Shown here: positions 1 to 64,000 of the stretch, one piece after another
Position numbering within the stretch: position 1 is the first letter of the stretch
How the letters are laid out: every line of letters begins with the position of its first letter
Source: Actinopolyspora halophila DSM 43834
GTDB lineage: Bacteria > Actinomycetota > Actinomycetes > Mycobacteriales > Pseudonocardiaceae
Assembly: GCF_000371785.1 (NCBI RefSeq)
Contig: NZ_AQUI01000002.1
Coordinates: 1,467,276-1,531,275, forward strand
Length of the DNA: 64,000 bases
Direction of reading: 5' to 3'
Translations under genes and position numbers: made by a program
Notes under the pieces: generated by a model
Databases searched by the model: none
What the model saw: the letters and a program-made list of their open reading frames with translations, nothing else
Told to the model about the DNA's origin: nothing

Positions 1-433
1 CGAGCGTTTCCCCGGTCTGTCTCGGGTTTTTCATCCGAATTGTCGGCGGAGGCACGACCGTGTCGTCCCTGTCGCGGGAACGGCACGGTTTTTGTTCTCT
101 CCGGGGATGTCGTGGTGCTTTGTGTCGCCCCGGAGGGGTGGATGCACAGCGTGTCGGATCTGTTCCGACGAAGTGTCGAGCTCGTGTCGCTCACGTCGGA
201 CAACGGTGTTCCCGCGGGGGAGGTTCGCGCACGTGCGTACTGCTTCGAAGTAGCTCATAGTGACTAATTTCACAAAATTCCTTCGTGTTTGGTGTCACGG
301 TATGGCGTTCAGTGTGACTTGCGTCTAGAGTTACTCCTCGGTAAGAGTAATGGATATCACTCAGTGTGTTTCTTCTCCCACTGATCGAGTGAGTGCCGTG
401 CGTGCTCAAGTTCCCGGACCACCGAGGTGACCC
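1..433. other. Intergenic region upstream of the DUF6230 gene
   Basis: No convincing coding region is visible here; the open frames on both strands lack plausible starts and coding character. Just ahead of the first gene there is an inverted repeat TTACTC (331-336) and GAGTAA (345-350), separated by 8 nt. It is followed by CACTCAGTG (358-366). These could be part of the promoter/operator of the downstream exported-protein trio. That role is inference. Confidence 0.5.
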
Positions 434-1063
434 ATGGCCACGAGGCGAAGGGCCGACGCCGAAAACGACAACGCAGCCAATGGACGTACCCGCTGGAAGG
501 TTTTCACGCTCGTATTCGTAGTGGGTTTTTCCGGAGTGGCGCTGATGCTCACGGGCCTTTCCAAAGGCGCCGTAGCAGCCTCCTTCGCCGTCTCCGGTAC
601 GAGCTACAAGGCTTCGGCGGACAAACTCACCGCGGACGGCGTGGTGCAGTTCGGTTCCGTAGACCGAAGCGCAGACGAAGCGCACCCGGTGCTGGTCAAC
701 GGTTTCAAGCACGCGAAGCTGACCAATTTCTGTCAGTCCATCCGTGTTCCGGACCTGCCCGGTGTCGGGGACGCGACCGTCCGCATCGAGGCCGCGGACG
801 GAATGACCGCCGACAACCTCGTCCTCGGCGTCGAACAGGTCCAGGGCGACCTGACCCTCAACAACGTCGAGATCGGCAGGGACGCCTCCAAGCTGGAGAC
901 GGGCCCGGAGGGAGTTCAGGGCACTCCGGGCGGCTTCGGTATCCAGGCCAGCGGCGCCACGATCGACGACCTGAAGCAGCAGGCGTGGTCCACGACGGCC
1001 TCCACGCTCAATCTCAACGACGTGAACATTTCCGTGGTGTCGGGGAACAAGCCCTGCTACTGA
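434..1063 (+). CDS. DUF6230 family exported protein
   Basis: 209 residues. A basic, polar N-terminus (about 1-24) is followed by one hydrophobic segment (about 25-48, FTLVFVVGFSGVALMLTGL), so the protein is probably anchored or exported with the remainder outside. The extracytoplasmic part carries the SFAVSGTSYKASAD and GVVQFGSVDR stretches I associate with DUF6230 (sometimes labelled cholesterol esterase in Streptomyces without firm proof). Two cysteines (in TNFCQSI and at the C-terminal PCY) could form a disulfide. A GAGGTG ribosome site (424-429) sits ahead of the ATG. A DUF6114 membrane protein follows 90 nt downstream, which is the usual pairing for this family. The biochemical role is unknown. 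Confidence 0.8.
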   Translation: MATRRRADAENDNAANGRTRWKVFTLVFVVGFSGVALMLTGLSKGAVAASFAVSGTSYKASADKLTADGVVQFGSVDRSADEAHPVLVNGFKHAKLTNFCQSIRVPDLPGVGDATVRIEAADGMTADNLVLGVEQVQGDLTLNNVEIGRDASKLETGPEGVQGTPGGFGIQASGATIDDLKQQAWSTTASTLNLNDVNISVVSGNKPCY

Positions 1064-1153
1064 CGCGGACGAGTCGCCCCGATCATCCGCTCGACCCGTC
1101 CGCTTGACGACCCGACCCGCACGCCGTGAGGAACGGCCCGAGGAGGGGCACCC

Positions 1154-1741
1154 GTGAGCAAAACGTCGAAGACCCGTCCAGGAGGGAGCAACAGGCAGCG
1201 GCTCGCGAGGGGCCGCGTCGTGTTCCGGGACTGGCGCAGAACGCGACCGTTCTGGGCGGGACTGTTCACCCTGATCGCCGCGCTGTTGCTGCTGTACCCG
1301 CCGTACGCCTCGTTGAAGTTCGGGGACCTCGAGGTGTCGCTGCGCACGACGGCCGGCATCACGGCGCTCGTGATCGGCATGGTGCTGATCGCGTGCGGCA
1401 TCTCGTTCTGGTTGCGTCCGGAGCTGCGGCTGCCCGCGGGCATCGTGACCCTGGTGCTGTCCGTGGTGGCCGTCGTGACGGTCAATCTCGGCTCCTTGCT
1501 GATCGGCACCACCATGGGGCTGATCGGCGCCGCCCTCGCGATCGCCTGGTCCCCGAACCGGCGGAGCGGCAAGCGCGATTCCGCGGGATCCGCGGACGGG
1601 TCCGGGGAGTCGAGCGGAGCCGCTCCCGCCCGCGACGGTGTTTCCAAGCCCTCTCCGGTTCCACGCGAGCGTGCGGGTGCCGAGCGGGACGAGGCGACTT
1701 CGCCCGCGGGCGCCGTGCGAATCGACGGAGGCGAGGCGTGA
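1154..1741 (+). CDS. DUF6114 family membrane protein
   Basis: 195 residues with a GTG start preceded by AGGAGGGG. After a basic N-terminus containing FRDWRRTRPFWAG, which is typical of DUF6114, there are about four hydrophobic segments between residues 38 and 130. A charged, low-complexity cytoplasmic tail (about 135-195, rich in Ser, Gly, Arg and Glu) follows. It is the regular partner of DUF6230 proteins in actinobacteria; the joint function is not established. Its stop overlaps the GTG start of the next gene by 4 nt (GTGA), so the two are probably translationally coupled. Confidence 0.8.
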   Translation: MSKTSKTRPGGSNRQRLARGRVVFRDWRRTRPFWAGLFTLIAALLLLYPPYASLKFGDLEVSLRTTAGITALVIGMVLIACGISFWLRPELRLPAGIVTLVLSVVAVVTVNLGSLLIGTTMGLIGAALAIAWSPNRRSGKRDSAGSADGSGESSGAAPARDGVSKPSPVPRERAGAERDEATSPAGAVRIDGGEA

Positions 1742-2601
1742 GTCGGGACCGCGATCGCGCGTGCTCGCGACGGAAGGACAACGGTGTGGCCCGCGGGCGT
1801 TCGAGGGTGTTCCGGGGCGTGGGCACGACATCGCTGGTGATGGGGCTGGCCGTGGTGACCGGAGTCGCCGGGCTGGTCGATCCGCCCTTCGTCGCGGCCC
1901 AGCAGTCGGACTCCGTGCAGCTCCTCCCCGGGCCGACGAGCACGTCCCTTCTTCCGGGAACCGATGAGCCCCTCGGGGAGGCCCCCACGACATCGGAAGC
2001 GCCTCCCGAGGAGGGAACCGGGGAACCGGAGGACTCCCAACGGGAGGGGGGAACTCCCGGGTCCGGTTCCGCGGATCCGCGTGAGGAGGGGGATTCGGGG
2101 AACGGGGGTTCGGGGAGGCTTCCGCCGCCTCCGGAGCAGCACCCCGACGTGCGTCCGGGTCCGGGGCGGATCTGGACGTTGACGGCGAGCACGTTGACCC
2201 TGGAAGGGGTGCACTACAACGGCTTCGCCACTCAGGAGGTCAACGGCGAGCAGGTGCGCACCATGCACTTCACCGTCGACACGTTGCGGATCGGGGACCT
2301 GGTGCAGCGTGGTCGGCTGGCAGGTGGGAAGAACGTTCGGGTCGCGGCGGACCGTGGTTCGGTGTCCACGATCACCGAAGGGCCGATCGAGCTCTACACG
2401 CGCAAGCTGACCGGAAAGCTCAACGTCGCGGGCTACCCCCTCGTCCCGATGGAGCTCTCCCCCGAGGCGTTGCTGATGCCGGATCTCGACCTGAGCTTCC
2501 TCGAACTCCCGAAGCTGACCTTCAGTGACGCGGTGGTGCGCAACGTCGATCTCGACGGGGGTAAGCTGTTCATACCGGGGGCGGAAATCACCCCGGAGTG
2601 A
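1738..2601 (+). CDS. Putative secreted protein of the DUF6230/DUF6114 cluster
   Basis: 287 residues from the GTG that overlaps the preceding stop. A basic N-terminus is followed by a hydrophobic stretch (about residues 28-48, TTSLVMGLAVVTGVAGLV) and an Ala-rich cleavage-like site, so export is likely. Residues about 55-135 are a Pro/Glu/Gly/Ser-rich disordered spacer. The folded C-terminal part (about 140-287) repeats phrases such as ASTLTLEGVHY and TVDTLRIGDL and ends with VRNVDLDGGKLFIPG. This resembles the beta-rich body of the DUF6230 protein and suggests a shared extracytoplasmic fold. An upstream in-frame ATG at 1126 would read through the DUF6114 gene and is not credible. Function is not recognised. 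Confidence 0.7.
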   Translation: MSRDRDRACSRRKDNGVARGRSRVFRGVGTTSLVMGLAVVTGVAGLVDPPFVAAQQSDSVQLLPGPTSTSLLPGTDEPLGEAPTTSEAPPEEGTGEPEDSQREGGTPGSGSADPREEGDSGNGGSGRLPPPPEQHPDVRPGPGRIWTLTASTLTLEGVHYNGFATQEVNGEQVRTMHFTVDTLRIGDLVQRGRLAGGKNVRVAADRGSVSTITEGPIELYTRKLTGKLNVAGYPLVPMELSPEALLMPDLDLSFLELPKLTFSDAVVRNVDLDGGKLFIPGAEITPE

Positions 2602-2669
2602 CGTGGGTTGCGAGCGGCCTCGCGCGGGATCGTCGTTCCTTCCGAACGCACGGTGCCTTCGGGTGACCC

Positions 2670-2710
2670 CTGGGCGAGATGCGCTGTGCATAGCACTGTA
2701 TGATGGTGTG
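2670..2710 (+). promoter_or_regulatory. Possible promoter of rplU-rpmA
   Basis: The 312 nt between the trio and rplU holds no gene. It contains a TATGAT hexamer (2699-2704), a good -10 match, just after a GTGC-ATA-GCAC inverted repeat (2686-2696). No clear -35 is visible, and the 5' leader would be about 205 nt. The assignment is tentative. Confidence 0.3.
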
Positions 2711-2913
2711 GAATTTCTCGCCGCCGGACGGGCGGAGGGGGTTCGACGCCTGTCAGGCGAGGTCCGCCCGGTAAGGTCGGCTGTCGTCGCGGAGGCAGGA
2801 ACCCACTGTGGCGCCGCCTGGTCGGCGTACTGGGAATCCCCCTTGCAGCGGGGATGTGCGTACGTCGCAGACTGGTGAACTAGCGAAACCGAGCAGCAGG
2901 AGACTTCCGACTC

Positions 2914-3222
2914 ATGTACGCGATCGTCAAGACCGGCGGCAAACAACACAAGGTCGCTGTCGGGGACGTCGTCGAGGTCGAGAAGCTCGAGGGCGAACCG
3001 GGTTCCGAGATCACCTTCCCGGCGCTGATGGTCGTCGACGGCTCCGAAGTCACCGCCGACGCCGACGCGCTCAAGAAGGTCTCGGTGACCGGTAAGCTGG
3101 TCGAGCAGACCAAAGGTCCCAAGATCCAGATCCACAAGTTCAAGAACAAGACCGGATATCACAAGCGGCAGGGCCATCGGCAGCAGCTGACCCGCGTCGA
3201 GGTCACCGGCATCACCAAGTGA
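2914..3222 (+). CDS. rplU: 50S ribosomal protein L21
   Basis: 102 residues, the usual L21 length. It begins [18 protein letters not shown] and has the C-terminal signature [23 protein letters not shown]21 binds 23S rRNA in the large subunit. An AGGAG site precedes the ATG. It is the first gene of the conserved rplU-rpmA-obg block, with L27 14 nt downstream. Confidence 0.97.
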
Positions 3223-3236
3223 GGGCGTGAGGAGAC

Positions 3237-3494
3237 ATGTCAACTAAGAAGGGCGCGTCCAACTCTCGGAACGGCCGTGACTCGAATCCCAAGTTCCTGG
3301 GACTCAAGCGTTTCGGCGGCCAGCGAGTGAACGCTGGCGAGATCCTGGTGCGGCAGCGTGGTACCAAGTATCACCCCGGCGGCAATGTGGGGCGTGGCGG
3401 TGACGACACGCTGTTCGCTCTTTCCGCCGGTTCGGTGGAGTACGCCCGCAAGCGCGGCCGCAAGTTCATCAACGTGGTGCCGAGCGAGGCCTGA
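3237..3494 (+). CDS. rpmA: 50S ribosomal protein L27
   Basis: 85 residues, full length. The N-terminus [21 protein letters not shown] is the normal actinobacterial L27 start that reaches the peptidyl-transferase centre, with no cleavable N-terminal extension of the Firmicute type. [22 protein letters not shown] follows as expected. A GAGGAG site is placed ahead of the ATG. It is co-transcribed with rplU and followed by a strong hairpin before obg. Confidence 0.97.
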
Positions 3495-3524
3495 ACCGGC
3501 TTCCGGCACATCCATGTTTTCCGC

Positions 3525-3567
3525 GAGGGGCGGGGCCGGTCGCGAACCGGTCCCGCCCCTCGTTTGA
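3525..3567 (+). terminator. Hairpin between rpmA and obg
   Basis: A 16-bp stem (3525-3540 with 3546-3561; one G-U pair) closes a CGCGA loop and is followed by GTTTGATTT. It fits an intrinsic terminator or processing site that separates the ribosomal-protein mRNA from obg, which starts 33 nt after the stem. Confidence 0.75.
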
Positions 3568-3593
3568 TTTCCACCCCCGTCTTGGAGGTTCCC

Positions 3594-5114
3594 GTGTCGC
3601 GCTTCGTCGATCGCGTGACGGTGCATGTCGCCGCAGGCGACGGAGGTAATGGTTGTGCCTCGATACACCGGGAGAAATTCAAGCCTTACGGGGGGCCGGA
3701 CGGTGGAAACGGAGGCAAGGGCGGAGACATAGCGCTGGTGGTGGACCCCGGCGTGCACACGCTGCTGGACTACCACTACCGCCCCCACGTCACGGCCGAC
3801 CGGGGCAAGCAGGGGCAGGGCAGCATGCGCAACGGAGCCTCCGGTGCGGACCTCGAACTGCTGGTTCCCGAGGGGACCGTCGTCTCCGACTCGGAAGGCG
3901 AAGTGATCGCCGATCTGGTGGGCAAGGGAACCAGGCTCGTCCTCGCCAGGGGAGGCAACGGCGGTCTGGGCAACGCCGCGTTGGCCTCGAGGAGCAGGAA
4001 GGCCCCCGGATTCGCCCTGCTGGGGGAGCCGGGTGAGGCCGGGGACTTCGTCCTCGAGATGAAGTCGGTCGCCGATGTGGGCCTGGTGGGCTTTCCCTCC
4101 GCGGGCAAGTCCTCGCTGGTCTCGGTGCTCTCCGCGGCACGCCCCCGGATCGCCGAGTACCCGTTCACCACGCTGGCTCCGAACCTGGGAGTGGTCACGG
4201 CGGACGACAAGGTGTTCACGGTGGCCGATGTTCCCGGGCTGATCCCCGGTGCCAGCCGGGGACGTGGGCTCGGTCTCGAATTCCTCAGGCACGTCGAGCG
4301 GTGTGCCGTGCTCGTCCACGTGGTGGACTGCGCCACCTTCGAACCGGAGCGGGATCCGCTTTCCGACATCGACGCCCTGGAGCACGAACTCGCCGAGTAC
4401 ACCCCGGCGCTGAGTGAGGAGCAGGGGGCCGTCGACCTGAACGAGCGGCCGCGCCTGATCGTGCTGAACAAGATGGACATCCCCGACGCGCGCGCCATGG
4501 CGGATCTGGTCCACGAGGGGGTGCGCGAGCGCGGGTGGCCGGTGTTCGAGGTCTCCACGGCCACGCACGACGGGCTGCGGGAGCTGCGCTTCGCGCTGGC
4601 GGAGCAGGTCGAGAACTTCCGGGCTCAGCTACCGGCCCCGGAGCCGAGGCGAGTGACGGTGCGCCCCAAGCCGGTCGACGACAGCGGATTCACCGTCGAA
4701 CCGGACCCGGAGGGCGCGGACGCCTACGTGGTGCGCGGCGAGAAGCCGGAACGGTGGGTGCGGCAGACCAGTTTCGACAACGAGGAGGCCGTCGGTTACC
4801 TGAGCGACCGGTTGGCCAAGCTCGGTGTGGAGGAGGCGCTGGCCCGCCAGGGGGCTCAGCCCGGGAGTCAGGTCACGATCGGGTCGGTGTCCTTCGACTG
4901 GGAGCCCACCACTCCCGAGGGCAACGCCGCCACCGGCGGTGCGGGCGTCTCCGGACGCACTCGTGCTTCTCCGGAGGAGCGCAAGGAGGCGAAGCGGGCC
5001 CGTCGAACCGGGACCACCGACGCCGCGGGCTTTCCCGCCGCGGGGGAGGACCCCGTGGAACCCGCCGAGGCCCCCGAAGCGGAAACGGACGAGGACGAGG
5101 ACGAACTGCGATGA
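3594..5114 (+). CDS. obg: GTPase Obg (CgtA)
   Basis: 506 residues from a GTG with a GGAGG site at 3584-3588. Residues 1-158 form the Gly-rich Obg fold ([30 protein letters not shown]). The G domain follows with Walker [11 protein letters not shown], the switch region [16 protein letters not shown] and NKMD. After the G domain comes an OCT domain (about 340-430) and an acidic, low-complexity tail of about 75 residues, as in other actinobacterial Obg proteins. Obg acts in late 50S assembly and stringent control. It overlaps proB by 4 nt. An in-frame ATG at 3564 lies inside the hairpin tail and is less likely. Confidence 0.97.
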
Positions 5115-6247
5115 GTTCCGGTGTCGCCACCTCCGCGGAATCTCCCCCCCGGCGTGCCGTCTCGACCGCCCGACGCGTGGTGGTCAAGGTCGGCTCGTCC
5201 TCGTTGACCACGGCGGAAGGTGGTCTGAACGAGGAACGGCTGACCGCGCTGGTGGCGACACTGGCGCGGCGCGTGGAGGCGGGCAGCCAGGTCGTACTGG
5301 TTTCCTCCGGTGCGATAGCGGCAGGCGTCGCCCCCCTGGGGCTGGAAAGGCGTCCCGGGGACCTGGCCACGCAGCAGGCGGCGGCCAGCGTGGGACAGCA
5401 GGCGCTGGCGCACGCCTACGCGGCCACCTTCGCCCGTTTCGACCTCACGGTCGGGCAGGTGCTGCTGACCGCCGACGACGTGGTTCGCAGGTCCCACTAC
5501 CGCAACGCCCACCGGACCCTGCAACGGTTGTTGAACCTCGGCGCGGTCCCCGTGATCAACGAGAACGACACGGTCGCCACCGCCGAGATCCGCTTCGGGG
5601 ACAACGACCGGCTGGCCGCTTTGGCGGCGCACCTGGTCGGTGCCGATGCGCTGGTGCTCCTCTCGGACGTGGACGCGCTCTACGACGGTGATCCGCGTTA
5701 CGGGCAGGCCAGAGCGGTACGTGAGGTTTCCTCCGCCGCCGACCTCGATGAGGTCGCGGTGGGAGGTGCGGGTTCGTCCGGGCTCGGGACCGGTGGGATG
5801 GCCTCCAAGGTCCAGGCCGCGCGGGTGGCCTGTTCCGCGGGGGTTCCAGTGCTGCTGACCTCGGCCGAGCTGGCGGATTCCGCGCTGGGGGACGCCGATG
5901 TGGGGACCGTTTTCGAGACGACGGGGCCGCGACTCTCGGCCCGGAGGTTCTGGTTGGCCCACGCCGCGGGGGCCAGCGGCAGGTTGCACCTCGACGCGGG
6001 GGCGGTGTCGGCGGTGATCCGAGAGCGCCGCTCGTTGCTCGCGGCGGGGATCACCGGTGTGGAAGGCGCTTTCGCCGGTGGGGACGTGGTCGAACTCGTG
6101 GGACCCTCCGGGTGCGCGGTGGCCAGGGGAGTGGTGGCCTACGACGCAGCGGAACTGCCGGACCTGATCGGGAGATCCAGCCACGAGCTTCCGTTCGAGC
6201 AGCGTCGCGAGGTGGTCCACGCCGACGATCTCGCACCGACGCACTAG
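5111..6247 (+). CDS. proB: Glutamate 5-kinase
   Basis: 378 residues; catalyses the first step of proline synthesis, making glutamyl-5-phosphate in the cytoplasm. The amino-acid kinase domain (about 20-270) has [27 protein letters not shown] and FGDNDRLAA, and the [12 protein letters not shown] loop. A C-terminal PUA domain (about 285-370) is present. The ATG overlaps the obg stop (ATGA), implying coupling. The PUA-containing form is the one normally feedback-inhibited by proline. proA lies 2.3 kb further on, separated by an opposite-strand gene. Confidence 0.96.
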
Positions 6248-6370
6248 TCGAGGTTTCCCGTTCGGGTGCTCGTAGGGGCTCGCCCGGCGCGACCTCGCTG
6301 TCCCGTGAACGGGTACCCGACCACCGCTCCGAGCGTCGGGGCACCCGAACCACCGGATCCCGGACAGGGG

Positions 6371-8485
6371 TCAGGTGGTGCCCAGGGTCAGCGGGAGAAC
6401 GCTCGGAGCACCGGCCCTGCGCAACAGCCTCGCCACGACCGCGAGGGTCCATCCGGTGTCGGTGTAGTCGTCCACGAGCAGCACCGGACCGCCGAGCTCG
6501 GCGGGCGAGCTTCCGGCCGGGAGTTCGAACCTGTTCCACAGCCCGGCCAGTCTCCGGGCGCTGTTCGGGCTCGCCGAGACCCGCCGAGCCGGATCGGGTG
6601 CTACCTGGCCGAGCAGTGGCAGCCTTCCGATGGAGGCGATCCGCTCGGCCAGACTGCCGACCAGCTGCGGCCTGCTCAGGGAACCGATCCCCAGGACGCC
6701 GACCGGTCGCTGCGCCCAGTCCCAGTCGGCCAGCACGCGCACACAGGCCTGCACGAGGTCCTCGGGGATCTCCCCGTCCGCCGCGTCCGTGGCGAGCGAC
6801 TCACGCAGTCTGTTCCCCCAGGAGATGTCGGTCAGCTTTCCGAGAGCGCGGCCCTGCTCGTGCTGTTCGTCGGCGGGGATCCTGCCCGTGATGTCGATGC
6901 CGACCGACTGCATCCCGCTCGGCCACATCTTGCGGGGCGCCAGTGGTGTTCCCACCCGGTTGAGATGGTGCTGTGCCTGCTCGACGGCTTCCGTGGAGAC
7001 CTGTTCGGAACGCCCCGCGCCGGTGCAGTTGTCGCACCGCCCGCACGGGGCCGCGTGCGGATCGTCGAGTTCGGAGCGCAGGAACTCCATGCGGCACTTC
7101 GTGGTCTCCAGGTAGTCGAGCATGGCCCGCTGCTCGACGCGGCGCTGCTCGGCGATCCGCTCGTAGCGCTCGGACTCGTAGGACCACTGGTTGCCCGTGC
7201 TGGTCCAGCCGCCCTTGACCCGCTGCACGGCTCCGTCCACGTCGAGCACCTTGAGCACCATCTCCAGCCGGGAGCGGCTCAACTCGACGTGGGGCTCCAG
7301 CGCGGCGGTGGACAGCGGACGATCCGCCTGCTCGAGCGTGTTCAGCACCGCGCGCACGGTCGTCTCGGGCGGGAACGTCAGCGAGGTGAAGTAGTCCCAG
7401 ATCCGCTGGTCCTCCTGGCCGGGCAGCAACAGCACCTCGGCGCGTTCCACACCGCGCCCCGCGCGGCCGATCTGCTGGTAGTAGGCGATGGGGGAGGCGG
7501 GGGCGCCCAGGTGCACGACGAACCCGAGGTCGGACTTGTCGAAGCCCATCCCCAGGGCCGAGGTGGCCACCAGGGCCTTGACCTCGTTGTTCAACAGCGC
7601 CTGTTCGGCCGCGCCGCGCTCGGCCGCACCGGTCCGGCCGGAGTAGGAGCTCACCTCGAAGCCGCGCTCGCGGAGGAAGTCGGCGGTCTCCTCGGCGCTG
7701 GCGACCGTCAGCGCGTAGATGATGCCCGAACCGGGCAGCTGCTCGAGGTTCTCCGCCAACCAGGCCAGGCGCTGCCGGGGATCGGGCAGCCGCAGCACCC
7801 CGAGCCGGAGGCTCTCCCTGTCGAGGGTGCCGCGCAGCACCAGCGGACGGTCGGCGCTGTCCGAGTGGTCGGTCACGCCCAGCTGTTCCGACACGTCGTG
7901 GACCACGCGGTCGTTGGCGGTGGCCGTGGTGGCGAGCACGGGCACGCCTTCGGGAAGCTCGGTGAGCAGGGTGCGGAGTCTGCGGTAGTCGGGGCGGAAG
8001 TCGTGTCCCCAGTCGGAGATGCAGTGGGCCTCGTCGACGACGAGCAGCCCGGTGTTGTGGGTCAGTGCGGGAAGCACGTTGTCCCTGAACTCGGGGTTGT
8101 TCAACCGTTCCGGGCTGACCAGCAGCACGTCCACCGCGCCGATGGCGACCTCCTCCTCGACGGAGGACCACTCCTCCGGGTTGGCGGAGTTGATCGTGAC
8201 GGCGTGCACGCCCGCCTGCGCCGCAGCGTCGACCTGGTTGCGCATCAGGGCCAGCAGCGGGGAGACGATGACCGTCGGCCCTTCTCCGAGCTCGCGCAGC
8301 AGGGCGGTGGCCACGAAGTACACCGCCGACTTCCCCCAGCCGGTCCGCTGCACGACCAGGGCCCGTCGCCGATCCAGCACCAGGGCCCGGACGGCGCTCC
8401 ACTGATCCTCGCGTAGTGCGGCGTCGGGGCCCGCCAACGCGCGCAGGTGCTGCTCGGCCATCTCACGAAGAGCCTGTTCGTCCAC
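6371..8485 (-). CDS. RecQ-type DNA helicase with C-terminal phosphoribosyltransferase-like region
   Basis: 704 residues from a GTG start; the frame stays open for 29 more codons upstream. The SF2 helicase core contains a Walker A-like [12 protein letters not shown] (about 46-57), a DEAH box ([20 protein letters not shown]) and [20 protein letters not shown] with [10 protein letters not shown] zinc-type cluster CRMEF...CGRCDNC follows the RecQ C-terminal part. The last 100 residues contain [19 protein letters not shown], which reads like the PRPP loop of a phosphoribosyltransferase, so this is a fused protein seen in actinobacteria rather than a plain RecQ. It unwinds DNA 3'-5' in recombination and repair (family knowledge); the tail's role is unknown. 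It sits antisense between proB and proA. Confidence 0.9.
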
Positions 8486-8604
8486 GCGCCGATTCTTGCG
8501 CAGGCCGTTCGGCGCGAGGTAACGGGTCCGGTTCGTCCGGCGGAGCGCCCCGGCCCGCGACCCGCCGCGCAAGCCAACCCGCGCGACCTCCTAAACTGTC
8601 GGGT

Positions 8605-9939
8605 GTGAGCATCGACACCGATTCCGGCGGTGGGCCGGTCGCCGTGGCGGAGAGTCCCGATACGGGACAGGACCTGCGTGAGCGCGTGCGCGAGGACGCG
8701 CGCCGGGCGCGCCGCGCCGCGGCCGAGATCGGGCTGGCCACGCGGAACACCAAGGACGCCCTGCTGCACGCCCTGGCGGATGCCCTGCTGGATCGTCGTG
8801 ACGAGATTCTCGCCGCCAATGCCCGCGACGTCGAGGCGGCCCGGGCATCCGGCACGGAAGCGAGCCTGGTCGACAGGCTGACCCTGTCCCCCGAACGAGT
8901 GCGGGGGATGGCCGAAGGGCTGCGTACCGTCGCCGGGATTCCCGATCCGGTGGGGGAGGTCGTTCGCGGCAGCGTGCTCGGCAACGGGCTGCGGCTCCAG
9001 CAGGTGCGGGTGCCGTTCGGGGTGGTCGGCATGGTCTACGAGGGGCGCCCCAACGTCACCGTGGACGCGGCCGGGCTGGCGCTGAAGTCGGGCAACGCCG
9101 TGCTGCTGCGCGGTTCGGCCTCGGCCGAGCGTTCCAACGCCGCGCTGGTGTCCGTGCTGACCGACGTGCTGCGCGAGCACGGGTTGCCCGCGGACGCGGT
9201 GCGCCTGCTGCCCTGCCACGACAGGGCCTCGGTGCACCACCTGGTCACCGCGCGCGGTCTGGTGGACGTGGTGATCCCCCGGGGCGGCGCCGGGCTGATC
9301 TCGGCGGTCGTGGAACAGGCCACCGTGCCCGCGATCGAGACCGGGGTGGGCAACTGCCACGTCTACGTCGACGCGGCCGCCGACCGGGGGACCGCGCTGG
9401 ACATCCTGCTCAACTCCAAGACGCGGCGCTACAGCGTGTGCAACTCGGCCGAGAACCTGCTGGTGCACCGCGACATCGCCGAGTCCTTCGTCCCCGAGGC
9501 CGTCGAGGCGCTGCGCGCGGAAGGCGTGACGGTGCACGCCGACGAGCGCTTCCTGTCGCTGGCCGGGGGAAGCGAGGGCGTGGTCCCCGCGACCGGGGAG
9601 GACTGGGACACCGAGTACCTCTCGGCCGACATCGCGGCCTCCGTCGTGGATTCCCTGCCGGACGCCGTCGAGCACATCGCCGCACACGGTTCCGGGCACA
9701 CCGAGGCGATCGTCACCGACGACCTGCGTTCCTCCCAGCAGTTCACCGCGCGGGTCGACGCGGCGGCCGTGGTGGTCAACGCCTCCACCGCGTTCACCGA
9801 CGGCGGTGAGTTCGGCATGGGAGCCGAGATCGGCATCTCCACGCAGAAGCTGCACGCGCGTGGGCCCATGGCCCTTCCCGAACTGACGACGACCAAGTGG
9901 TTGGTCCACGGGGAGGGACAGGTCCGGCCCGCCAACTGA
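8605..9939 (+). CDS. proA: Glutamate-5-semialdehyde dehydrogenase
   Basis: 444 residues from a GTG start. It reduces glutamyl-5-phosphate to the semialdehyde using NADPH, the second step of proline synthesis. It shows [36 protein letters not shown] and the catalytic cysteine C279 in [13 protein letters not shown], and ends with [17 protein letters not shown]. The long N-terminal extension before the conserved region is common in actinobacteria. It is transcribed away from the helicase gene, with 119 nt between the two starts. An ATG-initiated longer frame from 8416 would invade that gene and is unlikely. Confidence 0.96.
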
Positions 9940-10105
9940 TTCCGCCGTTCCGGGGAACCCGCGCTCCACCGGCGGAAGGCGCGATCACCCGGGGACAGCG
10001 CTGCTCGCGGGGTCGGCTGCGACGTTTCCCGGACGCGGTCACGTGCCGACCGAGCCGACCGCTGCCGGGAATTCGTCGTGAGTTCCTGGTGAATCTCCGG
10101 GCCGC

Positions 10106-10750
10106 ATGCTCTACCGTCGGTGCTCCAGGCTCCTCGGCTCGGTCTCGGGAGGCGGTTTGTGCGCGGACCGGCAGCCACGGCGCAGACGTGATCCTGCCGC
10201 GACCAGAACGGCGTTGCTGCGGGCGGCTGCCGAACTGTTCGCCGAACGTGGGTTCGACCAGACCACGGTCCGGGACGTCGCCGCCCGTGCCGAGGTGAAC
10301 CAGGCCCTGCTGTTCCGCTACTTCGGCTCCAAGCAGGAACTGTTCGCGGAGGTGCTCAGTCACAACAGCGAGGCCCTGCTGGACAGCGTCGCCACTCCGG
10401 AGTTGCCGAGGCGGATACTGGAGAACGTGCTCGCCGACCGTGCCGGTTCCGGAGCCGAACACACGATCGTGACCATGCTGCGTTCGCTCAGCGACGAGCG
10501 GGCGGCGCGGGTGCTGCGTGACGAACTCGGCGGTTCCTACGTCGAACGCCTCGCACGGCTCAGCGACGCGGCGGACGCGGACTTGCGCGCGGATCTGGTG
10601 CTGGCCTGGCTGTTCGGTATCGGCATGATGCGTTCCGTGCTGGGCAAGGACCCGCTCGCTGAAGCCTCCGACGAGGTGGTCGTCGGGCACGTGACCCGTG
10701 CGGTCTCGTTCCTGCTGGAAAAGAGCGCTTCCTCCGAGGAGGAGGACTGA
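10106..10750 (+). CDS. TetR family transcriptional regulator
   Basis: Up to 214 residues. The helix-turn-helix is clear: RTALLRAAAELFAERGF, QTTVRDVAARAEVNQALLFRYFGSKQELFAEV. The C-terminal half is a helical ligand domain ending in an acidic tail. The start is uncertain: residues 1-30 (Arg/Cys/Gly-rich) are not typical, and a TTG at 10157 or another downstream site could be used. The likely target is the perfect palindrome 65 nt after its stop, ahead of the P450 gene, so I infer local control of the P450-ferredoxin pair. Confidence 0.85.
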   Translation: MLYRRCSRLLGSVSGGGLCADRQPRRRRDPAATRTALLRAAAELFAERGFDQTTVRDVAARAEVNQALLFRYFGSKQELFAEVLSHNSEALLDSVATPELPRRILENVLADRAGSGAEHTIVTMLRSLSDERAARVLRDELGGSYVERLARLSDAADADLRADLVLAWLFGIGMMRSVLGKDPLAEASDEVVVGHVTRAVSFLLEKSASSEEED

Positions 10751-10814
10751 AACGCGCGGAACGCCACCTGTTCGGCGGAGTGCTCGCTCTGGTGCCACTT
10801 CCTACTATGAGCTT

Positions 10815-10832
10815 AGTAAGCAGTTGCTTACT
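10815..10832. promoter_or_regulatory. Palindromic operator candidate upstream of the P450 gene
   Basis: AGTAAGCA-GT-TGCTTACT is a perfect 8-bp inverted repeat with a 2-nt centre, placed 26 nt before the P450 ATG and 65 nt after the tetR stop. Its length and symmetry suit a TetR dimer. No second copy is visible ahead of tetR itself, so control of the P450 operon rather than autoregulation is the simpler reading. Confidence 0.7.
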
Positions 10833-10858
10833 GCTGTCTCGTGTCCGGGGAGCCGAGC

Positions 10859-12067
10859 ATGACCACGATCGACCCGACGCCGCGAACCTATCCGTTCAGT
10901 GCCCCCGACCGACTGCGGTTGGACCCGTTCTACGCGGAGCTGCGCAAGCAGGAACCGGTGTCGAGGGTGCGTCTTCCCTACGGGGAGACCGCGTGGCTGG
11001 CCACGCGGTACTCCGATGTGCGAACCGTCTTCGCCGATCCGCGTTTCAGTCGCGCCGAATCGGCCGAGCGGGACGAACCGAGAACGCGACCGACACAGCA
11101 GCGCACGGGGATCCTGACGATGGACCCTCCCGAGCACACCAGGCTGCGCAAGCTGGTCGCCAAGGCGTTCACCGCGCGGAGGGTGGAGCAGCTGCGGCCG
11201 CGCGCCCAGCGGATAGCCGACGACCTCGTCGGCCGGATGCGCCGGAAGGGAGCCCCGCTGGACCTGGTCGAGGAGTTCGCCCTCCCGCTTCCGATCACCG
11301 TGATCTGCGAACTGCTCGGGGTGCCCTACGAGGACAGGGAGGACTTCCGGGTCTGGTCCGATGCGTTCCTGTCCACGAGCAAGCTCTCCGAACAGCAGGT
11401 CGAGGACTACGTCGCGCAGATGAGGGCCTACATGGCCGGGTTGGTCGAACAACGCCGTGCCCGCCCCGAGGACGATCTGTTGAGCGGACTCATCCAGGCG
11501 CGTGACGAACAGGACAAACTCTCCGAGACGGAGCTGCTGGACCTGGCAGTCGGCCTGCTGGTCGCGGGCCACGAGACCACGGCCACCCAGATCCCCAACT
11601 TCGTCTACGTGCTGCTGACCCATCCTGCCGAGCTCGAGTGGCTGCGGAACTCCCCGGAGCGGATTCCCGAGGCCGTCGAGGAACTCATGCGCTTCGTTCC
11701 GCTCGGCGTCAACGCGGCGTTCCCCAGGTACGCCCTGGAGGACGTGGAGCTGGGTGGTGTGCTGATCCGCGCGGGTGAGCCGGTGCTGGCCAGTCTGGCC
11801 TCGGCCAACCGCGACGAGGAGGTCTTCGAGCGGCCGGAGGAGCTGAACCTGGCGCGCGAGTCCAACGCGCACATCGGTTTCGGCCACGGCCCGCACCACT
11901 GCCTGGGAGCCCAGCTGGCGCGGATGGAGCTGCAGGTGGCGCTCGGTACTCTGCTGGGCGAGTTCGCGGACCTGCGTCTCGGGGTGTCCGAGCAGGACGT
12001 GTCGTGGAAGACCGGGATGCTGGTGCGCGGGCCCCAACGTCTTCCGGTCGCCTGGGGAGCGGACTGA
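10859..12067 (+). CDS. Cytochrome P450
   Basis: 402 residues, normal for a soluble bacterial CYP. The motifs are the I-helix AGHETTAT, the K-helix ExxR in AVEELMRF, and the heme-binding FGHGPHHCLGAQLAR with the axial cysteine. TMDPPEHTRLRKLVAKAFTARRV is also typical of class I actinobacterial CYPs. The ATG at 10859 has a GGGGAG site 6 nt upstream; a GTG six codons earlier (10841) is the alternative. It needs electrons from a ferredoxin, and one is encoded 53 nt downstream. The substrate cannot be read from sequence; SAM-independent monooxygenation is assumed from the family. Confidence 0.95.
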   Translation: MTTIDPTPRTYPFSAPDRLRLDPFYAELRKQEPVSRVRLPYGETAWLATRYSDVRTVFADPRFSRAESAERDEPRTRPTQQRTGILTMDPPEHTRLRKLVAKAFTARRVEQLRPRAQRIADDLVGRMRRKGAPLDLVEEFALPLPITVICELLGVPYEDREDFRVWSDAFLSTSKLSEQQVEDYVAQMRAYMAGLVEQRRARPEDDLLSGLIQARDEQDKLSETELLDLAVGLLVAGHETTATQIPNFVYVLLTHPAELEWLRNSPERIPEAVEELMRFVPLGVNAAFPRYALEDVELGGVLIRAGEPVLASLASANRDEEVFERPEELNLARESNAHIGFGHGPHHCLGAQLARMELQVALGTLLGEFADLRLGVSEQDVSWKTGMLVRGPQRLPVAWGAD

Positions 12068-12120
12068 TAGGAGTTTTCCCGACCGGGACATCGGTGGATA
12101 CGTATCTTGGAGGTTTTCGG

Positions 12121-12342
12121 ATGAGCTGGCGGGTCGAAGTCGACGGTGCGACGTGCATCGGATCGGGCATGTGCTCCGCGATAGCGGAAGGGTATTTCGA
12201 ACTGGTGGACGGGGTCTCCCAGCCGGTGCGCACCGAGGTCGATCCGACGGACGACGTCGTCGACGCGGCGGAGTCCTGTCCCGTGGAGGCGGTCATCGTG
12301 CGGGACGCGGACTCGGGGCGGAAGTTGGCCCCCGAGTACTGA
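12121..12342 (+). CDS. 3Fe-4S type ferredoxin
   Basis: 73 residues. The cluster ligands are visible as CIGSGMC near the N-terminus and CPVEAV near the C-terminus, with the second position of the classical CxxCxxC replaced. That pattern marks the single-cluster 3Fe-4S ferredoxins that serve actinobacterial P450s. An upstream GGAGG site (12110-12114) supports this ATG over the longer frame from 12004, which lies inside the P450 gene. It is the probable redox partner of the P450. Confidence 0.92.
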
Positions 12343-12532
12343 TCGGTTTTCCCGTTCCGGCAGTCGGAGGTACTCACCCGGCAGCGTGGTTGTCTCCGCG
12401 CCGTCGGAGCCGGAACTCGCCGCGCCCGGACACGTCTTCGCGGGAGGGACTCCGGTCGACACGGTGGGGTCGATCACCACGTGTTCGACTACCCGTCACG
12501 CGTTCCGCGGTGGCGGGTTAGGCTGGGGCACC

Positions 12533-13171
12533 ATGTCGCGACCCCGCCGAATCGGCGTCATGGGGGGTACCTTCGACCCCATCCACCACGGCCATCTCGT
12601 CGCAGCGAGCGAGGTGCAGGCCCAGTTCGGCCTGGAGCAGGTGCTCTTCGTCCCGACGGGACAGCCCTGGCAGAAGGGCCACGAGGACGTCAGCTCGGCC
12701 GAGGACCGGTACCTGATGACGGTGATCGCCACGGCCTCGAACCCGCGGTTCTCGGTCAGCAGGGTGGACATAGAGCGTGGTGGTCCGACCTACACCATAG
12801 ACACCCTGTCCGATCTGCAGCGCCAGTACCCGGACGCGCAGCTGTACTTCATCACCGGTGCGGACGCGCTGGAGCAGATACTCTCCTGGCACCGGGTCGA
12901 GGACCTGTTCGACCTGGCCCACTTCATCGGGGTCACGCGTCCGGGCTACGCGCTCGACGACGAGCACCTGCCGAAGGGTTCGGTCACGCTGGTCGAGATA
13001 CCGGCCATGTCCATTTCCTCCACCGGCTGCCGTCAGCGCGTCTCCGGCGGGATGCCCGTCTGGTACCTCGTCCCCGACGGGATCGTGCAGTACATCAGCA
13101 AGCGCGGGCTGTACCGCACGTTCGGGCAATCACCAGCACCGGAGTGGGGACCGAACCCGAGCGGCGCGTGA
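12533..13171 (+). CDS. nadD: Nicotinate-nucleotide adenylyltransferase
   Basis: 212 residues. It adenylates nicotinate mononucleotide in NAD synthesis. The nucleotidyltransferase signature [12 protein letters not shown] is at residues about 10-21 and the C-terminal ISSTGCRQR matches the ISST-x-x-R motif. [10 protein letters not shown] and FITGADAL are further NadD features. It belongs to the conserved nadD-rsfS neighbourhood, but here rsfS is 12 kb away, because the lectin/RHS/immunity island sits between them. The frame extends upstream to 12386 without a better start. Confidence 0.95.
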
Positions 13172-13460
13172 CGTCCGTGCGCTGAACCACTTCAGCCGGT
13201 CACCTCGGGCCATTCGTGGGTGTAGGTTCGGCCTCCGGCCGCGCGAGCTGGTCACTGTCCAGTTCGCCCCCATCCCGGCCAGGGCTGCGGGAGGCCGATG
13301 CCTGCTTCCGTCCGCCTCGTAGGCGCGGTGCCGTCGGTTGGCCGCCGTCACCGATACGTACCTGGCTCCTACCGCAGGCGCTCCTCGGTGGCCACATCAC
13401 CGCTGTCGGGCTGCCTCATTCCCCGGGACATGTTTCCCAGCGCTGCGCTGCCCTCGGGTT

Positions 13461-14072
13461 TCAGTACCACATTTGGTTTTTGACACCGGCGAGAGATTCC
13501 CACAGGTGTACTTCGCTGCCGTTCTGGCCGATGTTGTTGAGGTTCGCGTCCAGGTACTGGCCGCTGTGCACGCTGCTGATCCGAAAACTCCCTCCGGAGG
13601 ACTCCTCGAGTTTCCACTGCTGATTCTTGACGCCGGCGAGGGGCTCCCACAGGTGTACTTCGCTGCCGTTCTGGCCGATGTTGTTGAGGTTCGCGTCCAG
13701 ATGCTGGCCGCTGTAGTGGTTGATGAATCGGCGATACCCGTTGTCGGTGGTTTCCGACCACCACCACTGGTTGGTGTTTCCGTCCGTGCAGGTCCACAGC
13801 TGGACTTTCGTTCCGTTCTCACCGATCGTGTTGAGATCCGCGTCCAGGCAGAAGTCGTTGTAGGAACTGGCGATGAAGAAGGGCCCTTCGGCTCCATCCG
13901 GGATGTGGGGTGGTCTTGCCGCCCGCGATTGCGCTCCGGAAGCCGGACGTAATGTCAAGCCTGTTTCGTCCGAGGAGGTTCGGGCAGCGGCGGTGAAGTT
14001 AGGCGTCGCACACAACGCGAATACCGACATCGCCATGATGACAGTTCCGAGGGAACGGTGTGTTTTGCTCAT
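13461..14072 (-). CDS. Secreted ricin B-type lectin (CBM13-like)
   Basis: 203 residues from an ATG with AGGAG upstream. An N-terminal signal peptide (about 1-29, with VIMAMSVFALCATPNFTAAA) is followed by a linker, then three QxW-type repeats over about residues 65-203. Each has a D-A-N/D-L-N core (CLDADLNTIGENG, HLDANLNNIGQNG, YLDANLNNIGQNG) and a closing NQWWW, NQQWK or NQMWY. The repeats show a near-duplicated DNA stretch (13480-13553 and 13627-13700). No enzyme domain is attached, so it is probably a free extracellular carbohydrate binder. It is divergent from the RHS toxin gene, with a 272-nt shared control region. Confidence 0.85.
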   Translation of the reverse strand: MSKTHRSLGTVIMAMSVFALCATPNFTAAARTSSDETGLTLRPASGAQSRAARPPHIPDGAEGPFFIASSYNDFCLDADLNTIGENGTKVQLWTCTDGNTNQWWWSETTDNGYRRFINHYSGQHLDANLNNIGQNGSEVHLWEPLAGVKNQQWKLEESSGGSFRISSVHSGQYLDANLNNIGQNGSEVHLWESLAGVKNQMWY

Positions 14073-14344
14073 CGCATCTCCTTGTTGGTCACACGATCGC
14101 GTCGAACCTAGCGAGTGGGAGGACTCGCGCCAAGAAAAAATTTCGTGACAAATCGCATGCGGGTGTGCTGACGATTGTTGCAAACCTTTGTGGTCCATAT
14201 GGACGTATTTGCGGTCGAATAGTTTCAACCGTTGTATCGGGCTTTCGGATCCCCTAGCCTCCTTCGGCGGCGTGGAGAGATCGTGGTTGTTTCTCCGGTG
14301 GTCTCCGCGCGGACTGTTTCTCGTTTTCCTCACTGGGGGATGTC
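14073..14344. promoter_or_regulatory. Divergent control region of the lectin and RHS genes
   Basis: This AT-richer region has no gene. It contains the perfect 12-bp palindrome GTCCATATGGAC (14193-14204), about 120 nt from the lectin start and 140 nt from the RHS start. It is a good candidate for a shared operator. No regulator is encoded next to it. The palindrome is read directly; the role is inference. Confidence 0.45.
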
Positions 14345-17300
14345 ATGCCCGACGCACCGGCTGTGCGTATCGGAACGCGGCGCGGCACGGTGATCCTGAC
14401 GCTGTTGGTGTCCTGGACACTGCTGGTCTCGCTGGTCACCATCCCGACTCGAGCTGTCGCGGCCGAACCTCCTCGTGAGGATGCGGCCGAGTCGAGCACG
14501 TCGCGGACTCCGTTCACCTCGCTGTCGCACCACGGTTTGTCCCCGGACCAGCGGGCCCCGACCGAACCGTTCACCAAGCCAGGCCATCGAGACCGACAGC
14601 GGGCAGCACAGCCTCGTGTTCGCTCCGGTACGTCCGCGGCTGCAGGTAGCGGCGCCACCGATGTGCATCTGGCCCCGGGAACGCTGACCGGCAAGCTCTC
14701 GATGCGCCTGTACTTCAACCTGCCGGACACCGACTACGCCAAGATGTACTTCGATCTGCTGGACGAGTCCGGGCAATCGGTTGATCGCTGGTACGTCCAG
14801 TTCTTCCCCGAAGACCTGACGAAGCTGCGCTGCGGTGTACGCACGGCCTACTGCTACACCTTCAGTCCGTCATTGGGGGCAACTCCGCCACCGATCGAGG
14901 CCGGGCAGCAGTACAAGATCCGCCTCTCGGTCTCCTACGACCCGAAGCAGCCCGCTGTTGAGACACTGTCCAACGTCGCCTCACCGAGGCGTCTACCGGT
15001 GCCTCCGAAGCCTGAGTTCGGACACGGTCAGGGATGCTCCGCCGGAACGAGCCTGGGGTGCACATCGGTGCTCAACGGGTTGCGGGGCGACCCGGTCAAC
15101 ACGGCGACGGGGGCGTACAACCTCAACCGCACGGATCTCACGCTGCCCGGTTTCGGAGAGACCTTCGCCGCGGAGCGCACCTATGTTTCCTCGGACACCC
15201 GCGGCGGTGCGCTCGGGCCCGGGTGGAACTGGTCCTACGACATGCGCCTGTCTCCGCTGCCGAACGAACCGCGAGTGATCCTCCGTGCCGAGGACGGTTC
15301 GGAGGCGACGTTTCGGCGCTATCTGAGCGGCTATCGGGCACCACCGGGGGTGCGGACCCAGCTGTTCGCCAGGGACGGTGGAGGCTTCCGCGCGGTGACC
15401 CCGGATCAGCGCGAGCTGTTGTTCGCCGCCGACGGTCGCCTGCTGTCGATTCACGACCAACGGGGTCAAGGTCTCGAGTTCGGTTACGACGGCGGGAGTC
15501 TGCGCACCGTCACCGATGCGGCGGGCCGAACCGTCCGCGTCGAGCACCATTCGAACGGGCGCCTGGCCAAGCTCACCCTGCCCGACGAGCGGTACGTCTC
15601 CTACAGCTACGACTCCGAGGGCAGGTTGTCGGAGGTCCGCGACGCGGAGGGTGGGACCACCACCTACGGATACGATTCCGCCGATCGCCTGACCACCGTC
15701 ACCGATCCCGCGGGACGTGTCGTGGTCACCAACGTCTACGACCCGGACTCGGGCCGCATCGTCGAACAGCGCGACGGCAACGGGGCGAGCACCACTTACG
15801 CGTGGGATCAGGAAAAGCAGGAAGCCACCATCACCGGCCCGGACGGGCGCAAGAGCTACGACGGGTACCGCAACGGTGTACTGCAGTATCAGGAGAACGG
15901 AAACGGCGACCGCACGCTGTATCGCTTCGACGAGGATCTCGAGTCGAGCCTGGTCGTCGATCCGCTGGGACGCCAATACCGCATGGCCCACGACTCGTCG
16001 GGCAATCTCACTTCGGTCGGCGCGCCCGAATCCGGGTTGAACGTCACCGCGAAATACGACACGCACAACAACCCGACGTCACGGAGCAACGAGACCGGCG
16101 ACGTCGTCGAGCAGCGGTTCAACGACTACGGCGAACGCACGACGGTGACAGCCGCCGACGGAACCCAGCGGCGCTTCACCTATGACGACCGCGGACTGCT
16201 CACCTCGGTGACCGACGAACGCGGCGATGTGACGCGGTACGAGTACGACGCGGCGGGCAATCGCGTCGCCGAGATCAGTCCACTCGGCAACCGCACCACC
16301 TTCGGATACGACAGCACCGGGAACATGATCTGGTCGGTCGGCCCGCGCGGCAACGTCGAGGGGGCGGATCCGAGCGAGTTCCGGACCACCTACGAGTACG
16401 ACGCGTTGGACCGGCTGCGTAGCGTCACCGATCCACGCGGGAACAAGCGGACGATCTCCTACGACGGTTCCGGCAATCGAACTTCCACGACCGACGCGGC
16501 CGGAAACACCACCCACTACGAGTACGACGACGCGAGCCGCCCGGTCAGCACGACCGATCCGCTGGATCGCACCAGCACGTACACCTACACACCGGGTGGG
16601 CTGCTGAAGTCGAAGACGAATCCGGCCGGAGAACGCACCAGCTACACCTACAACGCCGCCGGACTGCGGAAAAGCGTGACCACACCGCGCGGCAACGTTT
16701 CCGGGGCGGACTCCGTCCGGTTCACCACCACGTTCGAGTACGACTTCAACGGCAACCGCACGGCGATACATCGGCCCGCAGTCGGGGGTGGCACGAACAC
16801 GACCCGGACCACCTACGACGCGCTGGACCGGCCGGTCTCCGTGACCGACCCACTGGGCAACACCCGCGAGATCGAGTACGACGAGGCGGGCAATGTCACC
16901 GCGCGGATCGATGAGCTGGACAACGTCACCCGCTACGACTACGACGAGAAGAATCGACTGCTCAGCGTGACCGACCCGCGCGGTGCGGTCACCGAGTACG
17001 AGTACGACGTCGCGGGCAACCGCACCGCCACGATCAGCCCGCTGGGCACGAAACGCACGTGGACCTACGACGCCGACGGCCGCAAGACGAGCTCGGTCAG
17101 CGAACGCGGACACGCGGACGGTGCCGACCCGAGCAGGTTCACCACCCGATACTCCTACGACGCCGCGGGCAACCTCGTCAGCACCACCGATCCGCGCGGA
17201 AATTCCACCGAGCGCAGCTACGACGCCACGAACCTGCTGACCAGTCGCACCGACGCCAACGGCAACACGGTTCGATTCGGCTATGACGAGTCGAATCGAC

Positions 17301-19582
17301 TGGTCAGCGTACTGGGAAGCGATGCGGACAAGCCCGAGCAGGCGACTCGTCACGAGTACAACGCGGCCGGGGAACGCACGGCTCGCGTCGACCCGAACGG
17401 GAATCGCACCACATTCGCCTACGACGCGGCCGGACGGCTGATCGAACGCACCGACCCGCTCGGACGTTCCCGTACCTTCGACTACGACGCCAACGGAAAC
17501 CGGACGAAGATCGTCACTGCTCGGGGCAATGCGGCAGGGCAGCCCGGTGGTGCCGCCACCGAGGCAGCCGGCACCATCACCAACCGCTACGACCTGCACG
17601 GGCGTCTGGTCCGCAGTCAGCTCGGTGAGAACGGTCCGGTCCACACCCGGAGTTACGACGCGGCAGGCAGGCGGATCGGTACCTCCGATCCACGGGGGAG
17701 TTCCACCTACACCTACGACGCGGCGGACCGGCTGACTTCGGCGGTGCGCAACGGCGAGGCCTTCGAGTACGGTTACGACTCGAGTGACAACGTCACCCGA
17801 CGCAGCTTGCCCGACGGATCCACGGTCGAGGCCACGTTCGACGAGAACGGTCGTATGGTCAGCCAGACCACCGACGGTGGTACCACGAACTACGGTTACG
17901 ACACGTCGGGGAATCTCACCAGCATCCAGTACCCCGACACCACCGGTCACGTCGAGAAACGTTCCTACGACCGGCTCGGTCGCATCACCAGCGTCGGAAC
18001 GAGCAACCAGGACACACCGCTGGCGCGGTTCCGACTCACCCGCGACCCGGTCGGCAACCCGACAGAGATCGTGACCAACCGAAAAGGCACCAGCACCACC
18101 GCGAGCTACGACTACGACTCCGCGAACCGTGTGACGGCGGCCTGCTACGGCACCACCACGTGCACCGGAGCCGAGCACGCGGTGCGCTACGAGTACGACC
18201 TCCTCGGAAACAGGGTCACGGAAAACCGCACCGGCCTGGAGAACCCGGGCGAGTTCAACTACAACTACGACGCCGCCAACCAGCTCACCTCACGTGCCGG
18301 ACCGGACAAGACGACCGAATTCGGCTACGACGCCGATGGCAACCAGGTCCGCGCGGGTGAGTCCACCTACGAGTACGACCTCCGCGACCGGATGACGAGC
18401 GCGACCGTCGCCGGGACAACCACGGAGCTGTCCTACGACGCGCTCGGCAATCGCATCGCCGCCACCAGGGGAAGCGAGACCACGACCTCGCGGTGGGACA
18501 TCAACAATCCGCTGCCGCGGTTGGCGGTGCAGTTCCGTCCGGACGGCAGCCCCGATCGCAGTTACCGCGCCGGGCCCGGCGGCACTCCCGTGATGACCCG
18601 CACGGGCACCACGAACCAGTACTACGCCCACGACTGGATCGGCAGCGTCCGGGACGTCTTCTCCCAACAGGGCGAACAGCAGTACTCCTACGACTACGAA
18701 CCGTTCGGCAGCACACGAAACACCCAACAGCACGCCGAATCAGCACCCTCGAACCCGCTGCGTTTCACCGGCGCGTACCGCGACGACACGCTGGGGCTCC
18801 ACAACCTGCGGGACCGGCAGTACCGCGCGGAAACGGGACGGTTCACCAGCACCGACCCGGCGACACCACGTGCCGACGAGCCGCACACCTCGACCTACGC
18901 CTACGCCGCCGACCGGCCGGGCGTCGCCGTCGACCCCAGCGGCAGGTGCTGGTGGATCCCGGGGAGCGGAGAAAGCTCGTGTCCCGGTTCCGAGGCGCTG
19001 TCCGGGGTCGGAGAAGGACTCCATGCCGTCGGGTCCGCGACACTACGCGGTCTGCAGCAACCCGTGGAGGCCTTCCGCTCGACAGCGGATTCCTGCGACC
19101 GCGGCAACCGACAACTTCCGATCCTCGGCTGCGTCTACAACACCACCGGGGTCACGGCTTTCTGGGACCAGCTGGGCTCGGCACACCTGGCCAAGCAGAC
19201 CGACGACCGCTTCAGTCACCTCACCCAGGCGGCCATCGCCCTCGGTACACTCGGCAGAAATTCGCTGGGCGGACCAAGCGATGCTCCGGGAGTCAGTGGG
19301 CTCCCGCTAAAACTAGATAAATATAAGCTTGACAGGGATCATAATTTCCCCGCTATAGTCGATAATCACGCAAAAACGGGTAGTCATTTCAAGGTCGAAA
19401 GCAAAAGAGAGGGAGGTGTTTTTTCTCATTACTCGGATCTATATCAACTGGAAGGGGAACTTGACGGCAAGTCAGGTGTATTTGAATGGGTGGTCGATCA
19501 TGGCGCTGTGACACACAGAAGGTTTATTCCGAGAGTAGGAATAACGGGAGAAGCAAATCAGGTACCCGGGAATAAACGATGA
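14345..19582 (+). CDS. RHS/YD-repeat polymorphic toxin
   Basis: 1,745 residues. A signal-like N-terminus (about 12-40, VILTLLVSWTLLVSLVTIPTR) suggests Sec export. A DUF6531-like start of the RHS shell is near residue 247 (GDPVNTATGAYNLNRTDLTLPG); then dozens of YD repeats (YDAAGN, YEYD, GNRT) run to about 1460. The RHS core ends at about 1473-1530 with RFTGAYRDDTLGLHNLRDRQYR and VAVDPSGR, after which the toxin domain begins. The last ~95 residues (from about 1651) abruptly change to AT-rich codons and include SHFKVESKREGGV and SGVFEWVVDHGAVTHRRFIP. I cannot assign the tip to a named toxin family. The stop overlaps the first immunity gene. The role inferred is contact or secreted toxicity toward competitors. 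Confidence 0.9.
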   Translation: MPDAPAVRIGTRRGTVILTLLVSWTLLVSLVTIPTRAVAAEPPREDAAESSTSRTPFTSLSHHGLSPDQRAPTEPFTKPGHRDRQRAAQPRVRSGTSAAAGSGATDVHLAPGTLTGKLSMRLYFNLPDTDYAKMYFDLLDESGQSVDRWYVQFFPEDLTKLRCGVRTAYCYTFSPSLGATPPPIEAGQQYKIRLSVSYDPKQPAVETLSNVASPRRLPVPPKPEFGHGQGCSAGTSLGCTSVLNGLRGDPVNTATGAYNLNRTDLTLPGFGETFAAERTYVSSDTRGGALGPGWNWSYDMRLSPLPNEPRVILRAEDGSEATFRRYLSGYRAPPGVRTQLFARDGGGFRAVTPDQRELLFAADGRLLSIHDQRGQGLEFGYDGGSLRTVTDAAGRTVRVEHHSNGRLAKLTLPDERYVSYSYDSEGRLSEVRDAEGGTTTYGYDSADRLTTVTDPAGRVVVTNVYDPDSGRIVEQRDGNGASTTYAWDQEKQEATITGPDGRKSYDGYRNGVLQYQENGNGDRTLYRFDEDLESSLVVDPLGRQYRMAHDSSGNLTSVGAPESGLNVTAKYDTHNNPTSRSNETGDVVEQRFNDYGERTTVTAADGTQRRFTYDDRGLLTSVTDERGDVTRYEYDAAGNRVAEISPLGNRTTFGYDSTGNMIWSVGPRGNVEGADPSEFRTTYEYDALDRLRSVTDPRGNKRTISYDGSGNRTSTTDAAGNTTHYEYDDASRPVSTTDPLDRTSTYTYTPGGLLKSKTNPAGERTSYTYNAAGLRKSVTTPRGNVSGADSVRFTTTFEYDFNGNRTAIHRPAVGGGTNTTRTTYDALDRPVSVTDPLGNTREIEYDEAGNVTARIDELDNVTRYDYDEKNRLLSVTDPRGAVTEYEYDVAGNRTATISPLGTKRTWTYDADGRKTSSVSERGHADGADPSRFTTRYSYDAAGNLVSTTDPRGNSTERSYDATNLLTSRTDANGNTVRFGYDESNRLVSVLGSDADKPEQATRHEYNAAGERTARVDPNGNRTTFAYDAAGRLIERTDPLGRSRTFDYDANGNRTKIVTARGNAAGQPGGAATEAAGTITNRYDLHGRLVRSQLGENGPVHTRSYDAAGRRIGTSDPRGSSTYTYDAADRLTSAVRNGEAFEYGYDSSDNVTRRSLPDGSTVEATFDENGRMVSQTTDGGTTNYGYDTSGNLTSIQYPDTTGHVEKRSYDRLGRITSVGTSNQDTPLARFRLTRDPVGNPTEIVTNRKGTSTTASYDYDSANRVTAACYGTTTCTGAEHAVRYEYDLLGNRVTENRTGLENPGEFNYNYDAANQLTSRAGPDKTTEFGYDADGNQVRAGESTYEYDLRDRMTSATVAGTTTELSYDALGNRIAATRGSETTTSRWDINNPLPRLAVQFRPDGSPDRSYRAGPGGTPVMTRTGTTNQYYAHDWIGSVRDVFSQQGEQQYSYDYEPFGSTRNTQQHAESAPSNPLRFTGAYRDDTLGLHNLRDRQYRAETGRFTSTDPATPRADEPHTSTYAYAADRPGVAVDPSGRCWWIPGSGESSCPGSEALSGVGEGLHAVGSATLRGLQQPVEAFRSTADSCDRGNRQLPILGCVYNTTGVTAFWDQLGSAHLAKQTDDRFSHLTQAAIALGTLGRNSLGGPSDAPGVSGLPLKLDKYKLDRDHNFPAIVDNHAKTGSHFKVESKREGGVFSHYSDLYQLEGELDGKSGVFEWVVDHGAVTHRRFIPRVGITGEANQVPGNKR

Positions 19583-20091
19583 GAGAATTTCAGGTGCTGC
19601 GGAGTTTGGGATTGGCATCTTGGGCGGTTCTCCGATACGGGATCGAACATGATTGGATAGGAGTTGATGCCGTAGTAGATTACGCAGCCGATGTCCTCGC
19701 GGAAGAGCGTGATGCCGCCGACGACCGTGCGGTGCGGCTAGCAGTTTACGACTTCGAAGGGAAGGAGGGAATGCTCGACCTTTGTAGCCAGTTGGAAAAA
19801 CTGGATAGCGAAAAATCGGACCCAGAAAAAATACTAAAGGCGTGGATTTTGGCGCATCTTATTGATATCGACGAGAAAACCGATTCAGATGAGAAGCAGA
19901 ATGAAATTAACGATATTTACGGAACTTTAGGGTCTCCGAGGGAGAGGTTTTTTTGTGGGTCACACTATCTATACGCAATAAATCACTATACCGGAGAAAT
20001 GATATCGGTTCGAAAAACACATCCTTCCTGGGAGTTTAGAAAATTGATAAACGACCTATCCGAAGAGTTGTCCGTCAGGAGGGATTGTTGA
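19579..20091 (+). CDS. Cognate immunity protein of the RHS toxin (copy 1)
   Basis: 170 residues. Its ATG overlaps the toxin stop by 4 nt, the arrangement expected of a cognate immunity gene. The N-terminal part (EFQVLRSLGLASWAVLRYG, YAADVLAEER, DDRAVRLAVYDFEG) is conserved in two further copies downstream. The middle and C-terminal part (after about residue 70) is highly divergent. The pattern resembles DUF2247-type immunity proteins, from memory and without a search. No signal peptide or membrane segment, so it should act in the cytoplasm. Base composition matches the toxin tip, not the housekeeping genes. Confidence 0.75.
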   Translation: MREFQVLRSLGLASWAVLRYGIEHDWIGVDAVVDYAADVLAEERDAADDRAVRLAVYDFEGKEGMLDLCSQLEKLDSEKSDPEKILKAWILAHLIDIDEKTDSDEKQNEINDIYGTLGSPRERFFCGSHYLYAINHYTGEMISVRKTHPSWEFRKLINDLSEELSVRRDC

Positions 20092-20103
20092 AGGTGAACT
20101 CGC

Positions 20104-20595
20104 GTGGTGGGTGCGTCGGCGGTGTTGTGTAGGGGGCTCGTTGAGACTCTGGTTGGGTGTGTCTCCTCCTTGATCGAGTATTATGAGATCCGCCCCGGCA
20201 AGAAAGTTCCGGATGTCAACGACGCGTTGCGGGTTCTGCCGAACAATGATCTGGAGTGGAGGCTGCTCGAGGTGGAGGGACCTGGTGACCCGTTTCAAGG
20301 GAGGTCTGTCGGTGAACTCGGAGAGTCGGCGTTTTCCTCTCCGTCGGGTACCGGATTGTCGTGGAACGAAGTGAAGGAACTTTCCGGGGGCATGGTGCAG
20401 GCTATCAACATTTTGTTCGTCGCCTTCGACCTTTGGAAGTTTCCGGCACTTGAATCCGCACTATCGTCCGGACGATACGACGATTGCGAGTTTTTGGCCG
20501 AAGTTTTCGACAGCACTTACCTGCGTCTCGGTGTGAATCAACAGCGTGCTGACTACGACAAAATCGTGTCCAGGTTCCTGGGACTCGACCTCTGA
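20104..20595 (+). CDS. Hypothetical protein, probable immunity-type (copy 1)
   Basis: 163 residues from GTG (20104; a second GTG follows at 20107). I do not recognise the family. It is soluble, with the stretches EYYEIRPGKKVPDVNDALRV, LEWRLLEVEGPGDPF and a C-terminal half NILFVAFDLWKFPALESALSS. It lies 12 nt after the first immunity gene and moves with the immunity genes in the tandem duplication, so an immunity or accessory role is inferred. The second copy is frameshifted, and a third is reduced to a start fragment. Confidence 0.6.
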   Translation: MVGASAVLCRGLVETLVGCVSSLIEYYEIRPGKKVPDVNDALRVLPNNDLEWRLLEVEGPGDPFQGRSVGELGESAFSSPSGTGLSWNEVKELSGGMVQAINILFVAFDLWKFPALESALSSGRYDDCEFLAEVFDSTYLRLGVNQQRADYDKIVSRFLGLDL

Positions 20596-21058
20596 GGGCT
20601 TGTTCTGGAACTGAGACCGGGGATGGGTGGCGTCACTGAGGTAGCTGAGCTCGCCGATGGTGCCGGGCTAGTTCAGGTGCAGGAGGATAAGATGGCTCCC
20701 ATAGCGGCACGGACCTGTGAGGCGTAGAGGGACTGTGGCCCTGCCCTCCGAGAGGCGTTGGATGTCTCGGCGCCGGAAAAGGATCCTAAATCGGTTTCGG
20801 CAGGGGAGTTCGAGCAGGGTATCCTTCGAACACATTGACCGGCGCGATTGGCGGTACCCGTACAACTGTGGGGGACCATAAACATGGTATCGCCGTCCCC
20901 GAAAACGCCCTCATCGATGGACTCCGCATCGCCGGAACCATCGTAGCACCGGAAGCAGGGCCCTCGCTTCACGTGCGCTCCTTCTCGCCCGAAGGAGTAG
21001 TGGACTGGAACGGCCCCAGAAACACGCGACCAGTACACCTTCGGGAAGTAGGAAAACA
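20596..21058 (+). other. Spacer with displaced coding remnant (copy 1)
   Basis: No intact gene. The last 228 nt (20835-21062) form an open frame that ends in KQ with its TGA overlapping the GTG of the next immunity gene, exactly as the RHS toxin overlaps its immunity gene. It contains HGIAVPENALIDGLRIAG and SPEGVVDWNGPRNTRPVHL. I read it as the left-over C-terminal tip of a former toxin, not a complete gene. The upstream half is degenerate and differs from copy 2 by small indels, as expected for non-coding or decaying sequence. Confidence 0.5.
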
Positions 21059-21475
21059 GTGAGCTGGCTCGACCTCGTCGACAACACGACGGAACTCGAA
21101 AAGCTGTACGCGGGATATGTTCCCAGTATTTCAGGAGTACATCTGGTAGGGGTGAACCTGTACCACAATAACTCTTTTTCCGTCTTCGGTTTCTCCTTGC
21201 CCGACTTCCCTCCTGATCCTCCGGAAAAATGGAAGAGCAGCGAAGTCAATGTTGTTCAACTGAACATGAAGTTATCGGGTGTTTTTGGCTTTTCCATGAG
21301 GGGATGGGAGGACTCCGGATTCGCTGATCTCCAAATAGCGAGACTGGACGAGGGAGTTCGTGTCACGGTCGAGTCAGAGTCCATCGAGTTGGATGTGACG
21401 GCGAACAGGGCCAGGATAAATTCGTTCGCCGGTTACATTGTAAACCCCGAAAGAGAAAAATACAGAAACTGTTGA
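21059..21475 (+). CDS. Imm50 family immunity protein (a, copy 1)
   Basis: 138 residues from a GTG. The opening SWLDLVDNTTELEKLYAGYVPSISGVHLVGV and LPDFPPDPPEKW match what I know of Imm50 (polymorphic toxin immunity). The remainder alternates short strands (VVQLNMKLSGV, FSMRGWEDSG, VTVESESIELDV). It is cytoplasmic. The second copy at 23429 encodes an identical protein, so the duplication is recent. Its cognate toxin is not in the window apart from the remnant overlapping its start. Confidence 0.8.
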   Translation: MSWLDLVDNTTELEKLYAGYVPSISGVHLVGVNLYHNNSFSVFGFSLPDFPPDPPEKWKSSEVNVVQLNMKLSGVFGFSMRGWEDSGFADLQIARLDEGVRVTVESESIELDVTANRARINSFAGYIVNPEREKYRNC

Positions 21476-21502
21476 ACAACGGGTTTCGAAGGGTGGAAAA
21501 CA

Positions 21503-21925
21503 GTGAGCTGGGTTGACCTCGTCGACAGTACAGAAGGGGTCCGGGCCATATACGGTTACCATGCTCCCCGGTTGGGAGGAGCGTGGGTCGACGAGATTTA
21601 CCTCAAATACGGAAGAAACAGTGTCGATCTCAGATTCGACATAACGGATCTGCCCGCCACGATGCCGAAAAAGTGGGCACAACGGGGAGCTGACACCGTC
21701 CACCTTCATATCACTTTCTCCGATGTCGAGAGTCTCGTTATCCGAGGGCAGAGCAGCAGAAAAGTTATCGATCTCGGAATAGACCCTCTGGAGGGAAGCA
21801 TCCTGGTCACGGCACGATCGGATCATTTCGAGCTGGACATGAGGGCGGAAAGAGCGCTGCTGCAGCGGATAACGGCTCACCGGGGTGGACCTTTCAATCG
21901 TAAAAAACCATTGAGGAACAGATGA
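21503..21925 (+). CDS. Imm50 family immunity protein (b, copy 1)
   Basis: 140 residues from a GTG with GGGTGG upstream. The first residues SWVDLVDSTEGVRAIYGYHAP, and LPATMPKKW, align with the preceding Imm50 protein, so the two are diverged paralogues. The C-terminus is basic (FNRKKPLRNR). The gene lies 27 nt after its paralogue and its stop overlaps the next immunity gene by 4 nt. Copy 2 at 23873 differs by one residue in the stretch near EGSILV (Ser versus Arg). Confidence 0.78.
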   Translation: MSWVDLVDSTEGVRAIYGYHAPRLGGAWVDEIYLKYGRNSVDLRFDITDLPATMPKKWAQRGADTVHLHITFSDVESLVIRGQSSRKVIDLGIDPLEGSILVTARSDHFELDMRAERALLQRITAHRGGPFNRKKPLRNR

Positions 21926-22461
21926 AGGAATTTCAAGTACTGCGAAGTTTGGGGTTGGCATCCTGGGCGGCGCTCCGATATGGGTTGGAGGAGAATTGGG
22001 TATCGTTTGAGGATGTATCGACTTACGCAGCCGATGTTCTCGCGGAAGAGCGAGAGGATGCCGACGATCGCGCAGTGCGGTTGGCGGTGTATGACTTCGA
22101 AGGAAAGGAGGAATCCCTCGACCTCTGTAGTCAATTGGAAAAAATGAAAAATGAGAACGAATGTCCAGGAAAAATACTTAAAAAATGGATCTTAGCAAAA
22201 CTTATTGCTATCGATAGAAATTGGGGTGATCCAGAAGAAAAAGCATCTGAGCTCGACGTAAATTACGCGATGCTGGGGTATCAAGAGGAGATGCTTTTGG
22301 ATCATCAAGAGAGGGTGAACTTCCACAGTTCATGCAATACCTACGGAACTGGTCACTACAACGAAGTGATTTTGTCCGTTGATATGGCTTCACCTCTCGA
22401 TGAAGCCAGAAGGTTGATAAACGAGTTGTCCGAAGAGTTGTCCGTCAGGAGGGATTGTTGA
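21922..22461 (+). CDS. DUF2247-like immunity protein (copy 2)
   Basis: 179 residues. It has the same conserved N-terminus as copies 1 and 3 (EFQVLRSLGLASWAALRYG, VLAEEREDADDRAVRLAVYDFEG). Residues about 70-165 are replaced by unrelated-looking sequence (KMKNENECPGKILKKWILAKL, YQEEMLLDHQERV), and the last residues (INELSEELSVRRDC) match copy 1. Such mosaicism suggests recombination that swaps the specificity part. Starts within the stop of the preceding Imm50 gene. Confidence 0.72.
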   Translation: MKEFQVLRSLGLASWAALRYGLEENWVSFEDVSTYAADVLAEEREDADDRAVRLAVYDFEGKEESLDLCSQLEKMKNENECPGKILKKWILAKLIAIDRNWGDPEEKASELDVNYAMLGYQEEMLLDHQERVNFHSSCNTYGTGHYNEVILSVDMASPLDEARRLINELSEELSVRRDC

Positions 22462-22473
22462 AGATGAAGTCGA

Positions 22474-22966
22474 GTGGTGGGTGCGTCGGCGGTGTTGTGT
22501 AGGGGGCTCGTTGAGACTCTGGTCGGGTGTGTGTCGTCCTTGATTGAGTATTATGAGATCCGCCCCGGCAAGAAAGTTCCGGATGTCAACGACGCGTTGC
22601 GGGTTCTGCCGAACAATGATCTGGAGTGGAGGCTGCTCGAGGTGGAGGGACCTGGTGACCCGTTTCAGGGGAGGTCTGTCGGTGAACTCGGAGAGTCGGC
22701 GTTTTCCTCTCCGTCGGGTACCGGATTGTCGTGGAACGAAGTGAAGGAACTTTCCGGGGGGCATGGTGCAGGCTATCAACATCTTATTCGTCGCCTTCGA
22801 CCTTTGGAAGTTTCCGGCACTTGAATCCGCACTATCGTCCGGACGATACGACGATTGCGAGTTTTTGGTCGAAGTTTTCGACAGCACTTACCTGTGTCTC
22901 GGTGCGAATCAACAGCGTGCCGACTACGACAAAATCGTGTCCGGGTTCCTGGGACTCGACCTCTGA
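22474..22966 (+). pseudogene. Frameshifted copy 2 of the hypothetical immunity-type gene
   Basis: It matches the gene at 20104 almost base for base. It carries six G (22756-22761) where copy 1 has five (20386-20390), so the frame shifts and the protein stops at 22824. The downstream part stays readable in another frame (MVQAINILFVAFDLWKF from 22763 to 22966). Either a pseudogene or a slippage-prone G run; a sequencing error in the homopolymer cannot be excluded. Confidence 0.75.
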
Positions 22967-23428
22967 GAGCTTGTTCTGGAACTGAGACCGGGGGGTGGGG
23001 TGGCGTCACTGAGGTAGCTGAGCTCGCCGATGGTGCCGGGCTAGCTCAGGTGCAGGAGGATAAGATGGCTCCATAGCGGCACGGACCTGTGAGGCGTAGA
23101 GGGACTGTGGCCCTGTCCTCCGAGAGGCGTTGGGTGTCTCGGCGCGGGAAAGGACCCTGAATCAGTCTTGCAGGGGAGTCCGAGCAGGGTATCCTTCGAA
23201 CACATTGACCGGCGCGATTGGCGGTACCCGTACAACTGTGGGGGACCATAAACATGGTATCGCCGTCCCCGAAAACGCCCTCATCGATGGACTCCGCATC
23301 GCCGGAACCATCGTAGCACCGGAAGCAGGGCCCTCGCTTCACGTGCGCTCCTTCTCGCCCGAAGGAGTAGTGGACTGGAACGGCCCCAGAAACACGCGAC
23401 CAGTACACCTTCGGGAAGTAGGAAAACA
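22967..23428 (+). other. Spacer with displaced coding remnant (copy 2)
   Basis: Second copy of the spacer at 20596-21058. The remnant frame reaches 23432 and again overlaps the next Imm50 GTG; it is unchanged from the ATTGACCGGCG region (about 23202) onward. In this copy the frame is open further upstream to a TTG at 23130, but the upstream part is not conserved with copy 1, which argues against a real longer gene. Confidence 0.5.
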
Positions 23429-23845
23429 GTGAGCTGGCTCGACCTCGTCGACAACACGACGGAACTCGAAAAGCTGTACGCGGGATATGTTCCCAGTATT
23501 TCAGGAGTACATCTGGTAGGGGTGAACCTGTACCACAATAACTCTTTTTCCGTCTTCGGTTTCTCCTTGCCCGACTTCCCTCCTGATCCTCCGGAAAAAT
23601 GGAAGAGCAGCGAAGTCAATGTTGTTCAACTGAACATGAAGTTATCGGGTGTTTTTGGCTTTTCCATGAGGGGATGGGAGGACTCCGGATTCGCTGATCT
23701 CCAAATAGCGAGACTGGACGAGGGAGTTCGTGTCACGGTCGAGTCAGAGTCCATCGAGTTGGATGTGACGGCGAACAGGGCCAGGATAAATTCGTTCGCC
23801 GGTTACATTGTAAACCCCGAAAGAGAAAAATACAGAAACTGTTGA
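23429..23845 (+). CDS. Imm50 family immunity protein (a, copy 2)
   Basis: 138 residues, identical in protein sequence to the product at 21059. It retains the GTG start overlapping the remnant frame and the same downstream Imm50b neighbour. Exact identity across 417 nt implies a very recent duplication or gene conversion. Confidence 0.8.
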   Translation: MSWLDLVDNTTELEKLYAGYVPSISGVHLVGVNLYHNNSFSVFGFSLPDFPPDPPEKWKSSEVNVVQLNMKLSGVFGFSMRGWEDSGFADLQIARLDEGVRVTVESESIELDVTANRARINSFAGYIVNPEREKYRNC

Positions 23846-23872
23846 ACAACGGGTTTCGAAGGGTGGAAAACA

Positions 23873-24295
23873 GTGAGCTGGGTTGACCTCGTCGACAGTA
23901 CAGAAGGGGTCCGGGCCATATACGGTTACCATGCTCCCCGGTTGGGAGGAGCGTGGGTCGACGAGATTTACCTCAAATACGGAAGAAACAGTGTCGATCT
24001 CAGATTCGACATAACGGATCTGCCCGCCACGATGCCGAAAAAGTGGGCACAACGGGGAGCTGACACCGTCCACCTTCATATCACTTTCTCCGATGTCGAG
24101 AGTCTCGTTATCCGAGGGCAGAGCAGCAGAAAAGTTATCGATCTCGGAATTGATCCTCTGGAGGGAAGAATCCTGGTCACGGCACGATCGGATCATTTCG
24201 AGCTGGACATGAGGGCGGAAAGAGCGCTGCTGCAGCGGATAACGGCTCACCGGGGTGGACCTTTCAATCGTAAAAAACCATTGAGGAACAGATGA
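23873..24295 (+). CDS. Imm50 family immunity protein (b, copy 2)
   Basis: 140 residues, the same as the protein at 21503 except Arg for Ser in LEGRILV. The stop again overlaps the following immunity gene by 4 nt. Confidence 0.78.
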   Translation: MSWVDLVDSTEGVRAIYGYHAPRLGGAWVDEIYLKYGRNSVDLRFDITDLPATMPKKWAQRGADTVHLHITFSDVESLVIRGQSSRKVIDLGIDPLEGRILVTARSDHFELDMRAERALLQRITAHRGGPFNRKKPLRNR

Positions 24296-24804
24296 AGGAA
24301 TTTCAAGTACTGCGAAGTTTGGGGTTGGCATCCTGGGCGGCGCTCCGATATGGGTTGGAGGAGAATTGGGTATCGTTTGAGGATGTATCGACTTACGCAG
24401 CCGATGTTCTCGCGGAAGAGCGGGAGGATGCCGATGATCGCGCAGTGCGGTTGGCGGTTTACGACTTTGAAGGGAAGGAGGAAGCCCTCGACCTCTGTAG
24501 TCAGCTGGGAAAACTGAACAACGAGGATACAGATCCGGAAAAAATACTGAAGACGTGGATCCTGGTAAGGCTCACCGCTATCGAGGAAAATTGGGAGGAC
24601 TCGGAAGAGAAAATAGATAAAATTGGTGAAGCTTACGCGAGTTTGGAATACCCGGAAGAGATGTGCTTTTGCAGTAGGTACGGTACATACAAAACTGACA
24701 ATACCGGACAGATTCTATCTGTTCGTATGGGGCCTCCCCTCTATGAATCCAGAAGGTTGATAAACGAGTTGTCCGAGGAGTTGGCCGCGGTAAGGAATCA
24801 GTGA
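24292..24804 (+). CDS. DUF2247-like immunity protein (copy 3)
   Basis: 170 residues. The first ~64 residues are identical to copy 2. The middle differs (LGKLNNEDTDPEKILKTWILV, ASLEYPEEMCFCSRYGTYK) and is closer in layout to copy 1. The end is ELSEELAAVRNQ in place of SVRRDC. It closes the array; beyond it the repeat breaks off. Confidence 0.72.
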   Translation: MKEFQVLRSLGLASWAALRYGLEENWVSFEDVSTYAADVLAEEREDADDRAVRLAVYDFEGKEEALDLCSQLGKLNNEDTDPEKILKTWILVRLTAIEENWEDSEEKIDKIGEAYASLEYPEEMCFCSRYGTYKTDNTGQILSVRMGPPLYESRRLINELSEELAAVRNQ

Positions 24805-25292
24805 CGACGCCTCCGAGTGGTGGGTGCGTCAGCGGTGTTGCGCAGGAGTCCGTAGACATCTGAGGCCCGCAACGGCGTGGGCAGCGAGGCACCCGAAGAC
24901 GGACTGTCGTCCTCGGCCCCGGCTGCAGGCGGCGCGGAACGGCCGCAGCACCGGATCCGTGCCGGAACACCGTCAGCCCACGAGACTCCTCGCCGACTCC
25001 TCGTGTCCCTGGTCGGCCCGCAGCGACCGGGACCCCAGCGACGGACAGACCCGCGGAGCGAGCCGGCTCGCGGAGCACGTCGAGCGCGGCAGCACGGCTG
25101 ACGGGCCGAGCAGGAGTGAGGGGCCCCGAAGCAGCAGTGCCGCACCGCCGTGCCTGGTTGTCGTGGCCCGGCGGCGGAGGAGTGCGGTCGTCCCGTCCGG
25201 GCAGAGCTCCCCACGCGTTCCGCGTTCCGCATGTCGAATGGTTATCCTCGTTCGGGTATGGGTCGCAGACCGTGGCCACCGAGAGGAGCGAT
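24805..25292 (+). other. Array end: truncated third repeat start, then no recognisable gene
   Basis: Right after copy 3, nucleotides 24811-24849 repeat the start of the hypothetical gene (GTGGTGGGTGCGTC, GCGGTGTTG) and then diverge to an early stop. This is a remnant of a third unit. The remaining ~440 nt before rsfS is GC-rich and has no frame with coding character on either strand. It marks the return from the AT-rich island to the core. Confidence 0.5.
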
Positions 25293-25718
25293 GTGGCAGC
25301 CAGTGAAGACGCCCGTGAATTGGCGTTGGTAGCCGCGCGGGCGGCGTCGGACAAGAAGGCCGAGGATCTCCTTCTGCTCGACGTGTCCGACCGGCTCATC
25401 ATCACCGATTGTTTCGTGATCGCTTCCGCTTCCAGCGAGCGGCAGGTGGACGCGATCGTCGAGGCGATCGAGGAGAAGATGCGCGCGGCGGGGACCAAGC
25501 CCGTCCGCAGGGAAGGAACCAGGGAGGGCCGCTGGGTACTGCTCGACTTCGTCGACGTGATCGTGCACGTCCAGCACTCCGAGGAGCGCGCCTTCTACGA
25601 GCTGGAGCGGTTGTGGAAGGACTGCCCGGTCATCGAGTTCGCGGAGGACGTGGGTGCGGACGGTTCCACGCCGCACCGGGACGAAGCGGACCGGGACGAA
25701 GAGGGCGGGCAGGCGTGA
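25293..25718 (+). CDS. rsfS: Ribosomal silencing factor RsfS
   Basis: 141 residues from a GTG with GAGAGG upstream; a GTG seven codons earlier (25272) is possible. The DUF143 body is clear: KKAEDLLLLDVSDRLIITDCFVIASASSERQVDAI and GRWVLLDFVDVIVHVQHSEERAFYELERLW. RsfS binds L14 on the 50S subunit and blocks subunit joining in starvation. Downstream genes follow with 4-nt overlaps. Confidence 0.95.
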   Translation: MAASEDARELALVAARAASDKKAEDLLLLDVSDRLIITDCFVIASASSERQVDAIVEAIEEKMRAAGTKPVRREGTREGRWVLLDFVDVIVHVQHSEERAFYELERLWKDCPVIEFAEDVGADGSTPHRDEADRDEEGGQA

Positions 25719-26329
25719 CCCTGCAGCGACTGGTGCTCTGGCGGCACGGTGAGACGGAGTACAACGTGACCGGCCGCATCCAGGGGCACCTGGACAGCGA
25801 ACTCACCGAAGCGGGGTTGGAGCAGGCCAAGAGGGCCGCCCCGGTGATCGCCGAGTTCACCCCCGAGGTGGTGGTGAGTTCCGATCTGCGTCGTGCTGCC
25901 GCGACCGCCGCCGCCTACGCCGAGGTGAGCGGTCGGGAAGTGCGGCTGGACAAGCGGTTGCGGGAGACCCACGTCGGTCAGTGGCAGGGACTCAGCGGGG
26001 CCGAGGTGGAGAACGGCTGGCCCGGCTGGATGGGAACCTGGCGTGCCCAGCCGACCTGGGCTCCCCCGGACGGCGAGTCCAGGGTCGAGGTCGCCGAGCG
26101 CGCGCACGAGGTGGTGCGGGAACTCGACGAGGCCTGCGGAGGAACCGTCTTGATGTGCGCGCACGGCGGGCTGATAACGGCGCTGACCGCTCGGCTGCTG
26201 GAGTGGCCGACCGACATGTGGCCGAGCCTGGGCGGCGTGGGCAACTGCAGGTGGGCGGTGCTGACGCACAACGCCGTTGGACGCCGGGGCTGGCGACTGC
26301 TGACCTACAACGGCGGGTTGCCCGAATGA
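25715..26329 (+). CDS. Histidine phosphatase family protein (phosphoglycerate mutase-like)
   Basis: 204 residues from a GTG overlapping the rsfS stop. The RHG motif (LWRHGETEYN) opens the protein and the second catalytic histidine is in MCAHGGLITAL. SDLRRAAATAAAYAEV and ETHVGQWQGLSG complete the family pattern. This gene commonly follows rsfS in actinobacteria and is often annotated as a gpm-like or glucosyl-3-phosphoglycerate phosphatase-like enzyme. The exact substrate is not known from sequence. Confidence 0.92.
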   Translation: MTLQRLVLWRHGETEYNVTGRIQGHLDSELTEAGLEQAKRAAPVIAEFTPEVVVSSDLRRAAATAAAYAEVSGREVRLDKRLRETHVGQWQGLSGAEVENGWPGWMGTWRAQPTWAPPDGESRVEVAERAHEVVRELDEACGGTVLMCAHGGLITALTARLLEWPTDMWPSLGGVGNCRWAVLTHNAVGRRGWRLLTYNGGLPE

Positions 26330-26403
26330 ACGAGCCGTCGGAACCGGTGGACGTTTCCGGGGCGGTGACCTCCGTTCTCCCCGACGGAGGCACCACCCTG
26401 TGA
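26326..26403 (+). CDS. 25-residue ORF overlapped at both ends
   Basis: The ATG overlaps the phosphatase stop (ATGA) and its TGA overlaps the GTG of the DegV gene (GTGA). The product is acidic (MNEPSEPVDVSGAVTSVLP...), with no membrane segment. The two 4-nt overlaps are a strong sign of translational coupling, so it may be a coupling ORF that carries ribosomes to degV rather than an independently functional peptide. Confidence 0.5.
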   Translation: MNEPSEPVDVSGAVTSVLPDGGTTL

Positions 26404-27287
26404 CCGTATCCGTCGTCACGGACTCCACCGCCTACCTCCCGCGCGAGCGAGTCGGCTCGTACGGGCTGCGCGTGGTTCCGCTGCACGTGCGGCTGGACGA
26501 GGTCGACTCCAGGCACGAGACGGTCTTCGGTCCGGAGGAGCTGACCGCCGTCCTCGAGTCGGGGCAGCGGGTGACGACTTCCGGGGCCACCGTGCCCGAG
26601 TTCGTCCGGGCCTACCGGGACGCGTTGAGCGCGGGCGCGAGCGGAATCCTCTCGGTTCATCTGTCCGGGGAGCTGTCCGGCACCTGTGACGCCGCTCGGG
26701 TGGCCGCGCGCGAGGTGGACCCGGACAGGATCCGGGTGCTCGACTCGCGTTCCGTGGCGATGGGACTCGGCTTCGCCGTGCTGGCCGCGGCGGCTCGCGC
26801 CGCGCGGGGCGCTCCGTTGCCGGAAGTGGCCGCCGTGGCGGAGCGGACCGCGCTGCGCGGCACCGTGCTGTTCTCGGTGCAGACGATCGAGTACCTGCGC
26901 CGGGGCGGCAGGATCGGCGCCGGGGCCGCGCTGCTGGGGACCGCGCTGGCGGTGAAGCCGCTGCTGCGGGTGCGCGCCGGGCTGATCGAGGCCACGGAGA
27001 AGGTCCGGACGACGGGACGGGCCGTGAGCAGACTGGAGGAGCTCGCGGTCGGGGCGTTGCCCGATCCGGTCGACTCGGAACCGGTCGCGCTGGCCGTGCA
27101 CCACCTGGCGGCGCCCCGGCGCGCCGAGACACTGGCCCGGTCGGTGCTCGCCCGCGTGCCCGACTGCTCGGACTGCGTGATTTCCGAGGTCGGCCCCACG
27201 GTCGGCGCGCACACGGGCCCGGGGACGGTCGGAGTCGTCGTGTTGCCGGGAGGTTGGGGCGCGCCGGATCCGGAGGCCGCCTCGTGA
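26400..27287 (+). CDS. DegV family fatty-acid-binding protein
   Basis: 295 residues from a GTG. It begins VVTDSTAYLPRE and has VTTSGATVPEFVRAY, ILSVHLSGELSGTCDAA and a middle IRVLDSRSVAMGLGF, the usual DegV fold pattern. The GRIGAGAALLGTALAVKPLL stretch is also typical. DegV proteins bind single fatty-acid chains and in some bacteria present them to a fatty-acid kinase; no kinase is nearby. It is the last gene of the rsfS run. Confidence 0.92.
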   Translation: MTVSVVTDSTAYLPRERVGSYGLRVVPLHVRLDEVDSRHETVFGPEELTAVLESGQRVTTSGATVPEFVRAYRDALSAGASGILSVHLSGELSGTCDAARVAAREVDPDRIRVLDSRSVAMGLGFAVLAAAARAARGAPLPEVAAVAERTALRGTVLFSVQTIEYLRRGGRIGAGAALLGTALAVKPLLRVRAGLIEATEKVRTTGRAVSRLEELAVGALPDPVDSEPVALAVHHLAAPRRAETLARSVLARVPDCSDCVISEVGPTVGAHTGPGTVGVVVLPGGWGAPDPEAAS

Positions 27288-27385
27288 GGTTTTCCGACTC
27301 AGGTTCTTCCACAACCCCGTGAACCGTGCACAGGACGTTGTTCGCGGTGTTCTGACATCCCCGTGAACGGGCTAGCTTCGGAAAC

Positions 27386-28195
27386 ATGTCCGATCTCTTC
27401 CCGTCGCGGAGTTCCGAATCACGGGTCACCGGAGAGGGGGAGGCCCCAACCGAGGGGAGTTCGCCCGCGCGGGAACGCCTGCGGGAGCTGATGGCCGACG
27501 CGGAGGACGCGTCCCCGGCGGAGCTCTCCGACGACGAGAGTGCTCGGGAGCGGCGAATTCCACGGTGGCTGCGGGAGCGGTTGCCCCGGTTCCTGCTCGG
27601 GGCGTTGCCCGATCCGGGCCGTGCCGGGTGCTTCGGTGTGGTGGCCGTCGCGGTGCTCGGCTGCGCCGTCTTCGCGATCACCTGGAACCCCGGTGGCCGG
27701 AGCACTCCGGTGCCCTCCCGTGCGCTGCCCACCGTGGAGCGGGCGGCGCCCACCACGTCCCCGCCCGAGCAGCTGGTGATCAGCGTGGTGGGGAAGGTCC
27801 ACGAACCGGGACTGGTCACCCTGGAGGCGGGGTCGCGCGTGGCGGACGCGCTGCGCGCGGCGGGCGGCCCGCGTTCGGGCGGCGACACGCTGGCGCTCAA
27901 CCTGGCCCGCGAGCTCTCCGACGGGGAGCAGCTCTACGTGGGGATCGAGCCTCCCGAGGGAGCGGAACGATCCGGCGGGGGCGGGGCGGACTCCGCCTCC
28001 TCCGACACGCTGGATCTCAACGCCGCGGAGGAGGAGGGGCTGAAGGAGCTCCCCGGGGTGGGCCCCGTGACGGCGGGCGCCATCCTGCGGTGGCGCTCGG
28101 AGCACGGGGACTTCGACTCCGTGGAACAGCTGAGCGAGGTGGACGGAATAGGTCCGGCCACACTGGCCCGCCTGCGTGATCTGGTCCGCGTGTGA
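27386..28195 (+). CDS. comEA: ComEA family helix-hairpin-helix DNA-binding protein
   Basis: 269 residues. A long, charged cytoplasmic N-terminus (1-80) is followed by one membrane segment (about 92-107, CFGVVAVAVLGCAVFAIT). Then comes a SLBB-type domain (ISVVGKVHEPGLVTLEAGSRVADALRAAGG) and, after a Gly/Ser linker, two HhH motifs (LDLNAAEEEGLKELPGVG and VDGIGPATLARL). It binds double-stranded DNA outside the membrane in natural transformation. It overlaps comEC by 4 nt. Confidence 0.95.
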   Translation: MSDLFPSRSSESRVTGEGEAPTEGSSPARERLRELMADAEDASPAELSDDESARERRIPRWLRERLPRFLLGALPDPGRAGCFGVVAVAVLGCAVFAITWNPGGRSTPVPSRALPTVERAAPTTSPPEQLVISVVGKVHEPGLVTLEAGSRVADALRAAGGPRSGGDTLALNLARELSDGEQLYVGIEPPEGAERSGGGGADSASSDTLDLNAAEEEGLKELPGVGPVTAGAILRWRSEHGDFDSVEQLSEVDGIGPATLARLRDLVRV

Positions 28196-30579
28196 CCGCG
28201 AAGGTGGTGGCGACCGCGTCGAACGCGGGGAAGGGGGCCTCGCCCTCCGCGGACATGCGGCTGATTCCCGCCGCGGTGGGGACGTGGGCGGTGACGCTGG
28301 TCTGCCTGTACACCGGCTGGCAGGTGGCTGCCGGGGTGGCCTGCGCGGGCTGCGTCGTCACCGTGGCGCTTGCTTTCGCCCGTGGTCGCTGGGTCGACGG
28401 CGCGGTCGTGCTGGTGGTGCTGGGTGCGGCCACGGCTTTCTGCCTGGTGCCCAGGTTGCACCACGTGGACGATCACGAGCTGCGCGCCGCTGAGCTGCAC
28501 GGGGAGAGCGTCGGGGTCCGCGTCGAGCTCACCCGGCGTCCCCGCGCGACGGACGCGGACCCGGCCGGTGGGCGGGGAGCCGGTGAGCGCTCCGTGGTCC
28601 GTGCCGAACTGCGCGCCCTCCGGGACGGGGGCGAATGGCACCGCACCGGGGGGAGAGTGCTGCTGTTGGTGCCCACCGCCTCCTGGGCGGATTCGCTTCC
28701 GGGGCGGACGGTGCGCACCACGGCGGTGGTGGTGCCGCCGCACGGGGCGGGGCTGCTCACGGCCGTGCTCGTGGTGCACCAGGCCCCGGAGGAGCTGCGG
28801 GAGGCCCCGTCCGTCCAGCGGGTGGCCGAAGGGCTCAGAGCCGGGCTGCGGGAAGTCTGCTCGAGAGTCCTCGGTCCCGAGGCGGCCGGTCTGCTCCCAG
28901 GACTCGTGATCGGCGACACCGGCGCCCTGCCCGCCACGGTCCGCGAGGAGTTCCGGAAGGCGGGGCTGACCCACCTCACGGCCGTGTCCGGGGCCAACCT
29001 CGCGATAGTCTGCGGTGCCGCGCTGGCGCTGCTGCGCCTCGTACGGGCTCCGCGTCCGCTGGCGGCCGCGGGCGCGGGTTGCGCGCTGCTCGGCTTCGTG
29101 GTCCTCGCGGGAGGGGAGCCGAGCGTGCTGCGAGCCGCCGTGATGGGGGGAATCGGTCTGCTCGCCCTCGTGCTGGGGCGCGGGCGTGCGACGCTGCCCG
29201 CCCTGGCGGCGAGCGTGATCGTGCTGCTGCTCGTCGACCCCGAACTCGCGATCAGGCCGGGATTCGCGCTCTCGGTCACCGCGACGGCGGCGCTGGTGCT
29301 GATCGCTCCCGGCTGGTCGGCCGCCCTGCGTGGGCGAGGAGTCCCGCGCGGGTTCGCGGAGGCCCTGGCCGTGCCCGCCGCGGCGCAGCTGGCGACCGGT
29401 CCGGTGGTAGTGGCCCTGTCCGGCGAGTTCAGCCTCGTGGGGGTGCTCGCCAACATACTGGCCGAGCCGGTGGTGGCCCCGGCCACGGTGCTCGGCGTGG
29501 CCGCCACGCTGGCTGCGGGAATCCCCCTGCTGGGCGAGCTGCTCGTGTGGGCCGCCGCTCCGGAGCTGGAATGGATACTGCTCGTCGCCCGGAGGGCCGC
29601 CGACGTTCCGCTGGCCACGATTCCGCTGCCGGCCGGGTTCTTCGGAGCCGTCCTGCTGGTCGGTGTCGCGGGTCTCGTGCTCCTCGGAACGCGTTTTCGC
29701 GCCACGCGGCGGTGGACGGTGCTCGGTGCCTCCGTCTCGCTCGTGGTGGTGCTGCTCGTGCCCGTGGCGGTCCGCCCGCCCTGGCCGCCCACCGGGGCCT
29801 GGAGCATCGTGGCGTGCGACGTCGGGCAGGGGGACGCCCTGGTGCTGGCGACCGGGGCGCGGAACACCGCCGTGGTCGTGGACACGGGACCGAGCGCCGC
29901 GCTGGTCGGTGACTGCCTCGATCGGATGGGTGTCGAGCGGGTGCCGCTGCTGGTGCTCACCCACCCGCACGCGGACCACTTCGCCGGGATCGCCGGGGTG
30001 GCCGACGGCAGGCGGCTCGGACGGGTCGCCCTGGGCGGAACCTGCCGCGGGGCGTGGAGCGGGACGGGGGTGCGGGAGCGGATCGAGGCGGCGGGAGCGC
30101 GCGAGGTGCGCCTGGCCGCGGGACAGCGGTTGGGTTGGCCCGGTCTCGCTCTCGAGGTGCTCGCTCCGGCAGCGGACGGATGTCGTGCGGTCGGGGAGCG
30201 GGTCAACGACGCTTCGACCGTGCTGAAGGCGATCACCCCGGCCGGAAGGGTGCTGTTGACCGGCGACATCGAACTGGACGCCCAGCGACGGCTGCTCGGA
30301 AGTGGCGGACGACTGCGCGCGGAGGTGCTGAAGGTCCCGCACCACGGCTCGCGCTACACCAGCGAGGAATTCCTGCGCGCGGTCTCGCCCGAGCTGGCGT
30401 TGATCAGCGTCGGGCACGGGAACGACTACGGGCACCCGAGCGCGGCGATCGTCGCGACGCTGCGGAGTTCGGGAGCGCTCGTGCGGCGAACCGACCGCCG
30501 CGGGGACATTGCGGTACTAGGTTCTCCGGGGCGGTTGCGCGTGGTCGGCTCCGGGCAACCTTTCCGCTCCGACGGGTGA
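28192..30579 (+). CDS. comEC: ComEC/Rec2 DNA uptake channel
   Basis: 795 residues from the overlapping GTG. N-terminal membrane segments and an OB-like region precede the competence domain (GLLPGLVIGDTGALP, GLTHLTAVSGANLAI) with many further helices. From about residue 535 a metallo-beta-lactamase-like domain follows: CDVGQGDALVL, VLTHPHADHFAGI and VPHHGSRYTSEEF. ComEC translocates single-stranded DNA; the metallo domain is thought to degrade the other strand. With comEA it implies DNA-uptake capability, though pilus genes are not in this window. Confidence 0.95.
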   Translation: MTAKVVATASNAGKGASPSADMRLIPAAVGTWAVTLVCLYTGWQVAAGVACAGCVVTVALAFARGRWVDGAVVLVVLGAATAFCLVPRLHHVDDHELRAAELHGESVGVRVELTRRPRATDADPAGGRGAGERSVVRAELRALRDGGEWHRTGGRVLLLVPTASWADSLPGRTVRTTAVVVPPHGAGLLTAVLVVHQAPEELREAPSVQRVAEGLRAGLREVCSRVLGPEAAGLLPGLVIGDTGALPATVREEFRKAGLTHLTAVSGANLAIVCGAALALLRLVRAPRPLAAAGAGCALLGFVVLAGGEPSVLRAAVMGGIGLLALVLGRGRATLPALAASVIVLLLVDPELAIRPGFALSVTATAALVLIAPGWSAALRGRGVPRGFAEALAVPAAAQLATGPVVVALSGEFSLVGVLANILAEPVVAPATVLGVAATLAAGIPLLGELLVWAAAPELEWILLVARRAADVPLATIPLPAGFFGAVLLVGVAGLVLLGTRFRATRRWTVLGASVSLVVVLLVPVAVRPPWPPTGAWSIVACDVGQGDALVLATGARNTAVVVDTGPSAALVGDCLDRMGVERVPLLVLTHPHADHFAGIAGVADGRRLGRVALGGTCRGAWSGTGVRERIEAAGAREVRLAAGQRLGWPGLALEVLAPAADGCRAVGERVNDASTVLKAITPAGRVLLTGDIELDAQRRLLGSGGRLRAEVLKVPHHGSRYTSEEFLRAVSPELALISVGHGNDYGHPSAAIVATLRSSGALVRRTDRRGDIAVLGSPGRLRVVGSGQPFRSDG

Positions 30580-30699
30580 CTGGCACGGGACACGGGCACG
30601 CCGCGGAGCGGCCGAACGTCCCCGGGGGCGGCCCGGAAACGAGGCGCTCGCTTCCGGGCCGACCGCGCTCCCCGGGCAACGCCGGGGAGAACGAGCGGA

Positions 30700-31971
30700 T
30701 CAGTCGTTCAGCGCCCGGTCCACGGCCTCCGTGTTCGGCTCCACGGTGGCCTTCGGGCCGACGTGCTCCTGCAGGGAGTCCATCGTTTTGAGGCCGTCGC
30801 CGGTGATCATCAGCACCGTCTCGGAGTCGGGGTCGATCTGGCCCGCCTCGATCAGCTTCTTCGTGGTCGCGACGGTCACACCCCCGGCCGTCTCGGCGAA
30901 GATGCCCTCCGTGCGGGCCAGCAGCCTGATGCCCTCGATGACCTCCTCGTCGCTGACGTCCTCGATGGCACCGTTGGTGCGGCGAACGGTGTCCAGCACG
31001 TACGGGCCGTCGGCCGGAGCGCCGATGGCGAGCGAACGCGCGATGGTGTCCGGACGGACCGGCTGGACCATGTCCTGCTCGCCCTTGTAGGCGTTCGACA
31101 CCGGGGAGCACCCGGAGGCCTGGGCACCGAAGATCCGGTACGGACTCGGTTCGACCAGCCCGACCTCGCCGAGCTCGCGGAAGCCCTTGTCGACCTTGGT
31201 CAGCTGCGAGCCGGAGGCGATCGGGACGACGACCTGCTCGGGCAGCCGCCATCCGAGCTGTTCGGCGACCTCGAAGGCGAGGGTCTTGGACCCTTCCGAG
31301 TAGTAGGGGCGGACGTTGACGTTCACGAACGCCCAGTCCTCGTGCTCGCCCGCCAGTTCCGTGGCGAGCCTGTTCACGTCGTCGTAGTTGCCGTCGACGG
31401 ACAGCAACGAGCCGTCGTACACGGCGGTCATGAGCACCTTCGCCCGCTCGAGCGAGGAGGGGACCAGAACCACCGAGTCCCATCCCGCCCGTGCGGCGGC
31501 CGCCCCCACCGCGTTGGCGAGGTTGCCCGTGGACGGACAGGCGAGCACCTTGAACCCGAACTCACGAGCGGCGGCCAACGCGACGGCGACCACCCTGTCC
31601 TTGAAGGAGTGGGTCGGATTGCCCGTGTCGTCCTTGACCCAGATCCGCTTCACACCGAGGGCCTCGGCCAGTGCGTCCGCGCGGATGAGCCGCGTACAGC
31701 CGGGATCGGTGTTCGGGTGCTGCTCCACATCGGAGGGTACGGGCAGCAGCTTCTTGTACCGCCAGATCGAATTGGGACCGGATTCGATGTCCTCACGGCG
31801 TACTCGGCCGAAGTCGTAGGTGACTTCGAGCGGGGAGAAGTCCTCGAGGCAGACGAACTCGGGCGCCAGTGGTTGGCGGTGCCCCTCTTCCTTGGAGACG
31901 AGCTCCGCGGCCGGTCCGAGGTCGAGCTTCCGATTCGCCGCATCGGTCTGTGTCTGGGCGGCAGCTGTCAT
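30700..31971 (-). CDS. thrC: Threonine synthase
   Basis: 423 residues from an ATG with GAGAGG upstream. It is PLP-dependent, with the Schiff-base lysine K124 in DDTGNPTHSFKDR. STGNLANAVGA, VVPIASGSQLTK and MITGDGLKT are further matches to the threonine synthase group. It converts O-phosphohomoserine to threonine. It stands alone, not in the usual hom-thrC-thrB order, and is convergent with comEC. A SAM-I riboswitch lies 17 nt before the ATG, which links its expression to S-adenosylmethionine. The longer frame from 32055 would run through the riboswitch. Confidence 0.94.
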   Translation of the reverse strand: MTAAAQTQTDAANRKLDLGPAAELVSKEEGHRQPLAPEFVCLEDFSPLEVTYDFGRVRREDIESGPNSIWRYKKLLPVPSDVEQHPNTDPGCTRLIRADALAEALGVKRIWVKDDTGNPTHSFKDRVVAVALAAAREFGFKVLACPSTGNLANAVGAAAARAGWDSVVLVPSSLERAKVLMTAVYDGSLLSVDGNYDDVNRLATELAGEHEDWAFVNVNVRPYYSEGSKTLAFEVAEQLGWRLPEQVVVPIASGSQLTKVDKGFRELGEVGLVEPSPYRIFGAQASGCSPVSNAYKGEQDMVQPVRPDTIARSLAIGAPADGPYVLDTVRRTNGAIEDVSDEEVIEGIRLLARTEGIFAETAGGVTVATTKKLIEAGQIDPDSETVLMITGDGLKTMDSLQEHVGPKATVEPNTEAVDRALND

Positions 31972-31987
31972 CGCGAGGTCCTCTCCC

Positions 31988-32115
31988 CTCATCTGTCCCG
32001 CTGGCGGGGTCGGAATTGGCACCGTTTTCGCCGACTGCCTCGCGCTCGTGATCACGACAGTCGGCGCTGGTTGCCGGGGCTTCGCAGGGCCGGTCCCTCT
32101 GCCCCTCTGGATGAG
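31988..32115 (-). ncRNA. SAM-I (S-box) riboswitch upstream of thrC
   Basis: Read on the minus strand, the 5' arm CTCATC (32115-32110) pairs with GATGAG (31993-31988) as P1. Inside are the conserved core segments CCAGAG, AGGGACCGGCCCTGCGAAG, CCCCGGCAACC and GGTGCCAATTCC. P3 is GCCGACTG with CAGTCGGC, and P4 is CCCGC-CA-GCGGG. All line up with the SAM-I consensus as I know it, rather than with SAM-II or SAM-IV. The 3' side of P1 directly abuts the thrC Shine-Dalgarno GGGGAGAGG, so translational control is likely; there is no T-run terminator. Confidence 0.92.
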
Positions 32116-32222
32116 CTATCCAAGTTGTGCTGGCGACGTTACGTCATAAGCCCGCCATTCGACCACTGCGACCCAGCATCCGGGACGGGATTGACGGGGT
32201 GAGCCGGTGTCAGAATGGGGGC

Positions 32223-33203
32223 ATGAATCCTCCGGACGCAGCAGCGCCCGCTCCGCTGCACCTCGTTCTCGGCGAGGAGGAACTGCTGGTGGAACGCGCC
32301 GTTTCCGAGACTCTGACGGCGGCTCGCAGGGCCGATCCGGAGACTGAGCTGCGGCGCGCCAAGGTGAGTGAACTCACCCCTCCCGAGCTCGACGAGATGC
32401 TCAGTCCCTCGCTGTTCGCCGAGAGCCGTGTCGTCGCGTTGGACAACTCCCAGGAGGCGGGAAAGGAGATAGCCGAGGCGCTGCTGTCCCTGGCGCGTCA
32501 ACCGGCCGAGGGAGTCGTCCTGCTCGTGCTGCACAACGGTGGTGGTCGTGCCAAGCAGGCCAAGGAGCTACCCACCGCGCTGCGCGACATGGGGGCGTCC
32601 GTGACCGAGTGCGGAAAGTTGACCCGCCACTCCGAACGGGAGGGGTTCGTCCGGGCGGAGGCGAGCAGGTGCGGGGGGCGCATCGATCCCCCGGCGGTGA
32701 GCGCGCTGCTGGAGACGGTCGGCAACGATCTCCGGGAACTGGCCTCCTCGGTGTCCCAGCTGGTCGCCGACACCGACGGCAGGGTGGACGAGGCGGCCGT
32801 GCGGCGCTACCACCAGGGCAAGGCCGAGGTGACCGGCTTCGTCGTCGCGGAGAAGGCGGTCATGGGGGACCGGGCCGGGGCGTTGGAAGCGTTGCGCTGG
32901 GCCCTGCAGCTCGGGGTGGCGCACGTGCTGATCGCCGATGCGCTGGCCGATGCGGTGCGGACCATCGGCCGGGTGGCCAGCGCCGGGGGAGGTGACCAGT
33001 ACCGGCTGGCGCGTGAGCTCGGCATGCCGGCCTGGAAGGTCAAGAAGGCGCAGTCACAGGCGCGGGGCTGGAACAGGCAGGGGGTCACCAGGGCGATGGG
33101 GCTGGTGGCCTCGCTCAACGCGCAGGTGAAGGGGCAGGCGGCGGATGCCGAGTACGCCCTGGAACGAGCCGTGCTGGAGCTGATCGAGCTGCGTTCGGGG
33201 TGA
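32223..33203 (+). CDS. holA: DNA polymerase III subunit delta
   Basis: 326 residues. It opens LHLVLGEEELLVERAV and has FAESRVVALDNSQEAGKE, TECGKLTRHSEREGFVRAEASRCG and SALLETVGNDLRELASSVSQLV. The C-terminal collar part GVAHVLIADALADAVRTIG with LGMPAWKVKKAQSQARGW follows. The delta subunit opens the beta clamp in the clamp loader. It keeps the usual comEC-holA-rpsT order, interrupted by opposite-strand thrC. The frame is open upstream to 32127, but the ATG at 32223 begins the conserved region. Confidence 0.94.
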   Translation: MNPPDAAAPAPLHLVLGEEELLVERAVSETLTAARRADPETELRRAKVSELTPPELDEMLSPSLFAESRVVALDNSQEAGKEIAEALLSLARQPAEGVVLLVLHNGGGRAKQAKELPTALRDMGASVTECGKLTRHSEREGFVRAEASRCGGRIDPPAVSALLETVGNDLRELASSVSQLVADTDGRVDEAAVRRYHQGKAEVTGFVVAEKAVMGDRAGALEALRWALQLGVAHVLIADALADAVRTIGRVASAGGGDQYRLARELGMPAWKVKKAQSQARGWNRQGVTRAMGLVASLNAQVKGQAADAEYALERAVLELIELRSG

Positions 33204-33249
33204 CCCCCGAGCTCGACGAGCTTTCCCGCCGGAATCCCGGAAGCCGAAC

Positions 33250-33280
33250 GGGCCCCCTCCGGCAGCGCCGGAGGGGGCCC
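33250..33280. terminator. Perfect hairpin between holA and rpsT
   Basis: GGGCCCCCTCCGGC (33250-33263), loop AGC, and its exact complement (33267-33280) form a 14-bp stem. It lies 46 nt after the holA stop and 138 nt after the end of rpsT on the other strand. No T-run follows, so it may act as a bidirectional barrier between the convergent genes. Confidence 0.7.
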
Positions 33281-33417
33281 GAGGTTTCCGCCTGCGGCCG
33301 TCCGCTTCTCGCGGGGCGGCCGCTTCCGACCGGGCCGGTTCACCGCGCGGAACCGTCGTTCACGTGGTTCGGACGTCGTCCTCGACGCGGAAGTGAACCC
33401 CCGACCGGTTCGGATCG

Positions 33418-33678
33418 TCAGAGCTGGTTCAGCTGCCGAGCCATCGAGGACTTCTTGTTGGCGGCCTGGTTGCGGTGGATGACGCCCTTCTTGGCGGCCT
33501 TGTCCAACTCGCGGGTCGCGGCCCGCTCCAGCTCGACGGCCTTCTCCCTGTCGCCGGCGGCAGCGGCCTCGCGGAACTTGCGCATCGCGGTCTTGACCGT
33601 GGTCTTGACGGACTTGTTGCGACGGCGGTTGCGCTCGTTGATCAGGACACGCTTCTTGGAGGATTTGATGTTGGCCAC
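33418..33678 (-). CDS. rpsT: 30S ribosomal protein S20
   Basis: 86 residues, standard S20 length and composition: [26 protein letters not shown] at the start and [20 protein letters not shown] near the end. It binds 16S rRNA. AGAGG precedes the ATG. Usual neighbour of holA and lepA in actinobacteria. Confidence 0.97.
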
Positions 33679-33861
33679 TGGTACGCCTCTTTCTGATCGA
33701 CCGGAGTGTCGCGACCGCGCTCGAACGGCGCCGTCCCGCGCTGTCCTCGTGCGAAGGCGACGAGGGCGTCGGACGGCCTTCCTCCATGTCGGAAACGCCG
33801 CGCGGTGCGGTTGGCCATGGTAGCAATCCCGGACGCAGCCGCCGCGCTCGGTTCGAGGAGG

Positions 33862-34083
33862 TCAGCCGCCGTGCTCGCGCGGCTGTTCGTCGTGCTTGGC
33901 CGGGCGTCCTCTGCGGGGCTGGGACCCGGCGCTGTTCGGCAGTCTCCCCGCGTCCTCGAGCGCTCGGCGCAGCAGGAACTCGATCTGCGCGTTGGTGCTG
34001 CGCAGTTCGTCACCCGCCCAGCGCGCGAGCGCGTCGTGAACGGCCGGGTCCAGCCGCAGCAGGAAGCTCTTGCGGGATGCCAC
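33862..34083 (-). CDS. Ribbon-helix-helix DNA-binding protein (Arc/CopG type)
   Basis: 73 residues from a GTG with GAGGTG upstream. The N-terminal SRKSFLLRLDPAVHDALARWAGDELRSTNAQIEFLLRRALEDAG has the short strand plus two helices of RHH repressors; a basic, Pro-rich tail (PRRGRPAKHDEQPREHGG) follows. It begins 8 nt after the SPFH gene stop, so they form one operon. It may control that operon through the palindrome at 35079-35090. It might also be an antitoxin-like protein, but no toxin gene is present. Confidence 0.82.
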   Translation of the reverse strand: MASRKSFLLRLDPAVHDALARWAGDELRSTNAQIEFLLRRALEDAGRLPNSAGSQPRRGRPAKHDEQPREHGG

Positions 34084-34091
34084 GGAACACC

Positions 34092-35036
34092 TCAGTGATA
34101 CAGCGAGCTGGTGTTGACCACCGGTTGCGCCGCGTTGTCGCCGCACAGCACTACCAGCAGGTTGCTGACCATGGCGGCCTTGCGTTCCTCGTCAAGCTCG
34201 ACGACCTCCTGCTCGGAGAGGTCGCGGAGGGCGGACTCCACCATTCCGACCGCGCCCTGCACGATCCGTTCCCGCGCCGCCACGACCGCGTCGGCCTGCT
34301 GGCGCTGCAACATCGACTGCGCGATCTCCGGAGCGTAGGCGAGGTGAGTGAGGCGGGACTCCACGACCTCCACCCCGGCGGGCCGGACCCGTTCGGCGAC
34401 CTCGACGGACAGCTTGGTGGTTATCTCGGACGCGTTCTCCCGCAGCGAGAGGTTCTCGGATCCCGCCTTGTCGTAGGGATAGCTGGTGGCGATGTGCCGC
34501 ACCGCCGTTTCGGTCTGGGTCTGCACGAACTCGACGAAGTCGTCGACCGTGAACGAGGCCTGCGCGGTGTCGGCGACCTGCCACACGACGACCGCCGCGA
34601 TCTCGATCGGGCTGCCGTCGGCGTCGTTGACCTTCATCACGTTGGTCTCGTGATTGCGGATCCGCGTGGAGATGCGCTTCCGCGTGGTCAACGGGTTGAC
34701 CCACTGCAGGCCCGAGGTGCGCAGCGTCCCGGTGTAGCGGCCGAGGAACTGCAGCACTCGCGCCTCGCCCGGGGAGACGGCGACCAGCCCGACCAGGGTC
34801 AGCACCCCTCCGATCGCGGCGATGACCCCGATCGCGACCAGCCACCACGTCGCCGTCGTGCCCCCGAGGAACATCAGCGCTATACCACCGAGCAGCCCGA
34901 CCAGTCCCAGACCGAGCATCGGCAGTCCGGGTGCTTGCTCCCGCGCCGCGTATTCGCGGATCTCGGACTCGGGCATCGAGACGGTGGCCTCGGACGTGCT
35001 CCCGGGTGGCCGGGTGGTGGAACCGTCCTCGCTCAT
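34092..35036 (-). CDS. SPFH/Band 7 domain membrane protein
   Basis: 314 residues; AGGAGG precedes the ATG at 35036. There is an acidic cytoplasmic N-terminus, two hydrophobic segments (about 33-55 and 59-80), and then an SPFH domain ([45 protein letters not shown] and [26 protein letters not shown]). The C-terminal part is helical and flotillin-like. Family members organise membrane microdomains; which process applies here is unknown. The downstream RHH gene is co-transcribed. Confidence 0.9.
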
Positions 35037-35078
35037 CGATCCTCCTCGCAGTCGAAATCGATGTCTTGTAGAGATCAT

Positions 35079-35090
35079 AGTGATATCACT
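35079..35090. promoter_or_regulatory. 12-bp palindrome upstream of the SPFH-RHH operon
   Basis: AGTGATATCACT is a perfect 12-bp palindrome 43 nt upstream of the SPFH ATG. It sits in the promoter zone of the operon that also encodes an RHH protein, a class that binds such short palindromes as dimers of dimers. Autoregulation is inference. Confidence 0.5.
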
Positions 35091-35362
35091 TTTTCGATGG
35101 AAGGGACAACCCCGAACCGTCGGACGATCTCGGTCAACCGTGAGACGCCAACCGGTTGAACGTCCACGCCGTCAGCGGGATAGCAGGCCGGACGGGCCGG
35201 CCTGCTCGCGCGGTGGCTGTTGCGGGAGGGGAACCCGGCCCGGTGGACAACGGGCTCGGTGGTGGTGCTCGGCGGCGTGGTCCTGCTGGGGCTCTCCTGA
35301 GAAGAGCTCGTCAACGGTGCGGATATTCGGCGGATCCGTCCGCGATCGGGTAGGACGGGGGC

Positions 35363-35743
35363 ATGGACGTTCTCAGCAGCAGGATGATTCTGCGGCCCGG
35401 CGATCACGATCGTTCGGTGCGGTTCTACCGCGACACGCTCGGGCTGGCGATCCATCGCGAGTTTCCCGGTGGCACGGTGTTCTTCCTCGGGCAGGGGCTG
35501 CTGGAGGTATCCGGCAGCGGCAGCACCGGCCCGAGCCCCGACCAGATGCTGTGGCTGCAGGTGCGGGACGCCGCCGGCAGCGTTCGGGAACTGCGCGAGC
35601 GCGGGGTCGAGGTGCTGGCCGAGCCCGAACGCCAACCCTGGGGGCTGATCGAGGGAACCATCGCCGACCCGGACGGGATGCGGATCGTGCTCGTCGAAGT
35701 GCCGCCCGAGCATCCGCTGCGTGCCGACGTGCGTCAGCAGTGA
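35363..35743 (+). CDS. VOC (glyoxalase/bleomycin resistance) superfamily protein
   Basis: 126 residues. The two-strand-helix halves are visible as SRMILRPGDHDRSVRFYRDTLGLAIH and QMLWLQVRDAAGSVRELRERGVEVLAEP, with GLIEGTIADPDGMRIVLVEV closing the second half. Metal-site residues include His14 (GDHD) and a Glu in VLVEV. The substrate is unknown. A stand-alone gene, with a 280-nt upstream region that contains no other convincing ORF. Confidence 0.88.
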   Translation: MDVLSSRMILRPGDHDRSVRFYRDTLGLAIHREFPGGTVFFLGQGLLEVSGSGSTGPSPDQMLWLQVRDAAGSVRELRERGVEVLAEPERQPWGLIEGTIADPDGMRIVLVEVPPEHPLRADVRQQ

Positions 35744-35966
35744 GCGCTTCCGCCCTCCCGTGCTCCGGCGTACCGTTTCGCGCGGGACCGTCGCTTCCGG
35801 AAGCGCTCCGGAAGGGCGTTTCGCGCGGAACCGTCGGTGTCGGGGGTGGTAGTGGGCCTCGGAGTACCCGGTCCCGGAGCTGGCATCGGACATCCACGAC
35901 TTTCGTGGGACGATGGGAGCAAATCCCTGCCCGTACGCGAGTCGACATCCCGCGAGGAAGACTTCA

Positions 35967-37820
35967 GTGAGCACCTTCGCAGACACGACCTTCACGTCTC
36001 CTGAACGCATCAGGAACTTCTGCATCATCGCCCACATCGACCACGGCAAGTCGACACTGGCCGACCGGGTGCTGCAGCTCACCGAGGTGCTCGACGAGCG
36101 CGCGTACCGGGACCAGTACCTGGACCGGATGGACCTGGAGCGCGAACGCGGCATCACGATCAAGTCGCAGAACGTGCGGCTGCCGTGGCAGCTCGACAAC
36201 GAGGACTACGTGCTGCACCTGATCGACACGCCGGGGCACGTCGACTTCACCTACGAGGTCAGCCGTTCCCTGGCCGCGTGCGAAGGCGCCATCCTGCTGG
36301 TCGACGCGTCCCAGGGCATCGAGGCGCAGACGTTGGCCAACCTCTACCTGGCCATGGAGCACGACCTGGAGATCATCCCCGTGCTCAACAAGATCGACCT
36401 CCCCTCCGCGGAACCGGATTACTACGCCTCGGAGCTCGCCCACATCATCGGCTGTGCGGAGTCCGACGTGCTGCGGGTATCGGCCAAGAGCGGTGAGGGC
36501 GTGGCCGAGGTGCTCGACGCGGTGGTGCTCAACGTGCCCGCTCCGGTCGGTGAGCAGGACGCGCCCGCGCGTGCGATGATCTTCGACTCGGTCTACGACA
36601 CCTACCGGGGCGTCATCACCTACATCCGCGTGGTCGACGGCAAGATCACCCCACGGGAGAAGATCCGGATGATGTCGACCGGGGCCACCCACGAGTTGTT
36701 GGAAGTGGGTGTCATATCACCGGATCAGAAACCCTCCGAAGGACTCGGGGTCGGCGAGGTCGGCTACCTGATCACCGGGGTCAAGGACGTCCGCCAGTCC
36801 AGGGTCGGTGACACCGTCACCTTCGCGAAGAACGGCGCAGCGCAAGCGCTGCCCGGTTATCGGGACCCGATCCCGATGGTTTACGCCGGGCTTTACCCGA
36901 TCGAGGGCTCCGACTACCCGGTCCTGCGGGACGCGCTGGACAAGTTGCTGCTCAACGACGCCGCGCTGACCTACGAGCCCGAGACGTCGGGAGCGCTCGG
37001 CTTCGGATTCCGCTGCGGTTTCCTCGGGCTGTTGCACCTGGAGATCACCAGGGCGCGGCTGGAGCGCGAGTACAACCTGAACCTCATCTCCACCGCACCG
37101 AACGTGGTCTACAACGTCCTGCTGCAGGACGACACCGAGGTCGAGGTCACCAATCCCTCCGACTGGCCCGAGAACAAGATCCAGGAGGTGCGCGAACCGA
37201 TCGCCAAGTGCACCGTGATCGCCCCGTCCGAGTTCGTCGGCGCGATCATGGAGCTGTGTCAGAGCAGGCGCGGGCAGCTCGACAGCATGGACTACCTCTC
37301 CGAGAGCCGTGTCGAACTGCGCTACACCATGCCGCTGGGCGAGATCGTGTTCGACTTCTTCGACCACCTCAAGTCGCGCACGCGCGGTTACGCCTCCATG
37401 GACTACGAGGAGTCCGGCACGCAGGCCTCGGATCTGGTCAAGGTGGACATCCTGTTGCAGCACGAACCCGTGGACGCGTTCAGCGCGATCGTGCACAAGG
37501 ACAACGCCTACTCCTACGGTGCGCGGATGGCCTCGAAACTGCGTGAGCTGATCCCGCGTCAGCAGTTCGAAGTGCCGGTCCAGGCCGCCGTGGGATCGCG
37601 GATCATAGCTCGCGAGACGATCCGCGCCATGCGCAAGGACGTTCTCGCCAAGTGCTACGGCGGTGACATCAGCCGTAAGCGCAAGCTGCTGGAGAAGCAG
37701 AAGGAAGGCAAGAAGAAGATGAAGACGGTCGGTCGCGTCGAGGTCCCGCAGGAGGCATTCGTGGCCGCGCTGTCCACGGACGATTCGGCCAAGGACGATT
37801 CCTCCAAGGGCAAGAAGTAG
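35967..37820 (+). CDS. lepA: Elongation factor 4 (LepA)
   Basis: 617 residues from a GTG with GAGGAAG upstream. It has G1 [14 protein letters not shown]3 DTPGHVDF and [11 protein letters not shown], and the LepA-specific C-terminal half with [25 protein letters not shown] and the C-terminal domain ending in the [19 protein letters not shown] and [17 protein letters not shown] signatures. It is a translation GTPase that acts on stalled ribosomes and on 30S assembly. The frame begins 54 nt upstream at 35913, but that extra part is not conserved-looking. Confidence 0.96.
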
Positions 37821-38111
37821 GGGCTCGCAACGGAGCCTCGCGGGTGCCGTCACGTGAGTCGGCACCGCGGGATCGTCGCGGGACACGTGGAGCGGCGGTC
37901 CGCTTCACGTGCCCCGCTGCCTTGCAGCGCAACCGAATCGTGCCCCAGGGCCGCTCGGTTCGCGTGGGTTGAGCACTCGAGCGGGACGAAGCCCTTTCGT
38001 CAGCGGCTCGAGGCAGGCATCCGCGTTTCGGTGCGTTCGTGGCCCCGAGTGTCAGGGGGTCGTGCTTTGCTTCCCCGTAGTCACCGATGCGGACTTCGGG
38101 AGGGGAGAGCG

Positions 38112-38585
38112 ATGTCCGAGGGGCACGAGTACACCACTGTGGTGCGATGGACGGGCAACCGAGGCGGCGGCACCGAAACGTACCGTTCCTACGGTCGCGA
38201 GCACGTCGTCGAGGTGGCGGGCAAACCCGTGCTGCACGGCTCCGCCGATCCGGCTTTCCTGGGGGATCCGGGCCTGATGAACCCGGAGGAGCTGCTGGTC
38301 GCGGCGCTCGCGGAGTGCCACATGCTCTGGTACCTGGGGATATGTGCCTCTTCAGGGGTGGTGGTCACGGACTACCGTGACCCCGCCGCGGGCACCATGG
38401 TCGAGGAACCGGCCGGGGGCGGGCGGTTCACCGAGGTGGTGCTGCGTCCGGTCGTCACCGTGCGGAACGAGTCGATGCGGGAGAGCGCGTCGAAGGCGCA
38501 CGAGCAGGCGCACCGCAGGTGTTTCATCGCGAATTCCGTGAACTTCCCGGTACGTCACGAGCCGGAGATCCACGTGGAGTCCTGA
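38112..38585 (+). CDS. OsmC family peroxiredoxin-like protein
   Basis: 157 residues with GGGGAGAGC upstream of the ATG. The core reads HGSADPAFLGDPGLMNPEELLVAALAECHMLWYL, with the first redox Cys in AECHM. The second expected cysteine lies in AHRRCFIANSVNFPV. This pair of cysteines reduces organic hydroperoxides in OsmC/Ohr relatives. The N-terminal YTTVVRWTGNRGGGTETYRSYGRE belongs to the OsmC branch seen widely in actinobacteria. It is monocistronic, with 291 nt between lepA and its start that hold no recognisable gene. Confidence 0.9.
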   Translation: MSEGHEYTTVVRWTGNRGGGTETYRSYGREHVVEVAGKPVLHGSADPAFLGDPGLMNPEELLVAALAECHMLWYLGICASSGVVVTDYRDPAAGTMVEEPAGGGRFTEVVLRPVVTVRNESMRESASKAHEQAHRRCFIANSVNFPVRHEPEIHVES

Positions 38586-38703
38586 TCGGGGCCCCTGCCC
38601 GCTTCACGTGGTCGTGCGAGCTGCTCGGCCGGTGCGGTTGCGGTACCGCCGGTGGGAAGCGGCACACCGTCGTCGACACGGCGGAAAGCACCGTTCGACG
38701 AAA

Positions 38704-38764
38704 GGCCGCTTCCGTGCGGGAGCGGCCCTTCACCTGTGCGGCACCGGCACGGAGCCGGTGCCGC
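38704..38764. terminator. Two consecutive hairpins after osmC
   Basis: The first stem is GGCCGCTTCC/GGGAGCGGCC (38704-38727; one G-U pair). The second is a perfect 11-bp stem GCGGCACCGGC/GCCGGTGCCGC (38738-38764). Both lie 120-180 nt after the osmC stop. Strong stem pairs without a T-run are common as actinobacterial terminators. Confidence 0.6.
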
Positions 38765-39247
38765 GACTCGTTCGCGGGGCGTTTCCATCACGGGAATCGT
38801 GCGCGTACGGATTCGCCACGAATACATTTCGTGCTTGACCGGACGACCGCTCGGCTCTGCGAGCGGCGAGGGCGGCTGTGTGTCCTTTCCCCCATTTTGG
38901 GGTTTACGGCACCCATATAGAAATTATCTATGGGATTAATTCAAAAATTGTCTGAAGTGTGCCCCGTGTGGTCTTTGCGCTGGGTCTGGTGTTTGCTGTT
39001 TTCGATTCTGTGGTCTATGTCGGGAGGGGGTCGGTCGCAATGGGGGTTGCGTTTGTTCCGGTGTCGGATAGTATGCCCGTCGAATGACGGCAGAGCTCGG
39101 CCCTTGAATTGTCCGCGCCTGTTGTCCCGCCGCGGGTTCACTTGTCGAACGATCAAAGGCGATCTTTTTTGACGACCGTGGTTTTTTCCGGTTTTGAACG
39201 GTCCGGATCGCATGCTGTCGCAATCCACACAGTGCAGGAGGTCGAAC
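38765..39247 (+). promoter_or_regulatory. Promoter region of the sulfatase operon
   Basis: Nearly 500 nt without a gene. From 38890 it is distinctly AT-rich (CCATATAGAAATTATCTATGG region), unlike its surroundings. I see CCATATAG and CTATGG flanking 38910-38932, a loose inverted repeat. The 39200s contain CAGGAGG ahead of the sulfatase ATG. Regulation by sulfate or substrate is plausible but not shown. Confidence 0.4.
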
Positions 39248-41611
39248 ATGGGAGACGCGGAGACGTCACGCACACGTCTGCCGATCTCGGGAAAGCCCCG
39301 GCAGAATCCCACCTCATTGGACATCCACTCGCAGGACCCGCCGTTCACCCCCCCGGAACAGGTGAGTGCTCCCGAAGGCGCACCGAACGTGGTCGTCGTG
39401 CTGCTGGACGACATGGGCTTCGGAGCTCCGAGCGCCTTCGGCGGGCCGTGCGAGATGCCCACCGCGGAGCGGCTGGCCGAGGGGGGACTGCGCTACACGC
39501 GTTTCCACGTCACAGCGGTCTGTTCCCCGACCAGGCAGTCCCTGCTGACCGGGCGCAACCACCATTCCGTGGGGATGGGCGTGACGACCGAGATGGCCAG
39601 CGCCGCGCCGGGATACGACGGGACACGTCCCCTGAGCGCGGGGACGATCGGACAGATCCTGGCCGGCAACGGTTACAACACCGCCGCCTTCGGGAAGTGG
39701 CACCAGACCCCGGCGCGGGACGTGAGCGCGGCAGGGCCGTTCGACCGCTGGCCCACCGGTGAGGGCTTCGAGAAGTTCTACGGCTTCCTGTGCGCGGAGA
39801 TGAACCACTGGTACCCGGTGCTGTTCGACGGAACCACCCCGGTGGAGCCCTCGCGCCGCCCGGAGGACGGCTACCACCTCTCCGAGGACCTCGTGGACCG
39901 CGCGATCGACTGGGTCAGGGACCAGAAGTCGCTCAAACCCGACAACCCGTTCTTCGCCTACCTGCCGTTCGGGGCGACCCACGCTCCGTACCACGTCCCG
40001 AAGGAGTACCGGGACAAGTACCGCGGGGCGTTCGACCACGGCTGGGACCGACAGCGCGAGATCACCCTGCAGCGGCAGAAGGAACTGGGCGTCGTTCCGC
40101 CGGACACGGAGCTGGCCCCGTGGGCGGAAGGAGTTCCGCACTGGGACGAGCTCTCCGACGCCGAACGCGAGTCGGCGGCCTCGCTGATGGAGCTGTACGC
40201 GGGTTTCGCCGAACACACCGACGATCAGATCGGTCGTTTCGTGGACGCCCTGGAGGAGCAGGGGGAGCTGGACAACACCCTGTTCGTCTACATCCTCGGC
40301 GACAACGGAGCCTCCGCCGAGGGCGGGCTCGGCGGGACCCTCAACGAACACCGCTACGCCAGCGGCATCCCGGACGACGCGGAGACGATCAACCGGTATC
40401 GCGAGGAGCTGGGGGATCCCAGCACGCACGCGCACTACCCGGTCGGCTGGGCGCTGGCGATGAACACGCCCTACCAGTGGACGAAGCAGGTCGCCTCGCA
40501 CTTCGGTGGGACCAGGGACGGGATGATCGTCCACTGGCCGCGCGGTATCGCCGAACCGGGCGGGATCCGCAACCAGTTCCACCACGTCATCGACGTGCTG
40601 CCCACGGTCCTGGAAGCCGCGGGGATCCCGGAGCCCGCGGAAGTCAACGGTGTGACCCAGCAGCCCGTCGAGGGCACGAGCATGCTCTACACCTTCAACG
40701 AGGCCGCTGCCGCCGACCGGCACCGGATCCAGTACTTCGAGATGGTGGGCAACAGGGGCATCTACCACGACGGCTGGATGGCGGTCACCCGGCACGGAAC
40801 CCCGTGGGAGATGGTGCAGGACGGCTCGGAGAGCAGCTTCGACGACGACCGGTGGGAGCTCTACAACACCAATGTGGACTGGAGCCAGGCCCGCGACATC
40901 TCCGCCGAGTACCCGGACAAGCTCCGGGAGCTGCAGCAGTTGTTCCTGGTCGAGGCCAGCCGCTACAACGTCTTCCCGCTCGACGACCGCATGACGGAAC
41001 GGGAGAACCCGCGGGAGGCCGGGCGACGTGACCTGCACGGTGATCGCAAGACGATCACCCTCCCCGCCTCGGCGTCCCGGTTGACCGAGGAGACGGCTCC
41101 CAACGTCAAGAACCGTTCGCACACGCTCACCGCACGCTGCGAGATCCCCGACGCCGGGGCCGAGGGCGTACTGGTGGCCCAGGGCGGCCGCTTCGGTGGA
41201 TGGTCCCTGTACGTGCACGAGGGCAGGGCCTGCTACGCGTACAACTACTTCGGTCTCGAGGTCTACCGGGTTCGGGATTCCGAGCCGCTGAGCGCGGGGG
41301 CGCACGAGATCGCGCTCGAGTTCTCCTACGACGGCGGTGGTGTCGGCATGGGGGGCACCGCGGCCCTCTCCGTGGACGGTGCGAAGGTCGCCGAGGGACG
41401 GGTCGGAGCCACCATTCCCTACTACTTCGCCTTCGACGAGACGTTCGACGTCGGTGTGGACCGTGCTTCGCCGGTCACCGAGGACTACCCCGTCGTCGAC
41501 AACGCTTTCACGGGAACGCTGCACACGGTGCGCGTGGATCTCGGCGACGACCTGCACAGCGACAGCGACAGCGAGCTGGGACGTGAAAGGTTCAGGGCGG
41601 CACATGAGTGA
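39248..41611 (+). CDS. Arylsulfatase (formylglycine-dependent sulfatase)
   Basis: 787 residues with CAGGAGG upstream of the ATG. The N-terminal alkaline-phosphatase-fold domain opens NVVVVLLDDMGFGAPSAFGG and carries the sulfatase motif CSPTR at C92, the residue converted to formylglycine, followed by LLTGRNHHSVG and GKWHQTP. DNGASAEGG and WPRGIAEPGG follow. The last ~200 residues (from about 590) form a beta-rich region ending near the C-terminus. There is no clear signal peptide. It overlaps the FGE gene by 8 nt, so enzyme and activator are made together. Size and layout match the Pseudomonas AtsA-type arylsulfatases more than choline sulfatase (~500 residues). Confidence 0.94.
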   Translation: MGDAETSRTRLPISGKPRQNPTSLDIHSQDPPFTPPEQVSAPEGAPNVVVVLLDDMGFGAPSAFGGPCEMPTAERLAEGGLRYTRFHVTAVCSPTRQSLLTGRNHHSVGMGVTTEMASAAPGYDGTRPLSAGTIGQILAGNGYNTAAFGKWHQTPARDVSAAGPFDRWPTGEGFEKFYGFLCAEMNHWYPVLFDGTTPVEPSRRPEDGYHLSEDLVDRAIDWVRDQKSLKPDNPFFAYLPFGATHAPYHVPKEYRDKYRGAFDHGWDRQREITLQRQKELGVVPPDTELAPWAEGVPHWDELSDAERESAASLMELYAGFAEHTDDQIGRFVDALEEQGELDNTLFVYILGDNGASAEGGLGGTLNEHRYASGIPDDAETINRYREELGDPSTHAHYPVGWALAMNTPYQWTKQVASHFGGTRDGMIVHWPRGIAEPGGIRNQFHHVIDVLPTVLEAAGIPEPAEVNGVTQQPVEGTSMLYTFNEAAAADRHRIQYFEMVGNRGIYHDGWMAVTRHGTPWEMVQDGSESSFDDDRWELYNTNVDWSQARDISAEYPDKLRELQQLFLVEASRYNVFPLDDRMTERENPREAGRRDLHGDRKTITLPASASRLTEETAPNVKNRSHTLTARCEIPDAGAEGVLVAQGGRFGGWSLYVHEGRACYAYNYFGLEVYRVRDSEPLSAGAHEIALEFSYDGGGVGMGGTAALSVDGAKVAEGRVGATIPYYFAFDETFDVGVDRASPVTEDYPVVDNAFTGTLHTVRVDLGDDLHSDSDSELGRERFRAAHE

Positions 41612-42560
41612 GCAGGAGGAGAAACCGGCCTGCTGCGCCCCCTCGGCGGGACGTGCCACGACCTCGCTCGTGGAAGATCCGGTGGACAGGGGCGAGGTCC
41701 GCTCCGGTTCCACCGCGGGGTTGGTGCGGCTCGACGGGGGCGCCTTCCGCATGGGTGAAGAGCGGGATCTCGCCTACGCGCAGGACGGCGAGGGGCCGGT
41801 ACGCGAGGTGCGGCTCGATCCGTACTGGATCTCTCCCACCGTGGTGACGGTCGCGGATTTCGCCGCCTTCGTGGATGCGACCGGGCACCGGACCGACGCC
41901 GAACTGTGGGGGTGGTCGTTCGTGTTCGGCGGCCTCCTGCCCGACGACTTCCCGCCCACGCGCGGGGTGGCCGCGGCACCCTGGTGGCGCCAGGTCGAGG
42001 GAGCCTACTGGTGGTGCCCGGAGGGCCCGCACTCCGATGTGGTCCAACGTTCGGATCACCCGGTCACGCACGTGTCCTTCCGGGACGCGCACGCCTACTG
42101 CGTCTGGGCCGGGCTGCGGCTGCCGACCGAGGCGGAATGGGAGTACGCGGCACGCGGCGGCCTGGAAGGCTGTGCCTTCCCGTGGGGTGACGAGCTGGAA
42201 CCTTCGGGCGAGCACAGGATGAACGTGTGGCAGGGTGAGTTCCCCGGGCGCAACGAATGCGCGGACGGCTGGTACGGCACCTGCCCGGTGGGTGAGTTCG
42301 CCCCGAACGGTTACGGGCTGTACAACATGACCGGCAATGTGTGGGAGTGGTGCGCGGACTGGTTCGATCCCGAGCACCCGGCCGGAGACGTCGGAACCGA
42401 TCCGAAGGGCCCTCCGGCGGGGCAGCGTCGTAGTGCACGTGGTGGTTCCTACCTGTGCCACGAATCCCACTGCCGACGTTACCGGGTCTCGGCACGGCAG
42501 GGTGTGACCCCGGATTCCTCGATCGGCAACATCGGTTTCCGGTGTGTCCGTGACGCGTAG
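41604..42560 (+). CDS. Formylglycine-generating enzyme (SUMF1/FGE family)
   Basis: 318 residues. The FGE fold has FRMGEERDLAYAQDGEGPVREVRLDPYWIS and LPTEAEWEYAARGG, and near the end GGSYLCHESHCRRYRVSARQG with the two catalytic cysteines C285 and C290. It oxidises the sulfatase motif cysteine to formylglycine using copper and oxygen (family knowledge). The N-terminus contains CCAPSAGR, which itself resembles a short CxPxR-like string but is not a sulfatase context. Starts inside the sulfatase stop region. Confidence 0.95.
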   Translation: MSEQEEKPACCAPSAGRATTSLVEDPVDRGEVRSGSTAGLVRLDGGAFRMGEERDLAYAQDGEGPVREVRLDPYWISPTVVTVADFAAFVDATGHRTDAELWGWSFVFGGLLPDDFPPTRGVAAAPWWRQVEGAYWWCPEGPHSDVVQRSDHPVTHVSFRDAHAYCVWAGLRLPTEAEWEYAARGGLEGCAFPWGDELEPSGEHRMNVWQGEFPGRNECADGWYGTCPVGEFAPNGYGLYNMTGNVWEWCADWFDPEHPAGDVGTDPKGPPAGQRRSARGGSYLCHESHCRRYRVSARQGVTPDSSIGNIGFRCVRDA

Positions 42561-42744
42561 CGGCGCTTTGTCCGGTGCGTCGGCTCCACCGTCCGCGGTG
42601 GGAGCTCGAGTCGCCCGCGACGTGCCCGGGGCCTTGCCCGCCCTGGTGTGGTGGGCACCGCGGCACGGCACTCCGTGAGCGGTCCCGAGCCGGGGAACCG
42701 GGGTCCTACCGGTCGACGAGCACGGCGAGTGGAAGGTCGGATGC

Positions 42745-43653
42745 ATGGAGCGCAGGGAGCTGGAGTACTTCCTGGCCATAGCCGAGTGCGGGAGTTTCAC
42801 CGCGGCGGCGCAGACACTGCGCGTCGCGCAGCCCTCGTTGTCGCACGCGATCGCGACGCTGGAGAACCGGCTCGGGGGCAGGGTCTTTCACCGGCTCCCC
42901 CAGGGAGTTTCCCTGACCCCGGCGGGCGAGGCCCTGATCGAGCCGGCCCGCCAGGTGATGCGTGATCTGAGTACGGCGACCGACTCGGTGCGCGAGGTGC
43001 TCGGTCTGGCCGGCGGGAGGTTGGACATCGTCGCGCAGACGACACTGGCTGTGGACCCGCTCGCGGAGTTGGTCGGATCGTTCCTGCGCGCGCATCCGAG
43101 GGTGGCGGTGCACATCGCCGATCCCGAGCTCGGTTGGGACGTGACGGCAGCCGTGCGAGCAGGCGAGTGCGAACTCGGCATGGTCGACTCGACGGAGGAG
43201 GTGCTGGAGGACCTCGCCAGCATGGTGCTGCCCGGCAGGGAGATCCAGGCGGTGCTGCCCTCCTCGGCGGCACCGGGGGATCGCGCGGAGCTGACTCCGG
43301 CCGATCTCGCCGAGCTGGACTGGGTGAGCACTCCCAAGGGAACGGCGACCCGCGAAGTGATCGAGAACACCGTGGGTGTCCGGGGCGGCGGTCCGAACGT
43401 GATGGTGGAGACCGCGCACCAGGCCATGATCGTGCCGAGCGTGCTCGCCGGAGCGGGCGCCACCCTGCTGCCCGCTTCGATGGCCGGTGAGGCCGGAAAG
43501 CAGGGGGCCACGATCATGTCGCTGCGCCCTCGGGTGATCCGGCGCGGGGTGCTGTTCTGGCGTCGTGGGCCGCTCTCCCCCTCGGCGGCGGAGTTCGTGC
43601 GGCTGGTGGAGGAGCTCGTGCGGCGCGGACCGGGAGACCACTCCCGAGAGTAG
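42745..43653 (+). CDS. LysR family transcriptional regulator
   Basis: 302 residues. The N-terminal winged HTH is clear: MERRELEYFLAIAECGSFTAAAQTLRVAQPSLSHAIATLENRLGGRVFHR. The remaining two-lobed effector domain includes GRLDIVAQTTLAVDPLAELVGSF and ELGMVDSTEEVLEDL. It follows the sulfatase operon in the same orientation with 184 nt between, so it may regulate that operon or the BCCT transporter; the effector is unknown. Confidence 0.92.
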   Translation: MERRELEYFLAIAECGSFTAAAQTLRVAQPSLSHAIATLENRLGGRVFHRLPQGVSLTPAGEALIEPARQVMRDLSTATDSVREVLGLAGGRLDIVAQTTLAVDPLAELVGSFLRAHPRVAVHIADPELGWDVTAAVRAGECELGMVDSTEEVLEDLASMVLPGREIQAVLPSSAAPGDRAELTPADLAELDWVSTPKGTATREVIENTVGVRGGGPNVMVETAHQAMIVPSVLAGAGATLLPASMAGEAGKQGATIMSLRPRVIRRGVLFWRRGPLSPSAAEFVRLVEELVRRGPGDHSRE

Positions 43654-43867
43654 TGGTGTGATGCGGGGCGGACCGACGTGCCGGTGTTCGCCCCGCATCG
43701 CGCAGTGGAACGGGTCGTTCCACGCCGTAAGGCGAGACGATTCGGCTCGGAACCGCGTGTCTTCTCAACGGCGAGAGGATCGATGGACCGAGGGGTTCGC
43801 GAACCCCGATCCGGATGACATCGATCAGGATGCCGAAACGGCGAGTACGGGGACGGCCGTCCTGATC

Positions 43868-43903
43868 CGGGATCCTTGCGAGGGATCCCGATTGTGCTTT
43901 TTC
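43868..43903 (+). terminator. Intrinsic terminator between LysR and BCCT genes
   Basis: CGGGATCC (43868-43875) pairs with GGATCCCG (43883-43890); a T-rich tail ATTGTGCTTTTT follows. It lies 214 nt after the lysR stop and 330 nt before the BCCT ATG. The rest of this 568-nt gap holds no recognisable gene. Confidence 0.65.
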
Positions 43904-44221
43904 GCGGTGGGTGACACCGCGGAAGGAAGGGAGGTGTGGAATGGCGAGGTCGGTGTTTTTCGGAGTGGGCGGGGTGTTCGACCGACCGGTCGACTGGGCG
44001 CTGTGAATGACGTTCGAGGTTTCTGCGCCCCGAGCGTCACCGCTCCGGCCTGTGACGGGGAACGTTCGAGGTCGTTCGCGGCGGACCGCGATCCGTCCAC
44101 GAACTGCCCGAAGGCTCCGTCCGGTCCGAGCGCGCCGCGCACGTCCGGCGTCGTGACCCCGGACGTCGCGCACAGCGTCCGCTCCGTCCGCATGTCCCCA
44201 ACATTGTAGATAGTGATTCCT

Positions 44222-45850
44222 ATGCAAACTTCAAAAACGAACCGTTCCGCGATCGGAGTCGTTTTCTTCGTCTCCGTCGCGATCACGGCGCTGATCGTTC
44301 TGTGGGGCGCTTTGGCGCCGAACAACTTCGGCGCCGTCACCAACAGAGTTTTCGGCTACGTGGTGTCGGATCTGAGTTGGTTCTTCCTGCTGGCGGCGAA
44401 CGTTTTTCTCGTGTTCGTGATCTACCTGGGATTGAGCAGGTACGGGAGGACAAAACTCGGGAAGGACGACGACAGGCCCGATTTCGGTCGTCTTTCCTGG
44501 TTCGCCATGATGTTTCAGGCGGGAATGGGGCCTGCCATCATTTTCTGGGGCCTGGCCGAACCGCTGTCGCACTACGACAACGTGCCGTTCGGCCTGGCCG
44601 AGCCGGGTTCGCAAGAGGCCGCCGGGCTGGCCGTTCAGTACTCCTTCTTCCACTGGGCGTTGCACCCCTGGGCGATCTATGCCACCGCGGGGCTGGCCGT
44701 GGCCTACTTCACGCACCGCAAGGGGGAGAAGGCGCTGATCAGCGCCATTTTCCGGCCGTTGCTCGGTGACCGCGTCGACGGTCCGCTGGGCAAGGCGCTC
44801 GACGTCCTGGCGGTGCTGGCGGTGGTGTTCGGTATCGCCGTCGCCCTGGGGCAGGCAGGACTGCAGCTGACGGCGGGACTCGGGGAGACCTTCGGACTGC
44901 CCACCGGGGTGTGGGTGCAGCTCGTGATCCTCGGCCTGACCACTGCGGCGTTCATGATATCGGCGACGACGCGGATCGAGCACGGCATCAAGTGGATCGC
45001 CAACATCAGCATGCTCATCGCCCCGCTGCTGCTGATCTTCTACTTCGTGGTCGGCCCGACCGTCGTGCAGCTCAACGTCCTGACCGAGGGGATCGGCAAC
45101 TACCTGACCAACATCGTCCCGATGAGCTTCCGGCTGGACGCGTTCGACATCAACACGGAGTGGTTGGGGAGCTGGACCGTTTTCTACTGGTCCTGGTGGA
45201 TCGCCTGGGCACCGTACGTGGGGATGTTCATGGCGCGCATCTCCCGCGGACGCAGCATCCGCGAGTTCGTCGGAGCCACCGTGCTCGCTCCCAGCATCGT
45301 CAGCATAATCTGGATCGCCGTGTTCGGCGGAGCGGCGCTGCAGCTGGCTCGCAACGGGCAGGCCTCCGACATCGCCGGGACCGTGGCGCAGAGCCCGGCG
45401 GCGGGCATGTTCGTGTTCATCCAGGAGTACCCGTTGCCCGTCCTCCTGGCGATCATCACGCTGGTGTTGCTGTGGGTGTTCTTCGTGGCCAGCGCCGATT
45501 CCGGCACCGTGGTGCTGGGCGAGCTGTCCACCGGCGGCTCTCCGAATCCCAGGGTCTGGGTCCGGCTCCTCTGGGGACTCCTGCTGGCAGGCGTCGCTGC
45601 CGTCCTGCTGGTCTCCGGTGGGCTCGGCGCGCTCCAGAAGGCCTCGGTGCTCATCGGAACACCGTTCGCGCTCGTGCTGATCGGCATCTGCGTGGCCTTC
45701 TTCAAGACCCTGTCGCAGGAGCGCGGTTCCCGCACGGAGGAACACTTGCACAGTCGGCCCACCGAGGCCGAGGTCCCGGGCGACTCGGAAGCCCCGGAAA
45801 GCATGGGTAGAGCAGTCCGAGAACCGGCAGGACCGGGTGATCGGGGATGA
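44222..45850 (+). CDS. BCCT family betaine/choline-type transporter
   Basis: 542 residues from ATG 44222 (44213 is also in frame). Twelve membrane segments; the family signature appears as YWSWWIAWAPYVGMFMARISRGRSIREFVG and the N-terminal FQAGMGPAIIFWGLAEPLSHY. It should import a quaternary ammonium compound with Na+ or H+, useful for osmoprotection. The C-terminal tail is charged and disordered. There is no Shine-Dalgarno; TAGATAGT 8-15 nt upstream could be a -10 for a leaderless mRNA. Substrate specificity (betaine, choline, ectoine) is not readable. Confidence 0.92.
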   Translation: MQTSKTNRSAIGVVFFVSVAITALIVLWGALAPNNFGAVTNRVFGYVVSDLSWFFLLAANVFLVFVIYLGLSRYGRTKLGKDDDRPDFGRLSWFAMMFQAGMGPAIIFWGLAEPLSHYDNVPFGLAEPGSQEAAGLAVQYSFFHWALHPWAIYATAGLAVAYFTHRKGEKALISAIFRPLLGDRVDGPLGKALDVLAVLAVVFGIAVALGQAGLQLTAGLGETFGLPTGVWVQLVILGLTTAAFMISATTRIEHGIKWIANISMLIAPLLLIFYFVVGPTVVQLNVLTEGIGNYLTNIVPMSFRLDAFDINTEWLGSWTVFYWSWWIAWAPYVGMFMARISRGRSIREFVGATVLAPSIVSIIWIAVFGGAALQLARNGQASDIAGTVAQSPAAGMFVFIQEYPLPVLLAIITLVLLWVFFVASADSGTVVLGELSTGGSPNPRVWVRLLWGLLLAGVAAVLLVSGGLGALQKASVLIGTPFALVLIGICVAFFKTLSQERGSRTEEHLHSRPTEAEVPGDSEAPESMGRAVREPAGPGDRG

Positions 45851-46194
45851 GCAGCTCCCCGACGAACGCGTGCACCTTCCGTGAGCGTCGCGGGTGATCA
45901 AAGCTGTTCGTGGTGTTCGCGGCGGTCGGATCCGGTCGCGCCGGATCGGTTCGGTGCCTCGGTGACCGGGTGTCGCGGAGTGCCGCTGAGCCGGGACCAC
46001 CGTGCTCGGATTGGTGGCGTGTGTGCTGTGGCCGAGGAGACCAGGGGCGAGTCGCCCGCCGAGGCGGGCGCGGGAGCGCCTTCTCCCCGCGGCTCCGGCG
46101 CACGGGCCATCACGTCGATTCGATGAAAGCACCGCGTGGAGGCGGTCCCGATCGGTGACCGGCCGGTCGCCGACCGGCTCGATCGGTCTCACTC
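45851..46194. other. Intergenic region after the BCCT gene
   Basis: 344 nt between convergent genes with no frame of coding character; apart from the hairpin that follows I see nothing in it. Confidence 0.4.
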
Positions 46195-46238
46195 GAGGGC
46201 TGTTGCCCGTTCCCGCCCGGGAGCGGGCAACAGCCCTC
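46195..46238 (-). terminator. Terminator of the RamB gene
   Basis: GAGGGCTGTTGCCCG (46195-46209) and its exact complement (46224-46238) give a perfect 15-bp stem. The 14-nt interior can itself fold (TCCC with GGGA). It lies 28 nt beyond the RamB stop and also faces the BCCT gene. Confidence 0.75.
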
Positions 46239-46265
46239 GGGAAGGGACGTCCGGGAGTCGCCGTC

Positions 46266-47738
46266 TCACTGGTGCGACTCCAGGAACGCGTAGACGTCGG
46301 CCTCGTCCACACCGGGGAAGGTGTCCGAGGGCAGCGCCGAGAGCACGTGCGAGTGCGCCCGGGCCGACGGCCAGACCATGCCCTGCCAGCGATTGGCCAG
46401 TTCGGTGGGGGGACGTTGGCAGCACTCCCCGTTCGGGCAGCCCGATTTGGAGTGGTTCGTGGTTTCCCGCCCCCGGAACCAGCGCGATTCCGTGTAGGGC
46501 ACCCCCAGCGTGATCGCGAAGTCGCGCCCTCGGCTGGGGTCGACGTGGGCCACGCACCAGTGCGTGGCCCCCGGCTTGTCGGTGTACTGGTAGTGGGTGG
46601 AGTAGCGGTCGGGCGAGGCGAAGACCTGCCTGCCCGCCCAGTACCGGCACATCCGCTGCCCCTCGATGGCCCCGGTGGGGTCGGCGGGGAACTCCAACCC
46701 GTCGTTGGCGTAGGCCTTGTAGATGATTCCGGTCTCGTCGTTGCGCACGAAGTGGCACACCAGGTCCAGGTACTGGGTCGCCAGGTTGGTGAAGCGGTGC
46801 GCGGCCATCTCGTAGGAGACGGAGAAGACGTCGCGGAGGTCCTCCACGGCCAGGTCGCGGTCGGCCTTGGCCTGCCGGAGGAAGGGGACCGCCGAGCTCT
46901 CCGGGATCAGCACGGCGGCGGCGAAGTAGTTCGCCTCGACGCGTTGACGCAGGAAGTCCGCGAAGTCGCGCGGTTGCCGGTGCCCCAGGGTGAGGTGCCC
47001 GAGGGTCTGCAGCAGGATCGTCCGCGGGCTGTGCATGCCCAGGGATTCGCGTCGTAGGAAGATCCTCTTGTGGCGCAGGTCGGTGACCGAGCGCACGGAG
47101 CGGGGCAGATCGGTGACGAACCGCAGGCCGTATCCGAGATGGGTCGCGATGGACTGGATCAGCCCCTCGGAGAGCGGGCCGCCGTGGTAGCCGACGCGGC
47201 GCAGTATCTCGTCCGCCGACTTCTCGATCTCGGGGAAGTAGTTGCCGTGCTCGCGCATCATGCTGCGCAGATCGGCGTTGGCCGCGCGCGCTTCCTCCGG
47301 GGTGGCGACCCGTTTGGTCTCCCTGCGGCGCAGCTCCTCGTAGAGCGCCAGCACGTGTTCCAGCACGTCGGTGGGGACCCGTTTGGTGACTTTCAGCGGT
47401 GGAACGTCGAGCTGCTGGTACAGCGGGTCGAGCTGTGCCTGTTCCACGGCTATCTCCAGTTCGGCGCGCCTGTTCGGTGGTTTCTTCGACAGCAGTTCGT
47501 CCACCGTGCTGCCGAGCGCCGTGGCCAGTGATCTGAGCAACGAGAGCTTGGGTTCGCGGTGCCCGTTCTCCAGCAGCGAGAGCTGCGAGGGGGCCCGATC
47601 CACGCGTTTCCCCAGTTCGGAAAGGGTCAGGCCTGCCGCTTTGCGTACGTGGCGGAGCCGCTGGCCGAACACCAGCAGGTCCTGCTCCGTGGAAAAAGTA
47701 CCGGCTTCTTCCGCTGTCTCGGTCGTAAACTCCGACAT
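46266..47738 (-). CDS. ramB: RamB-type acetate metabolism regulator (short-chain fatty acyl regulator family)
   Basis: 490 residues from ATG 47738 (a GTG three codons upstream is possible). It has an XRE-type HTH (FGQRLRHVRKAAGLTLSELGKRVDRAPSQLSLLENGHREPKLSLL), then an HExxH-less IrrE-like middle (GYHGGPLSEGLIQSIATHLG, TILLQTLGHLTLGH) and a Cys-rich part CPNGECC. RamB regulators control aceA/aceB and related genes with acetate or acyl-CoA; here it is divergent from aceA with 116 nt between, the classical target arrangement. Confidence 0.9.
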   Translation of the reverse strand: MSEFTTETAEEAGTFSTEQDLLVFGQRLRHVRKAAGLTLSELGKRVDRAPSQLSLLENGHREPKLSLLRSLATALGSTVDELLSKKPPNRRAELEIAVEQAQLDPLYQQLDVPPLKVTKRVPTDVLEHVLALYEELRRRETKRVATPEEARAANADLRSMMREHGNYFPEIEKSADEILRRVGYHGGPLSEGLIQSIATHLGYGLRFVTDLPRSVRSVTDLRHKRIFLRRESLGMHSPRTILLQTLGHLTLGHRQPRDFADFLRQRVEANYFAAAVLIPESSAVPFLRQAKADRDLAVEDLRDVFSVSYEMAAHRFTNLATQYLDLVCHFVRNDETGIIYKAYANDGLEFPADPTGAIEGQRMCRYWAGRQVFASPDRYSTHYQYTDKPGATHWCVAHVDPSRGRDFAITLGVPYTESRWFRGRETTNHSKSGCPNGECCQRPPTELANRWQGMVWPSARAHSHVLSALPSDTFPGVDEADVYAFLESHQ

Positions 47739-47763
47739 GAGCTTCACTGTAGCAGAAAAAACA

Positions 47764-47773
47764 CAAAATTTTG
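47764..47773. promoter_or_regulatory. Candidate RamB operator in the ramB-aceA intergenic region
   Basis: CAAAATTTTG is a perfect palindrome flanked by A/T runs in a 116-nt divergent region. It contains the GCAAA half-site (AGCAAAATTTTG on the minus strand), which recalls the AAAGTTTGCAAA-type RamB box known from Corynebacterium. Confidence 0.45.
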
Positions 47774-47854
47774 CTTCGATGGCTCCTCGTTTTTTCTTGA
47801 AGTAGCACCAACACTGGGATCAACAGGCCGCAAGCGATCGGAAAGGTGAAAGCC

Positions 47855-49177
<1,323 letters not shown>

Positions 49178-49318
49178 TCCGAGGCGGTCGTCTCCGCGGC
49201 TGAGACCCTGCACGAAACTCTGCTCTGACTCCCGAAGACTGTGGACGTCCCGACAGGCGTTCACCCGAGACGCACCAGCGGCCCTGTGGCGGGGTGTGAT
49301 GATCGCGATGGTGCGAGT

Positions 49319-49352
49319 GGGCGGGAACCCGGATCGGCGGGTTCCCGCCCAC
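49319..49352 (+). terminator. Terminator hairpin downstream of aceA
   Basis: TGGGCGGGAACCCG (49319-49332), loop GATCGG, and the exact complement (49339-49352) form a 14-bp stem. It lies 141 nt after the aceA stop and isolates it from the valine cluster. Confidence 0.75.
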
Positions 49353-49570
49353 GCTCGTGTGTACCGGGGGTTCCCCGGCAGCCCCGCCGTTCGTGGCGCT
49401 TGAAACCTTCCCGGAGTCTTCCGCTCCGCCGCCTCCGCTCACACAATCGTGTTGTGATGTAGAACACCCTGTTGCGTGGTGGCACGATCGATGAATGATT
49501 GGGCCACCAAAAGTTTGGCTTCCTAGTGGTGGAAGCGGGCGAGCGGTCCAGGGGAAGGGTGCGTAGCGGA

Positions 49571-51070
49571 ATGACCAACGAGCTGGAGCACTTCATCGGC
49601 GGCAAGCGCGTCGCGGGAACCTCAGGGACCCAGGGCGAGGTCTTCGATCCGAACACGGGAACGGTCCAGGCCAGGGTGCCGTTCGCCACCTCGGAGGAGG
49701 TGGACGCGGCCGTGCGCGGCGCGGCCGAGGCACAGCGCGAATGGGCGAGCTGGAACCCACAGCGCAGGGCGCGGGTCCTGATGAGGTTCCTCGAGCTGTG
49801 CAACCAGGAGATGGACTCGCTGGCTCGGCTGCTGGCCTCCGAGCACGGCAAGACGGTGCCGGACGCGCGCGGCGACGTGCAGCGCGGCCTCGAGGTAGTC
49901 GAGTTCGCCGCGGGGATCCCGCACCTGCTCAAGGGCGAGTACACCGAAGGCGCGGGCACGGGCATCGACGTCTACTCGATGCGGCAGCCGCTCGGTGTCG
50001 TCGCGGGCATCACCCCGTTCAACTTCCCGGCGATGATCCCGCTGTGGAAGGCCGCCCCCGCGATCGCTTGCGGTAACTCCTTCGTGCTCAAGCCGTCCGA
50101 GCGCGATCCCTCCGTGCCGCTGCGCCTGGCCGAACTGTTCGTCGAGGCCGGGTTGCCCCCCGGGGTGCTGAACGTGGTCAACGGCGACAGGACGGCCGTG
50201 GACGCGCTGCTGACCCATCGGGAGGTCGAGGCCGTCGGTTTCGTCGGCTCCTCCGACATCGCCGAGTACATCTATTCGACCGCCGCCGCGCACGGCAAGC
50301 GCGCGCAGTGCTTCGGCGGCGCGAAGAACCACATGATCATCATGCCGGACGCCGATCTGGACCAGGCGGTCGAAGCACTGGTGGGAGCCGGCTACGGATC
50401 GGCGGGCGAACGCTGCATGGCCGTCTCGGTGGCCGTGCCCGTCGGACAACCCACGGCCGACGCGCTCGTCGAGAAGCTGAACGAACGGGTTCGGGGACTG
50501 CGGATCGGCACGAGCTTCGACGAGTCCGCTGATTTCGGCCCGCTGGTGACCGAACAGGCCAAGAGGAAGGTCGAGGACTACATCGAGATCGGTGTCCAGG
50601 AGGGCGCCGACCTGCTGGTCGACGGTCGCGGATTCCGGATGCCGGAGCACGAGGACGGCTTCTTCCTCGGCGCCTCCCTGTTCGACAACGTCACCTCGGA
50701 CATGCGGATCCACCGGGAGGAGATCTTCGGGCCGGTGCTGTCGGTGGTGCGTGCCGCCGACTACGAGGAGGCGCTGCGCCTGCCCAGCGAGCACGAGTAC
50801 GGCAACGGCGTCGCGATATTCACCAGGGACGGGGACTCGGCGCGCGAGTTCGCCGGAAGGGTGAACACCGGGATGGTCGGCATCAACGTTCCCATTCCCG
50901 TGCCGATCGCCTATCACACCTTCGGTGGCTGGAAGCGCTCCGGATTCGGGGACCTGAACCAGCACGGCCCTGACTCCGTCCGGTTCTACACCAAGACCAA
51001 GACCGTCACCTCCCGTTGGCCCTCCGGGCGCAAGGAGGACGCCAGCTTCACCATCCCGACGATGCACTGA
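49571..51070 (+). CDS. mmsA: Methylmalonate-semialdehyde dehydrogenase (CoA-acylating)
   Basis: 499 residues from ATG 49571 (GTG 49559 is an alternative with a slightly better GGGGAAGG site). It has PLGVVAGITPFNFPAMIPLWK, FVGSSDIAEYIYSTAAAHGKR and the catalytic Cys282 in GSAGERCMAVS. The C-terminal PIPVPIAYHTFGGWKRSGFGD is typical of MmsA. It oxidises (methyl)malonate semialdehyde to propionyl- or acetyl-CoA, the last step of valine breakdown. Confidence 0.95.
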   Translation: MTNELEHFIGGKRVAGTSGTQGEVFDPNTGTVQARVPFATSEEVDAAVRGAAEAQREWASWNPQRRARVLMRFLELCNQEMDSLARLLASEHGKTVPDARGDVQRGLEVVEFAAGIPHLLKGEYTEGAGTGIDVYSMRQPLGVVAGITPFNFPAMIPLWKAAPAIACGNSFVLKPSERDPSVPLRLAELFVEAGLPPGVLNVVNGDRTAVDALLTHREVEAVGFVGSSDIAEYIYSTAAAHGKRAQCFGGAKNHMIIMPDADLDQAVEALVGAGYGSAGERCMAVSVAVPVGQPTADALVEKLNERVRGLRIGTSFDESADFGPLVTEQAKRKVEDYIEIGVQEGADLLVDGRGFRMPEHEDGFFLGASLFDNVTSDMRIHREEIFGPVLSVVRAADYEEALRLPSEHEYGNGVAIFTRDGDSAREFAGRVNTGMVGINVPIPVPIAYHTFGGWKRSGFGDLNQHGPDSVRFYTKTKTVTSRWPSGRKEDASFTIPTMH

Positions 51071-51120
51071 CGCGCTCTGCGTGGTTGGTCGGGTGGTCGG
51101 CACGGGAGTCGACGCTCGTC

Positions 51121-51160
51121 CGCTCCCGGACCGGGGGTGATCCCGCCCGGTCCGGGAGCG
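51121..51160 (+). terminator. Hairpin between mmsA and the acyl-CoA dehydrogenase gene
   Basis: CGCTCCCGGACCGGG (51121-51135) pairs exactly with 51146-51160, with a 10-nt loop. It is placed 50 nt after the mmsA stop and 90 nt before the next start, so mmsA may have its own transcript despite the shared pathway. Confidence 0.7.
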
Positions 51161-51249
51161 GCCACGGCTGGTGCCCCGCGGGGCGTGCCCGGCGACACGC
51201 GAGGAAACGACGCCGCGAACCGGCGTTCCCGATCGAGCAGGAGTACCAA

Positions 51250-52431
51250 GTGACCACTTCCGTCGCATCGGCAGAGACCCCGCTGTCCCCGTTCGCCCTC
51301 ACGGAGGACCAGCGAGCGATCAGGGAAACCGCGGGCGAATTCGCCACCGAACGCATCGCCCCCCACGCGGAGGAGTGGGACCGGGATAAGCACTTCCCGG
51401 TTGACGTGCTGGGCGAGGCGGGCGAGCTCGGCATGGGCGGTGTCTACATCGACGAGCAGTACGGCGGCAGCGGGCTCAGCCGGTTCGACGCCGCGCTGAT
51501 CTTCGAGGAGCTGGCCACCGGCTGTCCCACCATCGCGGCCTACGTCTCGATACACAACATGGTCGCCTGGATGATCGACGCCTACGGGGACCAGCGGCAG
51601 CGCGCCGAGTGGCTGCCCGAGCTGTGCTCGATGCGCAGGCTGGGCAGCTACTGCCTCACCGAACCGGACGCGGGATCGGACGCGGCCGCCCTGAAGACCA
51701 GGGCCGTGCGCGACGGGGACGACTACGTCGTCAACGGCGTGAAGCAGTTCATCTCCGGAAGCGGCTACGCGGGCGTCTACGTCGTGATGGTGCGCACGGG
51801 CGAGCCCGGCGCCAAGGGAATCTCCACGCTGGTGATCGACGGTCGCAGCGAGGGGATCTCCTTCGGCCCGGAGGAACGCAAGATGGGCTGGAACGCCCAG
51901 CCGACCAGGCAGGTCGTCTTCACCGACGTGCGGGTTCCGGCACGCAACAGGCTCGGCGAGGAGGGCATCGGCTTCCGCATCGCCATGTCCGGCCTGGACG
52001 GGGGACGGCTCAACATCGGGGCCTGTTCACTGGGCGGCGCGCGGACGGCCCTGGAGCGGAGCACGAACTACGCCACGGAACGCCACGCGTTCGGCTCGCG
52101 GATCGGCGAGTTCCAGGCGCTGCGGTTCAAGCTGGCCGACATGGACACCGAGCTCGAGGCGGCCCGCACCCTGCTGTGGCGGGCGGCTGCCGCGCTCGAC
52201 GCCCGTGATCCCGAGGCCACCCGGTTGTGCGCCATGGCCAAGCGGCTGGCCACGGACAGCGGTTTCAACGTGGCCAACGAAGCTCTTCAGATCCACGGAG
52301 GTTACGGCTACCTTTCCGAGTACGGATTGGAGAAGATCGTACGCGATCTCCGGGTGCATCAGATCCTGGAAGGTACGAACGAGATCATGCGGCTGATCAT
52401 TTCCCGTGGACTGTTGGAGTCTGTTTCATGA
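51250..52431 (+). CDS. Acyl-CoA dehydrogenase, probably isobutyryl-CoA dehydrogenase
   Basis: 393 residues from a GTG with AGGAG upstream. FAD/substrate motifs: GSYCLTEPDAGSDAAALKTRAV, FISGSGYAGVYVVM, and the catalytic Glu region HQILEGTNEIMR. The sequence and the position between mmsA and the 3-hydroxyisobutyryl-CoA hydrolase gene favour isobutyryl-CoA as substrate, giving methacrylyl-CoA. Pure sequence cannot separate isobutyryl- from 2-methylbutyryl-CoA. A missing enoyl-CoA hydratase step is probably supplied elsewhere. Confidence 0.9.
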   Translation: MTTSVASAETPLSPFALTEDQRAIRETAGEFATERIAPHAEEWDRDKHFPVDVLGEAGELGMGGVYIDEQYGGSGLSRFDAALIFEELATGCPTIAAYVSIHNMVAWMIDAYGDQRQRAEWLPELCSMRRLGSYCLTEPDAGSDAAALKTRAVRDGDDYVVNGVKQFISGSGYAGVYVVMVRTGEPGAKGISTLVIDGRSEGISFGPEERKMGWNAQPTRQVVFTDVRVPARNRLGEEGIGFRIAMSGLDGGRLNIGACSLGGARTALERSTNYATERHAFGSRIGEFQALRFKLADMDTELEAARTLLWRAAAALDARDPEATRLCAMAKRLATDSGFNVANEALQIHGGYGYLSEYGLEKIVRDLRVHQILEGTNEIMRLIISRGLLESVS

Positions 52432-53486
52432 CGAGCCAGGAGAACGACGAGCAGCAGGTGCTGTTCGAGGTGTGGGGAGCACTCGGGCGGATCACGCTCA
52501 ATCGGCCGAAGGCCCTGAACTCGCTGACCTACGACATGGTCCGGGCGGTGCTGACCGCGCTGGACCAGTGGCGCACCGACGACAGGGTGCGCGCGGTGCT
52601 CATCGAGGGCGCGGGTGAGCGCGGACTGTGCGCGGGCGGGGACATCCGCGCGATGTACGACGCGATCAAGGAGGGCGAACCGGAACTCACCGAGACGTTC
52701 TGGGCCGCCGAGTACCGGATGAACGACGCGCTGGCGCGCTATCCGAAGCCGGTCGTGGGAATCATGGACGGCATCTGCATGGGCGGCGGCGTCGGGATAT
52801 CGGCCCACGGCTCGCACCGCGTGGTCACCGAGCGCTCCAAGGTGGGCATGCCCGAGGTGGGGATCGGATTCGTCCCCGACGTCGGCGGCACTTACCTCCT
52901 CTCGCGCACCCCGGGCGAGCTCGGCACGCACATGGCACTGACCGGTGGTCCGGTGAGCGGTGCCGACGCGGTGCACTGCGGGCTGGCCGACCACTACGTC
53001 GCGAGCACCGACCTCGAGGAACTGATCGCCGCGCTCGGAGCTGGCGACGTGGAGGCCGCCCTGGAGAAGTACTCCACCACGCCTCCGCGCTCCGAGCTGG
53101 GCGAGGCGCGCGAGTGGATCGACGAGGTCTACGGGCGCGACTCGGTCGAGGAGATCCTGGAAGGGCTGGGTGCGCGGCCCGAACCCGCCGCGCAGGAAGC
53201 GGCCCGGGCCGTGTCTACCAAGTCGCCGACCTCGCTGAAGGTCACCCTGAGGGCGCTGCGCGCCGCGCGCGAGCTGGACTCGCTGGAAGAGGTGCTCGAT
53301 CAGGAGTACCGGGTCTCGCTCTCGTGCACTCACCTGGGCGACTTCGTCGAGGGGGTGCGCGCGACTCTGGTGGACAAGGACCGCGACCCCTCCTGGTCGC
53401 CCGCCCGGATCGAGGACGTCGACGAACAACGCGTCGCCGCCTTCTTCGAACGTCCTACCGGCGGGGATCTCGGTCTCTCCGGCTGA
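52428..53486 (+). CDS. 3-Hydroxyisobutyryl-CoA hydrolase
   Basis: 352 residues, clearly longer than a normal ~260-residue crotonase. The crotonase core has GRITLNRPKALNSLTYDMV, GLCAGGDIRAMYD and DGICMGGGVGISAHGSHRV. The helical C-terminus with KSPTSLKVTLRALR and EYRVSLSCTHLGDFVEGVRA is the hydrolase-type ending (HIBCH). The Glu in GMPEVGIGFVPDVGGTYLL fits too. Its ATG overlaps the preceding stop by 4 nt. It frees 3-hydroxyisobutyrate from CoA in valine breakdown. Confidence 0.92.
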   Translation: MTSQENDEQQVLFEVWGALGRITLNRPKALNSLTYDMVRAVLTALDQWRTDDRVRAVLIEGAGERGLCAGGDIRAMYDAIKEGEPELTETFWAAEYRMNDALARYPKPVVGIMDGICMGGGVGISAHGSHRVVTERSKVGMPEVGIGFVPDVGGTYLLSRTPGELGTHMALTGGPVSGADAVHCGLADHYVASTDLEELIAALGAGDVEAALEKYSTTPPRSELGEAREWIDEVYGRDSVEEILEGLGARPEPAAQEAARAVSTKSPTSLKVTLRALRAARELDSLEEVLDQEYRVSLSCTHLGDFVEGVRATLVDKDRDPSWSPARIEDVDEQRVAAFFERPTGGDLGLSG

Positions 53487-53541
53487 GGGCCGGTGCCCCT
53501 CGGTGGCCACAATGTCGGATCACGAGAAAGGTAGATCGGCC

Positions 53542-54432
53542 ATGGCTGTCATCGGATTCATCGGGCTGGGACACATGGGCGGGCCCATGTCGACGAACCT
53601 GGTCAAAGCCGGGCACACCGTACGGGGGTTCGACCTTTCGTCCGATGTGCTGCGGAGCGTGGCGGAGCACGGGGTGACGGCCGTGGACTCGGCCGTCGAC
53701 GCGGTCGACGGCGCCGACGCCGTGATCACGATGCTTCCGGGGGGCAAGCACCTGCTGGAGTGCTACGACGAGATCCTCGGTTCGGTTTCCGGAACCACAC
53801 TGCTGATCGATTCCTCGACCGTGGACGTCGCGGACTCCCGGCGGGCCCACGAGCTGGCCGGGCAGGCGGGACTGGAATCGGTGGACGCGCCGGTTTCCGG
53901 CGGCACGGCCGGGGCCGAGGCCGGAACGCTGACCTTCATGGTCGGAGGTGGTGAACAGGCCTACCGGTCCGCGCAGGAGTTCCTCGAACCGATGGCCCGC
54001 AAGGTGATCCACTGCGGCGGAGCGGGCAACGGTCAGGTCACCAAGATGTGCAACAACCTCATGTTGGCTGCTTCGATGCTGGGTGTGGCCGAGGCGTTCG
54101 TGCTCGGGGAGAAGCTCGGTCTCCCGCACCAGGCGTTGTACGACGTCGCCTCGGTCTCCACCGGCCAGTGCTGGTCGTTGACCACGAACTGCCCCGTGCC
54201 GGACATGGTGGACACGAGCAGGGCCAACCGCGACTACGAACCCGGATTCGCGGCCGAGCTGATGCTCAAGGACCTCGGGCTCGCGGTCTCGGCGGCCGAG
54301 CGCAGCGGTGCGGACACGGAGGTGGGGCGGCTCGCCTCGAGCATCTACGAGCGCTTCAACGCCGAGGGAGGCGGGGGCTACGACTTCAGCGCCGTGATCA
54401 ATTCCATCAGGCAGCGCTCGGCCGAGAGCTAG
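53542..54432 (+). CDS. mmsB: 3-Hydroxyisobutyrate dehydrogenase
   Basis: 296 residues with AAAGG upstream. It opens with the NAD-binding MAVIGFIGLGHMGGPMSTNL, followed by DAPVSGGTAGAEAGTLTFMVGG and the catalytic Lys in GNGQVTKMCNNLML. It oxidises 3-hydroxyisobutyrate to methylmalonate semialdehyde, the substrate of MmsA. The frame starts at 53503 but that N-terminus is not conserved. Confidence 0.95.
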   Translation: MAVIGFIGLGHMGGPMSTNLVKAGHTVRGFDLSSDVLRSVAEHGVTAVDSAVDAVDGADAVITMLPGGKHLLECYDEILGSVSGTTLLIDSSTVDVADSRRAHELAGQAGLESVDAPVSGGTAGAEAGTLTFMVGGGEQAYRSAQEFLEPMARKVIHCGGAGNGQVTKMCNNLMLAASMLGVAEAFVLGEKLGLPHQALYDVASVSTGQCWSLTTNCPVPDMVDTSRANRDYEPGFAAELMLKDLGLAVSAAERSGADTEVGRLASSIYERFNAEGGGGYDFSAVINSIRQRSAES

Positions 54433-54672
54433 GAGAGCTTCCGACGAAGGTTCGTCCGGGGAGGTCCGGCTTCCCTCGGCGCGACCGAGAGCAGAGGGGC
54501 CGCCTCCCCACCGGGGCACGTCCGGTCCGTGAACGCCTCCGCTCCCGGCGGGGTGCCGTTTTTCCCGATCACGGGAGTGGGGCGGCCACGCGCGGGTGAC
54601 GATCGGGCTCGCGGCCGCTCCGGGACGCCCGCGCACGTTCTCGAGAACCTAGAGGTACGCTGACTTCTCGTG

Positions 54673-54957
54673 ATGGGCGAACTGGTCGCGTTGTGGGACG
54701 GGGTCGAGTCGTGGCTCGTGATGCTTCCCTACCCGTTCCAGGTGACGCTGGTACTGGCCGTGCTCGTTCCGCTGTGCTGGCTCGTCGCTCGCCTGGTCGA
54801 CCGGATCACGGACGAGGTCTCGGCCAAGTTGACGAGGGTTCGCGATGCCGAACCGCCGTTGCGCAGGCGGGAACGTTACGTTCGCGGGCGAGCGGATTCC
54901 GGCTTCGGTGTGAGGTGGCGACGTGTCGAACCGGGGCGGCGCAGTGTTCACTCCTGA
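54673..54957 (+). CDS. Small membrane protein
   Basis: 94 residues from ATG (a GTG at 54670 is also possible). One hydrophobic segment (about residues 20-45, PFQVTLVLAVLVPLCWLVARLVD) and then a very basic C-terminus (RRRERYVRGRADSGFGVRWRRVEPGRR). I do not recognise it. The N-terminal MGELVALWDGVESWLVMLPYPFQ would be outside. A 30-residue membrane peptide follows 21 nt downstream and may be co-expressed. The 240 nt before it hold nothing clear. Confidence 0.65.
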   Translation: MGELVALWDGVESWLVMLPYPFQVTLVLAVLVPLCWLVARLVDRITDEVSAKLTRVRDAEPPLRRRERYVRGRADSGFGVRWRRVEPGRRSVHS

Positions 54958-54978
54958 TCGATTCCGTCGGAGGCGAGG

Positions 54979-55071
54979 GTGAACTCGCGTGCCCGCATAA
55001 CGCTCGTGCTGCTTGTGATGATCGCTCTGGTCGTGTTCGGCTGGGTGGCCGAGCACGTCGATGTCGTCTGA
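54979..55071 (+). CDS. 30-residue single-span membrane peptide
   Basis: GTG start with GGAGGCGAGG just upstream. The peptide is a basic start (NSRAR), a ~18-residue hydrophobic span and an acidic end (EHVDVV), the layout of small single-pass membrane proteins. Adjacent to the small membrane protein before it and 60 nt before the barstar-like gene. Coding status is inferred from the ribosome site and the amphipathic composition. Confidence 0.5.
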   Translation: MNSRARITLVLLVMIALVVFGWVAEHVDVV

Positions 55072-55133
55072 ATGGTCGCGAAGGAATCGTCCGCGTCGGC
55101 GGGCGTTGAGATCGAATTGCGCGGTTGTCGATG

Positions 55134-55559
55134 ATGAGTCCGGTTGGTTTTCTGAAGCGGAACGCGAGGAAGGAAGCCGTGGTGCCCGAGCCAGCTCCGC
55201 TGCCCGTGTTCGACACCACCGAGGAAGCCGTGCGGCAGGCGCGGGCCGCGGGCGCTTTCGTGCACGTCGTGGACGGTTCCGAAGTGCTCAACAAGCGGAT
55301 GATGCTGGACGCCGTGGCGGCCGAGCTGTCGTTCCCGGAGTGGGCGGGCCGCAACCTGGACGCGTTGCACGACTGCCTGATCGACCTGTCCTGGCTGCCC
55401 GCCGGGGAGCACGTGCTGGTCTGGTCGAACCACCGCGTGCTGGCCGAGCACGATCCCAAGGCTTATCGGGGGATCGGGTCGGTGCTGGTGGCCGCGGCCC
55501 AGGAATCGGGTGAACGCGTCTTCCGGGCGGTCTGCGCCGAGGACGAGAACACCGAGTAG
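55134..55559 (+). CDS. Barstar family protein
   Basis: 141 residues from ATG 55134; a GTG at 55179 with the far better GAGGAAGG site would give 126 residues and may be the real start. The barstar core is VHVVDGSEVLNKRMMLDAVAAELSFPEWAGRNLDALHDCLIDLSWL, with the acidic and tryptophan residues that plug barnase-type RNases. LVWSNHRVLAEHDPKAY and the acidic tail (AEDENTE) follow. No barnase-like secreted RNase is seen in the window, so it is either an orphan inhibitor or a housekeeping homologue. Confidence 0.88.
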   Translation: MSPVGFLKRNARKEAVVPEPAPLPVFDTTEEAVRQARAAGAFVHVVDGSEVLNKRMMLDAVAAELSFPEWAGRNLDALHDCLIDLSWLPAGEHVLVWSNHRVLAEHDPKAYRGIGSVLVAAAQESGERVFRAVCAEDENTE

Positions 55560-55679
55560 CGAACCGCTCTCCGCGGGGCCTTCGCGGTGCTTCCGCGTGC
55601 GGCACTCCGAAGTCGACGACCGGGCCGGGGCCACCGGCTGTGAGCCCCGACTCGAGCGGTGCGCGCCCTGCTCGCCGTA

Positions 55680-56456
55680 CTATTCGGACCGTTGCGCCCA
55701 GGAGGGCGCACGCTTCTCGGCGAAGGCCCGCATCCCCTCGGCGGCCTCCTCGCTCGCGAAGTGGCGGGCCGACAGCTCCAGCATGTTCGCGAAGTCCGTT
55801 TCGAGGTCCTCGGGACGCGACGACCGGAGCATCTCCTTGGTGGCTGCCAGCGCGTTCGGAGCGCCCTTGGCCAGCATCCCGCTGTAGCGGGCCACTTCGG
55901 TCTCGAGCCGCTCGGCGGGCACCGCCGAGTTGAGCAGCCCGATGTCCACCGCGCGGCGCGCGTCGAAGGTCTCGCCGGTGAGGAACAGCTCGTGGGCCTG
56001 CCGCGCCCGCAGCAGCGGCAGCACGGTCACCGAGATCACTGCGGGCACGACTCCGATGCGGACCTCGCTGAAGGCGAAGGTGGCCTCCTCGGCGGCGACG
56101 GCGATGTCGGCGGCCGAGACCAGACCGAGCCCACCGGCCCGCGCTGGCCCGGCCAGCTTCGCGACCACCGGTTTCGGGCTGTTCCAGATCCGTTCCACCA
56201 GCCGGGGGACTTCGTTGATGCCCTGGTTCTCGGTGCTCTCGGACCGGGACTCCTTGAGGTCCATCCCGGCGCAGAACACGGGGCCGGTGTGGTCCAGCAC
56301 GATCAACCGCGTCGAGTCGTCCGCCGTCGAGGTGTCCAGCGCTTCGAGCAGTTCCCCGCGCAGTTGTGCGGACAGCGCGTTGCGGTTGTGCGGCGAGTCG
56401 AGCGTGATCGTGGCGACCCCGTTGTCCACTTCGCGATGCACGAGTTCGTCAGCCAT
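55680..56456 (-). CDS. Enoyl-CoA hydratase/isomerase family protein
   Basis: 258 residues, normal crotonase length. It has ATITLDSPHNRNALSAQLRGELL and FCAGMDLKESR. In the next block AGPARAGGLGLVSAADI replaces the usual GGGCELA-type segment that carries the first catalytic Glu. The second Glu is present (FAFSEVRIGVVP). Loss of one Glu is common among members with other reactions, so the precise activity is open. It is convergent with barstar. Confidence 0.9.
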   Translation of the reverse strand: MADELVHREVDNGVATITLDSPHNRNALSAQLRGELLEALDTSTADDSTRLIVLDHTGPVFCAGMDLKESRSESTENQGINEVPRLVERIWNSPKPVVAKLAGPARAGGLGLVSAADIAVAAEEATFAFSEVRIGVVPAVISVTVLPLLRARQAHELFLTGETFDARRAVDIGLLNSAVPAERLETEVARYSGMLAKGAPNALAATKEMLRSSRPEDLETDFANMLELSARHFASEEAAEGMRAFAEKRAPSWAQRSE

Positions 56457-56524
56457 GCGGGCAGCCTAGCCGCGCCGGACACGTGTGACGACACCGCGGA
56501 GGCCGGGAATCGACGCCGGACAGC

Positions 56525-58903
56525 TCAAGTCGCCGGGTAGCGCTCGAACCACTCGGAGGTCTCCGGGGGCTCGGGTCCGAACTCGAGGGTGGCGTCGGTG
56601 GCCATGCGCTCCACCGTGTCGCGCAGCTCCAGCTCGCGGAACCAGTGCTCGCCCATGGTCTCGGGAGCGGACAGCGCCAGCAGCCCGCCGCTGACGGCCC
56701 CGCACGCGGAGCTGTTGCCGGAGTGGTTGACGGCGGTCCGCAGCCCCGTGGCGAAGTCCCCGTGCGCGCTCAGCGCGGAGTAGAGCCCGATCCCGAGCGC
56801 CTCCACCGCCGTGAACCCGGCTCCGAGGGTGTTCTCGACGCGCTCGGGCGGGACCGCCCCCGACTCGGCGAGTTCGAGCGCCGCGGTCACCCCGGCGCGG
56901 ACGTTACCGCTTTCGGGGTGCTCGTCCAGCGTCTCCAGCGCGGCGGTGACCCCCTCGGAGATGCTCGCCCCGCGCAGCAGCCGCGCGACCAGCACCGCCA
57001 GCACGCCCGTGCTCAGCCGGACGTCGCGGTGACCGTGGGTGAGGGAGGCGAGTTCGGCGGCCACGTGGAAGGTCTCCGCGTCCTCGGCGCTCCACAGCGC
57101 GGCGGGCACGGCACGCAGCAGCGCGGTGCTGCCGTCCGAGTCGCTGTCCGGGGTTTCCGGCGCGCCCATCTCCCGCTGCCCCTTGGCGAAGGCGATCAGC
57201 GTGCGCATCATCGTCCTGCCGGGGGTGCGGGTCTGGAACAGCGCCCGCTGCTCCACGAGCCACCCGTCCGGTTCCGGTGTGCTGGACAGGAACTCGCCCG
57301 CCGCGCGCGCCCAGCTCAGGTGCTGGGTGTGCAGCCAGCGCTGGCAGGCGTGCTGCACCTGCCGGGTCGGAAGCCGCGGGGAGTCCGCGCCCCGACCGGC
57401 CACACCCGCGCGGACCAGTCCCTCCAGGGTGAACAGCAGCAGTTGGGTCTCGCTGCCGATTCGTCCGGACGGATATCCCGCCGGTACGTACTCCCGGATC
57501 CCCTCGGAGCCGTAGCGGTCCTTGATCTCGCGCCAGCTCTCCGCGATGACGGCCCCACCGAGGGCCTCCCCGGCGGCGCAGCCGCGCACGCACTGCACGA
57601 AGCGGGACTGCCAGGCTTCACCGGCGGGTTCGTGTCCCGGAGCCTCCTCCGACCCCGGTGCCTCCGCCCCCTCCGCGGGAGGGCGGACCGGGTGGTGATT
57701 CGTCCACTGCGGTGGCCTCTCCGGGCGGGGACCGAGCTCGAGTGCCGCTTCGGCGGTGACCCGTTCGACCAGCGGCGCGACGGACGGCTCGTGGTGCGGG
57801 CCCAGGTCGAGGTGCTCCGGGCCGTGCAGCGCTCCGAGCAGCTGGCCGCAGAGCATCGCCGAGGCCACGGTGTCGCCGCCGTGGTCGGAGGCGACGCGCA
57901 GCGCCCCGGTGAAGTCCCCGGAACAGCCGAGCGCCGCGCGCAGCGCCACCGCCAGCGCCCCCGAACCGGTGCTCCCGTCGGCGGCGGCTTCCAGGTTCCT
58001 CCGGCTCGGCACCAGTCCGGCCGGGCGGAACCGGGCCAGTCGCACGGCCTCGGCCGGTTGCGCGCACGGCCGGTCGCGCGGCAGCAGCCCCAGGGCCGCG
58101 CTCGAACCGCTCTCGAGGTCCTCGCCACGCAGCAGCGCGAACAGCACGGCGGCCAGCACCCCGGCGGGACGGTGCCCGTCCCGTCCGCCGTGGGTGAGCG
58201 CGGCGATGCGCTCACCCAGCACGAGGGCCGAGTGCGCGTCCGCGGCCCACAGCGCCGCCGCCGCGCCGAGCGGAACGGCACCGGCCGAGCCGGCGGCGTT
58301 AACGGGCTCTTCCGGGGTGCCGGGTCGCTCACCCGCCGCGATGCGGGCCAGGGAGGTCAGCGTCACCGGATCCCCCTCACCCGCCGTGCGCATCCGCGCG
58401 TCGGCGGCCAGCCACCCCGCCGGTTCGGTGCCGTCCGGGCGGTGGGGCACGCACTGCTCCCAGGCGATGCCACGCGAGTACAGCCAACGCTGCTGCCCCC
58501 GGAGCGCGGCCGATACCGGATCGACGTCCCCGCGCGTCCTCCACTCCGCGTGGGCGTGGACCAAGGCCTCCACGACGGACAGCACCGCGGTGGTGCGGGC
58601 AGTGGCCGTGGTGTTCCCGCGGACGAACGCCTCCGCGGCCGCGCACCCGTGCAGCATCCCCAGCAGCCGCCCCTGAGCTTCGGGAAACTCTCCGAACACT
58701 CCCGCCCGCGCGGATCTCGCCTCATCGGAAGGGGACTCCTCCGGCCACGTCAGCCGGTGCAGCAACCCGGTGGCCCACAGGGGACGCGCCGGGTCCGCGA
58801 GGAGGCCACGCCAGACGGTCAGCAGCCGTCGCTCGTGCCCGGTCTCGCCCGGAGCTCTTCCGGCGCGCAGGACCGCGAGTAATCGTGCTTCGTTCTCGTC
58901 CAG
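56525..58903 (-). CDS. ADP-ribosylglycohydrolase-like protein with two degenerate domains
   Basis: About 746-792 residues. No ATG/GTG is available: the frame opens after a stop at 58940-58942, and candidates are a CTG at 58903 with GAGAGG upstream or a TTG at 58765. Homologous-looking sequence (DENEARLLAVLRAGRAPG, RLLTVWRGLLADPARPLW) extends above the TTG, favouring the CTG. Two DraG-type domains follow: the first (GRLLGMLHGCAAAEAF to SDHGGDTVASAMLCGQLLG) and the second (VQCVRGCAAGEALGG, RIGSETQLLLFTLEG, NHSGNSSACGAVSGGLL). Metal-site Asp residues are replaced by Ser, Asn or Glu, so catalysis is doubtful. Next to the larger homologous gene in the same direction. Confidence 0.85.
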   Translation of the reverse strand: MDENEARLLAVLRAGRAPGETGHERRLLTVWRGLLADPARPLWATGLLHRLTWPEESPSDEARSARAGVFGEFPEAQGRLLGMLHGCAAAEAFVRGNTTATARTTAVLSVVEALVHAHAEWRTRGDVDPVSAALRGQQRWLYSRGIAWEQCVPHRPDGTEPAGWLAADARMRTAGEGDPVTLTSLARIAAGERPGTPEEPVNAAGSAGAVPLGAAAALWAADAHSALVLGERIAALTHGGRDGHRPAGVLAAVLFALLRGEDLESGSSAALGLLPRDRPCAQPAEAVRLARFRPAGLVPSRRNLEAAADGSTGSGALAVALRAALGCSGDFTGALRVASDHGGDTVASAMLCGQLLGALHGPEHLDLGPHHEPSVAPLVERVTAEAALELGPRPERPPQWTNHHPVRPPAEGAEAPGSEEAPGHEPAGEAWQSRFVQCVRGCAAGEALGGAVIAESWREIKDRYGSEGIREYVPAGYPSGRIGSETQLLLFTLEGLVRAGVAGRGADSPRLPTRQVQHACQRWLHTQHLSWARAAGEFLSSTPEPDGWLVEQRALFQTRTPGRTMMRTLIAFAKGQREMGAPETPDSDSDGSTALLRAVPAALWSAEDAETFHVAAELASLTHGHRDVRLSTGVLAVLVARLLRGASISEGVTAALETLDEHPESGNVRAGVTAALELAESGAVPPERVENTLGAGFTAVEALGIGLYSALSAHGDFATGLRTAVNHSGNSSACGAVSGGLLALSAPETMGEHWFRELELRDTVERMATDATLEFGPEPPETSEWFERYPAT

Positions 58904-59031
58904 GGCGCTCGTCCTCTCGTTCGTCTACGCCGCCCGCCGTTCCGGCAGTGCGCTGCCGAGGGGTTCTCGTCCCCCGTCCGAGCCGCGGGTGGGCAGCGTC
59001 GTACGACCGGCCGCCACACCGATGTATCGGT

Positions 59032-62000
59032 TCAGCCGCCGCTCCCGTTACGCGCGGTCTCCGCGTCCTGGTAGCGCAGTGTCCATTCCGGAGGCCGCTC
59101 ACCGGCGGTGAGCTCGGAGAGACGGTCCCGGTCCGCGAGCAACGTGTCCACGACTTCGCGCAGCTCCAGCGAGTCGGTCCACTTCGCCGGAAGCGAGTCG
59201 TCCCCGCGCGCGGCGCCCAGCAGTCCACCGCAGATGGCCGCGGTGGCCGAACTGTTCCCGGAGTGGGACCCCGCCAGTGCGACGGCGCGCTGCCACGAGT
59301 CCGGCCGGGAGAGCGCGGCCAGCACCGCGATGCCCAGCGCGCTCGGTGCCTGCCAGCCGGTGCCGAGACGATGCAGCGTCTCGGGGGTCGGGTCGCCGTG
59401 CGCGGCCAGTCGCAGCGCCGAACGGAGCGCTTGCGCCGTGTTCGCCCCGCCCTCGTACTTGTCCAGCTCGGTCAGCACCGTCTCGACGGCCCCGGCGAGG
59501 GGGGTCTCGTCGCTCAGCACGTTGACCAGTCCGGCGAGGGCCCCGGCGGGCAGGTAGCCGTCCGGACTCCCGTGGGTCAGCACGGCCGTCTCCGCACCGA
59601 GGGCGAAGGCCTTGCCGGGGTCGAGGACGAACAGCCCGAGCGGCGCGGCGCGTGCGGTGGCGAGGAAGCCGTCCGCCGAGTTCGGCGGGTTCAACGGGCT
59701 GGGAACGGTGCCGTGCTCGGCCGAATCGGCCAGCGCGGCGAGACTCGCGTGGTCGGGGAACCGTTGTTCGTTGAGCTCGGGCAGCGCGGCGGGCCACGTC
59801 CCGCTTCGCGGAGGAGCGAGCGGAACTCCCTGGGTGCGAATCCACTGCCGCAGGCTCGCGCGTATGTTGTCGACCTTGCTCGTTTCGGAGTCGTACAGCT
59901 TCCGCCGCAGTTCCGCCCGGAGCACACCGTGCAGCACGAAAACGAGCTGTTGGGTGACGGCGCTGCCTCGGCCGGGACCGCCGAAGACCTCGGGGAGCCC
60001 GCTCTCCGGGTCCGCGGGCTCCACCTGGTCCGCCCGCGTGAACATCAGCGGGGATCCGAACGCGTCACCGCAGGCCGTGCCGAGCACGCAGCCCGCGATC
60101 CGCCTGCCGGTGTCCAGACTCAGCGGTGCTTCCCCGGGCAGTCCCGGCGGGTTCTCGGAATCCGCGCCCCGCTGCCCGAGCAGTCTGCGGGCCTCCTCCG
60201 GTCCGAACGCTTCCACCGCCAGCGCACGCAACCCCTCGTGGAGTTCGGCGGGAACGTCCTCGTCGCCGTCCTGCACGCGTCGCCACGCGGTCAGCAGCCG
60301 GGACTCCGCCGTGGACAGGGCTCCATCGGGTTCCGTTCCACCGGCTTCCGCGGTCTCGGGGACGTCCGCGACGGAACCCTCCCCGTCGGTTTCCGCGTCC
60401 GCGGACGGGGACTCCGCTGCCGGGAAGCCGTCGGTCAGGGGGTCGTCGGAGGAGGGGGCGTCGGTCAGGGACTCCGCGGGGGCGGTGTGCTGCTCCTCCT
60501 GCCGAGATCCGGGCGATTCGGTCGAGGAGTCCCCAGCGGTCGAAGCGGGCTCGGCGAATTCCCGCTCGGCGGGATGCTGTTCGCTCGCGTGCTGCTCGGC
60601 AGTGCTCTTCCAGTGGATCGTCGGCTTCGCCTGCTCCGTTCCGGGGGATTCGGTCGCGACACCGTCCGTTTCGGAGGGATCGGGAGCCGGGGACGCCGAC
60701 ACGGTGGAGGCTTCGTCCACGGACTCCGGTGCCGGGAAAGCGCTCCCGGCTTCCGCCTCGGAGCTCGACTCGGTCGTTTCCGGAACGTGCGGCTCGCTCG
60801 TGGCTTCCGCGTCGGGTTCGGGCGTGGCAGCCTCCTCGGTGACCGCGTTCTCGGGGTGGGCGAGCCCGTCCTGAACCTGCTCCGCGGTGGTCGTTTCCCG
60901 TCCTGCGGCGGCCGTCTGCTCCAGTCCGGCCGCGGCCGCTTCCCGTCCAGTGGTGTCCGCGGCCGTGACCTCGGTGAACTCGGCCGTTTCCGTGGCGGGA
61001 GGCTGTACGGTCAACCAGCTCCGTGGCCGGGCCTGCGCGGGGGCCTCCCGGACGTCCGTCGAACCGTCGGATTCCTCCGCGGCGGACGGGAGCGGGTAGC
61101 GCTCGTACCACTCCGGTTCGTCCGGGGGCGCGGGGCCGAACTCGCGCTCGGCGTCGGCCGCGATCCGCTCGATCGTCTCGCGCAGCTCGAGGGCCCACAC
61201 CCATTCGGACGGAATGGAGTCGGCGGACAGCGCCGCCCCCATGATGTTGCCGCAGACGGAAGCGGTGGAATCGCTGTCCCCCGAGTGGTTGACCGCGAGC
61301 AACACCGCATCGGCGAACGAACCGGGATGGGTCATCGCCGCGTACACGGCGATCCCGAGCGCCTCCTCGCCGACCCATCCGCCGCCGAGCTGCCGCGCGA
61401 TGACCTCGGGGCCGGTCTCCCCGGCGGCGGCGAGTTCCGCGGCCCGCTTCAGGCAGGCCGTCGTCTCCTGGTGCTCGTCCCAGGTGGACAGTTCACGCAG
61501 CGCCCTGTCGAGGGCCTCCCGCACGGTGTGTCCGTCCAGGAGCACACGCACCAGAACGGCGAGGGCGCCCGCGGGCAGGTAGCCGCTCGGGTGACCGTGT
61601 GTCAGCACGGCCGTCCGCACTCCCATGCGGAACACTTCCGAGGGATCGGTGGACCACAACGCGGCAGGCGCCGCGCGCATCACCCCGCCGCAGCCCTTGG
61701 AGTCGTTCAGCGGGCTGTTCACCGAACCGGCCCTCCGGCCGTTGGCGAACCCGTGGAGTGCCTGGATGCACGTGGTTCCCGGGGCGCGTCGGGTGAACAG
61801 CTCGCGCACCCGGATCAACCAGCCGTCCGGAGCGGGCGCGTCCCCGGGAGCACGTGCGTCCTTCCAGTCGAATCCCTGGGTGTGCAGCCAGCGCTGGTAG
61901 GCGTGCTGGACCAGTTCGGCAGGATCGGTCGGCTCGCCCGAACGGCGGCCGATACCGGCACGGATGATTCCGTCCATCGTGAACAGGGTCATCTGCGTGT

Positions 62001-64000
62001 CGTCGCTGACCACGGCCGAACCGGCCGCCGAGTCGAGAAACCCGATGACCCCCTGTGGGCCGAACCGCTGCCGGATCGTCGGCAGCGAGTCGAACTCGAC
62101 GATGTAGCCGAGGGCGTCGCCGACGGCTCCGCCCAGCAGCGAACCGACCAACCCACCCGAGGTGGAACGCCCGTTCCGGGACTGCCCGGGCTCGTCCTGC
62201 ACGGACTCGGCGTCCTGCACGGACTCGGCGTCCTCCACGGACTCGGCGTCCTCCACGGACTCGGCGTCCTCCACCGGGGTGGCCTGCTCCGCGGCTCCTT
62301 CCGGGGGCTCCGACTCCGCCCAGCTCTCCGCAGGCTCCTCCGTGGTTTCCGGCTCCTCCGCGGTTTCCGAATCCTGCGGGGCGACCGGGTCCGCCGCGAA
62401 GACCTCGGGGGCCGGGAAGGCGGGACCGAACTCCAGGGTGGTTACATCGTTCTCGCCCGGGTAGCGTCGGGTCCACTGCTCGTCCTGGGGAGGGGTCCCC
62501 CCGAACTCGAGCAGCGCGTCCTTGCCCAGGTTCGTGACCGTCTCACGAGCGTGCAGGTCCCGTAACCACACTCCGGGCAGCGCCGAGCTTCCGTACACGG
62601 CGCCGGCGAGGGCTCCGCAGATCGCTCCGGTCGAGTCGCTGTCCCCGGAATGATTGACCGCGAGCAGTACCGCACCGGCCAGGCTGTCGGTGCTCAGCAC
62701 CGCGCAGACGGCGATGGACAGGGCCTCTGGAGCCGACCAACCCGCCCCGAGCACGTCCTTGAGGCGCTCGGGACTCGGTTTCCCGTGCTCGGACAGGCTC
62801 ACGGCGGAGGCCAGTGCCTGTTCCGTGGTGGAATCGGGAACGTGCTCGGCGAGGATCGAGCGGGCCTCGCTCAGGGCCTCGGAGAGCTGCTCCCCGTCCA
62901 GCAACCGACGCAGCAGCGCGGCGAACACTCCCGCGGGCAGGTAGCCGCCGGGGGAGCCGTGGGTCAGCGCGGCGCACCCCGCGGCCAGTTCGAACACCTC
63001 GCGCGGATCGGTCGACCACAGCGCGGCCGGGATCGCACGCAACACACCACCGTGCGCCTCGGAGCGCTGCAGCGGGGCGCCGATGCGGCCCGGGGTCCCC
63101 GCGGAGACGAACTCGCGCAGGGCGCTTATGTTGCTGCTGGCCGGTGAACGCACCGAGAAGAGCTCGGGGAGCTCGACCAGCCAGCCGTCCGGCTCGGGAT
63201 GGGTCTCCGCGAAAGGACCCGCCGCGCGCTGCCAGGAGTACCCCTGGGTGTGCAGCCAACGTTGCAGTCCCAACTGGACGGAGGACAACGGCGTGGTGGC
63301 GGCGCCCGAGCGGACCGCGACGTGTCCGCGGATCATCCCCTCGAGGGCGAACAGGGTCAGCTGAACGTCGTCGGTGAACTCTCCGGCATGCTCCCCGCCG
63401 CGGTCGTAGTCGGTTATGCCGTCCGCGCCGTAGCGGCTCCTGATCTGCTCGACCGGGTAGAACTCGACGGGCGCTCCCAGCGCGTCTCCGGCCGCCGCGG
63501 CCAGCAGGCTCCCGAGAAAACGGTCCCCGAACGGCTCCGTGCCGACCGGTTCGTGCTCGGCGGACTCCGCGGGCGTCGGCTCTGCCTCCGGCGTGCTCTC
63601 CTCGGAGATCCGCACCGGCGCGGCTTCGGTGGACGCTCCGTTCCCGGAGTGCCCGGCGGACCGCTCGACGTTCTCGAGGCCGGCCCGCGCCGTGACGGAG
63701 GTGACCTCGGCGGGAGTGCCGCCGACCGGGGCAGCGGGGGCGTCGTTGATCTCCACGGGAAGACCGGCGGCCCGGATCAGGTCCTCACAGGGGACACGGA
63801 CCTTGGTAGAACTGGCGGGGTTCACCTGGAGGTCGACACCGACCGGGCGCATTCCAGCGAGGGAACGCCCGGTCATGCGTTGCCAGCTGGTCCAGTTCTG
63901 CGGCAACTGCGCTTCCGAGGTGAAGACTTGGAGCTGCTTGCGCCCTGAGTGGTGTTCGAGGGTGAACAGGCCGTCGCCCTGCGGCTGTGCGAACAGGATG
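59032..64000 (-). CDS. SseB-like / triple ADP-ribosylglycohydrolase protein (5' end beyond the window)
   Basis: More than 1,650 residues; the N-terminus is cut by the right edge. The visible start (FTLEHHSGRKQLQVFTSEAQLPQNW, QVNPASSTKVRVPCEDL) resembles SseB-type domains. Domain A (about 62480-63540) has GALAAAAGDALGAPVEFYP-like GDALGAPVEFYPVEQIRSRYG, TDDVQLTLF and NHSGDSDSTGAICGALAG. Domain B (about 61080-62160) has GDALGYIVEF, SDDTQMTLF and NHSGDSDSTASVCGN. Both keep the DraG metal motifs. Domain C (about 59040-60130) has AVTQQLVF and SHSGNSSATAAIC, which are not catalytic. Disordered acidic linkers (Glu/Ser/Thr/Ala) of 100-270 residues separate them. Removal of ADP-ribose from proteins is inferred for A and B. 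Confidence 0.88.
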   Translation of the reverse strand, partial: ILFAQPQGDGLFTLEHHSGRKQLQVFTSEAQLPQNWTSWQRMTGRSLAGMRPVGVDLQVNPASSTKVRVPCEDLIRAAGLPVEINDAPAAPVGGTPAEVTSVTARAGLENVERSAGHSGNGASTEAAPVRISEESTPEAEPTPAESAEHEPVGTEPFGDRFLGSLLAAAAGDALGAPVEFYPVEQIRSRYGADGITDYDRGGEHAGEFTDDVQLTLFALEGMIRGHVAVRSGAATTPLSSVQLGLQRWLHTQGYSWQRAAGPFAETHPEPDGWLVELPELFSVRSPASSNISALREFVSAGTPGRIGAPLQRSEAHGGVLRAIPAALWSTDPREVFELAAGCAALTHGSPGGYLPAGVFAALLRRLLDGEQLSEALSEARSILAEHVPDSTTEQALASAVSLSEHGKPSPERLKDVLGAGWSAPEALSIAVCAVLSTDSLAGAVLLAVNHSGDSDSTGAICGALAGAVYGSSALPGVWLRDLHARETVTNLGKDALLEFGGTPPQDEQWTRRYPGENDVTTLEFGPAFPAPEVFAADPVAPQDSETAEEPETTEEPAESWAESEPPEGAAEQATPVEDAESVEDAESVEDAESVQDAESVQDEPGQSRNGRSTSGGLVGSLLGGAVGDALGYIVEFDSLPTIRQRFGPQGVIGFLDSAAGSAVVSDDTQMTLFTMDGIIRAGIGRRSGEPTDPAELVQHAYQRWLHTQGFDWKDARAPGDAPAPDGWLIRVRELFTRRAPGTTCIQALHGFANGRRAGSVNSPLNDSKGCGGVMRAAPAALWSTDPSEVFRMGVRTAVLTHGHPSGYLPAGALAVLVRVLLDGHTVREALDRALRELSTWDEHQETTACLKRAAELAAAGETGPEVIARQLGGGWVGEEALGIAVYAAMTHPGSFADAVLLAVNHSGDSDSTASVCGNIMGAALSADSIPSEWVWALELRETIERIAADAEREFGPAPPDEPEWYERYPLPSAAEESDGSTDVREAPAQARPRSWLTVQPPATETAEFTEVTAADTTGREAAAAGLEQTAAAGRETTTAEQVQDGLAHPENAVTEEAATPEPDAEATSEPHVPETTESSSEAEAGSAFPAPESVDEASTVSASPAPDPSETDGVATESPGTEQAKPTIHWKSTAEQHASEQHPAEREFAEPASTAGDSSTESPGSRQEEQHTAPAESLTDAPSSDDPLTDGFPAAESPSADAETDGEGSVADVPETAEAGGTEPDGALSTAESRLLTAWRRVQDGDEDVPAELHEGLRALAVEAFGPEEARRLLGQRGADSENPPGLPGEAPLSLDTGRRIAGCVLGTACGDAFGSPLMFTRADQVEPADPESGLPEVFGGPGRGSAVTQQLVFVLHGVLRAELRRKLYDSETSKVDNIRASLRQWIRTQGVPLAPPRSGTWPAALPELNEQRFPDHASLAALADSAEHGTVPSPLNPPNSADGFLATARAAPLGLFVLDPGKAFALGAETAVLTHGSPDGYLPAGALAGLVNVLSDETPLAGAVETVLTELDKYEGGANTAQALRSALRLAAHGDPTPETLHRLGTGWQAPSALGIAVLAALSRPDSWQRAVALAGSHSGNSSATAAICGGLLGAARGDDSLPAKWTDSLELREVVDTLLADRDRLSELTAGERPPEWTLRYQDAETARNGSGG
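62195..62274. repeat. 18-bp tandem repeats in a linker of the ADP-ribosylglycohydrolase gene
   Basis: Four full 18-nt units (TCCTGCACGGACTCGGCG twice, then TCCTCCACGGACTCGGCG twice) and a partial fifth. They encode DAESVQ/DAESVE repeats on the minus strand in the disordered linker between domains A and B. Confidence 0.9.

Follow-up and report, generated by a model that had tools for sequence, protein, structure and literature searches.

A probable RHS polymorphic-toxin locus with a tandem immunity array of several predicted families in Actinopolyspora halophila

Why do the small genes behind a single RHS gene of Actinopolyspora halophila DSM 43834 recur in tandem, and what might the copies do? 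The locus was analysed in a window of 64,000 nucleotides, the whole stretch under study (contig NZ_AQUI01000002.1, positions 1,467,276 to 1,531,275). The reading that we prefer, with a probability of about 0.75, is an RHS toxin with a cognate immunity gene (A1), followed by a store of orphan immunity genes that was duplicated and then recombined.

Island and repeat geometry

The RHS gene and the array behind it, probably a polymorphic-toxin gene with tandem immunity genes of several predicted families, lie in a genomic island of ~12 kb between nadD and rsfS. By blastn, the island was absent from this site in all nine other genomes of the genus. The nadD and rsfS flanks were collinear with a gap of 67–270 bp in seven of the nine, and the gap held other sequence (1.2 and 1.9 kb) in two. 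The features are as follows, with "hyp" denoting a hypothetical gene.

13173..25193, no strand assigned: genomic island between nadD and rsfS (blastn against nine loci)
13192..13230, minus strand: remnant of a tyrosine-integrase C-terminus, ~12 codons, read by eye
14345..19582, plus strand: RHS protein, 1745 aa (Pfam and NCBIfam matches: DUF6531, YD repeats, Rhs-associated core, variable tip)
19313..19579, plus strand: toxin tip, Ntox19-like, predicted nuclease (relatives, alignment, motif list of PMC3482391)
19579..20091, plus strand: A1, DUF2247/Imm38 copy 1 (PF10004, 35.9 bits, cut-off 25); its start overlaps the toxin stop
20104..20595, plus strand: hyp copy 1, encoding 163 aa, probably an immunity protein; its family has no name (relatives behind another tip)
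20835..21062, plus strand: ORF x copy 1, 75 aa; its stop overlaps the start of Imm50a, a position that alone hints at a tip remnant
21059..21475, plus strand: Imm50a copy 1 (PF15594, 52.6 bits, cut-off 27.1)
21503..21925, plus strand: Imm50b copy 1 (PF15594, 44.4 bits, cut-off 27.1)
21922..22461, plus strand: A2, DUF2247/Imm38 copy 2 (PF10004, 34.2 bits); mosaic, with an A3-like head, an A1-like tail and its own core
22474..22966, plus strand: hyp copy 2, frameshifted (ORFs 22474–22824 and 22763–22966; two partial matches)
23130..23432, plus strand: ORF x copy 2, a longer open frame, 100 aa
23429..23845, plus strand: Imm50a copy 2, identical to copy 1
23873..24295, plus strand: Imm50b copy 2, one residue off copy 1
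24292..24804, plus strand: A3, DUF2247/Imm38 copy 3 (PF10004, 49.4 bits)
24805..24846, plus strand: what is left of the 5' region of hyp, downstream of A3 (repeat family D5, 74%)

A longer equivalent of the integrase remnant, in locus L029, matches Phage_integrase (E 1.4e-11). The GC content is low in the tip and array (windows of 0.47–0.60; the RHS core and the rsfS side have 0.64–0.71). The array does not stand alone in this, as a lectin stretch in the left part of the island is also low in GC (0.56–0.63).

The initial annotation described a cassette of hyp, Imm50a, Imm50b and a DUF2247-like gene, duplicated with all starts exactly 2,370 nt apart. This offset holds for the four gene starts (hyp 20104/22474, Imm50a 21059/23429, Imm50b 21503/23873, DUF2247 21922/24292), but inside the unit it drifts to 2,371–2,373 between ~20,385 and 20,799, where indels cancel out. 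A cassette that starts at hyp also begins one gene late and omits the first DUF2247 gene, the likely cognate. A unit ordered DUF2247 – hyp – x – Imm50a – Imm50b describes the repeat better and yields two full units and a third DUF2247 gene, with spacings of 2,343 nt from A1 to A2 and 2,370 nt from A2 to A3. Aligned with each other, the units match over 2.4 kb at 93% (the query includes the DUF2247 core), which rules out chance as the source of the repeat. As first described, the two Imm50a genes are identical, at the protein level and in their DNA, and the last gene varies between copies, keeping its first ~44 codons and diverging thereafter. The Imm50b copies differ by 3 nt and 1 residue; copy 1 shares 29% identity with Imm50a.

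The stretch from 20811 to 21780 (970 bp) is identical between the units, as might be expected if the cell held one unit and the record two. The hyp stretches, on the other hand, differ by 33 substitutions plus indels and the DUF2247 genes are strongly diverged, so an artefactual duplicate is unlikely; with a genome in 2 contigs that is 99.75% complete, we consider it highly improbable. An extra copy may be collapsed in the assembly.

Toxin tip and candidate immunity genes

The RHS assignment is supported by RHS_repeat (E 2.5e-149) and TIGR03696 (58.9 bits, cut-off 32.5). The N-terminus is hydrophobic and, by eye, resembles a signal peptide. According to the motif list in the available part of PMC3482391, Ntox19 has conserved D, H, E, HxxF and DxxxR motifs. 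Matching the alignment by eye, we found D, H, E and HxxF in the window tip and DxxxR missing, which is why the tip is named Ntox19-like only. DxxxR was seen, again by eye, in the tips of L038, L039, L040 and L048, and was absent in L042. Lacking DxxxR and any match to a Pfam or NCBIfam model, the window tip may be a different or weaker toxin. In the order and phylum samples the tip was found in 1 of 397 and 1 of 396 genomes, the one being this genome. A tip scan of a genome-contig collection, which may omit this genome, and a tip-profile scan of viral contigs gave no relative. The RHS protein of L069 has a relative of the tip, and those of L064, L065 and L067 are without it.

All three DUF2247 genes exceed the Pfam cut-off, and A1 is the only one in the array located directly behind the Ntox19-like tip. 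In the plasmid collection, DUF2247 lies directly behind a tip relative in five of five fetched loci (out of six tip-bearing records), called by annotation in two and by our own profile in three (E 1.7e-15 or better). For the sixth record, itself unfetched, the match coordinates alone are adjacent and on one strand. The family and class samples yielded three other genomes with DUF2247, two of which have the tip directly upstream; DUF2247 also occurs without a tip nearby (L014, L043). Furthermore, Zhang et al. (2012, PMC3482391, in the part available) list Imm38, which is DUF2247, as associated with Ntox19. Because tip relatives sit directly before DUF2247 at other loci, A1 is likely the cognate immunity gene of the resident tip.

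Searches beyond these families returned little. A DUF2247 scan of the same genome-contig collection gave no relative. Among PDB sequences, no persuasive match emerged for hyp, x, the tip or the profiles of the tip and of DUF2247 (best E 0.14), and a search with an Imm38 profile turned up no solved structure that convinces as a relative (best E 0.16); the DUF2247 structure model (3 rows) had a pLDDT of 41.6. No NCBIfam model matched the tip, x or any immunity gene above its cut-off; A3 had two weak DnaJ matches there. PHROGs matched the RHS protein and no other. PADLOC was without a match for the seven proteins scanned, and a defence-system reading was dropped. An anti-CRISPR idea for DUF2247 has been raised in PMC11566119, whose authors, in the part available, give the Imm38 reading too; nothing in this analysis favours the former.

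The remaining families point to other toxins. Relatives of hyp in two genomes (G026 and G141) lie directly behind one shared tip, different from that in the window; at two Embleya loci with hyp relatives, no such tip was found within 5 kb on either side. Another hyp match (L061, E 9e-4) was discarded as probable chance, its frame resembling low-complexity antisense by eye. In another genome of the genus, an Imm50-Imm50 pair lies behind an RHS-endonuclease and SUKH, and on a Streptomyces plasmid such a pair follows a Tox-HNH-EHHH tip; PMC3482391, as far as available, lists Imm50 with Tox-HHH and Ntox24. With relatives behind other toxins, the Imm50 pairs and hyp look like orphan immunity genes. 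The proposal of one RHS toxin, backed by one immunity gene that is probably cognate and several that probably are not, is thus supported by the tip-DUF2247 pairing and by the company of Imm50 and hyp elsewhere.

The suggestion that each unit keeps a toxin-tip remnant was not borne out. ORF x, the candidate, had no match among protein families, PDB chains or plasmid records, and the structure modelled from its sequence alone is unreliable (pLDDT 41.5). Its position, overlapping the Imm50a start, is the sole hint that suggests a tip. The widest gap within the unit, ~240 nt in unit 1, separates hyp from x.

The three DUF2247 proteins are paralogues with 60–73% identity and open frames, and tandem copies could be co-transcribed, so that all three might neutralise the resident tip and the array raise the immunity dose. 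We regard this as rather unlikely: the cores are just 33–48% identical (alignment columns 100–155), which would suit different specificities, and Imm50 and hyp accompany other toxins elsewhere.

Recombination between the units

A2 and A3 share a run of 131 identical nt, with a best split of 97% against 67%. Between A1 and A2, identity at the best split is 66% on one side and 96% on the tail side, and the identical run is 35 nt long. None of 1000 site shuffles reached either split or run. A2 is therefore a mosaic whose core resembles neither neighbour. Additionally, tracts of different age adjoin: one of 1,242 nt contains 3 substitutions and its neighbour of 773 nt contains 33. A near-identical 1.24-kb tract beside one that is 4% diverged indicates more than one exchange. 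Growth by unequal recombination, as originally put forward, is thus right in that the signs of recombination between units are clear, but growth by duplication alone is not supported, and a simple unequal crossover of A1 with A3 does not suffice, since neither gene has a core like that of A2. The genomes searched included no second one with the array, so neither growth nor shrinkage was seen.

The extra units might also be neutral duplicates in decay with no present role, which we judge unlikely. The frame of hyp is open in copy 1 and frameshifted in copy 2, a hyp remnant persists behind A3 (24,751–24,846 matches the hyp start region at 72% over 96 nt), and x is unrecognisable. Nevertheless, the three DUF2247 and four Imm50 frames are all open, and both hyp and DUF2247 seem to have accumulated few replacement changes. 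The hyp copies differ by 8 synonymous and 4 replacement changes, all 4 replacements behind the frameshift; the DUF2247 values (dN 0.18–0.29, dS 0.6–1.4) are confounded by recombination, with dS saturated. The broken hyp copy fits decay as well as storage.

Sequential displacement without duplication, in which each incoming tip-immunity module shifts earlier immunity genes further downstream, a model put forward for the T6SS of Vibrio cholerae and for Rhs loci, would account for unrelated immunity families in one array, near-saturated divergence of the DUF2247 cores, low GC in the tip and array, and the linkage of Imm50 pairs and hyp with other tips. Independent modules would not, however, give a ~2-kb block (hyp, x, Imm50a, Imm50b, in the same order) that recurs at 96–100%; the block was duplicated, and displacement as the whole explanation is quite improbable. 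It probably supplied the parts, which duplication and recombination shaped later.

Under the preferred reading of a duplicated and recombined store, the RHS toxin would carry an Ntox19-like predicted nuclease tip, and A1, overlapping the toxin stop codon, would protect the producer and its siblings. The orphan store behind A1 would comprise two DUF2247, two hyp (one broken) and four Imm50 genes, whose products could bind tips from competitors or from earlier versions of the resident toxin. As for the order of events, we infer that a block from the DUF2247 tail through hyp, x, Imm50a and Imm50b to the DUF2247 head was duplicated in tandem, after which the copies would have swapped sequence through homologous recombination. 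Homology blocks would be provided by the near-identical stretches, with the DUF2247 cores remaining different, and at least one core, that of A2, would be older than the duplication or of outside origin. More tentatively, the hyp-x-Imm50a-Imm50b block and the DUF2247 ends might form one recombination cassette, whose homology arms let the cell add or swap only DUF2247 cores; it would thereby store immunity to successive variants of one tip, with the unrelated immunity genes carried along. We consider this possible, though doubtful.

Comparison with known systems

Immunity stores of this kind are already known, and the papers are cited here for the parts available. In the esaG/tipC arrays (Garrett et al. 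2022, PMC9484751), as here, tandem immunity paralogues are mosaic and shared blocks flank variable regions; those arrays expand by recombination between blocks. Their repeat is a single gene plus spacer behind T7SS toxins of Firmicutes, whereas the present unit combines several immunity families behind an RHS toxin in a high-GC bacterium. Copy-number change between isolates has been seen for esaG/tipC, while the array here was found in one of the genomes searched.

The polyimmunity loci of Zhang et al. likewise hold several immunity families in one orientation with small gaps. Toxin cassettes are said never to interrupt them, whereas this array stands directly behind a toxin and contains ORF x. 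The available text does not contain the words "unequal", "gene conversion" or "duplications". The Vibrio cholerae T6SS arrays (Kirchberger et al. 2017, PMC5361080) similarly store orphan immunity genes behind an active effector, but their authors argue against gene duplication, which is evident for the block here. Orphan cdiA-CT/cdiI and Rhs modules (Poole et al. 2011, PMC3150448) also share orphan immunity behind a polymorphic toxin and Rhs delivery, and recombination following tandem duplication has been suggested as a model for them. Those orphans mostly retain recognisable toxin fragments, whereas no tip remnant is demonstrable here.

Judged from its sequence, the locus is best classed as a polyimmunity locus that recombines in the manner of esaG, a composite case whose repeat unites several families. 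If this is true, the three natural Imm38 variants, with common ends and different cores, would be a ready set for questions of immunity specificity, and the tandem-paralogue recombination described for single Firmicutes immunity genes would extend to a multi-gene RHS unit in a high-GC bacterium.

Organization of the array and its island

The array lies downstream of an RHS gene, whose product contains YD repeats, DUF6531, and an Rhs-associated core (Pfam, NCBIfam). The features are as follows, in window positions.

~13173-25193: island between nadD and rsfS
13464-14333, - strand: ricin-B-type lectin domain protein (RicinB_lectin_2, E 2.2e-18), with internal 147-nt repeats
14345-19582, + strand: RHS gene, ending in the variable toxin tip (19313-19579)
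19579-20091, 21922-22461, and 24292-24804, + strand: DUF2247 (Imm38) copies A1, A2, and A3
20104 and 22474: starts of the two copies of hyp, of an unnamed family (copy 1, 163 aa)
20835-21062 and 23130-23432: ORF x, a small frame 5' of Imm50a

The start of A1 (19579) overlaps the stop of the RHS gene (19582). Downstream of A1 in the window are two head-to-tail blocks. Each of the four genes hyp, Imm50a, Imm50b, and DUF2247 starts 2,370 nt further on in the second block than in the first. The exact 2,370-nt periodicity proposed in the initial annotation holds for these gene starts, but not inside the blocks, where small indels cause the offset to drift to 2,371–2,373 nt before it returns. A 2.4-kb query from block 1 matched itself and one further full-length copy at 93% identity; it also gave short matches to A1 and just downstream of A3, plus two weak matches in other places. 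Tandem Repeats Finder, with 500 as the longest period given, did not list the array. The proposed tandem duplication of hyp-Imm50a-Imm50b-DUF2247 was borne out except in its phasing: counted from A1, the unit is DUF2247-hyp-x-Imm50a-Imm50b, which occurs twice, with a third DUF2247 gene (A3) and the beginning of another hyp after it. Each of the three DUF2247 proteins exceeds its Pfam cut-off, as do the two types of Imm50. Hyp and ORF x matched no Pfam family, and the last ~90 residues of the RHS protein matched no Pfam or NCBIfam model.

In all nine other genomes of the genus examined, nadD and rsfS are neighbours, separated by 67–270 bp in seven and by other sequence of 1.2 or 1.9 kb in two; A3 had no match anywhere in these nine genomes. 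The left end of the island carries a scrap of a tyrosine integrase, of which one compared locus (L029) retains a longer piece matching Phage_integrase. Another, L031, has a 68-bp copy of the nadD 3' end (98.5%) at the opposite end of its insert. Based on the integrase remnants and this duplicated end, the nadD end looks like an integration site in the genus. Signs of integration at the nadD-rsfS junction were noted at 13173 and in L029, L031, and L035, with other inserts in two genomes. Measured in windows along the sequence, the GC content is 0.47–0.60 in the tip and array versus 0.64–0.71 in the RHS core and rsfS side; low values (0.56–0.63) are likewise seen in the lectin stretch at the island's left.

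Pairing of the toxin tip with DUF2247

A tblastn search of a plasmid collection with the tip returned six records. Five were fetched for reading of the neighbouring genes, and a DUF2247 gene lies directly 3' of the tip in all five.

Tip-DUF2247 loci in the plasmid collection
Deinococcus: DUF2247 by annotation
Duffyella: DUF2247 by annotation; toxin annotated as a hemagglutinin-repeat protein
Photobacterium: DUF2247 by purpose-built profile; toxin similar, by eye
Rhizobium: short tip frame; DUF2247 by purpose-built profile
Nocardia: DUF2247 by purpose-built profile

In the sixth record, from Neisseria, the match coordinates place tip and DUF2247 side by side on one strand. Pfam DUF2247 was detected in 2/297 genomes of the family and 3/374 of the class, this genome included in each; one of 14 control genomes gave a match below the cut-off. 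The tip lies directly 5' of DUF2247 at two of the three other family or class loci (L047 and L048), forming the end of an RHS protein in L048. At the third, L014:1-3408, from another genus of the family, DUF2247 stands among small genes and no recognisable tip was present in the 3.4 kb examined; this stretch may be a further island of orphan immunity genes. In an Enterobacter plasmid, from a set of four similar records, DUF2247 follows RHS and barstar genes and the tip is absent.

Ntox19 toxins, with a predicted BECR fold, are characterized by D, H, DxxxR, E, and HxxF, and are listed with Imm38 (DUF2247) and Imm40 as immunity partners (Zhang et al., PMC3482391). Of these five features, D, H, E, and HxxF are seen in the tip alignment; since DxxxR is missing from the window tip, we call it only Ntox19-like. 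The tip-DUF2247 adjacency at other loci, the Ntox19 features, and the listing of Imm38 as an Ntox19 partner indicate that A1 is likely the cognate immunity gene, and likeness to the Ntox19 family suggests that the tip may be a nuclease. No experimental test of the Imm38-Ntox19 pair was found in the literature searched, which covered Ntox19 papers largely as titles.

Probable orphan immunity genes and ORF x

Among 160 genomes sampled from the order, Imm50 was matched in four, counting this genome. A second member of the genus has, at a different locus (L064:1-11000), an orphan Imm50-Imm50 pair in the array's order (38% identity to Imm50a, 39% to Imm50b), preceded by a SUKH immunity gene and by an RHS protein whose tip is of the Endonuclea_NS_2 type. 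On a Streptomyces plasmid, two Imm50 genes follow a Tox-HNH-EHHH tip. Hyp likewise matched 4/160 genomes, again counting this one. In two of the compared genomes (G026 and G141), a hyp relative lies directly behind a tip common to both and different from the window tip; in G141, this tip ends an RHS protein. Because their relatives elsewhere stand behind other toxin tips, the most likely role of hyp and Imm50 in this array is that of orphan immunity genes. The tip shared by G026 and G141 was not found at two Embleya loci with hyp relatives, and a hyp match at locus L061 was set aside as probable chance.

Two compared loci (L066:5880-6595 and L067:6993-7708) show a toxin tip, FTDH..HP.PHQ by eye, adjoining a hyp-family immunity gene. 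In Pfam, no match above the cut-off was obtained for the tips or for the two hyp relatives, and the tips matched no NCBIfam model.

The initial annotation placed a toxin-tip remnant in every unit. The stop of ORF x overlaps the start of Imm50a, as expected of a toxin tip, and the case consists wholly of this position; searches of the plasmid collection, the PDB, and PHROGs gave no relative of ORF x, the compared loci gave nothing beyond its two copies here, and no reliable structural model was obtained. The claim was not sustained.

Recombination history and comparison with known arrays

Between units, the hyp stretch (20038-20810) shows 33 substitutions in 773 nt, and the next 1,242 nt only 3, where 53 would be expected at the same rate (P(≤3) ~9e-20, binomial, assuming a uniform rate). 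As the identity covers sites of every kind, recent exchange between units explains this tract better than selection.

The DUF2247 genes were aligned with 36 nt downstream and compared with 1,000 site shuffles, which ignore selection and codon structure. A2 and A3 share a 131-nt identical run, with a best split of 97%/67% identity; the best split of A1 and A2 is 66% identity over most of the gene and 96% in the tail, with a 35-nt run. None of the shuffles attained these splits or runs. Between A1 and A3 no notable run stands out (447/1,000 shuffles reach theirs), but there is a weaker split, reached by 1/1,000. The A2 core is unlike both neighbours, and dS there is too high for a reliable estimate. 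A simple A1-A3 unequal crossover was rejected as a sufficient source of A2, as it would yield just a two-part hybrid; we infer that the core of A2 either predates the duplication or came from outside. Unequal recombination, by which the initial annotation had the store grow, is not enough by itself to explain the array.

Overall, DUF2247 shows dN of 0.18–0.29 and dS of 0.6–1.4. Between the hyp copies there are eight synonymous and four replacement differences; copy 2 also carries a frameshift, and the four replacements all lie downstream of it. These values, whose ratios are distorted by recombination, suggest constraint followed by some decay.

As judged from sequence, the duplicated immunity array is real and largely explained, with a predicted immunity function, and offers a useful natural experiment for studying how immunity is made specific. 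Polyimmunity loci (PMC3482391), orphan modules behind CDI/Rhs toxins (PMC3150448), displacement arrays of immunity genes (PMC5361080), and recombination between tandem immunity paralogues (PMC9484751) are already in print. The nearest case is the esaG/tipC arrays (PMC9484751), which have in common shared blocks, variable regions, mosaics, and recombination-driven expansion. A less usual feature of the array described here is its composite unit.
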